From assembly GCA_014239655.1 (NCBI GenBank), contig JAAZYM010000003.1:1-40631 (forward strand): 40,631 bases of DNA, written 5' to 3'. Positions 1-40,631 of this stretch are shown here, piece by piece; position 1 is the first letter of the stretch, and each line of letters starts with the position of its first letter. The notes below the pieces were generated by a model. It had not been told where the DNA came from, did not search any database, and worked only from the letters and a program-made list of their open reading frames with translations. Made by a program: the position numbers and the translations under genes. The DNA comes from Flavobacteriales bacterium. GTDB taxonomy: Bacteria > Bacteroidota > Bacteroidia > Flavobacteriales > BACL11.

Positions 1-174
1 AAAAATAACCAAATAGACTTTCAGATGTGCTGTCACATCCACGCTATAAATCAAAATAGCTGTACAGTCATTTTAGAAATTAACATGGAACTTAATCTAA
101 TGATGAAGATGATGGTTGAAAAACCAATTAATCTTTTTCTTAAAAAGCTTAGCAAGCAAATAAAGAAGATCTAA
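1..174 (+). CDS. C-terminal fragment of an SRPBCC-family protein
   Basis: Frame 1 is open from the window edge to a TAA at 172-174, giving the last 57 residues of a protein. The tail reads as an antiparallel strand (CTVILEINMELN) followed by a Met-rich, Lys-rich amphipathic helix (MMKMMVEKP, FLKKL). This resembles the end of the polyketide-cyclase-like SRPBCC proteins that often sit beside birA in Flavobacteria. The assignment rests on this remembered context and the C-terminal pattern only; no ligand-binding residues are visible. Its stop overlaps the birA stop tail-to-tail in the tetranucleotide CTAA (171-174). The 5' end lies outside the window. Confidence 0.55.
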   Translation, partial: KNNQIDFQMCCHIHAINQNSCTVILEINMELNLMMKMMVEKPINLFLKKLSKQIKKI

Positions 175-914
175 AGCAAAAATCTAATATTATTTTCACT
201 GAATTTCTTTACTTTTTTATTATTAAAACGCAGATTTAATTTTCCCGAATCATCAACACCTACAATCCTTGCATTATTTTTCTTATTATTTATTTCAAAA
301 GACAGATTCTTGTTTTTCTTATAAAGTAAAATATTATACTCCTTCAAGAAGTTAGTTTTTGTATTTAAAGATTTATATCTCTTTTCTAGACAAGACAAAA
401 AATCTTCTTTAATTTGAGTTAAATCATTCTCAATATTATTTTCTAATGAGATAGACGTAGCTAAAGGAGAAAAAACATTAAAGGTCTTTTGATTAATATT
501 TACACCCACTCCTAGCACAGAAGTATAAACAACAGTGTTTTTGACTAGATTTTCAACAATAAAGCCAGCAATTTTTTTATCATTAATCATTATATCATTA
601 GGCCATTTAATCGAGACCCCTTCTTTAATATAAATAGATAAAAAATCAACTATTGCTAAAGAAATAATCACACTAAATTTAAATTGATCTTTTAGAGAAA
701 TTTTATGTTTTAACAAAACACTAATTAATAAGTTTTTACCCTTCTCACTCTCCCAAGATTTTGACTCTCTTCCCTTCCCTTTAGATTGATAGTCAGCAGT
801 AACAACAACAGGAGCATCTATATTAGTTGATTTATATAGATCTAACAAAAATTTACTGGTAGAATCAATTTCATTTAATTTAATTTGATTCTTAATAAAA
901 AAACTAGATAACAT
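171..914 (-). CDS. birA: Biotin--[acetyl-CoA-carboxylase] ligase (BirA, no DNA-binding domain)
   Basis: Activates biotin with ATP and attaches it to the biotin carboxyl carrier protein of acetyl-CoA carboxylase, a cytoplasmic step needed for fatty acid synthesis. The 247-residue protein shows the ligase signatures: a GKGRES...W-S...G segment around residues 47-60 (biotinyl-AMP loop) and KWPNDI...KIAGFIVEN around 103-122, holding the catalytic Lys. There is no N-terminal helix-turn-helix, so it is the monofunctional type without repressor function. It is transcribed away from rsfS and has a well-formed promoter at 950-980. Its 3' end overlaps the SRPBCC gene by 4 bases. accD, encoding another part of its target enzyme, lies at 25955. 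Confidence 0.93.
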   Translation of the reverse strand: MLSSFFIKNQIKLNEIDSTSKFLLDLYKSTNIDAPVVVTADYQSKGKGRESKSWESEKGKNLLISVLLKHKISLKDQFKFSVIISLAIVDFLSIYIKEGVSIKWPNDIMINDKKIAGFIVENLVKNTVVYTSVLGVGVNINQKTFNVFSPLATSISLENNIENDLTQIKEDFLSCLEKRYKSLNTKTNFLKEYNILLYKKNKNLSFEINNKKNNARIVGVDDSGKLNLRFNNKKVKKFSENNIRFLL

Positions 915-941
915 TTTAATAGAGTTATTAGTAGAAATGTG

Positions 942-949
942 TAATTTTG
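942..949 (+). promoter_or_regulatory. Promoter -7 element for rsfS-ftsH
   Basis: TAATTTTG fits the Bacteroidetes -7 consensus TAnnTTTG and lies 23 bases before the ATG at 973. No clear -33 TTG is seen at the expected distance. The box lies downstream of the in-frame ATG at 937, which argues against that upstream start. It forms a mirror pair with the birA -7 box (950-957). Confidence 0.5.
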
Positions 950-980
950 CAAATGTAAAATTAACAATATTTATGTCAAA
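950..980 (-). promoter_or_regulatory. Promoter of birA
   Basis: On the minus strand TTTG (980-977), a 19-base spacer and TACATTTG (957-950) match the Bacteroidetes sigma consensus TTTG-N19-TAnnTTTG. The -33 box lies inside the first codons of rsfS (ATG at 973). The -7 box abuts the rsfS -7 box, so polymerase cannot occupy both promoters at once. Confidence 0.7.
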
Positions 981-1335
981 ATTAGATCATAAAAAAAATG
1001 AACTCTTACAAGCAATAATTAAGAGCATTAAATCTATTAAAGGCAATAATATTGTTTCTCTTAATTTTACTGAGATAGAGAACAGTATCTGTGATTTTTT
1101 TATAATCTGTTCAGGAACATCAAATACACATGTTAAAGCAATACAAGAAAATGTTAAAAGAAAGGTTCAAAAAAGTATTAAACAGAAACCCTGGCATGTT
1201 GAAGAAGATGATGCTGCAAATTGGATCTTAATGGACTATTCAGGTATAATCCTACATATATTCCAAGAAGAAACAAGGATTTTCTATAGTCTTGAAGAAT
1301 TATGGGGAGATGCAAAAATGATATCATATAAATAA
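973..1335 (+). CDS. rsfS: Ribosome silencing factor RsfS/RsfA
   Basis: Binds ribosomal protein uL14 on the large subunit and blocks subunit joining when nutrients are short. The 120-residue product has the family pattern: an N-terminal helix, the DFFIICSGTSNTHVKAI strand-turn-helix, then HVEE...WILMDYSGIILHIF and a C-terminal YSLEELWGDA. The start at 973 (MSKLDHKK) is preferred over the ATG at 937 because it gives the normal family length and because the likely -7 promoter box (942-949) lies between the two. The next gene, ftsH, follows within 6 bases, so the two are probably co-transcribed. Confidence 0.93.
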   Translation: MSKLDHKKNELLQAIIKSIKSIKGNNIVSLNFTEIENSICDFFIICSGTSNTHVKAIQENVKRKVQKSIKQKPWHVEEDDAANWILMDYSGIILHIFQEETRIFYSLEELWGDAKMISYK

Positions 1336-1341
1336 TTGGAA

Positions 1342-3309
<1,968 letters not shown>

Positions 3310-3319
3310 ATTATTTCAT

Positions 3320-3514
3320 ATGAAAAATGATTGGTCTGTTGTTTTCTCAACTAATGATATTTTTAAAGCAGAAATAATTAAAAACATGTTAATCTCAAAT
3401 AATATAGATGCAATTATTATGAATCAACAAGATTCATCATATCTATTTGGTACTGCAAAAATATATACCAAAAAAGATGATGCTGAACAAGCTAAAAAGA
3501 TAATTTCAGGATGA
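3320..3514 (+). CDS. Small DUF2007-type protein
   Basis: A 64-residue protein, MKNDWSVVFSTND... with the layout of DUF2007 (putative signal-transducing) domains: a strand, a helix (IFKAEIIKNMLISNNI), a strand (DAIIMNQ), a variable loop, then IYTKKDDAEQAKKII at the end. Its role is unknown. It lies between ftsH and cdsA and overlaps cdsA by ATGA (3511-3514), so translation is probably coupled. Similar small proteins occur at this place in other Flavobacteria, from memory. No signal peptide or membrane segment is visible. Confidence 0.7.
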   Translation: MKNDWSVVFSTNDIFKAEIIKNMLISNNIDAIIMNQQDSSYLFGTAKIYTKKDDAEQAKKIISG

Positions 3515-4182
3515 ATACAACTGAATTAAAAAACAGAGGAATATTTGGCCTTATTTTTGTGCTAATCCTATACTTTGGCACTTCCTATTCTAGTATGTTA
3601 TGTTCAATACTATTTGCGGTTTTAGGACTTATTTGTTTATATGAGATGTGGCATTTAAGAGAAGGTAAAAGTAAAATATTAGCACTTGCATATGTATTGA
3701 TTCCTTTCCTATCTATACAAGATCTAATTTGGAATTATCTCAGCTTCTCAATTTATGACACTCAAGTTTGGATGTCAGAATTTATTTTAAGCTTGCTTGT
3801 ACTAACTTGGATATTTGACACTTTTGCTTTCTTAATAGGTGTTAAATATGGAAAACACAAAATAATACCATCAATCTCTCCCAAAAAATCATGGGAAGGA
3901 TTCATAGGTGGCTTAATTTTTACATTTATAGCCTCTTCTATCTATTTTAGATGTTTTCTTGAGAACTCTATGGAAGAAACCTTAATATGGTCTTTAATAT
4001 TAGCTATAACAATATCATTTACTGCATCATTAGGTGATTTTATTGAATCTGCATACAAACGACAAGCAGGAGTAAAAGATTCAGGAAACTTAATGCCAGG
4101 TCATGGCGGTGTATTAGATAGAATGGATTCTCTTATGATTTCAATGTTTATTTTAAATATCCTATTTAGATTATTGTCATGA
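3511..4182 (+). CDS. cdsA: Phosphatidate cytidylyltransferase (CDP-diglyceride synthase)
   Basis: Makes CDP-diacylglycerol from phosphatidic acid and CTP at the inner membrane, the branch point of phospholipid synthesis. The 223-residue protein is mostly hydrophobic segments and ends with the family signature: SPKKSWEGFIGG in the middle, then ESAYKRQAGVKDSGN...PGHGGVLDRMDS, with the metal- and CTP-binding Asp residues. It is roughly 40-60 residues shorter than the usual family length, apparently with fewer N-terminal/central membrane spans; the catalytic part is intact. Start and stop overlap the neighbouring genes by ATGA on both sides, tying it to psd. Confidence 0.93.
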   Translation: MNTTELKNRGIFGLIFVLILYFGTSYSSMLCSILFAVLGLICLYEMWHLREGKSKILALAYVLIPFLSIQDLIWNYLSFSIYDTQVWMSEFILSLLVLTWIFDTFAFLIGVKYGKHKIIPSISPKKSWEGFIGGLIFTFIASSIYFRCFLENSMEETLIWSLILAITISFTASLGDFIESAYKRQAGVKDSGNLMPGHGGVLDRMDSLMISMFILNILFRLLS

Positions 4183-4820
4183 AAATCCATAAAGAAGGAC
4201 ATAGCATCATAATAAATCAATTCATTCTGCTAATATTGATTGGAATAATATCAACATTTAATGATAAATTCCTTGAATATACACTCCCTATATTTTCTTT
4301 AATTATACTCTTCACTATTTACTTTTTTAGAATCCCAAAACGAGAATTCTCTATTAAAGATGGAAAAATATATTCTCCATGTGATGGAAAAGTAGTTGTA
4401 ATAGAAGAAACAATTGAAAATGAATATTTTAAGGATAGCAGAATACAGATATCAATTTTTATGTCTCCTCTAAATATCCACAATAACCTCTACCCTATAA
4501 ACGGAAAAATAGAATACACAAAATATCACCCTGGCAAATTTCTTGTTGCATGGAATCCAAAATCCTCATTAGAAAATGAAAGAAATTCTATTGTTGTAAA
4601 TAACAATAAGATAAAAATTCTATGTAGACAAATTGCAGGAGCACTTGCAAGAAGAATAGTCTCATATGCAAAAGAAGATCAGAATATCAATGCAAGTAAT
4701 GAACTAGGTTTTATAAAATTTGGATCAAGAGTTGATATCTTTCTACCAATAGGAACAAAGATTGATGCTAAATTAAATCAAAAAGTACAAGGAGGAATAA
4801 GCATTCTAGCAACCTATTAA
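4179..4820 (+). CDS. psd: Phosphatidylserine decarboxylase, short type
   Basis: Converts phosphatidylserine to phosphatidylethanolamine using a pyruvoyl cofactor made by self-cleavage. The 213-residue protein has N-terminal hydrophobic segments (about 10-48), SPCDGKVVVIEE, ISIFMSPLNIHNN and near the C-terminus LGFIKFGSRVDIFLP. Cleavage is expected between Gly182 and Ser183, leaving a small alpha chain of about 31 residues. This is the compact archaetidylserine-decarboxylase-like form rather than the approximately 300-residue E. coli type. It overlaps cdsA by ATGA, so CDP-diacylglycerol and phosphatidylethanolamine synthesis are linked. Confidence 0.93.
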   Translation: MKIHKEGHSIIINQFILLILIGIISTFNDKFLEYTLPIFSLIILFTIYFFRIPKREFSIKDGKIYSPCDGKVVVIEETIENEYFKDSRIQISIFMSPLNIHNNLYPINGKIEYTKYHPGKFLVAWNPKSSLENERNSIVVNNNKIKILCRQIAGALARRIVSYAKEDQNINASNELGFIKFGSRVDIFLPIGTKIDAKLNQKVQGGISILATY

Positions 4821-4836
4821 AATCAAATTATTTTAA

Positions 4837-4844
4837 TATATTTG
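4837..4844 (+). promoter_or_regulatory. Promoter -7 element for the Cys-rich protein gene
   Basis: TATATTTG matches TAnnTTTG and sits 26 bases before the ATG at 4871, in the only gap after psd. No TTG is seen at the -33 distance, so strength and exact start are uncertain. Confidence 0.45.
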
Positions 4845-4870
4845 TTTGGTAAACAAAACATTAAAAAATC

Positions 4871-5359
4871 ATGAAAAAATTAACATCAATATTACTAGCA
4901 ATATTCTTTATTGCTTCATACAATATGTCAGCACAAGATGTAGCTGCAGAAGACACAAAAAAAGCAACAACAGAAGTAGTTGAATGTGAAAGTCAAAAAA
5001 CAAAATCAACTTGCTGCACAAAGAAAAAATCAAACGGATTTAACTTTAATAAATCTAATAGCTATGGGAAATCAAGCAGCTGTTCAAGTGCTTCCAAAAA
5101 ATCAGCTTGCTGTGCAAAGAAAGAAGCCAAAAAATGTGGTGATTCATGCACAAAATCATGCTGCACAAAAAAAGAAGCTAAAAAATGTAGTGATGCTTGT
5201 ACAAAATCATGCTGCACAAAGAGTGATGATTCTAAAGCAAGATATCAAGAAGCTGCTGAAAAAGTTAGAAAAGCTATTGCAAATAATGAAATTACTGCAG
5301 AACAAGGTGATCAAAGATTATCTAGATTAGCTGAAAGAAACAAAAAAGCAAGAAATTAA
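4871..5359 (+). CDS. Secreted cysteine-rich repeat protein of unknown function
   Basis: I do not recognise this protein. It has 162 residues with a signal peptide (MKKLTSILLAIFFIASYNMSA, cleavage likely before Gln22). The region from about 37 to 116 has 14 Cys, including four Cys-Cys pairs in a Lys-rich setting (STCCTKKK, SACCAKKE, KSCCTKKE, KSCCTK). Two 17-residue units of the form KKEAKKCxDxCTKSCCT stand in tandem. The last 40 residues have no Cys and look like a charged helix pair (KARYQEAAEKVRKAIANNEITAEQ). The thiol pattern suggests metal binding or disulfide cross-linking outside the cytoplasm; that is inference. It appears to form a single-gene unit, with a -7 box upstream and a terminator downstream. 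Confidence 0.85.
   Translation: MKKLTSILLAIFFIASYNMSAQDVAAEDTKKATTEVVECESQKTKSTCCTKKKSNGFNFNKSNSYGKSSSCSSASKKSACCAKKEAKKCGDSCTKSCCTKKEAKKCSDACTKSCCTKSDDSKARYQEAAEKVRKAIANNEITAEQGDQRLSRLAERNKKARN
5117..5218 (+). repeat. Two tandem 51-bp units in the Cys-rich gene
   Basis: Positions 5117-5167 and 5168-5218 are near-identical 51-base units coding for KKEAKKCGDSCTKSCCT and KKEAKKCSDACTKSCCT. Differences are few and partly synonymous (GCC/GCT, TGC/TGT). Partial, more diverged copies of the CC-T/A-KK core precede and follow them. Confidence 0.9.
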
Positions 5360-5380
5360 ATTTATAGATTAACAAATTTT

Positions 5381-5410
5381 AAGCCACTAATAAACTAGTG
5401 GCTTTTTTTA
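5381..5410 (+). terminator. Rho-independent terminator after the Cys-rich gene
   Basis: A 9-bp perfect stem, AAGCCACTA (5381-5389) and TAGTGGCTT (5396-5404), with a 6-base loop and a run of T following. It separates the Cys-rich gene from the O-methyltransferase gene, whose ATG is at 5415. Confidence 0.9.
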
Positions 5411-5414
5411 TACC

Positions 5415-6050
5415 ATGGAATTCTTAGACAAACAAATTGAAAATTATATATCAGCTCATTCAGATAAAGAACCTCAAATACTTGCTGATCTAAATAGGGA
5501 GACATGGGCAAAAGTATTAATGCCAAGAATGCTCTCAGGTCATATTCAAGGAAGAGTACTTAGCCTTTTTAGCAATCTATTAAGACCATTAAATATTATT
5601 GAAATAGGAACTTATACTGGTTATTCGGCATTATGTCTTGCTGAAGGAATAAAAAAAGAAGGGGAGCTTCATACAATAGAAATAAATGAAGAACATGCAT
5701 TAATTGCAGAAAAATACTTCAAGAAATCCAAATTTTCAAAGAATATCAAACAACATATTGGTAATGCCCTTGAAATTATTCCAAAGATTAACAAAAAATT
5801 CCAACTTGCTTTTATTGATGCAGACAAAGAAAATTACTCTAGGTATTTTGACTTAATAGTTGAAAAGATAGATGTTAATGGAATTATCATTGCAGACAAT
5901 GTGCTATGGAGCGGTAAAGTAATTCAGAAAAATATGGATGATGAAACCAAAGCACTTAATAATTACAACAAGAAAGTTCTTAATGACTCTAGAGTAGAGA
6001 ATATATTATTATCTGTCAGAGATGGACTAATGATATGTAGAAAAAAATAA
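5415..6050 (+). CDS. O-methyltransferase, class I SAM-dependent (family 3)
   Basis: Transfers a methyl group from SAM, probably to a hydroxyl on a small aromatic substrate; the substrate cannot be read from the sequence. The 211-residue protein has the catechol-/caffeoyl-CoA-type layout: N-terminal helices, motif I IIEIGTYTGYSALCLAEGI (about 67-87), LHTIEINEEHALIAEKYF, motif with metal-binding Asp LAFIDADKENYSRYF, and IIADNVLWSGKV. The start lies only a few bases after the terminator of the preceding gene, so its promoter must lie inside or before that gene, or the terminator is leaky. Proline dehydrogenase follows 10 bases downstream. Confidence 0.9.
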   Translation: MEFLDKQIENYISAHSDKEPQILADLNRETWAKVLMPRMLSGHIQGRVLSLFSNLLRPLNIIEIGTYTGYSALCLAEGIKKEGELHTIEINEEHALIAEKYFKKSKFSKNIKQHIGNALEIIPKINKKFQLAFIDADKENYSRYFDLIVEKIDVNGIIIADNVLWSGKVIQKNMDDETKALNNYNKKVLNDSRVENILLSVRDGLMICRKK

Positions 6051-6060
6051 TTCTTCTGGC

Positions 6061-7227
6061 ATGGTTGACTTTACAAATATCAAACAGGCGTTTTCAGACA
6101 AATCAAATAAAGATTTAAATAGAGCATTTGTATTATTTAAGACAATAAGTAATCCTAAGATATCATCAATATTAACTTCCTTAGTCAAGCTAGCATTATT
6201 ATTCAGACTACCTATCTCCTACTTTATTAAAAACACCATCTACAAACACTTCTGCGGAGGAGAAACAATAGATGACAGTAAAAAAACGATAAATAAATTA
6301 TGGAAATCCTCTATTGGAACTATACTTGATTATTCTGCTGAGGGTAAAAAATCAGAAGATGACTTTAATAAAGTACTCAAAGAGACACTACAAGTAATTA
6401 AAGAATCAGAGAATAACAAAAGAATCCCATTTATAGTATTTAAAGCAACAGGGCTAATACAATTTAGTGTTCTAGAGAAACTAAATACTAATAAGAAATT
6501 AAACAATATAGATCAAAATAAATTTAATGGATTCCTCGACAAAATATCTATTATATGTAATGCGGCAAAAGAATCAAATACACCGGTATTAATTGATGCT
6601 GAAGAAAGCTGGATCCAAGATGCAATAGACAATATTGTTCTTAATCTAATGAGAGCGTATAATAAAGAACATGTAATGATATATAATACATTACAATTCT
6701 ATAGAGTTGATAGAATAAAATACTTAAATAAGCTACTAGAAATTTCAAGAGAAGAAAACTTCAAATTAGGATTAAAACTTGTAAGAGGTGCATATCATCA
6801 ACAAGAAATAGAAAGAGCAAAGCAAAGAAAATACCCAATTCCAGTACATCTTAAAAAAGAAATGACTGATAGAGATTTTAATCTGTCATTAGAAATATGT
6901 ATAGATAATATTAACAGAGTATCAATCTGTTCAGGAACTCATAATGAAGAAAGCTCCGCATTCCTTTTAGAACTCATGAAAGAGAAAGAAATAGAAAATA
7001 ATGATAAAAGGATTTGCTCATCGCAATTACTTGGAATGAGTGACAATATCTCATACAATCTTTCTGCAGAAAATTATAATGTCAGCAAATATGTGCCATA
7101 TGGACCAATCAGAGAAGTAATACCTTACCTTATTAGAAGAGCTGAGGAAAACAAATCAATATCAGGACAAATGAGTAGAGAACTCAAGAGCATTGTTAAA
7201 GAAAAAAATAGAAGAAAAAATAACTAA
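6061..7227 (+). CDS. Proline dehydrogenase (monofunctional)
   Basis: Oxidises L-proline to pyrroline-5-carboxylate with FAD, feeding electrons to the respiratory chain. The 388-residue protein is the single-domain type, not the PutA fusion. Family marks are the barrel segments NTPVLIDAEESWIQDAID, the LGLKLVRGAYHQQE segment (the first Arg/Lys-rich FAD strand), an ICSGTHNE strand and the C-terminal VPYGPIREVIPYLIRRAEEN with the substrate-binding Arg pair. No pyrroline-5-carboxylate dehydrogenase gene is in the window. Its stop overlaps the opposing small gene by CTAA (7224-7227). Confidence 0.92.
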   Translation: MVDFTNIKQAFSDKSNKDLNRAFVLFKTISNPKISSILTSLVKLALLFRLPISYFIKNTIYKHFCGGETIDDSKKTINKLWKSSIGTILDYSAEGKKSEDDFNKVLKETLQVIKESENNKRIPFIVFKATGLIQFSVLEKLNTNKKLNNIDQNKFNGFLDKISIICNAAKESNTPVLIDAEESWIQDAIDNIVLNLMRAYNKEHVMIYNTLQFYRVDRIKYLNKLLEISREENFKLGLKLVRGAYHQQEIERAKQRKYPIPVHLKKEMTDRDFNLSLEICIDNINRVSICSGTHNEESSAFLLELMKEKEIENNDKRICSSQLLGMSDNISYNLSAENYNVSKYVPYGPIREVIPYLIRRAEENKSISGQMSRELKSIVKEKNRRKNN

Positions 7228-7637
7228 TCACTACATACAGAATCCTCGTCTAAGACATTTATATTCAAAACACTAACAGATTGCTCAGTATAACAATATT
7301 CAAACAAAACCTCAAAATCTTTATCCTCTATTTTATTTTCAATTAAATAAAGCTGACATGGCTCCCTGTTTTTCTCACTCTTTGAGAAATTAACTTCACC
7401 ACCATCCAAAACAGTTAAAAGCTTGAGCTTAGTAAGATCAAAATACACCAATTGACACTCCGATTTTAAAGAAAATGAGGTGCTATCAGAATATAAGTGA
7501 TTAATCACCCTCTTGTCAAGACTAAAATAATCAACATAAGCATAAAAAGTAGTTTTTAATCTATTCTCAGGACCTAATGAAAGGAAAAATATACTAATCA
7601 AAGCACCAAAACCAAACAAAATTAATCTTCTTAACAT
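7224..7637 (-). CDS. Small membrane-anchored DUF4258-like protein
   Basis: A 137-residue protein with an N-terminal signal anchor (LRRLILFGFGALISIFFLSL), then a soluble part with RVINHLYSDS..., LLTVLDGGEVNFSKSEKNREPCQLYLIE and a final strand VSVLNINVL. The GEVNFSKS...PC-Y-IE pattern resembles the DUF4258-type proteins I know from Flavobacteria, but the similarity is from memory and partial. Function is unknown. It is the last gene of the porX-tsaE unit, 2 bases behind tsaE. The three Cys in the exported part (Cys61, the PC motif and EYC) could form a disulfide. Confidence 0.7.
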   Translation of the reverse strand: MLRRLILFGFGALISIFFLSLGPENRLKTTFYAYVDYFSLDKRVINHLYSDSTSFSLKSECQLVYFDLTKLKLLTVLDGGEVNFSKSEKNREPCQLYLIENKIEDKDFEVLFEYCYTEQSVSVLNINVLDEDSVCSD

Positions 7638-7639
7638 TT

Positions 7640-8071
7640 CTATGATTTTTGATTTATATTTTTAACTCTAATCTTTCTAAAATCATCTTCTAACTTCATT
7701 TCAATTTTAACAAATCTATTAGGCAACAACCCTTCAGCTTTCTCAGGCCATTCAACAAAACAATATGAAGAACTAAATAAATATTCTTCGTATCCAATAT
7801 CAAATATTTCATTCTTATTCTTTGTTCTATAAAAATCAAAATGAAAAACATACTTATCATTAAACCTCTTATATTGATTAACTATTGAAAATGTTGGACT
7901 GGCTACTACATCAACTACATCTAACACAGAACACAAATATTTAACTAAAGTTGTCTTCCCTACCCCCATATCTCCATATAAAAGGAATAAATTTGAATCA
8001 GAACCATCTATAATCTTCTTTGATATGTCAAATAGATCATTCTCATTTTTAGCAATAAAAATATGATTCAT
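7640..8071 (-). CDS. tsaE: tRNA threonylcarbamoyladenosine biosynthesis ATPase TsaE
   Basis: Partner of TsaB/TsaD in making the universal t6A37 modification of ANN-decoding tRNAs. The 143-residue protein shows a P-loop GDMGVGKTTL (about 33-42), the SPTFSIVNQY switch, the HFDFYR motif and FVEWPEKAEGLLP near the C-terminus, all standard for the family. The ATG overlaps the porX stop by one base (TAATG on the minus strand), so the two are translated from one message. TsaB and TsaD are not in the window. Confidence 0.95.
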   Translation of the reverse strand: MNHIFIAKNENDLFDISKKIIDGSDSNLFLLYGDMGVGKTTLVKYLCSVLDVVDVVASPTFSIVNQYKRFNDKYVFHFDFYRTKNKNEIFDIGYEEYLFSSSYCFVEWPEKAEGLLPNRFVKIEMKLEDDFRKIRVKNINQKS

Positions 8072-9615
8072 TATTTAGGCTCAAGTGTTATAACTGGCAG
8101 AAGCATTTCCTCTAATGAAACACCTCCATGTTGATATGTATTCTTATAAAAATTTACAAACTTGTTGTAATTGTTTTGATATACAAAATAGAGATTCTCT
8201 TTAGCAAAGATATACTTACTACTAATATTTTGTTTTGGAAGAAAGAATTTAGAAGGATCATCTACCTCAAAAACATCACTTGAATTATAATTTAGATTTT
8301 TACCATGTTTATACCTCAAATTTGGATTAACCCTTCTATCACCTATAACTTTTGATGGTTTATTAACATTAATAGTGCCATGATCAGTAGTAATAAGCAA
8401 TTTTGCTCCTTGCTGCGAGATTTTAGTAATTATATCATTTAAAGGAGAATGATCAAACCAAGAAGATGTTAATGATCTATAAGCAGAATCATCATCAGCT
8501 AATTCTTTAATTACTTTCATTTCGGTTCTTGCATGAGAAAGCATATCTACAAAATTATAAACGATAACATTTAAATCATTATGCTTCATGTTATCAACTC
8601 TATTTATAACCTTCCTACCAAAATCTATATTTGTTATCTTTGTATATGAAGATTTGATATCATTATAACCTAACCTTTTTATCTGATCAATCAGAAAATC
8701 TTCCTCAAACATATTTTTTCCTCCTTCATCTTCATCATTTAACCATTTATCTGGATATTTCTCTTCAATTTCTGAAGGTCTAAGACCTGAAAATATTGAA
8801 TTCCGCGAATATTGAGTAGAAGTTGGAAGTATACTCATGTACATTCCTTCTTCAACAATCCTAAATTTCTCTAAAACCTTACCTTCTATAACTTTCCATT
8901 GATCATATCTTAGATTATCAATCAATAACATATAAACTGGTGATGAAGAATCAAGAAGCGGAAAAACTTTCTCTTTCATCAAGTTATTAGATAATAAAGG
9001 GCTCTCAATATCATTAATCCATTTTTCGTAATTTTTCGAGACAAATCTGAAAAATTGTGAGTTTGCTTCACTTTTCTGCATTGAAATAATTTCATCAATA
9101 CTATTATCATTTGATTTTGAAAGCTCCAATTCCCAATAAATAATTTTTTTATACACATCATACCATTCATCAAAAGTTAAATTAGATGATAATTGAAGTG
9201 AGATGTTTCTAAACTCTTGTTGATAGCCCTTAGTAATCTTTTCATCAACCAATCTTGATGATTCAAGGTTTTTCTTAATTGAAAGCAATATCTGATTAGG
9301 ATTCACAGGTTTTATTAGATAATCTGAAATCCTTGATCCAATTGCTTCTTCCATAATACTTTCTTCTTCACTCTTAGTTATCATAATTACTGGAATATGA
9401 CTATACTTATCCTTAATAATATTTAGAGTTTCAAGACCAGTTAATCCCGGCATGTTTTCATCCAAGAAAATCAAATTAAAATTATTATTATCAATAATAT
9501 CTAAAGCTTCATCACCACTCTTAGCAGTAGTAAGATTATACCCTTTAGATTGTAAATAAATTATATGAGGCTTTAACAATTCTATTTCATCGTCAACCCA
9601 AAGTATATTATTCAT
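8071..9615 (-). CDS. porX: PorX: response regulator with PglZ/alkaline-phosphatase-like domain
   Basis: Two-component regulator that controls type IX secretion in Bacteroidetes. The 514-residue protein begins with a CheY-like receiver: acidic pair Asp8/Asp9, phospho-acceptor Asp52 in IFLDENMPG, and the LIKPVNP loop. After a helical linker, a PglZ phosphatase-like domain follows, with LLIDNLRYDQW, ILPTSTQYSRNSIFSG (nucleophile Thr region) and ITTDHGTINV metal-binding residues. The start at MNNILWVDDE (9615) is preferred over an upstream ATG at 9639, because receiver domains start this way. porT, a T9SS component, is at 23325 in the same window; the sensor PorY is not present. Confidence 0.93.
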   Translation of the reverse strand: MNNILWVDDEIELLKPHIIYLQSKGYNLTTAKSGDEALDIIDNNNFNLIFLDENMPGLTGLETLNIIKDKYSHIPVIMITKSEEESIMEEAIGSRISDYLIKPVNPNQILLSIKKNLESSRLVDEKITKGYQQEFRNISLQLSSNLTFDEWYDVYKKIIYWELELSKSNDNSIDEIISMQKSEANSQFFRFVSKNYEKWINDIESPLLSNNLMKEKVFPLLDSSSPVYMLLIDNLRYDQWKVIEGKVLEKFRIVEEGMYMSILPTSTQYSRNSIFSGLRPSEIEEKYPDKWLNDEDEGGKNMFEEDFLIDQIKRLGYNDIKSSYTKITNIDFGRKVINRVDNMKHNDLNVIVYNFVDMLSHARTEMKVIKELADDDSAYRSLTSSWFDHSPLNDIITKISQQGAKLLITTDHGTINVNKPSKVIGDRRVNPNLRYKHGKNLNYNSSDVFEVDDPSKFFLPKQNISSKYIFAKENLYFVYQNNYNKFVNFYKNTYQHGGVSLEEMLLPVITLEPK

Positions 9616-9668
9616 ATTTATAAATTTATTTTTATACAAAAATTAAAAAAAAACAGCTATTTTCGATT

Positions 9669-10910
9669 ATGCATTCAAAAAAAAGAGCAAAAATAATTAA
9701 CGACCCTATTTATGGATTCATAGAAATTGAAAAAGGTATAATAAATGAACTTATAAATCACAACTATTTCCAAAGACTTAGAAGAATCTCTCAACTCGGC
9801 CTTTCACACTTAGTGTATCCAGGAGCTCAACACACTAGGTTTCAGCATGCTCTAGGCTGTCTTCATCTAGCATCAAAGGTAATACAACAATTAGAATATA
9901 AAGGCCATAAAATAAATAATGAAGAAAAAGAAGCACTAAAAATTACTATTTTACTTCATGATATTGGTCACGGTCCATTTTCCCATGCATTAGAAAGAAC
10001 ACTTGTTGCAGATATTAGTCATGAAGACATGACTTTAATATATATGCATAAGTTAAACGAAGAATATAATGGAAAATTATCTTTAGCGATTAAAATATTT
10101 AACAATGAGTATAAAAAGAAATTCCTTCATCAGTTAGTCTCATCACAATTAGATATGGATAGATTAGACTATCTTAAAAGAGACAGTTTCTTTACTGGAG
10201 TAGCTGAAGGAAATATTGGGGCTGACAGAATAATAAGCATGTTAGATGTAAAAGATGACAACCTAGTAATCGAAGAAAAAGGAATATATTCAATAGAAAA
10301 ATTCATTATTGCTAGAAGATTAATGTATTGGCAAGTATACTTACACAAAACCGTTTTGTCAGCTGAAAACATGCTCATTCAACTTCTAAATAGAGCAAAG
10401 TATCTTGTTAGAAACTCACATGATATATATACATCCGTAGACTTAAGGTTTTTTTTAGAACAAGACCTCTCTACAAATGATTTTAGAACTAATCCTGAAT
10501 TATTAACTAATTTTTCAAGATTAGATGATTATGAAATCTATGCATGTCTCAAATACTGGACTCTTAACAAAGACTACGTTCTTTCAAATCTATCAAGAAA
10601 AATATTAGAAAGAAAAATACTAAAAATTAAAATCCAAAAAGATAAATTTAAAAAAGAGGATATACAAAAAAGAGTTCTAATAATGATGAAAGACAAAAAT
10701 ATTTCTAAAGATCAAGCTAATTATTTTATATTCACTAATAAAGTAAGTAATAGCCTCTATTCAACTGATAATTCCAATATTAAAATTCTATTTAAAAATG
10801 GTGAAATAAGAGATTTGTCTGAGTCATCTGATCAGTTTAATCTAAAAGCTCTTTCAAAGACAATAAATAAATATTTTTTATGTTCTCCAAAAGAATATAT
10901 AGTTAATTAA
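9669..10910 (+). CDS. HD-domain phosphohydrolase
   Basis: A 413-residue member of the HD superfamily, probably acting on a nucleotide; the substrate is unknown. The metal-site residues are visible: His55 and His60 in HTRFQHALG, the His97-Asp98 pair in LLHDIGHGPFSHALE and a downstream Asp in SQLDMDRLDYLKRDS. The order and spacing match the dGTPase-like/SAMHD1-like branch. It stands before lpxD, an arrangement common in Flavobacteria, but no link to lipid A is proven. The C-terminal third is Lys/Ile-rich and less conserved. It is divergent from porX with a 53-base gap. Confidence 0.9.
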   Translation: MHSKKRAKIINDPIYGFIEIEKGIINELINHNYFQRLRRISQLGLSHLVYPGAQHTRFQHALGCLHLASKVIQQLEYKGHKINNEEKEALKITILLHDIGHGPFSHALERTLVADISHEDMTLIYMHKLNEEYNGKLSLAIKIFNNEYKKKFLHQLVSSQLDMDRLDYLKRDSFFTGVAEGNIGADRIISMLDVKDDNLVIEEKGIYSIEKFIIARRLMYWQVYLHKTVLSAENMLIQLLNRAKYLVRNSHDIYTSVDLRFFLEQDLSTNDFRTNPELLTNFSRLDDYEIYACLKYWTLNKDYVLSNLSRKILERKILKIKIQKDKFKKEDIQKRVLIMMKDKNISKDQANYFIFTNKVSNSLYSTDNSNIKILFKNGEIRDLSESSDQFNLKALSKTINKYFLCSPKEYIVN

Positions 10911-10928
10911 AGATGTTAATTTTGTAAT

Positions 10929-11951
10929 ATGGACATTACAGTTGAAGAGATAGCTAAATTAATAGATGGAAAAGTTATTGGAAATTCAAGTAAAAAGATC
11001 TTTAGAATAGCAAAGATTGAAGATTGTAAAGAGGGCGATATTGGATTTATTTCAAACCCTAAATATGAAAAATTCATATATACCACTAAAGCTTCTTGTA
11101 TAATTGTTAACGAGAGTTTTGACTGTAAAGATGAAATAAATCCCACTCTAATAACAGTTAAAGACTCTTATCTTGCCCTATCTACATTAAGTAATTTAAT
11201 CAACAACAATCAGAAAGAAGTAAAAAAAACTATTTCATCAAAATCTATAATTGAAGAAAACACAAAATTAGCTTCAAATATTCATATCGGTCATTTCACA
11301 TCAATTGGAGAAAATTGTGTTATTGAAGAGAATGTAACAATACTAAACAATTGTGTTATTGGAAATAATGTCACAATTAAAACTAATTCATTTATACATT
11401 CAAATGTAAATATTAATAACAACTCAAATATTGGGACAAATAACATTATCCATCCTGGTGCTGTTATTGGAGCTGATGGGTTTGGTTTTGCCCCGTCTGA
11501 AAAAACACTTAATAAAATCCAACAACTAGGTAATGTGATTACTAAAGATCATGTTGAGATAGGAGCTAACACTACAATTGATAGAGCAACATTAGGGTCA
11601 ACAATAATAAATAGCGGAGTTAAATTAGACAATCTAATTCAAATAGGACACAATGTAGAAATAGGAAAGAATACTGCGATTGCAGGCTTAACAGCTATTG
11701 CAGGATCAACTAAGATAGGCGAAAACTGTTTAATTGGAGGACAATGCGCAATAACTGGACATATAAAGATTGGAAATAACGTAAAGATTGCTGGAAATAG
11801 CGGCATTGGATGTAATATTAGTGACAATCAAACAATTCAAGGAGAATATGCATTTAACAAACAAGATTTCCAAAGATCATATATATTATTTAAACGTTTA
11901 CCTAAGATAGTTAAAAGAATAGATAGCATAGAAAAAGATCTTAAAAGATAA
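10929..11951 (+). CDS. lpxD: UDP-3-O-(3-hydroxyacyl)glucosamine N-acyltransferase
   Basis: Third enzyme of lipid A synthesis, adding the N-linked hydroxyacyl chain from ACP. The 340-residue protein has an N-terminal uridine-binding domain, then a left-handed beta-helix of hexapeptide repeats (I-E-N-V-T-I type) from about residue 105 to 310, and a C-terminal helix. The catalytic His is His241 in LIQIGHNVEIG, and the GADGFGFAP loop is intact. It is followed by lpxC-fabZ after one base and then lpxA, so the early lipid A genes form one operon. Confidence 0.96.
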   Translation: MDITVEEIAKLIDGKVIGNSSKKIFRIAKIEDCKEGDIGFISNPKYEKFIYTTKASCIIVNESFDCKDEINPTLITVKDSYLALSTLSNLINNNQKEVKKTISSKSIIEENTKLASNIHIGHFTSIGENCVIEENVTILNNCVIGNNVTIKTNSFIHSNVNINNNSNIGTNNIIHPGAVIGADGFGFAPSEKTLNKIQQLGNVITKDHVEIGANTTIDRATLGSTIINSGVKLDNLIQIGHNVEIGKNTAIAGLTAIAGSTKIGENCLIGGQCAITGHIKIGNNVKIAGNSGIGCNISDNQTIQGEYAFNKQDFQRSYILFKRLPKIVKRIDSIEKDLKR

Positions 11952-11952
11952 T

Positions 11953-13338
11953 ATGAAACAGCAGACAATCTGTAATGAAATCAGCATATCAGGCATAGGT
12001 ATTCATTCAGGAGAAAAATCAACCATAACTTTATGCCCAAATAAAGAAAATTCTGGAATTGTTTTTCAAAGAATCGATCTTCCAAACAAACCCAAAGTAA
12101 AAGCATTATTTTCTAATGTATACTCAACCAATAGAAGCACTAACATTAGAAATAAAGAAGCAAAGATTTTAACAATTGAACATTTATTAGCATCTATTAC
12201 TGGTGAACAAATAGATAATCTACTTATTAAAATTGATAATATCGAAGTACCAATATTAGATGGTTCATCATCTTTTTTTACAAAAATTATTAAAGAATCA
12301 GGTATTAAACAACAAAATGAGGAAAAAAAATATCTAGAAATTAAAAAAAAAATATTCTTTGAAGATAAAGAGTCTGGAGCTTCATACCTAGTAGAACCAG
12401 CAGAAAAGCTAATGTTAAATGTTAAATTAGATTACAAGTCAAGTTTTTTTAAAAATCAATTTGCAGAATTAGAAGATATTAATAAATTTGAAAACGAAAT
12501 TTCTTCATGTAGAACATTTAGTTTATTACATGAGGTTGAAGGATTAATTAGAAAAGATCTAATTAAAGGAGGTAATCTAGATAATGCTGTAATTATTGTC
12601 GATGATTATATTAATGATGATTTTAAAAACTATTTAAAGAATAAATTAGGAGAAAAAAACATAACATTTGATTTAGGAAAATTATTAAACAAAAAAGAAC
12701 TAAGATTTAAAAATGAACCTGCAAGACATAAATTACTGGATGTTATTGGTGATACTACCCTACTAGGAAAGAATATAAAAGCAAAGATAACCTGCTTTAA
12801 GCCGGGACATAAAAGTAATTTAAACCTTGTTAAAAAGTTACATAAAATTATGATTCAAGACAATAAAAATATTGCACCAGAAATTGACTTTAACAAGAAA
12901 CCATTCTATGATTTAGAAGATATAAAGAAAATTCTTCCTCATAGAGAACCATTCATCTTCATTGATGAAATCAGAGAATTAGGAGATGATTATATTATAG
13001 GAGTAAAGTATGTAAAAGAAGAAGAAGAATACTTCAAAGGTCATTTTCCAGAAGAACCAGTTATGCCAGGTGTAATACAATTAGAAACTATGGCTCAAAC
13101 TGGAGGAGTATTAATTTTAAACACAGTAGATAATCCTCAGGATTATCTAACATTTTTCATGAAAATTGATAGCGCAAAATTTAAAATGAAAGTTACACCT
13201 GGCGATGTAATTATCTTTAGCTTAAATCTAATTTCTCCAATACGAAGAGGCTTATGTCATATGCACGGAAAAGGTTTTGTTAACGGTAAAATTGTTGTTG
13301 AAGCAGATCTTTTAGCTCAAATTGCTAAGAAAAAATAA
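11953..13338 (+). CDS. lpxC: Bifunctional UDP-3-O-acyl-GlcNAc deacetylase / 3-hydroxyacyl-ACP dehydratase
   Basis: Fusion of LpxC (about residues 1-305) and FabZ (about 315-461), as is usual in Bacteroidetes. The LpxC part carries the zinc ligands His77 (TIEHLLAS), His259 and Asp263 (RHKLLD) and the acid/base-type His286 (GHKSN). The FabZ part has the hot-dog catalytic pair His364 and Glu378 in GHFPEEPVMPGVIQLE. One half commits UDP-acyl-GlcNAc to lipid A; the other dehydrates 3-hydroxyacyl-ACP for fatty acid elongation. The fusion therefore joins the two uses of 3-hydroxyacyl-ACP in one chain. It is 461 residues, the normal length for the fusion. Confidence 0.97.
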   Translation: MKQQTICNEISISGIGIHSGEKSTITLCPNKENSGIVFQRIDLPNKPKVKALFSNVYSTNRSTNIRNKEAKILTIEHLLASITGEQIDNLLIKIDNIEVPILDGSSSFFTKIIKESGIKQQNEEKKYLEIKKKIFFEDKESGASYLVEPAEKLMLNVKLDYKSSFFKNQFAELEDINKFENEISSCRTFSLLHEVEGLIRKDLIKGGNLDNAVIIVDDYINDDFKNYLKNKLGEKNITFDLGKLLNKKELRFKNEPARHKLLDVIGDTTLLGKNIKAKITCFKPGHKSNLNLVKKLHKIMIQDNKNIAPEIDFNKKPFYDLEDIKKILPHREPFIFIDEIRELGDDYIIGVKYVKEEEEYFKGHFPEEPVMPGVIQLETMAQTGGVLILNTVDNPQDYLTFFMKIDSAKFKMKVTPGDVIIFSLNLISPIRRGLCHMHGKGFVNGKIVVEADLLAQIAKKK

Positions 13339-14124
13339 ATGCATCGTTCATTATCACATATTGATCCACAAGCACAAGTAGCAAAAAATGTTGTTGTTGA
13401 ACCATTTGTAACTATTGAAAAAAATGTTGAAATTGGAAGCGGAACATGGATTGGAGCAAATGCAACAATCATGGAAGGCGCAAGAATTGGTAAAAATTGT
13501 GAAATTTTTCCAGGCGCAGTAATTTCTGCAATTCCTCAAGATAAAAAATTTAACGGAGAAGAAAGTCTAGCTATAATTGGTGACAACACCATAGTAAGAG
13601 AATGCGTAACTGTAAATAGAGCTACAAATGCTACTGGAAAAACTATTATTGGTGATAATTGCCTTATAATGGCATATGCTCATATTGCTCATGACTGTAA
13701 AATAGGAAATCATTCTATTATTGTAAATAATGTAGCCTTAGGCGGACATATAGATATTGGAGAATATGCAATAATAGGTGGCTTAACAGCTGTTCATCAA
13801 TTTGTAAAAATAGGCAAACACACAATGATCTCTGGAGGTTCTCTTGTGAGAAAAGATGTTCCTCCATATGTTAAGGCAGGAAGAGAACCCTTATCATTTA
13901 TTGGAATAAATTCTATAGGACTTAGAAGAAGAAATTTCTTAGAAGAAGACATTAGAGAAATCCAAGAAATATATAGATTCCTATACCAAAAAAACTTTAA
14001 CAATACTCAAGCAATTAATAAAATTGGAGCAGAATTCAAAGTATCAAAAATAAGAGATGAGATAATCTCATTTGTTCAAAATTCTGGAAGAGGAATTATG
14101 AGAGGATATAACCAAAACAGATAA
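13339..14124 (+). CDS. lpxA: UDP-N-acetylglucosamine acyltransferase
   Basis: First enzyme of lipid A synthesis, moving a 3-hydroxyacyl chain from ACP to the 3-OH of UDP-GlcNAc. The 261-residue protein is a hexapeptide-repeat beta-helix for its first 190 residues, with the catalytic His118 and neighbouring His115 in AYAHIAHDCKIGNH, the GGHIDIG turn and a C-terminal helical domain (NFLEEDIREIQEIYRFLY). The ATG directly follows the lpxC-fabZ stop without a gap. The three acyl/deacyl enzymes of the early pathway are thus consecutive. Confidence 0.96.
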   Translation: MHRSLSHIDPQAQVAKNVVVEPFVTIEKNVEIGSGTWIGANATIMEGARIGKNCEIFPGAVISAIPQDKKFNGEESLAIIGDNTIVRECVTVNRATNATGKTIIGDNCLIMAYAHIAHDCKIGNHSIIVNNVALGGHIDIGEYAIIGGLTAVHQFVKIGKHTMISGGSLVRKDVPPYVKAGREPLSFIGINSIGLRRRNFLEEDIREIQEIYRFLYQKNFNNTQAINKIGAEFKVSKIRDEIISFVQNSGRGIMRGYNQNR

Positions 14125-14127
14125 CTT

Positions 14128-14691
14128 ATGGCTACAACTGCTGACTTTAGAAACGGATTGTGCATACAATTTAATGGAGAGCCTTGGAAGATAGAAAGCT
14201 TTCAGCATGTAAAACCTGGGAAAGGTCCTGCATTTGTAAGAACAAAGATTCGAAATCTTAATAGCGGAAGACTTTTAGAAAACACCTTTACATCAGGCAT
14301 AAAGATTGACATTATTAGAATAGAAAACAGAAAATATCAATTTCTTTATTCTGAAAAAAATGATTACCACCTAATGAATATTGATGATTATGAACAAATT
14401 ACATTACAAAAGGATTTTATTGAGAATTCTAATCTATTAAAAGAAGGTGAAAACATAGAGGTGTTATTTCATGCTGATAAGGGAATGCCTCTTTCAGCGT
14501 CACTCCCATCGCACATTATATTAGAAATCCAACACACAGAACCTGGTGTTAAAGGAAATACAGCAACAAATACATTTAAACCAGCCACTACAGAAACAGG
14601 AGCTTCAATTCAGGTTCCTTTATTTATTAATGAAGGAGATAAAATTAAAATTGACACAGCAAAAGGAACATATATTGAGAGAGTTAAATGA
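14128..14691 (+). CDS. efp: Elongation factor P
   Basis: Relieves ribosome stalling at polyproline by binding between the P and E sites. The 187-residue protein has the three beta-barrel domains of EF-P. The loop KPGKGPAFVR places Lys32 at the position that is modified in many bacteria; no epmA/epmB modification genes are seen nearby. The C-terminal EPGVKGNTA...GASIQVPLFINEGDKIKIDT is typical. It lies 3 bases behind lpxA and so probably belongs to the same transcript, an arrangement common in Flavobacteria. Confidence 0.96.
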   Translation: MATTADFRNGLCIQFNGEPWKIESFQHVKPGKGPAFVRTKIRNLNSGRLLENTFTSGIKIDIIRIENRKYQFLYSEKNDYHLMNIDDYEQITLQKDFIENSNLLKEGENIEVLFHADKGMPLSASLPSHIILEIQHTEPGVKGNTATNTFKPATTETGASIQVPLFINEGDKIKIDTAKGTYIERVK

Positions 14692-14725
14692 CAATAAATT
14701 AATTCTTCTATTTAATTAATAATAC

Positions 14726-15796
14726 ATGAAAAAACATAATTTCAGCGCAGGACCGTGTATACTACCTCAGGAGGTGCTAAATGAATCATCACAGGCAATT
14801 ATTAACTTTAATAATGATAATCTGTCATTAATTGAAATATCACATAGAAGCACACCATTTATTAAAGTTATAGAGGAAGCTAAAGAACTTGTAAGAGAAC
14901 TATTAAAAGTTCCTCAAGAATATTCCATTCTGTTTCTTCAGGGAGGAGCAAGCTTAGAGTTTCTTATGGCTCCATACAATCTACTATCAATTAATGGAAA
15001 ATGTGGTTATATAAATACAGGCACATGGTCGAAAAAAGCAATTAAAGAAGCTAAAATGATTGGCAACACTTTAGTTATAGCAGATTCTTCTGACAAGAAC
15101 CATACTTATATACCAAAAAACATAGAAATTAATGAAGAGCTTGATTTTGTACATTACACATCAAATAATACAATTTACGGAACTCAATTTAAAGAATATC
15201 CAAAAACTAATTCAATATTAGTATGTGACATGTCTTCTGATATATTTAGCAAAAGAATTGATGTAAGTAAATTTGGATTAATATATGCTGGAGCACAAAA
15301 AAACATGGGACCTGCAGGAACAACATTAGTAATAGTAAAAAATAGCATATTAGGTAATACAGGTAGAGAGATACCTACAATGCTAGATTACAATACACAT
15401 ATTAAAAAAGAAAGCATGTTTAATACCCCTCCAGTATTTCCTATTTATGTTTCTATGCTGACCCTAAGATGGCTAAAAAATAAAGGAGGTGTGGACTATA
15501 TAGAAAAAACAAACAATCATAAAGCACAAACACTTTATGATGAAATTGACAGAAACCCTTTATTTTATGGAATTGTTAATAAAGATGATCGTTCAAATAT
15601 GAATGTAACCTTTACGCTAAATAACAAAGATCTTGAATCTGTATTTGACTCATTGTGTAATAAAAAGGGGCTTAATGGAATTAAAGGACATAGGTCAGTT
15701 GGTGGTTATAGAGCATCATTATATAATGCTTTACCATTAGAAAGTGTAGAAGTACTAGTAAAAACAATGCAAGATTTAGAAAAAAACAACAAATGA
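14726..15796 (+). CDS. serC: Phosphoserine aminotransferase
   Basis: PLP enzyme that turns 3-phosphohydroxypyruvate plus glutamate into phosphoserine. The 356-residue protein starts with the typical HNFSAGPCILPQEVL, has an ILFLQGGASLEF segment for phosphate binding, and the PLP Lys192 in IYAGAQKNMGPAG. The C-terminus holds GLNGIKGHRSVGGYRASLYNA, with the substrate-binding His-Arg. It overlaps serA by ATGA (15793-15796). There is no SerB in the window. Confidence 0.96.
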   Translation: MKKHNFSAGPCILPQEVLNESSQAIINFNNDNLSLIEISHRSTPFIKVIEEAKELVRELLKVPQEYSILFLQGGASLEFLMAPYNLLSINGKCGYINTGTWSKKAIKEAKMIGNTLVIADSSDKNHTYIPKNIEINEELDFVHYTSNNTIYGTQFKEYPKTNSILVCDMSSDIFSKRIDVSKFGLIYAGAQKNMGPAGTTLVIVKNSILGNTGREIPTMLDYNTHIKKESMFNTPPVFPIYVSMLTLRWLKNKGGVDYIEKTNNHKAQTLYDEIDRNPLFYGIVNKDDRSNMNVTFTLNNKDLESVFDSLCNKKGLNGIKGHRSVGGYRASLYNALPLESVEVLVKTMQDLEKNNK

Positions 15797-16749
15797 TAAA
15801 TATATTAGCAAATGATGGAATCTCAATTTCAGGAATAGAAAAACTTAAAAAAAACAATTTTAATGTAGATGTAAATAGTGTCTTACAAGATGAGCTTTCA
15901 GATGTAATAAACCAAAAAAAAATATCAGTTATTCTTGTAAGAAGTGCCACAAAAATTAAGAAAGACATTATTGACAAATGTCCTGATTTAAAAATTATTG
16001 GGAGAGGTGGAGTTGGGATGGATAATATTGATGTAGAATATGCAAAAGAAAAAGGAATTCATGTTATTAACACACCTGCGGCATCATCATCTTCAGTTGC
16101 TGAACTTGTCTTCGCACATCTTTTTGGAATGGTTAGGTTTTTATTTATATCAAATCGTCAAATGCCGATAGAGGGAGACACAAACTTTAAGAAATTAAAG
16201 AAATCTTTTTCGGCTGGAAAAGAATTAAATGGAAGAACATTAGGAATAATTGGATTTGGAAGGATTGGTCAAGAAGTAGCGAAAAAAGGAATTGGATTAG
16301 GAATGAATGTTTTAGCGCATGATAAGTTTACTAAAGAAGCAAATATTACTCTTAATTTCTTTAATGGAGAAAAAAAGACCTTCACCATAGAAACTAAAGA
16401 AATGGATTACATCTTAAAGAATTCAGACTTTATTACATTGCATATTCCAAAAACAGATGAGAAAGCAATAATTGGCGCAGAAGAAATTGGTAAAATGAAA
16501 ACTGGCGCAGGAATTATTAATACCTCAAGAGGTGGAATTATTGATGAAACAGCATTAATGTTTGCACTAGACAAAGGGAAACTTTCATATGCTGGATTAG
16601 ATGTCTTCGAAAATGAACCATCTCCAAGCACTCATCTTCTAATGCATAATGCATTATCATTAAGCCCACACATAGGAGCAGCAACTAAAGAAGCACAGGA
16701 TAGAATTGGAATAGAACTTGCAGATCAAATAATAACTTATTTTAAATAA
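15793..16749 (+). CDS. serA: D-3-phosphoglycerate dehydrogenase, short form
   Basis: Oxidises 3-phosphoglycerate to 3-phosphohydroxypyruvate, the entry step to serine. At 318 residues it has only the substrate and NAD domains, without the C-terminal ACT regulatory domain, so serine feedback by that route is not expected. Visible marks: IIGRGGVGMDNIDVEYA, the nucleotide fold LGIIGFGRIGQEVA, the catalytic Arg in NTSRGGIIDE, Glu in FENEPSP and His in LSPHIGAAT. The short 2-hydroxyacid dehydrogenase form next to serC is the usual Bacteroidetes version. Confidence 0.94.
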   Translation: MINILANDGISISGIEKLKKNNFNVDVNSVLQDELSDVINQKKISVILVRSATKIKKDIIDKCPDLKIIGRGGVGMDNIDVEYAKEKGIHVINTPAASSSSVAELVFAHLFGMVRFLFISNRQMPIEGDTNFKKLKKSFSAGKELNGRTLGIIGFGRIGQEVAKKGIGLGMNVLAHDKFTKEANITLNFFNGEKKTFTIETKEMDYILKNSDFITLHIPKTDEKAIIGAEEIGKMKTGAGIINTSRGGIIDETALMFALDKGKLSYAGLDVFENEPSPSTHLLMHNALSLSPHIGAATKEAQDRIGIELADQIITYFK

Positions 16750-16756
16750 CATAAAC

Positions 16757-18004
16757 ATGTCAATATTTATTCCTTTTAAAGCATATTTACCTAATAAGAA
16801 ATATATAAAAGAGATTGTATCTCGTCCTTATGATGTGTTAAATGCTAAAGAAGCTAAAGAAGAAAGTAAAGGAAAGATCAATAGTTTTTATCATGTTATA
16901 AAGCCTGAAATAGATTTTCCAGAGAACACAGATTATTATAGTAAAGAAATCTATCAAAAGGGTAAAGATAATTTTGATAGGTTAGTAGAAAACAAAATGA
17001 TGATACAAGAAAAATCTAGTAATTATTATGTTTATCAACTGATAATGAATGGACATAAACAAACAGGCATAGTAGGTTGTTGTGCAATAGATGATTATTT
17101 CAACAATACAATAAAAAAACACGAGTTAACAAGAAAAGACAAAGAAGAAGATAGAAAAAATCATATTAGATATAGTAGGTTAAATTATGAACCTGTATTT
17201 TTTGCGTATCCTAAAGTAGATGATCTTGATTCTATTGTAAATCAAATAAAAAAAGAAGAAACTACATATGATTTTTTAACTGAAGATAATATCCAGCATA
17301 CTTTATGGACTATTAATGATAGTGAGATTCAAATACAAATACAGAAATTATTTAAAGATAAAGTGCCTAACATCTATATTGCTGATGGTCATCATCGAAC
17401 TGCTGCCGCTGCTTTGGTAGGTAAAGAATTGAGAGATAAAGCAGGTGGCTATGCTACTGATGGAAGTCATTATAATTATTTTATGGCAGTATTGTTTCCT
17501 GATAATCAATTAAATATTATTGATTATAACAGAGTAGTAAGTGACCTAAATGGAATAAAACCTTCTTCTTTGCTAGAAAGATTATCTGAAAAATTTAAAA
17601 TAACCAAAATAAAAGAAAGTTATAAACCAAAAGAACTACATCATATAGGCATGTATCTTCATAAAAAATGGTATAAATTAGTAATTAAAGAAGGATTATA
17701 TGATCCGCAAGACCCTGTTGATGTATTAGATGTTACTATATTATCAAAACAAATACTAGACCCAATCTTAGACATTAGAGATCTAAGATCAAATACAAGA
17801 ATAGATTTTGTTGGTGGAATTAGAGGTATTAAAGAGCTTGAAAAACGTGTTGACTCGGGAGAAATGAAAGTAGCATTCGCATTGTATCCTGTAAGTATGC
17901 AACAAATTATGGATATTTCTGACAATAATATGATTATGCCACCTAAAGTAACTTGGTTTGAACCTAAATTAAGAAGTGGCCTGACTGTTTACAGCTTATC
18001 ATAA
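16757..18004 (+). CDS. DUF1015-family protein, ParB-like motif
   Basis: A 415-residue protein of the DUF1015 family. It starts IFIPFKAYLP...SRPYDVLNAKEAKEE, as family members do, and has YIADGHHRTAAAAL (Asp210-Arg214 = DGHHR) in the centre and WFEPKLRSGLTVYSL at the end. The DGHHR-type motif resembles that of ParB-like proteins, including free-serine kinases such as SerK and SbnI. The gene sits 7 bases behind serA. Together these suggest a role in serine or phosphoserine metabolism; that is inference, not shown. It overlaps the YggS-type gene by one base. Confidence 0.88.
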   Translation: MSIFIPFKAYLPNKKYIKEIVSRPYDVLNAKEAKEESKGKINSFYHVIKPEIDFPENTDYYSKEIYQKGKDNFDRLVENKMMIQEKSSNYYVYQLIMNGHKQTGIVGCCAIDDYFNNTIKKHELTRKDKEEDRKNHIRYSRLNYEPVFFAYPKVDDLDSIVNQIKKEETTYDFLTEDNIQHTLWTINDSEIQIQIQKLFKDKVPNIYIADGHHRTAAAALVGKELRDKAGGYATDGSHYNYFMAVLFPDNQLNIIDYNRVVSDLNGIKPSSLLERLSEKFKITKIKESYKPKELHHIGMYLHKKWYKLVIKEGLYDPQDPVDVLDVTILSKQILDPILDIRDLRSNTRIDFVGGIRGIKELEKRVDSGEMKVAFALYPVSMQQIMDISDNNMIMPPKVTWFEPKLRSGLTVYSLS

Positions 18005-18645
18005 TGTTTATTACCAAGAAATTAAAAGAAATTAAAAAAAAAATATCTAGAAATCTATCCTTGGTAGTAGTATCTAAAACTAGAAGTAATGAGGAAATAT
18101 TAGAACTTTATAAAAGTGGACAGTTAGTCTTTGGAGAGAATAAGGTTCAGGAACTCACAAGAAAATATGAAGAACTTCCAAAAGACATACAATGGCATAT
18201 GATTGGGCATCTTCAAACCAATAAGGTGAGACATATTGCTAAATTTATATCATTAATTCATTCCGTAGATTCAATTAAGCTTTTATATGAGATTAATAAA
18301 AGAGCATTTAAAGAAAATAGAACAATTAATTGTTTAATCCAAGTAAAAATTGCTTCCGAAAAAGAAAAATTTGGATTTGAAATAAATGAAATAGATAATG
18401 TAATCAGAATTTCTGAAGGATTAAAAAATACTAACATTATGGGTTTTATGGGAATGGCAACCTTTACAAGTGACAATGAGCTAATTAATAAAGAGTTTAA
18501 TAACTTAAACAAAATATACAAACAAAAAAAATCAATCAAACTCAACACATTATCTATGGGAATGAGCAATGATTACAGTATTGCTATTAAGAATGGAAAC
18601 ACAATGATAAGATTAGGAAGTAGTATATTTGAAAACAGAAATTAA
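18004..18645 (+). CDS. YggS/PROSC-family PLP-binding protein
   Basis: PLP homeostasis protein with a single alanine-racemase-like barrel, no known catalysis. The 213-residue sequence has the PLP Lys25 in LVVVSKTRS, the FGENKVQELTRKYEEL helix, WHMIGHLQTNKVRHI (the family signature) and the C-terminal LSMGMSNDYSIAIKNGNTMIRLGSSIFE that holds the phosphate. It is a little shorter than the approximately 230 of E. coli YggS. It overlaps the DUF1015 gene by TAATG and is followed at once by a ridA-type gene, grouping two PLP-stress proteins with the serine pathway. Confidence 0.94.
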   Translation: MFITKKLKEIKKKISRNLSLVVVSKTRSNEEILELYKSGQLVFGENKVQELTRKYEELPKDIQWHMIGHLQTNKVRHIAKFISLIHSVDSIKLLYEINKRAFKENRTINCLIQVKIASEKEKFGFEINEIDNVIRISEGLKNTNIMGFMGMATFTSDNELINKEFNNLNKIYKQKKSIKLNTLSMGMSNDYSIAIKNGNTMIRLGSSIFENRN

Positions 18646-18646
18646 T

Positions 18647-19021
18647 ATGAAAAAAATAATCTTTACTAAGAAGGCTCCAGAAGCAATAGGCCCATATAGC
18701 CAAGCAATACTAAGCAAAGACACATTGTATTGTTCAGGTCAGATTGCTTTAAATAATAAAGGAGAATTAATTACAACAAATATAGAAGAAGAAACAATAC
18801 AAATAATTAAAAACATTACAGCTATCCTTAATGAGGCTGAAATGACTTTAGATAATATTGTTAAAACAACAATTTTCCTAAAAGACATACATAACTTCTC
18901 TTTAGTTAACTCCATTTACGAAAAACATTTTAAATTAAATCCACCTGCAAGAGAAACAATTGAGGTTTCTGCGCTACCTAAAAATGTTAATATAGAGATC
19001 TCTGTAATTGCAGTAAAATAA
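18647..19021 (+). CDS. RidA-family enamine/imine deaminase
   Basis: Hydrolyses reactive enamine/imine intermediates such as 2-aminoacrylate that leak from PLP enzymes acting on serine or threonine. The 125-residue protein has the RidA layout: APEAIGPYSQAIL, LYCSGQIALNNKGEL and PPARETIEVSALPK with Arg102 at the carboxylate-binding position. The ATG at 18647 is one base after the upstream stop; an in-frame TTG at 18629 inside that gene is less likely. Its location behind serC-serA-yggS fits protection from damage by serine-derived enamines. Confidence 0.93.
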   Translation: MKKIIFTKKAPEAIGPYSQAILSKDTLYCSGQIALNNKGELITTNIEEETIQIIKNITAILNEAEMTLDNIVKTTIFLKDIHNFSLVNSIYEKHFKLNPPARETIEVSALPKNVNIEISVIAVK

Positions 19022-19023
19022 TA

Positions 19024-19968
19024 ATGGATTTATATTCCAAAATAATACAAGGAGATACAAATGCATTAAGTAAGGCAATCACATTAGTTGAAAGCACACT
19101 TGAAAAGGATAAAAAAGAGAGTCAAAAACTTTTGTCAAAATGTATTCAAAAAGAACATAATTCAATAAGAATAGGTATCACAGGTATGCCTGGCGTTGGA
19201 AAAAGCTCATTTATTGAACAATTTGGCACTACCTTTTTAAGAAGAAAAAGAAAAGTAGCCGTTTTAGCAATTGATCCATCAAGTGAAAAAACACAAGGAA
19301 GTATCCTAGGAGACAAGAGTAGAATGCAGACATTAGCTAACAATAAAAATGTGTTTATTCGTCCTAGTTCTAATTCAGGAATACTTGGTGGGGTGTCAAA
19401 TAACACTAAAGATAGCATTATACTCTGTGAAGCTGCCGGTTATGACATTATTATCATTGAAACAGTTGGAGTTGGACAATCCGAAACTATAGTGAACCAA
19501 TTAGTAGACATTATGTTGTTACTTACTATAACAGGAGCTGGCGACAGATTACAAGGAATAAAAAAAGGAATAAATGAATTAGCTAACCTAATTATCATTA
19601 CAAAAGATGATGGTAACAATCAAGAAAAGGTTAAAGAAACTATGCTTGACTACAATAGCATCATGTCATTAAATATAAAAACAGACGCCAATTCTATACC
19701 TAAAGTTTTTAAATGCTCATCACATGAAAATACTGGTATTAAAGAGATAAACATAGCAACAAAACAATATATTCAGAGATCCAAAGAAACTAATCTTTTT
19801 AATATTAAAAGAACCACACAAAAAACCTATTGGATAAACAAGATACTTAAAGAAGAATTAGGTAATAGAAAATACAATGAATTAAAACAAACGAACAGAA
19901 TAATTGATATAGAAAACAAAATTATTAAAGAGAAAAAAAATCTATTTGATTTAATCGCTAACCTCTAA
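19024..19968 (+). CDS. meaB: MeaB/ArgK-type GTPase (methylmalonyl-CoA mutase chaperone)
   Basis: G3E-family GTPase that guards loading of adenosylcobalamin onto methylmalonyl-CoA mutase. The 314-residue protein carries the P-loop GMPGVGKSS (54-62), IDPSSEKTQGSILGDKSRM, FIRPSSNSGILGGVS and the switch ETVGVGQSE. The base-specificity motif reads TKDD where the family usually has NKxD, so Asn is replaced by Thr. No mutase gene is in the window. The stop overlaps the opposing septknot gene by CTAA (19965-19968). Confidence 0.92.
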   Translation: MDLYSKIIQGDTNALSKAITLVESTLEKDKKESQKLLSKCIQKEHNSIRIGITGMPGVGKSSFIEQFGTTFLRRKRKVAVLAIDPSSEKTQGSILGDKSRMQTLANNKNVFIRPSSNSGILGGVSNNTKDSIILCEAAGYDIIIIETVGVGQSETIVNQLVDIMLLLTITGAGDRLQGIKKGINELANLIIITKDDGNNQEKVKETMLDYNSIMSLNIKTDANSIPKVFKCSSHENTGIKEINIATKQYIQRSKETNLFNIKRTTQKTYWINKILKEELGNRKYNELKQTNRIIDIENKIIKEKKNLFDLIANL

Positions 19969-20300
19969 TAAAAAAAGTGTTTTTTATTATTGCTTCTCCA
20001 CTTTGCTTTACTAGCAAATTCAACAAAAAAAACAATAATATCAGCTTGTGATTTATATTCAACATAATAAATCTTTTTATCAGCTTCACTAGCATAATCA
20101 ACAAAAAACCAACTACCGTCATTATTACCAGCTTGACTCTTATATTTTACTTTATAGACTAATAAATCTGCTTGACTTTCATATTCAGCAACATATACCT
20201 TAACATCTGCTTGACTGGGATATTTAACTGAAAAAACCTCTTGTGCCGTAGAAGAATATGATGTTAAAAACAATAAGAAGATATAATAAAACCGTTTCAT
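19965..20300 (-). CDS. Secreted septknot (DUF6150-type) repeat protein
   Basis: A small protein of 111 residues with a signal peptide (MKRFYYIFLLFLTSYSSTA, cleavage near AQ). The mature part consists of six short repeats with the core Y-x-S-Q-A-D (YPSQAD, YESQAD, YKSQAG, YASEAD, YKSQAD, FASKAK), each followed by a hydrophobic strand such as VKVYVAEY. This matches the DUF6150 family, which I recall as the 7(1) septoil knot fold. Function is unknown. The ATG at 20300 gives a normal signal peptide; an alternative ATG is two codons upstream. Convergent with meaB. Confidence 0.8.
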   Translation of the reverse strand: MKRFYYIFLLFLTSYSSTAQEVFSVKYPSQADVKVYVAEYESQADLLVYKVKYKSQAGNNDGSWFFVDYASEADKKIYYVEYKSQADIIVFFVEFASKAKWRSNNKKHFFY

Positions 20301-20379
20301 AATCATAAAAATATATAAATATCAAGCATTATTAAAAATATTTAAAAAAAATTTAAAAAGAGTATGATTGCAATATTCA

Positions 20380-20387
20380 TATATTTG
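20380..20387 (+). promoter_or_regulatory. Promoter -7 element for the aminotransferase operon
   Basis: TATATTTG, followed by C, fits TAnnTTTGY and lies 23 bases before the ATG at 20411. The matching -33 TTG is not present at 18-20 bases. The gap between the septknot start (20300) and 20411 contains nothing else recognisable. Confidence 0.5.
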
Positions 20388-20410
20388 CAGTCCTTAATTA
20401 TATAAAATAA

Positions 20411-21607
20411 ATGCATAAGCCATCTGATAGATTAAATAGACTAGCTGAAAGCGCAACTCTTGCAATGGCTCGTATGAGCAGGGAACTAAAAGCATCAGGA
20501 AAGGATGTTATAGCTTTAAGTTTAGGAGAGCCTGATTTTAATACCCCAGAATTTATTAAAAAAGCAGGTAAAGATGCTATTAACAATAATTTCACACATT
20601 ATACCCCTGTAGCTGGACTTGATGATCTGAGAGATTCTATCTCAAATAAATTCTTCAGAGATAATAAACTAAAATACTCAAAAGACCAAATAGTTGTCTC
20701 AACAGGAGCAAAACAATCTTTAGCAAACATCTGTCTAAGCTTATTAAATCCAGGAGATGAAGTTCTTCTTCCCTGTCCATTCTGGGTTTCATACTCCGAA
20801 ATAATTAAACTAGCTGAAGGAGTTCCTGTTAAAATACCATCTTCAGTTGATAATAATTTTAAAGTCTCTCCAGAACAGATAAAAAACTCAATCACTAAAA
20901 ATACTAGAATGTTTATGTTTAGTTCTCCATGTAATCCTAGTGGATCTGTCTATACGAAAAATGAACTTGAACAAATAGCTGAAATATTCAAAAAACATCC
21001 AAAAATATATATAGTATCTGATGAAATATACGAACACATAAATTTTACTAATGAACATTACAGTATTGGTAGAATAGAAAACATAAAAGATCGAGTAATA
21101 ACAGTGAATGGTGTATCTAAAGGCTTTGCTATGACAGGATGGAGAGTTGGTTTTATAGGGGCTCCATTATGGATTGCTAAAGCATGTAACAAAATACAGG
21201 GACAAATAACATCTGCAACCTGTGCAATTGCACAAAAAGCCACTGAAGAAGCAATGAGATCCGATCCTAAAAAAACAACTCTTAAAATGAAAGAAAAATT
21301 TCTTTCAAGAAGAGACATGCTGTTAAAAGAACTAAACAACATTAAAGGAATTAAATGCAATATACCTGAAGGAGCATTTTATATTTTTCCAGACATCTCA
21401 TACTATTTTGGGAAAAAATATGGAAATACAATAATAAAAGATGCTAATGATTTATGCATGTACCTACTAAATAATTGTTATGTTGCCTTAGTGTCTGGAG
21501 AGCCTTTTGGAAATCCAGAATGTGTTAGAATCTCATACGCGGCATCAGATGATAAACTTTTAGAGGCATCTAAAAGAATCAAAAACCAATTAGCTCAACT
21601 AATATGA
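20411..21607 (+). CDS. Aspartate-type pyridoxal phosphate aminotransferase
   Basis: Class I aminotransferase of the Thermus/Bacillus AspB type, most likely moving amino groups between aspartate and 2-oxoglutarate. The 398-residue protein has LSLGEPDFNTPEFI near the start, VVSTGAKQSLANI, FSSPCNPSGSVY, the VSDEIYEHI strand, the PLP Lys237 in NGVSKGFAMTGWRVGFIG and the carboxylate-binding Arg near the C-terminus (PECVRISYAAS). Substrate choice cannot be fixed by eye; related enzymes take other acidic or aromatic amino acids. It overlaps the kinase gene by ATGA. Confidence 0.92.
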   Translation: MHKPSDRLNRLAESATLAMARMSRELKASGKDVIALSLGEPDFNTPEFIKKAGKDAINNNFTHYTPVAGLDDLRDSISNKFFRDNKLKYSKDQIVVSTGAKQSLANICLSLLNPGDEVLLPCPFWVSYSEIIKLAEGVPVKIPSSVDNNFKVSPEQIKNSITKNTRMFMFSSPCNPSGSVYTKNELEQIAEIFKKHPKIYIVSDEIYEHINFTNEHYSIGRIENIKDRVITVNGVSKGFAMTGWRVGFIGAPLWIAKACNKIQGQITSATCAIAQKATEEAMRSDPKKTTLKMKEKFLSRRDMLLKELNNIKGIKCNIPEGAFYIFPDISYYFGKKYGNTIIKDANDLCMYLLNNCYVALVSGEPFGNPECVRISYAASDDKLLEASKRIKNQLAQLI

Positions 21608-22587
21608 ATCTTACAAAATATTTTCATGATTTTAAATCAAAAAGAATTCTTATTGTAGGAGACGCAATAATTGACACATATTTATGGGGAGAAATTCACA
21701 GAATGTCTCCTGAAGCACCAGTCCCTGTAGTAGATGTGGCAGTTAATCAAAATGATAGTAGATTAGGAGGAGCTGCAAATGTTGCCTTAAACATTAAAGA
21801 ATTAGGGGCTGAAGCAATTTTATGTACAGTAATAGGAAATGATAATAGAGGTATTATTTTTGAACAACTAATGCAAGAACAAAACTTAACATTAGAAGGA
21901 ATGTTAATATCAAATGGAAGGAAGACAACAACCAAAACTAGAGTTATTGCAGATAATAAACATCAATTAAGAATTGATGAAGAAGACACCTATCCTATTA
22001 AAGTAGAACATCAATTTTATAATTTGATTGAGAAGCTCACTCATAATATCGATGCTATAATTTTACAAGATTACAATAAAGGAGTTTTAACAGAAAATAT
22101 TATTAACAAAATAATTTTACTAGCAAACAAGAAAAATATACCTACAATTGTTGACCCTAAGAAACATAACTTCTTATCTTACAAAAATTGCACATTATTT
22201 AAACCTAACTTAATTGAAATTAAAGAAGGATTAAATACTAATCCAGACATAAATAACTTTGAAGAAATAAAAGAAACCACTTCAAAATTAAGAGAACTAA
22301 TTTCAGCAAAAGCCATACTACTTACTCTCTCTAACAAAGGAATCTTCTTAAATACTGAAAATGGAAGTACGTTAAAAGAATCTGCTACAGAAAATGTTAT
22401 AGATGTTTCTGGTGCTGGTGACACAGTAGTTGCTGTCGCAACAATTGGCCTAGCATGTAATATTAGTTTTAATGACCTGGCCATTTTAGCAAATATTGCA
22501 GGAGGAATTGTATGTGAAAAAGTTGGAGTCGTTCCTATTTCAAATCAAGAGCTTTTGGAAAGAGCAAAAAAAATTCTAAATGTCTAA
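21604..22587 (+). CDS. rfaE1: PfkB-family kinase, D-glycero-beta-D-manno-heptose-7-phosphate kinase type
   Basis: Sugar kinase resembling the kinase half of HldE, which makes heptose-1,7-bisphosphate for LPS core. The 327-residue protein shows ILIVGDAIIDTYLWGEIHRMSPEAPVPVV (a strong HldE/RfaE signature), the GGAANVALN loop, DYNKGVL and near the end DVSGAGDTVVA with the catalytic Asp. The nucleotidyltransferase half is absent, so this is the single-domain form. The heptose role is inferred from the signature; no other heptose gene is in the window. It overlaps ubiE by 8 bases. Confidence 0.82.
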   Translation: MNLTKYFHDFKSKRILIVGDAIIDTYLWGEIHRMSPEAPVPVVDVAVNQNDSRLGGAANVALNIKELGAEAILCTVIGNDNRGIIFEQLMQEQNLTLEGMLISNGRKTTTKTRVIADNKHQLRIDEEDTYPIKVEHQFYNLIEKLTHNIDAIILQDYNKGVLTENIINKIILLANKKNIPTIVDPKKHNFLSYKNCTLFKPNLIEIKEGLNTNPDINNFEEIKETTSKLRELISAKAILLTLSNKGIFLNTENGSTLKESATENVIDVSGAGDTVVAVATIGLACNISFNDLAILANIAGGIVCEKVGVVPISNQELLERAKKILNV

Positions 22588-23302
22588 AACAATAAAACCC
22601 TACAAATTAGATACAAGTAAAAAAGATCAAGTAAAAGAGATGTTTAACAAGATCTCTAAAAGATATGATATTCTTAACCATACTCTGTCTTTAGGAATGG
22701 ATCATATATGGCGAAAAAAAGCAATAAAGATGATCACAAATAATCCAAAAGAAATTTTAGATATTGCAACTGGAACTGCAGATTTTGCACTATCCGCTGC
22801 AAAATATACAAATGCGAAAATCACTGGTATAGATATTGCCGAAAACATGATAAATATTGGAAATAAAAAAATCAAAAAAAGAAAACTTAACAAAAGAATT
22901 AAATTAAGTATAGCAGACTCTGAAAATTTACCCTTTAATGACTTGTCTTTTGATGCAATTACTGCTGGTTTTGGAGTTAGAAACTTTGAAAATCTAGAAA
23001 AAGGATTATATGAAATATATAGAGTCACAAAAAAGAATGGAATGGTTGTTATACTGGAACCATCAATACCAAACAAATTTCCACTAAAACAATTATTTTC
23101 ATTATATTTCAATCATATTCTTCCTTTTATTGGAAGGATTGTGTCTAATGACACAAATGCATATACATATTTACCAAACTCTGTAAAAGAGTTCCCAAAT
23201 GGAAATAAATTCACAACAATCCTTGAGAAAATTGGGTTTAAAAGAACTAAATATTTCCCATTATCATATGGCATTGTATCACTCTATGTCGCAATAAAAT
23301 AA
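22580..23302 (+). CDS. ubiE: Demethylmenaquinone methyltransferase (UbiE/MenG)
   Basis: SAM-dependent C-methyltransferase for the last step of menaquinone synthesis; in Bacteroidetes, which use menaquinone only, this is a MenG function. The 240-residue protein has MFNKISKRYDILNHTLSLGMDHIWRKKA at the front, motif I ILDIATGTADFAL, the TGIDIAENMI acid loop and the family-specific ITAGFGVRNFENLEKGL and NGMVVILEPSIP. The end of the gene is 22 bases before porT. The 8-base overlap with the kinase suggests coupled translation. Confidence 0.95.
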   Translation: MSKTIKPYKLDTSKKDQVKEMFNKISKRYDILNHTLSLGMDHIWRKKAIKMITNNPKEILDIATGTADFALSAAKYTNAKITGIDIAENMINIGNKKIKKRKLNKRIKLSIADSENLPFNDLSFDAITAGFGVRNFENLEKGLYEIYRVTKKNGMVVILEPSIPNKFPLKQLFSLYFNHILPFIGRIVSNDTNAYTYLPNSVKEFPNGNKFTTILEKIGFKRTKYFPLSYGIVSLYVAIK

Positions 23303-23324
23303 ATTTGCTAACGTTTTTTAAAAA

Positions 23325-24035
23325 ATGAAAACAATTAATAAATATTTATTAATTAGTATAATATTAATTACCCCAATGATTTCTAATGGGCAAAGGCATA
23401 AAAAACCTCAGAATCTAGTTAAATATGACTTTAAAAAGATTCACTTTGGTTTTACTCTAGGAATAAATGCATTAAGCTTTAACATTAATAAGAACTCTAA
23501 TTTCATTAATAATGACTCTTTACTATCAATGTTAACTGAAGATCAGAAGGGGTTTAATCTAGGAATCGTCTCAAATCTAAGGCTTGGAAGATATACAGAT
23601 CTAAGATTCATACCAACCTTAGTATTTGGAGAAAGACTTCTAAACTATGGATTTGATGAAACAAACAATCTAAAATTAACTAGCAAAAGAATAGAATCAA
23701 CTCTTATCGATTTTCCTATTTCATTAAAATATAAATCTGCTAGATATAATAACTTCAGAACATATGTAATGTGCGGAGTAAAATATAGTTTAGATATTGC
23801 TTCTCAATACAAAATTGATGATGAAGGACAAGAGCTTGTTAAGTTAAATAATCATGATCTAATGATTGAAGGAGGTTTTGGTATTGACTTTTATTTACAA
23901 TACTTTAAGTTCTCACCGCAAATTAAACTTTCACATGGCTTAATAAATATATTATCAAAAGACAATACTGTATATACCGAAACTATTAATAACCTTAAAA
24001 CAAGTGGATGGATCCTCTCATTTACATTCGAATAA
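23325..24035 (+). CDS. porT: PorT, outer membrane beta-barrel component of type IX secretion
   Basis: A 236-residue exported protein with a signal peptide (MKTINKYLLISIILITPMISNG, cleavage before Gln). The mature part alternates short amphipathic strands with turns (FGFTLGINALSFNI, FNLGIVSNLRLGRYTDLRFIPTLVFGE, FRTYVMCGVKYSLDIA) and ends in aromatic TSGWILSFTFE, as in outer membrane barrels. The identification as PorT uses size, barrel pattern and the ubiE-porT-TrmH order known in Flavobacteria. It links to porX at 8071. It converges with the TrmH-type gene with a 13-base gap. Confidence 0.8.
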   Translation: MKTINKYLLISIILITPMISNGQRHKKPQNLVKYDFKKIHFGFTLGINALSFNINKNSNFINNDSLLSMLTEDQKGFNLGIVSNLRLGRYTDLRFIPTLVFGERLLNYGFDETNNLKLTSKRIESTLIDFPISLKYKSARYNNFRTYVMCGVKYSLDIASQYKIDDEGQELVKLNNHDLMIEGGFGIDFYLQYFKFSPQIKLSHGLINILSKDNTVYTETINNLKTSGWILSFTFE

Positions 24036-24048
24036 ACATAATATACAA

Positions 24049-24786
24049 TTAACAGAACTGATATAACAAGATACTTGTAGCGCATGCAACATTTAAGGAT
24101 TCAGCTCCTTGACTAATATTTTCTATCCTTAATTTCTTATCTATAAAAGATGCTACTGAATCTGAAATTCCATTTGACTCATTTCCAACAATAAGAAATG
24201 AATCCTTATCTATCTTCATCCTTTTAATATTAGAACCTGAAAGAAATGCACCATAGACAGTTCTATCATAAGGACATTCATGAAAAAAATTAACTAAATC
24301 TTTATAAAAGATATTTACTCTAAACAATGACCCCATAGTTGATTGAACAACCTTATAATTAAAAACATCAACTGAATTATTAGAGCAAATTATATTTGAT
24401 ACATTAAACCAATCACATAACCTTATAATAGTCCCTAGATTACCTGGATCTCTAATGTCATCTAAAATTAATGTAATTCCTTTTAAATTATTATAATCAA
24501 AATTTGGAAGATCTATTTTTACCAGTGCAAGAACATTATTTGGATTTGTAAGATTACTAATCATTATCAATTCTTTTTCTGAAACAACCTGATATTCAAT
24601 TAATTTTAATTTAGAAACATTTAAATCAATCCATCTCTTTGTAGCAAAGATTCTTTTTATAACCATTCTTGATGAAAGCAGTTCATTTACCATCTTCTCA
24701 CCCTCAACAATAAAATCAGATTCGCTAACTCTGTTCTTCTTTAATTGAAGAGATTTGATGTGTTTTATTTGGTTCTTACTTAACAT
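24049..24786 (-). CDS. SpoU/TrmH-family RNA 2'-O-methyltransferase
   Basis: Methylates a ribose in rRNA or tRNA; the target is not evident. The 245-residue protein has an N-terminal RNA-binding domain (KHIKSLQLKKNRVSESDFIVEGEKMV) and a SPOUT trefoil-knot domain with the three motifs: ILDDIRDPGNLGTIIRLCDWF, FLIVGNESNGIS and ISQGAESLNVACATSILLYQF. All knot residues, including the Arg and the Asn of the last motif, are present. It stands alone on the minus strand between porT and fbaA, both on the plus strand. Confidence 0.94.
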   Translation of the reverse strand: MLSKNQIKHIKSLQLKKNRVSESDFIVEGEKMVNELLSSRMVIKRIFATKRWIDLNVSKLKLIEYQVVSEKELIMISNLTNPNNVLALVKIDLPNFDYNNLKGITLILDDIRDPGNLGTIIRLCDWFNVSNIICSNNSVDVFNYKVVQSTMGSLFRVNIFYKDLVNFFHECPYDRTVYGAFLSGSNIKRMKIDKDSFLIVGNESNGISDSVASFIDKKLRIENISQGAESLNVACATSILLYQFC

Positions 24787-24830
24787 AATATTTGTTTATC
24801 TCAATTATAAGAAATTATTATAAAAAAAGG

Positions 24831-24860
24831 TTGTGATTAAGAACAATATTCTAATTTTGC
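24831..24860 (+). promoter_or_regulatory. Promoter of fbaA
   Basis: TTG at 24831-24833, an 18-base spacer and TAATTTTGC at 24852-24860 match the Bacteroidetes promoter form. The ATG of fbaA is 25 bases after the box. This is one of the clearest promoters in the window. Confidence 0.7.
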
Positions 24861-24885
24861 TATAAACAATAACAACTTACCACAA

Positions 24886-25953
24886 ATGACTAAATTCCAA
24901 ACTGGTGTATTAACTGGCAAACTTATACAAGATGTCTTCACTGATGCAAAAAACAATTTATATGCACTCCCAGCTGTTAATGTTACTAATACAAGTACTG
25001 TTAACTCAGTTTTAGAAACAGCAGCTGAAGTCAATTCTCCAGTAATAATACAATTCTCAGCTGGAGGATGTCAATTTTTTGCAGGAAAAAGCTTAAATAA
25101 TGATGACCATAGTGCTGCAATCTCTGGTGGGATCTCTGGTGCTATGCATGTCCATCAAATGGCAAAACTTTATAATACAAGTGTTATTCTACATACTGAT
25201 CATTGTGCAAGAAAGCTATTGCCTTGGATAGACGGATTACTAGAAGCAGGAGAAGATCATTACTCAAAACATGGTATTCCACTATATAGTTCTCATATGA
25301 TTGATTTATCTGACGAACCGATTATTGACAATATTGAGATATGTAAAAAATATCTAAAAAGAATGAGTAAAATAGGTATGACCTTAGAAATTGAACTTGG
25401 AGTTACTGGTGGTGAAGAAGATGGTGTGGATAATACAGATATTGACAGTAGTAAACTATATACACAACCTGAAGAAGTAGCATATGCATATGAGGAACTC
25501 ATGAAAATAAGCAATCAATTTACAATAGCAGCAGCGTTTGGAAATGTACATGGTGTATACAGACCAGGAAACGTTAAATTAACACCGATAATATTAGACA
25601 ACTCTCAAAAATATGTACAAACAAAATTCAATACAAATGAAAAACCGGTAAACTTTGTTTTTCATGGAGGTTCAGGTTCTTCTTTTGATGAAATTAGAGA
25701 AGCTATTTCCTATGGAGCTATAAAAATGAATATTGACACAGACCTACAATGGGGTTTTACAACAGGAGTTAGAGACTATTTTTTAAAATTTGGAGATTAT
25801 GTAAAAGAGCAAATAGGCAATCCTGAAGGAAAAGATTTGCCAAACAAGAAATATTATGATCCAAGAAAGTGGCTTAGAGAAGGAGAGCTAACATTTAAGA
25901 AAAGATTACTAAACTCATTTAAAGATTTAAATAATATAAATAGAAATCAATAA
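24886..25953 (+). CDS. fbaA: Fructose-bisphosphate aldolase, class II
   Basis: Zinc enzyme that cleaves or forms fructose-1,6-bisphosphate in glycolysis and gluconeogenesis. The 355-residue protein has the yeast/E. coli FbaA-type sequence: [41 protein letters not shown] (catalytic Asp and Zn His), [30 protein letters not shown] and [14 protein letters not shown], then [12 protein letters not shown]. All Zn and phosphate-binding segments are intact. It stands directly before accD (1-base gap). Confidence 0.96.
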
Positions 25954-25954
25954 A

Positions 25955-26797
25955 ATGGATTGGTTTAAAAGAATAAAAGAAGGAATAACAACAAAAACAC
26001 ATCAGAAAAAGGAAACTCCTGATGGTTTATGGGAAAAATGCCCAAAATGTAAGACAATAATGTCTAAAGATGAATTCATTAATAACAATTCCGTTTGTAT
26101 AAACTGTGACTATCATCATAGAATTGGATCAATTGAATATTTTAAATTATTATTTGACAACAATAAATTTAAAGAATTAGATAAAGATCTGATTTCTGCT
26201 GACCCTCTAAAATTCAAAGACACTAAAAAATATTCTGATCGATTAAAAACTATGAAGAAAAAAACTGGGCTAAATGATGCTATTAAAACAGCTTATGGCA
26301 AAATTGACAAACAGAATGTAGTAATAGCAGCAATGGATTTTAACTTTATTGGTGGGTCTATGGGTTCTGTTGTAGGAGAAAAAATATCAAGAGCAATAGA
26401 TTATGCAAACAATAAAAAATATCCGCTCATTATAATCTCAAAATCTGGTGGAGCTAGAATGATGGAAGCAGCTATATCACTAATGCAACTTGCTAAAACA
26501 TCAGCAAAATTAGCACAACTAGATGAAAATAAAATACCCTATATCTCTGTTCTGACTGACCCCACATTTGGTGGAGCAACAGCATCATTCTCAATGTTAG
26601 GAGACATGAATATCGCTGAACCTAATGCACTTATTGGATTTGCTGGACCAAGAGTTGTCAGAGAGACTATTGGAAAAGATTTACCTGAGGGTTTTCAAAC
26701 ATCTGAATTTCTTCTAGAACATGGTTTTATTGATCTAATTGTACACAGAAAAGATCTAAAAAGAAAACTAAGCCAAATACTACGAGTGATCAAATAG
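25955..26797 (+). CDS. accD: Acetyl-CoA carboxylase carboxyltransferase subunit beta
   Basis: Carboxyltransferase half of acetyl-CoA carboxylase, making malonyl-CoA together with AccA. The 280-residue protein has an N-terminal four-Cys zinc ribbon (Cys29, Cys32, Cys48, Cys51) and a crotonase-like domain with [52 protein letters not shown] and [19 protein letters not shown]. The ATG follows the fbaA stop by one base. The subunit AccA is not in the window. BirA at the window start biotinylates the AccB subunit of the same complex. Confidence 0.96.
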
Positions 26798-26839
26798 TAT
26801 ATTTATAGAGATTAATAATATTTTAACAAAAACTTTTAG

Positions 26840-26847
26840 TAAATTTG
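26840..26847 (+). promoter_or_regulatory. Promoter -7 element for rpsO
   Basis: TAAATTTG followed by C fits TAnnTTTGY. The distance to the ATG at 26883 is 35 bases, leaving room for a short leader. No good -33 TTG is seen at 18-20 bases. Confidence 0.5.
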
Positions 26848-26882
26848 CAGCCCAAATTAGATATTGATAATAAAAAATATAC

Positions 26883-27146
26883 ATGAGTAACATAGATAAA
26901 GAGAAAATTTTCAAAAAATACGGTAGTAATGCTAATGATTCAGGTTCAGCTTATAGTCAAGTAGCTTTATTTTCCTCAAGGATCAAACACCTAACTGATC
27001 ATCTAAAAAATAATCACAAAGATTATGGGACTCAAAAATCATTACAAGTAATGGTAGGTAAAAGAAGAAAATTACTTGACTATCTAATGAATAAAGATAT
27101 TATAAAATACAGAGAACTTGTTAAAGATCTGGGATTAAGAAGATAA
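26883..27146 (+). CDS. rpsO: Small-subunit ribosomal protein uS15
   Basis: Primary binder of 16S rRNA helices 20-22 and part of the bridge to the large subunit. The 87-residue sequence has the family core: DSGSAYSQVALFSSRIKHLTDHL, HKDYGTQKSLQVMVGKRRKLLDYL and YRELVKDLGLRR. In other bacteria this gene is autoregulated through its leader; no pseudoknot could be assigned by eye in the short leader here. It is separated from pnp by an obvious terminator, although the rpsO-pnp order itself is ancient. Confidence 0.97.
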   Translation: MSNIDKEKIFKKYGSNANDSGSAYSQVALFSSRIKHLTDHLKNNHKDYGTQKSLQVMVGKRRKLLDYLMNKDIIKYRELVKDLGLRR

Positions 27147-27160
27147 TATCAAACTAAACC

Positions 27161-27190
27161 GAAGGCAATAATGATTGCCTTCTTTATTTT
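27161..27190 (+). terminator. Terminator or attenuator between rpsO and pnp
   Basis: Perfect 9-bp stem GAAGGCAAT (27161-27169) and ATTGCCTTC (27174-27182) with a 4-base AATG loop, followed by a T-rich tail. It lies after rpsO and before the pnp ATG at 27208. In E. coli a hairpin between these two genes is also the target of RNase III; whether that holds here is unknown. Confidence 0.85.
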
Positions 27191-27207
27191 ATACACAAAA
27201 AAATACA

Positions 27208-29334
27208 ATGATTAAAGAAGAAAAAGAAATAATTAAGTTAGAAGACGGAAGAGAAATAACTCTAACAACTGGTAAATTAGCTAAACAAGCTCATGGATCA
27301 GTAGAAGTAAGAATGGGAAAGACTCATCTATTAGCTACAGTAGTTTCAAGTAAAGAAGCAAGAGAAGGAGTGGATTTTCTACCACTTACAGTAGACTATA
27401 GAGAAAAATTTGCAGCCGATGGTAGATTTCCAGGAGGATTTCTAAAAAGAGAAGCTAGACCAACTGACCAAGAAATATTAGTTATGAGATTGGTTGATAG
27501 AATCTTAAGACCTATGTTCCCTAGCGATTATCATGCTGAAGTTCAAATAATGATTTCATTAAATTCCCATGATGAGAATGTAAAACCTGATGCATTAGCA
27601 GCATTAGCAGCTTCAACAGCTATTGCTATTTCTGATATTCCATTTAATGGTCCAATATCAGAAGTAAGAGTTGCAAGAATTGACAATAAATATGTTGTAA
27701 ATCCTTCATCTGAAGAATTATCCAACGCAGATATTGACTTAATGGTTGGTGCATCTATTGACAGTGTTGCCATGGTTGAAGGTGAAATGATGGAGGTTTC
27801 AGAAAATGAAATGATAGAAGCAATTAAAATAGCACATGATGCAATTAAAACTCAATGTCAAGCTCAGTTAAATCTTGCTAAAAAAATTAAAAAATCATCT
27901 CCTAAAAGAGAGTACTGTCATGAAACTCATAATGAAGATTTAAGGAAAAATATTATGGAAGCAACATATGACAAGGTTTATGATGTTGCAAAACAAGGTC
28001 TAGGTAAAGAAGAAAGATCTGCACAATTTAAAGCTGTAAAAGATGAATACATTGCTACTTTAACTGAAGAAGAAGCAGAGGAAAATTCTAATTTAATTGG
28101 AATATATTACCACGATGTAGAAAAAGAAGCTGTAAGAAACTTAGTGCTTAATGAAGGAATTAGACTAGATGGGAGAAAAACTGATGAAATTAGACCAATA
28201 TGGTGTGAAATTGATTATTTACCATCACCGCATGGATCAGCAGTTTTTACTAGAGGAGAAACTCAATCATTAACTACTGTTACGCTTGGCTCTAGTACAG
28301 ATGTTAATAGATTAGATGGGGTAACCTATCAAGGACATGAATCATTTTATTTACACTATAATTTTCCTCCTTTTTCAACTGGTGAAGCTAGAATGAGATT
28401 TAGTGTAAGCAGAAGAGAAATTGGACATGGAAATTTAGCTCAGAGGGCTCTCAAAAAAATGATTCCAGAAGACAATCCATATACTGTAAGAATAGTTTCA
28501 GATATTTTAGAATCAAATGGATCATCCTCAATGGCAACAGTATGTGCTGGAACATTAGCATTAATGGATGCTGGAATAAAGATTCAAAAACCTGTTTCTG
28601 GAATTGCAATGGGACTTATTACAGATTATAAAGATGCTAATAAATTTGCTGTACTATCAGATATATTAGGAGATGAAGATCACTTAGGTGATATGGATTT
28701 CAAAGTTACTGGAACTGCAGACGGAATTACTGCTTGTCAAATGGATATTAAAGTTCAAGGCCTATCATACGATATTCTTGAGCAGGCTTTAAATCAAGCA
28801 AGAGATGGTAGATTACATATTCTAGAAAAATTAACAGATGTTATTGATGAACCAAGAGTACAACTTAAAGCACAAACTCCTAAAATTATTAAATTAGAAG
28901 TGCCAAAATCTACAATAGGTGGTATAATTGGACCTGGAGGTAAAATAATCCAAGAAATGCAAGCAACAACTGAAACAGTAATTTCTATTGAAGAGATTGA
29001 TGACAAAGGTGTAGTTGAAATTTTAGGCACAGATCAAGAAAAAATTGATTTAGCAATCGAAAAAATAAGATCAATTGCTTTTATACCAGAAAAAGGCAAA
29101 ACTTACAAAGGAAAAGTCAAATCTATTATGCCTTATGGAGCATTTATTGGAATATCATCAAATACTGATGGATTACTTCATGTTTCAGAAATAGCCTGGG
29201 AAAGAGTAGAAAATGTCGAAGATGTCTTAAAAGAAGGTCAAGAAATTGAAGTTAAATTAATTGATATTGATGAAAGAAGTGGAAAATTAAAACTTTCTAG
29301 AAAAGTTCTTCTTCCTAGACCAGAAAAGAAATAA
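27208..29334 (+). CDS. pnp: Polyribonucleotide nucleotidyltransferase (PNPase)
   Basis: Phosphorolytic 3'-5' exoribonuclease of the RNA decay machinery, a trimer. The 708-residue protein contains RNase PH domain 1 (to about 220), a helical domain, RNase PH domain 2 with [33 protein letters not shown] and [15 protein letters not shown] (catalytic Asp residues), a KH domain with [12 protein letters not shown] (about 574) and an S1 domain from about 631. The ATG at 27208 is chosen; a longer reading from the TTG at 27175 would start inside the upstream hairpin. The following gene is the primary sigma factor. Confidence 0.97.
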
Positions 29335-29369
29335 TTATAGTTTTTTTAATTTTTAATAAATAAAAAAAT

Positions 29370-30233
29370 ATGAGACAACTAAAAATTACAAAGCAAGTAA
29401 CTAATAGAGAAACAGCCTCATTGGACAAATACTTGCAAGAAATTGGAAGAGTAGATCTTATTACTGCTGAAGAAGAAGTGGAATTAGCACAAAAGATCAA
29501 AGCAGGAGATGAACAAGCTCTTGATAAAATGACAAAAGCCAATTTAAGATTTGTTGTCTCAGTTGCAAAACAATATCAAAATCAAGGATTAACACTGCCA
29601 GATTTAATTAATGAAGGAAATCTAGGGTTAATTAAAGCTGCTAAAAGATTTGATGAAACAAGAGGATTTAAATTTATCTCATATGCAGTATGGTGGATTA
29701 GACAATCTATACTACAAGCCCTTGCTGAACAATCTAGAATTGTAAGACTTCCATTAAATAAAATTGGCTCAATAAACAAAATCAATAAAGCATATGCTGA
29801 GCTTGAACAGAAATTCGAGAGACCTCCTACAGCCGAAGAAATAGCAGACCTAGTAGAACTATCATTAACAGAAGTAAAGCAATCACTAAAGAATACAGGA
29901 AGACATGTCTCTATGGATGCCCCTCTAATAGAAGGAGAAGATAGCAATCTCTATGATGTTATGGGGAGTGATGAAAGCCCAAGTCCTGATACTCAATTAA
30001 TGCTAGACTCACTTCGAGAAGAAATAAGAAGAGCTTTAGACACTTTAACTCCAAGAGAAGCTGATGTAGTATCGTCTTATTTTGGCTTAAATGCTGGTCA
30101 TGCAATGACTCTAGAAGAAATAGGTGAAAAGTTTGACCTTACTAGGGAAAGGGTGAGGCAAATAAAAGAAAAAGCTGTTAGAAGACTAAAGCATACAACA
30201 AGAAGTAAAATCTTAAAAACTTATTTAGGGTAA
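29370..30233 (+). CDS. rpoD: Primary sigma factor RpoD/SigA
   Basis: Housekeeping sigma-70 factor that directs RNA polymerase to TTG...TAnnTTTG promoters. The 287-residue protein starts at region 1.2 ([20 protein letters not shown]), lacking region 1.1. It has region 2 with [25 protein letters not shown] and the WWIRQSI stretch of 2.4, region 3 ([21 protein letters not shown]) and region 4 with the [22 protein letters not shown]. Size and sequence agree with the Bacteroidetes primary sigma. It is preceded by pnp and followed by rpe 7 bases away. Confidence 0.96.
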
Positions 30234-30240
30234 ATTTAAT

Positions 30241-30891
30241 ATGAGCCATCTAATAGCTCCCTCAATGTTAGCCGCAGACTTTGGAAATCTTCAAAGAGAT
30301 TGCGAAATGGTTAACAATAGTGATGCTGATTGGTTCCATATTGATGTAATGGACGGTCATTTTGTTCCAAACATATCATATGGGATGCCTGTAATTAAAG
30401 CCATCAAACAACATGCAACAAAACCATTAGATGTACATCTAATGATTGAAAAACCTGAAAGATATATTGAAGAGTTTGCCAATGTTGGTGCAGATATAAT
30501 TACGGTACATTATGAATCTACAGTTCATCTTGACAGGACTTTAGCTCAAATTAATGATGCAGGATGTAAAGCAGGTGTAGTACTAAATCTTACAACTCCT
30601 GTCAGTGTATTAGAAGATGTTTTATCAAAGTGTTATATGGTATTAATAATGTCAATCAATCCTGGATTTGGCGGTCAAAAACTTGAAGACATTACATATG
30701 ATAAGGTAAAAAAACTAAGAAAAATGATTAGTGAAAAAGACTTAGGTACCCATATCGAAATAGATGGTGGGGTTAATATTAATAACGCAAAAAAATTAAT
30801 TGATGCTGGAGCTAATGTTTTAGTAGCAGGAAGCTTTATATTTAAGTCAGAAAACCCTACACAAACTATCAAAGATTTAAAATCTATTTAA
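30241..30891 (+). CDS. rpe: Ribulose-phosphate 3-epimerase
   Basis: Interconverts ribulose-5-phosphate and xylulose-5-phosphate in the pentose phosphate pathway. The 216-residue TIM barrel has SMLAADFGNL, FHIDVMDGHFVPNISYG (metal His33, Asp35), DVHLMIEKPERYI, MSINPGFGGQKL and EIDGGVNINNAK with the second catalytic Asp, then AGSFIFKS. All metal ligands are present. It is 7 bases behind rpoD. Its stop overlaps that of the opposing dehydrogenase by TTAA (30888-30891). Confidence 0.97.
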   Translation: MSHLIAPSMLAADFGNLQRDCEMVNNSDADWFHIDVMDGHFVPNISYGMPVIKAIKQHATKPLDVHLMIEKPERYIEEFANVGADIITVHYESTVHLDRTLAQINDAGCKAGVVLNLTTPVSVLEDVLSKCYMVLIMSINPGFGGQKLEDITYDKVKKLRKMISEKDLGTHIEIDGGVNINNAKKLIDAGANVLVAGSFIFKSENPTQTIKDLKSI

Positions 30892-32081
30892 GAAGACACA
30901 AACTCTCTTAAATATTCATAATTCTCAGTCAAATCACCATTTTTACAGATTGTAGCTCCTTCGATAATATCACTATTACTAGAGATTATAGGAATTATCG
31001 ACTTAATAAGATTATCTCCAAAATCTTTAGAAGAATCCTTAGGTAATTCACAAGGCAGATTATCTACAGCCATAACGGCTATAATATCTTTATTTAAAAA
31101 ATTGTCTTCAGATTCAGTTAATGGGTTATAACCATAGATAGGAGAATTAATCTTAGAAGGTCTAATAGTTGTAGCAATTGGACCATCAATATCACAAGAA
31201 ACATCAGCTACAACTGAAATATTAAAATCAGGTGACTTAACATCATCTCTAGTAAATAAGTATGGAGCACCTGAAGCATAATAGTGTCCTGCAATATAAA
31301 CATCAGTATGTTTAGCATATTTCATAAAAGAAGACTTATAATCTGAAGGATTACTAATAAAATCATTAAACTCAGATGGATTACTATCTTTTCTTTCGTT
31401 ATAATCCATAACATCAATATTTAGAAAAACTGGATAATCAAATTTTAAATTTAAATAATCATTAATTCCAACTTCTTTAACACCTAAAAGATTAATAGTT
31501 TCTAAAATTCCAGAACCTACCCTTCCCTTGCCAGAAACTAAAAATCTCTCATTAGTTAGTTTAATATTTTTTAACTCCCCCTCCATCTCTTTACGATCAA
31601 TACACTTATAAGCAGGTTTTAGGCTGTATAATTGCTTTTTAAGGCCATAGGTTAATAATCCATTATAAGCACCTATAATACCAGCATACCTTCCAAAACC
31701 CAGTATTCTATTTCCGTTATCATACTTTAACACCTCATAATCAATCATTCTAATATTTAGATTGATCATTTCTCTAAGCAACTCTCTATTATATTCTTGT
31801 TCTTTAATTGTATGAGAAAAAAATAAATACGTTTTATTAGGGATTAATTTTTCTTTTGGAACCTCTTTGATACCAAGTAAAATATCACACTCTCTAAGAT
31901 CTTCAACAACAGGAATCCCTAATTCAGCATACTCATTATCTCTAAAGCATCGAACATCACTCGTTTGAACAAAAATTTCTAACTCAGGAAAATCTTTACA
32001 AATTCTTTTACATTGTGTAGGAGAAAATACTACTCTTCTATCAGCAGGTTTTTTTTCTTCTCTAAGGATTCCTATTCTCAT
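30888..32081 (-). CDS. NAD(P)-dependent oxidoreductase, saccharopine/alanine dehydrogenase-like
   Basis: A 397-residue protein with the fold of alanine dehydrogenase and NAD saccharopine dehydrogenase. The start IGILREEKKPADRRVVFSP, the FFSHTIKEQEYNRELL segment and NRILGFGRYAGIIGAYNGLLTYGL are typical of the saccharopine-like branch found across Bacteroidetes. A nucleotide loop FLVSGKGRVGSG and VADVSCDIDGPI follow. The substrate is not evident; annotation as alanine dehydrogenase would be an over-call because the Ala-DH glycine motif GxGxxG is altered to GKGRVG. It stands alone, with a strong promoter at 32097-32126, divergent from tmRNA. Confidence 0.82.
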   Translation of the reverse strand: MRIGILREEKKPADRRVVFSPTQCKRICKDFPELEIFVQTSDVRCFRDNEYAELGIPVVEDLRECDILLGIKEVPKEKLIPNKTYLFFSHTIKEQEYNRELLREMINLNIRMIDYEVLKYDNGNRILGFGRYAGIIGAYNGLLTYGLKKQLYSLKPAYKCIDRKEMEGELKNIKLTNERFLVSGKGRVGSGILETINLLGVKEVGINDYLNLKFDYPVFLNIDVMDYNERKDSNPSEFNDFISNPSDYKSSFMKYAKHTDVYIAGHYYASGAPYLFTRDDVKSPDFNISVVADVSCDIDGPIATTIRPSKINSPIYGYNPLTESEDNFLNKDIIAVMAVDNLPCELPKDSSKDFGDNLIKSIIPIISSNSDIIEGATICKNGDLTENYEYLREFVSS

Positions 32082-32096
32082 AAATGAATTTTAACA

Positions 32097-32126
32097 CAAA
32101 AATAATCATTGATGCATCGAAAACAA
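32097..32126 (-). promoter_or_regulatory. Promoter of the saccharopine/alanine dehydrogenase-like gene
   Basis: Minus strand TTG (32126-32124), a 19-base spacer and TATTTTTG (32104-32097) fit the consensus. It lies 15 bases before the ATG at 32081. It is back-to-back with the tmRNA -7 box. Confidence 0.65.
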
Positions 32127-32136
32127 TTGAATTTAC

Positions 32137-32144
32137 TAATTTTG
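32137..32144 (+). promoter_or_regulatory. Promoter -7 element of ssrA
   Basis: TAATTTTG followed by C, 22 bases before the tmRNA 5' end at 32167, fits TAnnTTTGY. A -33 TTG is not seen at the ideal spacing. The short distance from the box to the mature 5' end leaves a leader of roughly 15-17 bases for RNase P to remove. Confidence 0.5.
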
Positions 32145-32166
32145 CATAAAATGTTCATTATTTCAT

Positions 32167-32533
32167 GGGGCTGACTGGATTTGACTGCAAGTTGAGTTGA
32201 TTAGTAAGCATGTCGAGCTTTGTATTTTGGCTCGTAAAAATTAAGATTCAATTTTTTAATTGGCGAAAATAATTACGCTTTAGCTGCCTAATTTATAAAT
32301 TAGAATAGCTTTTGTCTCTTTTAAAGGAACTCCTGAAACCTTTAATATTGAGGCATCATTAACATCAGGATAGTTTGTTTAATGCTTCAGTAAACAAATA
32401 AAAATTTAGAAGATAAGGATAAGAATTGGATGCTATTTACCAGACTTATTTCGAAAATCAATAGTAGATAAGCATGTAGAAAATTATTTAACACCTTGTT
32501 AGGACGTGGGTTCGAAACCCACCAGCTCCACCA
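32167..32533 (+). ncRNA. ssrA: Transfer-messenger RNA (tmRNA)
   Basis: About 367 nt. The 5' end GGGGCTG (32167-32173) pairs with CAGCTCC (32523-32529), followed by A and an encoded CCA (32531-32533). The T arm is GTGGG-TTCGAAA-CCCAC (32506-32522). The tag reading frame starts with the resume codon GGC at 32262 and ends with TAA at 32289-32291: GENNYALAA, so stalled chains get AGENNYALAA with the alanine from the RNA itself. Pseudoknots are expected on both sides of the tag but were not drawn. It rescues stalled ribosomes together with SmpB, which is not in the window. Confidence 0.97.
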
Positions 32534-32538
32534 AAAAG

Positions 32539-32564
32539 AAACCCACTCAATTGAGTGGGTTTTT
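32539..32564. terminator. Bidirectional terminator between ssrA and paaE
   Basis: A perfect 24-base palindrome, AAACCCACTCAA (32539-32550) facing TTGAGTGGGTTT (32551-32562), 5 bases after the tmRNA 3' end and ending one base before the paaE stop codon. T runs follow the stem on the plus strand (TTTT) and a CTTTTTGG stretch on the minus strand, so it can end transcription from both sides. Confidence 0.88.
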
Positions 32565-33624
32565 ACATCTCATCATAATCAACATATATGTCTTCTGATG
32601 TTGGATGAGCTTGACATGTTAAAACAAAACCTTCTTCAACATCATCTTCAGATAAGGAATAGTTCATATCCATTGAAGCAGTTCCTTTAATTATTTTGGC
32701 TTTACAAACCGAACAAACCCCGCCTTTACAAGAAAATGGAACATCAGCCCCAGCTTCTATAGCAGCATCTAGGATAGCAGGGCCATTACTAGATAATTCA
32801 AAATTAAAATCATCTCCATCAATACATACAGTTACATTTGAATTAACTTCAATATTTTCAGCTCTGTTATTTTCATGTTTAGCAGAATCTGGTGAAGAAA
32901 AAAGCTCAAAATTTATCTTATTATTTTCAATTGAATTTAAATCAAGAAATTTTTTTACGTTTTTTATCATATTTCCAGGCCCACAAATAAAATAGGAATC
33001 TGAATTCATCAAATCTGGATTATTATCAAATAAAGCTTTTAGTGAATACTCGTCAATTCTTCCATTTATAGTACCATCTATCTTTTCTTGAGAGTATGCG
33101 TTAAAAATTAAAAATCTATCATTAAAATCATTTTTAAAAGAATTAATTTCATCTGAATACATAACAGATGAGAAAGATTTATTTCCATAAATTAAAGTAA
33201 AACTACTTAACGGCTCATTCTTAAGTACATTTTTTATCATAGATAAGACAGGAGTTATTCCACTACCTGAACATATACCTACATAATGTTTATTATTAGT
33301 TTTATCAATTTCTAGAAAAAATTCACCAGCAGGAGGCATAACATTTAAGACATCTCCTTCTTTTAATTTACTATTTAGAAAAGTAGACATTAATCCATTA
33401 GGAACTAATTTTACCCCAATTTCTATACCAGCCTCTGGTAATGAAGATATCGAATATGAACGCCGAACATTAGAACTATCTATTTCTTGCTCTATTGTAA
33501 TATATTGACCAGATCTAAAATTAAATAGATTAGCATCAACAGATGAAAGATTAAACTTTATACAAACTGAATCATCAGTTAGTCTATCAATAGCCTTAAC
33601 AGATATAGGAAAAAAATTACTCAT
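32563..33624 (-). CDS. paaE: Phenylacetyl-CoA epoxidase reductase subunit PaaE
   Basis: Electron donor of the PaaABCE epoxidase, carrying electrons from NADPH via FAD and a [2Fe-2S] centre. The 353-residue protein has a ferredoxin-reductase domain with RSYSISSLPE (FAD), the NADP loop VGICSGSGITPVLSMIKNVL and SYFICGPGNMI. A plant-type ferredoxin domain follows with Cys spaced CKGGVCSVC, about residues 295-337, with LTCQAHP as the last ligand. It is transcribed divergently from paaA instead of within the paaABCD run, where it sits in E. coli. Confidence 0.95.
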   Translation of the reverse strand: MSNFFPISVKAIDRLTDDSVCIKFNLSSVDANLFNFRSGQYITIEQEIDSSNVRRSYSISSLPEAGIEIGVKLVPNGLMSTFLNSKLKEGDVLNVMPPAGEFFLEIDKTNNKHYVGICSGSGITPVLSMIKNVLKNEPLSSFTLIYGNKSFSSVMYSDEINSFKNDFNDRFLIFNAYSQEKIDGTINGRIDEYSLKALFDNNPDLMNSDSYFICGPGNMIKNVKKFLDLNSIENNKINFELFSSPDSAKHENNRAENIEVNSNVTVCIDGDDFNFELSSNGPAILDAAIEAGADVPFSCKGGVCSVCKAKIIKGTASMDMNYSLSEDDVEEGFVLTCQAHPTSEDIYVDYDEM

Positions 33625-33635
33625 TTATTTTTGTG

Positions 33636-33643
33636 CAAAAATA
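33636..33643 (-). promoter_or_regulatory. Promoter -7 element for paaE
   Basis: Minus strand TATTTTTG followed by C fits TAnnTTTGY and lies 12 bases before the ATG at 33624. No TTG is found at the ideal -33 spacing, so this is a weak call. Confidence 0.4.
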
Positions 33644-33666
33644 TAATTAATTGTAATAAAATTAAA

Positions 33667-33696
33667 TTGTAAAATAATATAAATTCAATAACTTTG
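33667..33696 (+). promoter_or_regulatory. Promoter of the paaA operon
   Basis: TTG (33667-33669), a 19-base spacer and TAACTTTG (33689-33696) are a full match to the Bacteroidetes promoter. The paaA ATG is 22 bases downstream. The box also shows that the in-frame TTG at 33694 is part of the promoter and not the start codon. Confidence 0.75.
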
Positions 33697-33703
33697 AAAA
33701 GTT
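33690..33703. promoter_or_regulatory. Candidate operator overlapping the paaA promoter
   Basis: AACTTT-GA-AAAGTT is a perfect 6-bp inverted repeat with a 2-base centre. It covers most of the -7 element and extends to the likely transcription start, a position where a bound repressor would block initiation. No regulator gene is in the window. Binding is inferred from symmetry and place only. Confidence 0.35.
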
Positions 33704-33717
33704 TAAACCTAATATCC

Positions 33718-34629
33718 ATGAATGAAGAAGTTTTTCAAAAGAAAATAGATTCAGAACAAAAGATCGAACCTAAAGATTGGATGCCAGATGGTTACCGAAA
33801 ACATTTAATAAGACAAATCTCTCAACATGCTCATTCAGAAGTTATTGGGATGCAACCTGAAGGGAAATGGATTACTAGAGCTCCTTCATTAAGAGCAAAA
33901 ATGATCTTGTTAGCAAAAGTTCAAGATGAAGCTGGCCATGGATTATACCTTTATAGTGCATGTGAAACACTTGGAATAACTCGTGAAGAATTAAACGAAC
34001 AACTACATCAGGGGAAAGCCAAATATTCTAGTATCTTTAATTATCCTACCCTCACATGGGCAGATATGGGGGCAATAGGATGGTTAGTAGATGGTGCAGC
34101 TATAATAAATCAGGTGTCTCTTCAGAAAACTTCATATGGACCATATTCAAGAGGTATGATTAGAATCTGTAAAGAAGAAAGCTTCCATCAAAGACAAGGC
34201 TATGAAATTATGACCCAAATGACACAAGGAACTGCTGAACAAAAAGAAATGGCTCAAGATGCACTAAACAGGTTCTGGTGGCCATCAATAATGATGTTTG
34301 GACCTCATGATGCAGATTCCCCAAGAACTGGAAATGCTATGAAATGGAAAATCAAAAGAAAAACTAATGATGAACTTAGACAAAATTTTATTGACAAAAC
34401 AGTTGGTCAAGCAGATTTAATAGGCCTAAAAATTCCAGACCCTGATTTAAAATGGAATGAAGAACGCGGTTCATACGATTTTGGAGAAGTTGACTGGGAT
34501 GAATTTTGGAATGTAGTAAATGGTAATGGACCCTGTAATAAACAAAGACTAAATCATCACAGGAAAGCACATAAAGATGGTGAGTGGGTAAGAGATGCAA
34601 TAAAGGCATATGCTGAAAAACATAAATAA
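33718..34629 (+). CDS. paaA: 1,2-phenylacetyl-CoA epoxidase catalytic subunit PaaA
   Basis: Di-iron oxygenase subunit that inserts one oxygen atom into the phenylacetyl-CoA ring. The 303-residue protein carries the metal ligands in a four-helix bundle: Glu41 (HSEVIG), Glu71 and His74 ([13 protein letters not shown]), and Glu153/Glu154 with His157 ([13 protein letters not shown]). The Lys/Arg residues for CoA binding near [16 protein letters not shown] are also present. Start at MNEEVF (33718). It is the first gene of the paaABCDGHIJYZ run, behind a full-consensus promoter. Confidence 0.97.
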
Positions 34630-34630
34630 A

Positions 34631-34915
34631 ATGAATAAACAAGCAACAATTTGGGAAGTATTTATACAAAGCAAAAATGGTCTAGCTCATAAACATGCTG
34701 GAAATGTACATGCAGAAGACAAAGAAATGGCACTTCAAAATGCAAGAGACCTCTATACAAGAAGAAATGAAGGTTCTTGTATCTGGGTAGTTAAATCTGA
34801 ACATATAGTTTCATCTGTACCTGAAGATGCTGAATCATTTTTTGACCCTGCTAATGATAAAGTCTATAGACACCCAACATTTTATAAAATGCCAGATGGT
34901 GCAAAACATATTTAA
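34631..34915 (+). CDS. paaB: Phenylacetyl-CoA epoxidase subunit PaaB
   Basis: Small subunit that bridges the PaaAC subcomplexes. The 94-residue protein reads TIWEVFIQSKNGLAHKHAGNVHAEDKEMALQNARDLYTRRNEG and ends VYRHPTFYKMPDGAKHI, as in other PaaB proteins. The start at 34631 gives the family length; an upstream ATG at 34610 lies inside paaA. One base separates it from paaA, and paaC follows with no gap. Confidence 0.96.
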   Translation: MNKQATIWEVFIQSKNGLAHKHAGNVHAEDKEMALQNARDLYTRRNEGSCIWVVKSEHIVSSVPEDAESFFDPANDKVYRHPTFYKMPDGAKHI

Positions 34916-35662
34916 ATGCAAGATTTAGAAAAATATATCTTGAGAATAGCAGACAGTACATTAATTATCTCTCATAGATTATCTGAATGGTGTTCTAAAG
35001 GACCAACATTAGAGGAGGATATTGCGCTTGCTAATATATCTTTAGATTTACTTGGCCGAGCAAATGCATTACTCGAGTATTCTGCAAAGATTAATGGCAA
35101 CAAAACTGCTAATGATCTTGCATTTAGAAGAGATGATAGAGAATTTTACAATTTTCAGCTATGCGAACAAGAAAACGGTCATTTTGGTGACACAATAATT
35201 AGACAATTTCTCTATGATTGTTTTTCATTACTATTCTTTCAGGAACTTTCAAAAAGCAAAGACGAAACTCTATCGGCGATATCAATAAAATCTTTAAAAG
35301 AAATAAAATATCATTTAAGGCATACACATAATTGGGTAATTAGACTAGGAGATGGAACAGAGACAAGCAACCAGAAAATTCAAGAATCATTAAACAAAAT
35401 ATGGAAATTCACTGGAGAATTTTTTGAAACAGATGATGTTGATAAAAAAATTATTGAAAATAAAATTGGTGTAGATAATAAAAAACTAAAAAAAGACTGG
35501 GATAGTTTAGTAGATAAAGTGCTAACTGAAGCAAAACTCAAAAAACCAGAAGACAAGGACATGATAACAGGAAGCAAAGAAGGAATTCACACTGGATTAT
35601 TAGAAAATATTTTAAGTGAAATGCAATGTTTACCAAGAGCATATCCTGATGCAAAATGGTAA
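34916..35662 (+). CDS. paaC: Phenylacetyl-CoA epoxidase structural subunit PaaC
   Basis: Partner of PaaA with the same ferritin-like fold but without a metal site; it shapes the catalytic core. The 248-residue protein has ILRIADSTLIISHRLSEWCSKGPTLEEDIALANISLDLLGRAN at the front, FRRDDREFYNFQLCEQENGHFGDTIIRQFLYD and KYHLRHTHNWVIRLGDGTETS, all family hallmarks. It ends LSEMQCLPRAYPDAKW. Its last 14 bases overlap the start of paaD. Confidence 0.96.
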   Translation: MQDLEKYILRIADSTLIISHRLSEWCSKGPTLEEDIALANISLDLLGRANALLEYSAKINGNKTANDLAFRRDDREFYNFQLCEQENGHFGDTIIRQFLYDCFSLLFFQELSKSKDETLSAISIKSLKEIKYHLRHTHNWVIRLGDGTETSNQKIQESLNKIWKFTGEFFETDDVDKKIIENKIGVDNKKLKKDWDSLVDKVLTEAKLKKPEDKDMITGSKEGIHTGLLENILSEMQCLPRAYPDAKW

Positions 35663-36101
35663 TTTAAATACGATTTGGGATATATTAGGAACTGTGCCAG
35701 ATCCTGAAATACCTGTCATCTCTGTTGTAGAACTTGGTGTTATTAGAAATGTTGAATTTATTGAAAATGAATATGTGATTTCTGTCACACCAACATATTC
35801 AGGTTGCCCCGCTGTAAAAACCTTTCAAGATGATATAAAAACCCAATTAAAGGCCAACAATATAAATAACTTTAAAATTAAAATTGTTTATAAACCTGCA
35901 TGGACTACTAATTGGATGACTAAAAAAACAAAGAAAAAACTAAAAGAATATGGAATTTCTCCTCCTGAAGATATAGCACAATGCCCCCAGTGTAATTCAA
36001 CTAATATTGAACTAATCAGTGAGTTTGGTGCAACAGCATGTAAATCATTGTACAAGTGTAGTGATTGTTTAGAACCATTTGAACATTTCAAATGTATTTA
36101 A
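35649..36101 (+). CDS. paaD: PaaD, phenylacetyl-CoA epoxidase maturation protein
   Basis: MIP18/SufT-like protein needed for active PaaABCE, probably for iron centre assembly. The 150-residue protein has the MIP18 domain IWDILGTVPDPEIPVISVVELGVIRNVE, VTPTYSGCPAVKTFQDDI and a C-terminal Cys-rich zinc-ribbon tail, CPQCNSTN...CSDC and CI. The start at 35649 (MQNGNLNTIW) overlaps paaC by 14 bases; an ATG at 35616 would add 11 residues and lies deeper inside paaC. It is followed by a 49-base gap and then paaG. Confidence 0.92.
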   Translation: MQNGNLNTIWDILGTVPDPEIPVISVVELGVIRNVEFIENEYVISVTPTYSGCPAVKTFQDDIKTQLKANNINNFKIKIVYKPAWTTNWMTKKTKKKLKEYGISPPEDIAQCPQCNSTNIELISEFGATACKSLYKCSDCLEPFEHFKCI

Positions 36102-36150
36102 AAGGAATCTCATGCTCATTTATTATTTTTACAAAGGATTTCTCTAAAAG

Positions 36151-36920
36151 ATGATAAAAACTAAAATAAAGAATCAAGTTGCTATTTTAACTTTAAATAG
36201 ACCAGAGAAATATCATTCTTTTATAAAAGATATGGCAATTGATCTTCAAGATGCACTAGATCAATGCGAATCTGACAACAATGTAAGATATATTATAATA
36301 ACTGCTAGCGGAAAAGCTTTCTGCGCTGGACAAGATTTATCTGAAGCTATTGATCCAGACGGTCCTGGACTTACTAAGATTGTTGAAAAACACTACAATC
36401 CAATAATTAGAAAAATTAGAAGTATTGAAAAACCAATATTAGCTGCAGTTAACGGTGTTGCAGCTGGAGCTGGAGCTTCAATAGCACTATGCTGTGATAT
36501 TGTAATAGCCAAAAAAAGTGCTGTTTTTGTTCAAGCATTTAGTAAAATAGGTTTAGTTCCTGATAGTGCTGGAACATTTTTTCTTCCTAGATTAATTGGA
36601 TTACAAAGAGCTACAGCATTAATGATGACCGCTGATCCTATCTCTGCTGAAGAAGCAAAAGAAATAGGAATGATCTATAAAGTTTTTAATGATGATGAAT
36701 TTGAAATTGAAGCTATCAAATTAGCAGAAAAACTTGCTCAAATGCCAACAAAAGGCCTTGGTTTAACAAAAAACTTCTAAATTCATCATTAGCAAATAAT
36801 TTAGAAGAACAATTGACTCAAGAATTACATGTACAAACCGTAGCAGGACAAACAAATGATTATATTGAAGGAGTAGATGCTTTTTTAGAAAAAAGAAAAC
36901 CAAAATTTAAAGGAAATTAA
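36151..36920 (+). CDS. paaG: PaaG, ring-1,2-epoxyphenylacetyl-CoA isomerase, reading frame interrupted
   Basis: Crotonase that turns the epoxide into oxepin-CoA. The 0 frame (36151-36780) gives 209 residues with AFCAGQDLSEAIDPDGPG, VNGVAAGAGASIALCCDIVIA and IGLVPDSAGTFFLPRL, including the family Asp. It stops after PTKGLGLTKNF. The -1 frame continues from CTT at 36774 with LLNSS...NNLEEQL...TVAGQTNDYIEGVDAFLEKRKPKFKGN to a TAA at 36918. This is the expected PaaG C-terminus and matches E. coli PaaG well; the joined product is 256 residues. The break is at A_AAA_AAC (36768-36774). It may be a programmed -1 shift, slippage, a sequencing error in the A run or a genuine mutation. Confidence 0.9.
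36768..36807 (+). other. Frame-change site in paaG: slippery heptamer plus stem-loop
   Basis: The heptamer A AAA AAC (36768-36774) is in the frame needed for -1 slippage of both tRNAs. The 0-frame stop TAA is at 36778-36780. CTTCTAAATT (36774-36783) and AATTTAGAAG (36798-36807) form a perfect 10-bp inverted repeat around a 14-base loop, at or just after the heptamer. The stem is AT-rich, and there is no spacer as found in well-known cases. Function is inferred. Confidence 0.5.
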
Positions 36921-38072
36921 ATGAAAATAGGAGTTTTAGGTTCTGGAACAATGGGTATTAGTATTGGTCATTTTACAACTATAAAAGACCATCAAACAAT
37001 CATATACGATTCCTCTAAAAATGCATTAAAATCTGGAGAAAAGAAATTATCTGATTTATTGAAAAAACTTAAAAATAAAGGAAAATATTCAAAAGAAGAC
37101 ATTAAAAGAATCACCAGTAACCTAACATTTACAGATGATATTAAAAAGTTAAAAGATTCAGAACTTATTATTGAAGCAATTATTGAGGATATAAATATTA
37201 AAAAAGAAATATTCTCAAAAATTGAGAAATTAGTAGACAATAAATGTATAATTACCTCTAACACATCATCATTATCCATAGCATCCCTTGCAAGTTCATT
37301 AAAAGAAAATAAAAGATTCATTGGAATGCATTTCTTTAACCCTGCTAATTTAATGCCACTTGTTGAGATCATACCTGCTATTCAAACTTCTCAAGAAACT
37401 CTAGATAGATCTAAAAATATATTAGTAGAAATGGGTAAGGTAGTTGTGATTGCAAAAGACACACCTGGATTTATAGTCAACAGAGTCGCAAGGCCATTCT
37501 ATGGTGAAGCTATTAGAATTTATGAAGAAGGAATTGCAAATATCGAAACTATTGACTGGGCTACAAAAGAGATTGGCGGGTTTAGAATGGGTCCATTTGA
37601 ACTCATGGATTTTATTGGAAACGATATCAATTACATGGTTACTGAAACTGTTTTTAAAGAATTCTACTTTGACTCAAGATACAAACCTTCATTTACTCAA
37701 AAAAGATTAATGGAAGCTGGGTATCTAGGTAAAAAAAGCGGAAAAGGATTTTATGATTACAATACTGAAGAAATAAAAAATATAAATAAAAATAGAGAAT
37801 TGGGAAAAAAAATTGTTTTTCGAATTTTATCAATGTTAATTAACGAAGCTTCTGATGCTTTATTTCTAAAAATAGCATCTAAAGAAGATATAGATTTAGC
37901 AATGACAAAAGGAGTAAACTACCCAAAGGGATTGCTTGCTTGGGCAGATGAAATAGGTATAGATAATGTATTAGAGACGCTTGAAAATTTATACAATACA
38001 TATAAAGAAGATAGATACAGACCCTCTCCTATCTTACGTAAAATGTGTTCTGAAAATAGTAACTTTTACTAA
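36921..38072 (+). CDS. paaH: 3-hydroxyacyl-CoA dehydrogenase PaaH
   Basis: NAD enzyme that oxidises 3-hydroxyadipyl-CoA to 3-oxoadipyl-CoA. The 383-residue protein opens with the Rossmann fold IGVLGSGTMGISIGHF, then SELIIEAIIEDINIKKEIFSKIE, SNTSSLSIASLAS (catalytic Ser) and GMHFFNPANLMPLVEIIP (catalytic His). The C-terminal helical domain starts KDTPGFIVNRVARPFYGEA, with GPFELMDFIGNDI and GKKSGKGFYDY. It begins directly behind the paaG -1-frame stop (ATG at 36921), further evidence that the shifted frame is the real 3' part of paaG. Confidence 0.95.
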   Translation: MKIGVLGSGTMGISIGHFTTIKDHQTIIYDSSKNALKSGEKKLSDLLKKLKNKGKYSKEDIKRITSNLTFTDDIKKLKDSELIIEAIIEDINIKKEIFSKIEKLVDNKCIITSNTSSLSIASLASSLKENKRFIGMHFFNPANLMPLVEIIPAIQTSQETLDRSKNILVEMGKVVVIAKDTPGFIVNRVARPFYGEAIRIYEEGIANIETIDWATKEIGGFRMGPFELMDFIGNDINYMVTETVFKEFYFDSRYKPSFTQKRLMEAGYLGKKSGKGFYDYNTEEIKNINKNRELGKKIVFRILSMLINEASDALFLKIASKEDIDLAMTKGVNYPKGLLAWADEIGIDNVLETLENLYNTYKEDRYRPSPILRKMCSENSNFY

Positions 38073-38482
38073 TGCTCAATCCAAGAAAAATTATTGAAAA
38101 AATGATAACTAATGATGCATATAGTAATTGGTTAGGAATTGAAATTTTAAATATCAAAAAAGGATATTGTAAATTACAAATGAAAATCTCAAAAAAAATG
38201 ACTAACGGTTTCTTGATAGCTCATGGCGGCATTTGTTATTCCTTGGCTGATAGTGCTTTAGCATTTGCTTCCAATTCAAATGGAAAGAAAGCTCTCTCTA
38301 TAGAAACGACTATCTCATACACTAAAAAAGTAATGATTAATGATGTTTTAACAGCAGAAACGAAAGAACTAGATTTAAACAACAAAAAAGGGTTCTATTC
38401 AATCTCAATTTCTAATCAAGATAGTGAAAAGGTTGCCTCTTTTAAAGGAACTGTTTACATATCAGATAAAACTTGGAATTAA
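38072..38482 (+). CDS. paaI: Hotdog thioesterase PaaI
   Basis: Acyl-CoA thioesterase that releases ring-hydroxylated or dead-end CoA esters from the phenylacetate route. The 136-residue hotdog protein has the family core: LGIEILNIKKGYCKLQMKI, NGFLIAHGGICYSLADSALAFASNS (the HGG loop with the catalytic Asp in LADSA) and ALSIETTISYTKKVMINDVLTAE. The ATG overlaps the paaH stop by one base (TAATG). It ends 9 bases before the thiolase gene. Confidence 0.94.
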   Translation: MLNPRKIIEKMITNDAYSNWLGIEILNIKKGYCKLQMKISKKMTNGFLIAHGGICYSLADSALAFASNSNGKKALSIETTISYTKKVMINDVLTAETKELDLNNKKGFYSISISNQDSEKVASFKGTVYISDKTWN

Positions 38483-38491
38483 AATAAAAAA

Positions 38492-39694
38492 ATGAACACA
38501 TATATAATTGATTCAATAAGAACTCCTATTGGTAAATTTGGAGGAACCTTAAAAGATGTTAGAACAGATGATCTAGCTGCAATCCCTATAAGAGAATTAA
38601 TAAATAAAAACAACATTGATCCAACTAAAATTGACGATGTTATACTAGGCTGTGCAAACCAAGCAGGTGAAGATAATAGAAATGTTGCAAGAATGGCATT
38701 ATTACTTGCTGGATTACCCTTTTCTGTTCCAGGTGAAACAATTAATAGATTATGTGCCTCTGGAATGTCTGCAATAATAAATGCTCATAGAGCAATCCAA
38801 ACTGGAGATGGTAATCTTTTTATTTCAGGAGGCGTAGAAAATATGACTCGAGGTCCTTGGGTAATTTCTAAAACTTCAAAAGCATACGGTAGAGATGCTC
38901 AAATGTATGACTCATCATTTGGATGGCGTTTTATCAATCCAAAAATGAAAGAACTCTATGGTGTAGATGGTATGGGAACAACAGCAGAAAACCTAGCAGA
39001 AAAATACAACATCTCTCGTGAAGATCAAGATAAATTTGCATATCATTCACAAAAAAAAGCATCCAAAGCACAATCTTCTGGAAGATTAACTGAAGAGATT
39101 ATTCCAATTAAAATACCTCAAGGAAAAAAAGAGACAATTCTTTTTGAACATGATGAATTTATTAAAGGGAACACATCATTAGAGGTATTAGGAAAATTAA
39201 GAACCGTATTTAAAAAAGAAGGAGGAACAGTAACAGCTGGAAACTCTTCTGGTTTAAATGATGGAGCCGCTGCAATGCTACTAGCATCCGATAAAGGAAT
39301 CAAAGAAAATAACCTTACTCCTATTGCTAAAATCTTAAGTTCTGCTGTAGTTGGTGTAGAACCAAGGATTATGGGAATAGGACCTGTAAAAGCTTCAAAC
39401 AAAGCTCTTAAAAAAGCAGGTTTAAAAATGGAAGACATTGATATAATTGAATTAAATGAAGCTTTCTCTGCCCAAGCATTATCCTGTATTAGAGAATGGG
39501 GCTTAAAAGATAATGACCCAAGAATAAATCCAAATGGAGGAGCAATTGCAATTGGTCATCCTCTTGGAGTAAGCGGAACAAGAATTATACAAACAGCTGC
39601 TATTGAATTACATAAACAAAATAAAAAATATGCTTTAATAACTATGTGTATTGGACTAGGTCAAGGATACGCAACAATAATTGAAAAGGTATAA
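38492..39694 (+). CDS. paaJ: 3-oxoadipyl-CoA / acyl-CoA thiolase PaaJ
   Basis: Cleaves 3-oxoadipyl-CoA to succinyl-CoA and acetyl-CoA. The 400-residue thiolase has the nucleophile Cys in TINRLCASGMSAIINAHRAI, the SGGVENMTRGPWVISK and GTTAENLAEKYNISREDQD segments typical of PcaF/PaaJ, NEAFSAQAL, and GHPLGVSGTRI with the catalytic His. The second Cys is in CIGLGQGYA (more often CIGVGQG). Identity as PaaJ rather than a general thiolase comes from the cluster and the PcaF-type N-terminus IIDSIRTPIGKFGG. The next gene begins one base after its stop. Confidence 0.94.
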   Translation: MNTYIIDSIRTPIGKFGGTLKDVRTDDLAAIPIRELINKNNIDPTKIDDVILGCANQAGEDNRNVARMALLLAGLPFSVPGETINRLCASGMSAIINAHRAIQTGDGNLFISGGVENMTRGPWVISKTSKAYGRDAQMYDSSFGWRFINPKMKELYGVDGMGTTAENLAEKYNISREDQDKFAYHSQKKASKAQSSGRLTEEIIPIKIPQGKKETILFEHDEFIKGNTSLEVLGKLRTVFKKEGGTVTAGNSSGLNDGAAAMLLASDKGIKENNLTPIAKILSSAVVGVEPRIMGIGPVKASNKALKKAGLKMEDIDIIELNEAFSAQALSCIREWGLKDNDPRINPNGGAIAIGHPLGVSGTRIIQTAAIELHKQNKKYALITMCIGLGQGYATIIEKV

Positions 39695-39695
39695 G

Positions 39696-40295
39696 ATGAT
39701 TTATGAATTTAATGGATATAAACCTGTAATTAACCCCTCCTCTTTTGTACATAAAGAAGCAACTATTATTGGAAATGTAATTATTGGTAAAGATGTATAT
39801 ATAGGTCCAGGGGCATCACTTAGAGGAGATTGGGGACAGATTATCGTTAAAGATGGATGCAATATTCAAGATAATTGTATCGTACATATTTTCCCAGGTA
39901 AAGATGTTATATTAGAAGAAAATTCACATATTGGTCATGGAGCAATCATTCATGGCGCAAACATTGGGAAAAATGCATTAATAGGAATGAATGCTGTAAT
40001 AATGGATGATGCAAATATTGGTGATGAATGTATTATTGGAGCACTCTGTTTTATAAAAGGAGAAATGGTAATTCCAAATAGAAAAGTTGTAGTAGGTAAT
40101 CCTGCACAAATAAAAGGTGATGTTTCTGATGATATGATTGCTTGGAAAACAAAAGGAACTCAACTATATCAAAAATTACCAAAAGAATGCAAAGAACTAA
40201 TGAAAAAATGCAACCCTCTCACTAGAATAGAAAAAAACAGAAAACCTAAACAAGAAATAACTTTCAATACCTGGAAAAAGACACTGGGAAAGTAG
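39696..40295 (+). CDS. paaY: PaaY, gamma-carbonic-anhydrase-like thioesterase
   Basis: Hexapeptide-repeat protein of the gamma-CA family; in E. coli PaaY acts as a thioesterase that rescues stalled CoA intermediates of this pathway. The 199-residue protein has the repeats VIIGKDVYIGPGASLRGDWGQIIV, NIQDNCIVHIFPG and SHIGHGAIIHGANIG, with the metal-binding His residues of HIF, HIGHG and IIHG, and a charged C-terminal helix (IAWKTKGTQLYQKLPKECK) typical of PaaY. The start at 39696 is one base behind the thiolase stop; a TTG at 39681 lies within it. paaZ follows. Confidence 0.93.
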   Translation: MIYEFNGYKPVINPSSFVHKEATIIGNVIIGKDVYIGPGASLRGDWGQIIVKDGCNIQDNCIVHIFPGKDVILEENSHIGHGAIIHGANIGKNALIGMNAVIMDDANIGDECIIGALCFIKGEMVIPNRKVVVGNPAQIKGDVSDDMIAWKTKGTQLYQKLPKECKELMKKCNPLTRIEKNRKPKQEITFNTWKKTLGK

Positions 40296-40314
40296 AGAAA
40301 AGAATAATTTTAGA

Positions 40315-40631
40315 ATGAAAAATTACGAAAATTACGCATTAGGTAAATGGATTACAGGAGATGGAGAAGGAGCTCCACTTCATAATGCTATAACTGGCGA
40401 GCAAATTGGAACTGCATCTTCCGAAGGATTAGATTTCTCTCAAATGATGAATTATTCCAGAAAAATTGGCGGTCCAGCTCTAAGAAAAATGACCTTCCAA
40501 GAAAGAGGATTAATGCTAAAAAAACTAGCACTTCATCTGCACTCTATTAAAGAAAAATTCTATCCAATAAGCTATCTAACAGGAGCCACTAAAACTGACT
40601 CGTGGATTGATATTGAAGGAGGAATAGGAAA
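40315..40631 (+). CDS. paaZ: PaaZ, oxepin-CoA hydrolase / 3-oxo-5,6-dehydrosuberyl-CoA dehydrogenase (partial)
   Basis: Ring-opening enzyme of the phenylacetate route with an aldehyde dehydrogenase domain and a C-terminal hydratase domain; only the first 105 residues lie in the window. The visible part matches the E. coli protein: LGKWITGDGEGAPLHNAITGEQIGTASSEGLD, GGPALRKMTFQERGLMLKKLALHL and SYLTGATKTDSWIDIEGGIG. Catalytic residues are beyond the right edge. It begins 19 bases after paaY and completes the pathway order. Confidence 0.92.
   Translation, partial: MKNYENYALGKWITGDGEGAPLHNAITGEQIGTASSEGLDFSQMMNYSRKIGGPALRKMTFQERGLMLKKLALHLHSIKEKFYPISYLTGATKTDSWIDIEGGIG

Follow-up and report, generated by a model that had tools for sequence, protein, structure and literature searches.

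The window analysed here, a stretch of 40,631 nucleotides from a Flavobacteriales bacterium (contig JAAZYM010000003.1), carries at positions 4871-5359 of the forward strand an open reading frame for a Cys/Lys/Ser-rich exported protein of 162 amino acids, which we refer to as the thiol-rich protein. It has 14 cysteines, including four CC pairs, all of them within residues 39-116. Upstream, on the same strand and across a gap of 50 bp, lies psd, encoding phosphatidylserine decarboxylase (4179-4820, forward strand; Pfam PF02666), preceded by rsfS, ftsH, DUF2007 and cdsA; downstream is an O-methyltransferase gene (5415-6050, forward strand; PF01596), with a proline dehydrogenase gene beyond. Housekeeping genes flank the thiol-rich gene throughout the window's own family. 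A 137-residue protein without a Pfam match is encoded on the reverse strand (7224-7637), between the proline dehydrogenase gene and tsaE.

The gene product and its transcription unit

The protein begins with a Sec-type signal peptide (4871-4936, forward strand), recognised from the sequence itself as MKKLTSILLAIFFIASYNMSA followed by Q, with the cut predicted after Ala21. The end of the signal peptide, ...MSAQ, leads into a spacer, the Cys/Lys/Ser-rich stretch and a Cys-free C-terminal helical hairpin, and in the family alignment the signal peptide is kept across homologues in MKKLSILLLAVFFIGIANVNAQ-like form. The signal ends in SAQ and has no lipobox cysteine, a possible exception being one Cys-poor paralogue at locus L056, and no T9SS C-terminal sorting domain occurs among the Pfam and NCBIfam matches listed. 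Within the cysteine-rich stretch Tandem Repeats Finder (TRF) reports a 51-bp tandem repeat (5108-5220, forward strand; 2.2 copies, 87% matches) that encodes KKEAKKCxDxCTKSCCT, and ahead of it lies a conserved motif, GFNFNKSNSYG (approximately 5036-5068, forward strand). In the AlphaFold2 model the C-terminal hairpin (residues 120-161; 5228-5356, forward strand), which is confined to the window's genus, has a pLDDT of about 87-98 as against about 39-59 for the Cys-rich centre, and the latter is predicted to be disordered. Fold matches of this model in the PDB, to an archaeal RNA polymerase subunit, had E values of about 3 and were discarded as meaningless. A second forward-strand frame is open, without Cys, across part of the gene (4980-5330), and similar frames occur at many homologous loci; we set these aside as genes, since they are probably a by-product of the Lys, Ser and Cys codon composition.

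The start codon is preceded, at a distance of 34 bases, by the box TATATTTG (4837-4844, forward strand), which fits TAnnTTTG, the consensus of the flavobacterial sigma-A -7 box (PMC9723704). A TAnnTTTG box lies 24-40 bases before the ATG at all 38 homologous loci described below, as TATATTTG at 37 and as TAGATTTG at one, while in shuffled gaps TAnnTTTG appeared at a mean of 1.1 loci and TATATTTG at a mean of 0.18. Downstream, the intrinsic terminator AAGCCACTAATAAACTAGTGGCTTTTTTT (5381-5411, forward strand) combines a strong hairpin with a T-run at 5381-5404, and both elements recur at all 37 loci with readable downstream DNA. The sequence-only reading had given the gene a terminator of its own, which is thus a trait of the whole family, and had placed it alone between two operons. 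The second claim needs qualifying, for psd stands only 50 bp upstream on the same strand and the O-methyltransferase gene follows. The promoter box and the separate C-terminal hairpin had gone unnoticed in that reading. Because the gene has both its own TATATTTG box and its own terminator, it is probably a one-gene transcription unit, with read-through from psd possible.

Homologues and their distribution

A profile built from eight homologues was searched in the 52 genomes of the window's taxonomic family and found matches in 37, many of the others being incomplete; the window's own genome holds a single copy. The corresponding slot was then read in the DNA that follows psd or precedes the O-methyltransferase gene. 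A homologue was present in each of the 38 slots that could be read (the window included), which cover 14 of the 15 genera of these uncultured marine Flavobacteriales. Together the 38 loci yield 42 exported proteins of 106-175 residues, with two tandem copies in each of two genomes and three in genome G012. The upstream neighbour is psd at 36 of the 38 loci, and the O-methyltransferase gene is next downstream at 37, the contig of the remaining one ending first. In genomes G014 and G015 psd lies elsewhere, yet the homologue is still found beside the O-methyltransferase gene.

Outside the taxonomic family no clear homologues were found, and records there that contain the O-methyltransferase gene had neither psd nor a homologue nearby. 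Searches of Pfam, NCBIfam, PHROGs and PDB profiles gave no usable match, and a phage collection gave no match. The weak and scattered matches that did appear (YSIRK lipase, EbpS, Phr, phrog_2682, galaxin, Meg, NIP_1) apparently reflect the signal peptide or composition, and order-wide profile matches in families f6 and f3 were not accepted as homologues, being driven mainly by the signal peptide. Two of the f6 loci (L127 and L128, near 800-870) encode proteins of 126 residues with a signal peptide and six cysteines (CGKCGxKxKKGCCK) that probably form a separate family. The earlier description of the gene, which credited the protein with a signal peptide, 14 cysteines, four CC pairs and a 51-base repeat but recognised no matching family, is therefore accurate as to the open reading frame and the repeat and is borne out by the database searches, and conserved homologues do exist. 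Loss or random frameshifts in relatives, which it had named as counter-evidence, were found at none of the readable loci. The thiol-rich protein thus represents an undescribed family, with a member at every locus of its taxonomic family that could be read.

Selection, repeats and the conserved motif

Values of dN/dS for the thiol-rich gene are mostly 0.2-0.45 and all below 0.7 (one pair 0.66, one near 0.05), and exceed those of psd in nearly all comparable pairs; the protein is fast-changing, yet under purifying selection. A chance origin of the reading frame is excluded, since homologues are kept in 14 genera and no dN/dS value reaches 0.7. In pairwise alignments Phe (0.97) and Cys (0.91) are the best conserved residues, against 0.83 for Lys, 0.73 for Ser and 0.55 for Asn. 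The number of cysteines per protein ranges from 7 to 17, and length and repeats differ between lineages. The window's repeat multiplies a module, KKCGxxCTKxCC, which is found in three genera; in homologues of genera other than the window's, CGxxCTKxCC is present as one copy. The tandem duplication proposed from the sequence is accordingly best described as a lineage-specific duplication of one module, other lineages having expanded other units, such as CSKSEKKA-like ones.

Variants of GFNFNKSNxYG are present in 11 of 14 genera, the members from g11, g12 and g13 being without the motif. Its DNA pattern (5039-5065 in the window) was found among the 52 genomes only at the thiol-rich gene, and a reversed control gave none. 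At locus L056 of G012, two tandem paralogues that are poor in Cys (731-1258 and 1304-1624, counted from psd) retain the motif as INFNKTNNY; one of them has it twice, together with a possible lipoprotein signal.

Cysteine pattern, charge and redox setting

Against shuffled sequences, CC pairs are enriched (87 observed, 51 expected), as are Cys spacings of 8-9 residues. CxC and CxxC fall far short of expectation, at 5 observed for each against about 50, and the pattern stands when only one protein per genus is used. It is unlike that of classical metallothioneins, zinc fingers, heme-c sites and CxxC redox proteins. His and Met are almost absent from the homologues. Of 40 proteins, 18 have an odd number of cysteines, with no bias toward even numbers, although these sequences are related and not independent. 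Net charge lies between +5 and +22 in nearly all Cys-bearing members, whereas it is below zero for L045 and the Cys-poor paralogues.

Profiles for DsbA, DsbB and VKOR each found nothing in the 52 family genomes, and neither did that for MNIO, the bufferin enzyme (PF05114); controls were detected in all cases. The DsbD transmembrane domain, on the other hand, is present in 43 of the 52 genomes, among them all 15 of good quality and the window's own. Judged from these profiles, the known routes to periplasmic disulfides seem to be absent from the lineage, although oxidation by oxygen or by a further enzyme may take place in these hosts. Because DsbA, DsbB and VKOR are missing, DsbD is common and odd cysteine counts are about as frequent as even ones, free thiols are likelier than a disulfide framework, and the disulfide-linked structure that the sequence-only reading had offered as one possible role is disfavoured.

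Comparison with known systems

Like the bacterial metallothioneins SmtA, MymT and PmtA, the thiol-rich protein is small, rich in Cys and Lys, poor in aromatic residues and not expected to adopt a fixed fold without metal; unlike them, it has a signal peptide and avoids CxC and CxxC. When 29 members were searched against Pfam, the best metallothionein profile was Metallothio_Cad, with an unconvincing E value of 0.049 for one member. Periplasmic metal binding, the other role suggested by the sequence-only reading, is still a candidate, but with a Cys pattern that does not look like that of a classical metallothionein.

Bufferins and oxazolins are MNIO-modified, Sec-exported, Cys-rich RiPPs for which periplasmic metal buffering has been proposed (PMC12452194), and the thiol-rich protein shares with them a Sec signal peptide and a Cys-rich mature part. 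However, no maturation genes lie near the thiol-rich gene, DUF2282 is not among the Pfam matches, the sequences of the homologous loci contain no EGKCG repeats, and because MNIO is absent we rejected a RiPP identity.

Look-alikes were found in five genomes of genus g17 in family f3, which encode exported K/S/C-rich proteins of 53-68 residues (genes at L141, 2670-2870, reverse strand; L142, 3147-3338, forward strand; and L129, 797-1000, forward strand). Those at L129, L132 and L142 have a signal peptide and the SCSxxEKKSC...CCASKK style of the thiol-rich protein, but they are shorter, lack the GFNFNK motif and stand at other loci (sulfur, thioredoxin, cydAB). In four of the five genomes the gene is in or beside an operon that encodes rhodanese/metallo-beta-lactamase (MBL-rhodanese), YgaP-like, thioredoxin, HMA or TauE proteins, or cytochrome bd. 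Against a profile freed of the signal peptide, composition shuffles matched the score of the look-alikes in 12, 0 and 9 of 2000 cases; because the score thus beats most but not all shuffles, homology to the thiol-rich family is no more than suggestive. The look-alikes do point towards sulfur or metal handling.

Discussion

Given an exported protein that keeps its cysteines while its length and repeats change, several readings were considered. The CC pairs might join many copies into a cationic network, a disulfide-crosslinked matrix in the envelope or on the surface comparable to the dicysteine structural proteins of the galaxin type, which also have repeated CC pairs. The enrichment of CC, the regular 8-9-residue spacing and the expansion of repeats would suit such a network, and one of 29 members has a weak match to the Pfam profile Galaxin_repeat (E 0.0018). 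That is the single Pfam match of this kind, however, and a host with DsbD but no detected oxidation machinery, together with odd cysteine counts in so many members, makes a crosslinked matrix rather unlikely. Alternatively, the protein could be a polycationic envelope component that attaches by its Lys-rich tail to anionic LPS, capsule, phospholipid or DNA and whose GFNFNKSNNY motif docks a partner, the cysteines being secondary. The prevailing positive charge fits, as does a motif that is widespread, unique in each genome and retained by the Cys-poor paralogues of L056; but aligned Cys is better kept than Lys, L045 and those same paralogues are negatively charged, and three genera lack the motif, so that we regard this reading, too, as improbable.

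A periplasmic carrier or sink for sulfane sulfur (persulfide) in place of a metal buffer would agree with the rhodanese-MBL, YgaP-like, thioredoxin and TauE operons in or beside which the g17 look-alikes occur. Since the homology of these look-alikes is unproven and the window's own family has no sulfur gene next to the thiol-rich gene, we consider this reading quite unlikely. Repeat slippage, AAA-rich codons and rapid divergence might even suggest a neutral low-complexity product of drift in an A-rich genome, without any function under selection; this is very improbable and is already contradicted by the conservation seen here, in that every readable locus is occupied and has a promoter and a terminator, dN/dS stays below 0.7 and Cys is the best kept residue after Phe.

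The explanation we prefer, with a probability of roughly 0.45, is that the exported protein serves as a buffer of reduced thiols, useful through how many thiols it carries and not through its fold. We infer a constitutively expressed gene whose product would be exported by Sec as a largely disordered, positively charged protein rich in free thiols. In a periplasm that lacks oxidation by DsbA, DsbB or VKOR but has reduction by DsbD, the CC pairs and the regularly spaced single cysteines would stay reduced. Whether periplasmic or at the cell surface, these thiols could take up or buffer soft metals (Cu(I), Zn, Hg/As-like ions), or else reactive sulfur and electrophiles, to the benefit of the cell. 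The lysines would balance the thiolate charge and keep the protein near anionic envelope surfaces. If function depends on thiol number, length and repeats would be free to vary while the aligned cysteines are kept, as we propose. The occupation of every readable slot in a family with small genomes and a conservation of aligned Cys second only to that of Phe support the thiol buffer. So do the gene's own promoter box and terminator, the low dN/dS, the presence of DsbD where DsbA, DsbB and VKOR were not found, the many odd cysteine counts, the predicted disorder of the centre and the gene neighbours of the look-alikes. Against it, the GFNFNKSNNY motif and the Cys-poor G012 paralogues are left unexplained by thiol buffering, no metal or sulfur gene is adjacent, the relation to the look-alikes is weak, the protein avoids the closely spaced ligand pairs that metals usually favour (CxC and CxxC), and His and Met, which are frequent periplasmic copper ligands, are scarce.

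Whichever function applies, uncultured marine bacteria with small genomes have retained an unannotated, lineage-wide core gene together with a promoter and a terminator of its own, in a lineage that perhaps forms no periplasmic disulfides by known routes. A more specific proposal, which we advance tentatively and with some doubt, is that in a clade without known disulfide-forming enzymes a dedicated, always-present, exported and disordered thiol reservoir from a new protein family buffers periplasmic soft metals or sulfane sulfur and is tuned by the expansion and loss of Cys modules. If the protein is indeed a reduced extracytoplasmic thiol buffer, these bacteria would have a means of dealing with copper or sulfur that needs neither bufferins nor classical metallothioneins nor disulfide chemistry, and the family would be a case of a disordered protein conserved through its number of thiols instead of its fold.
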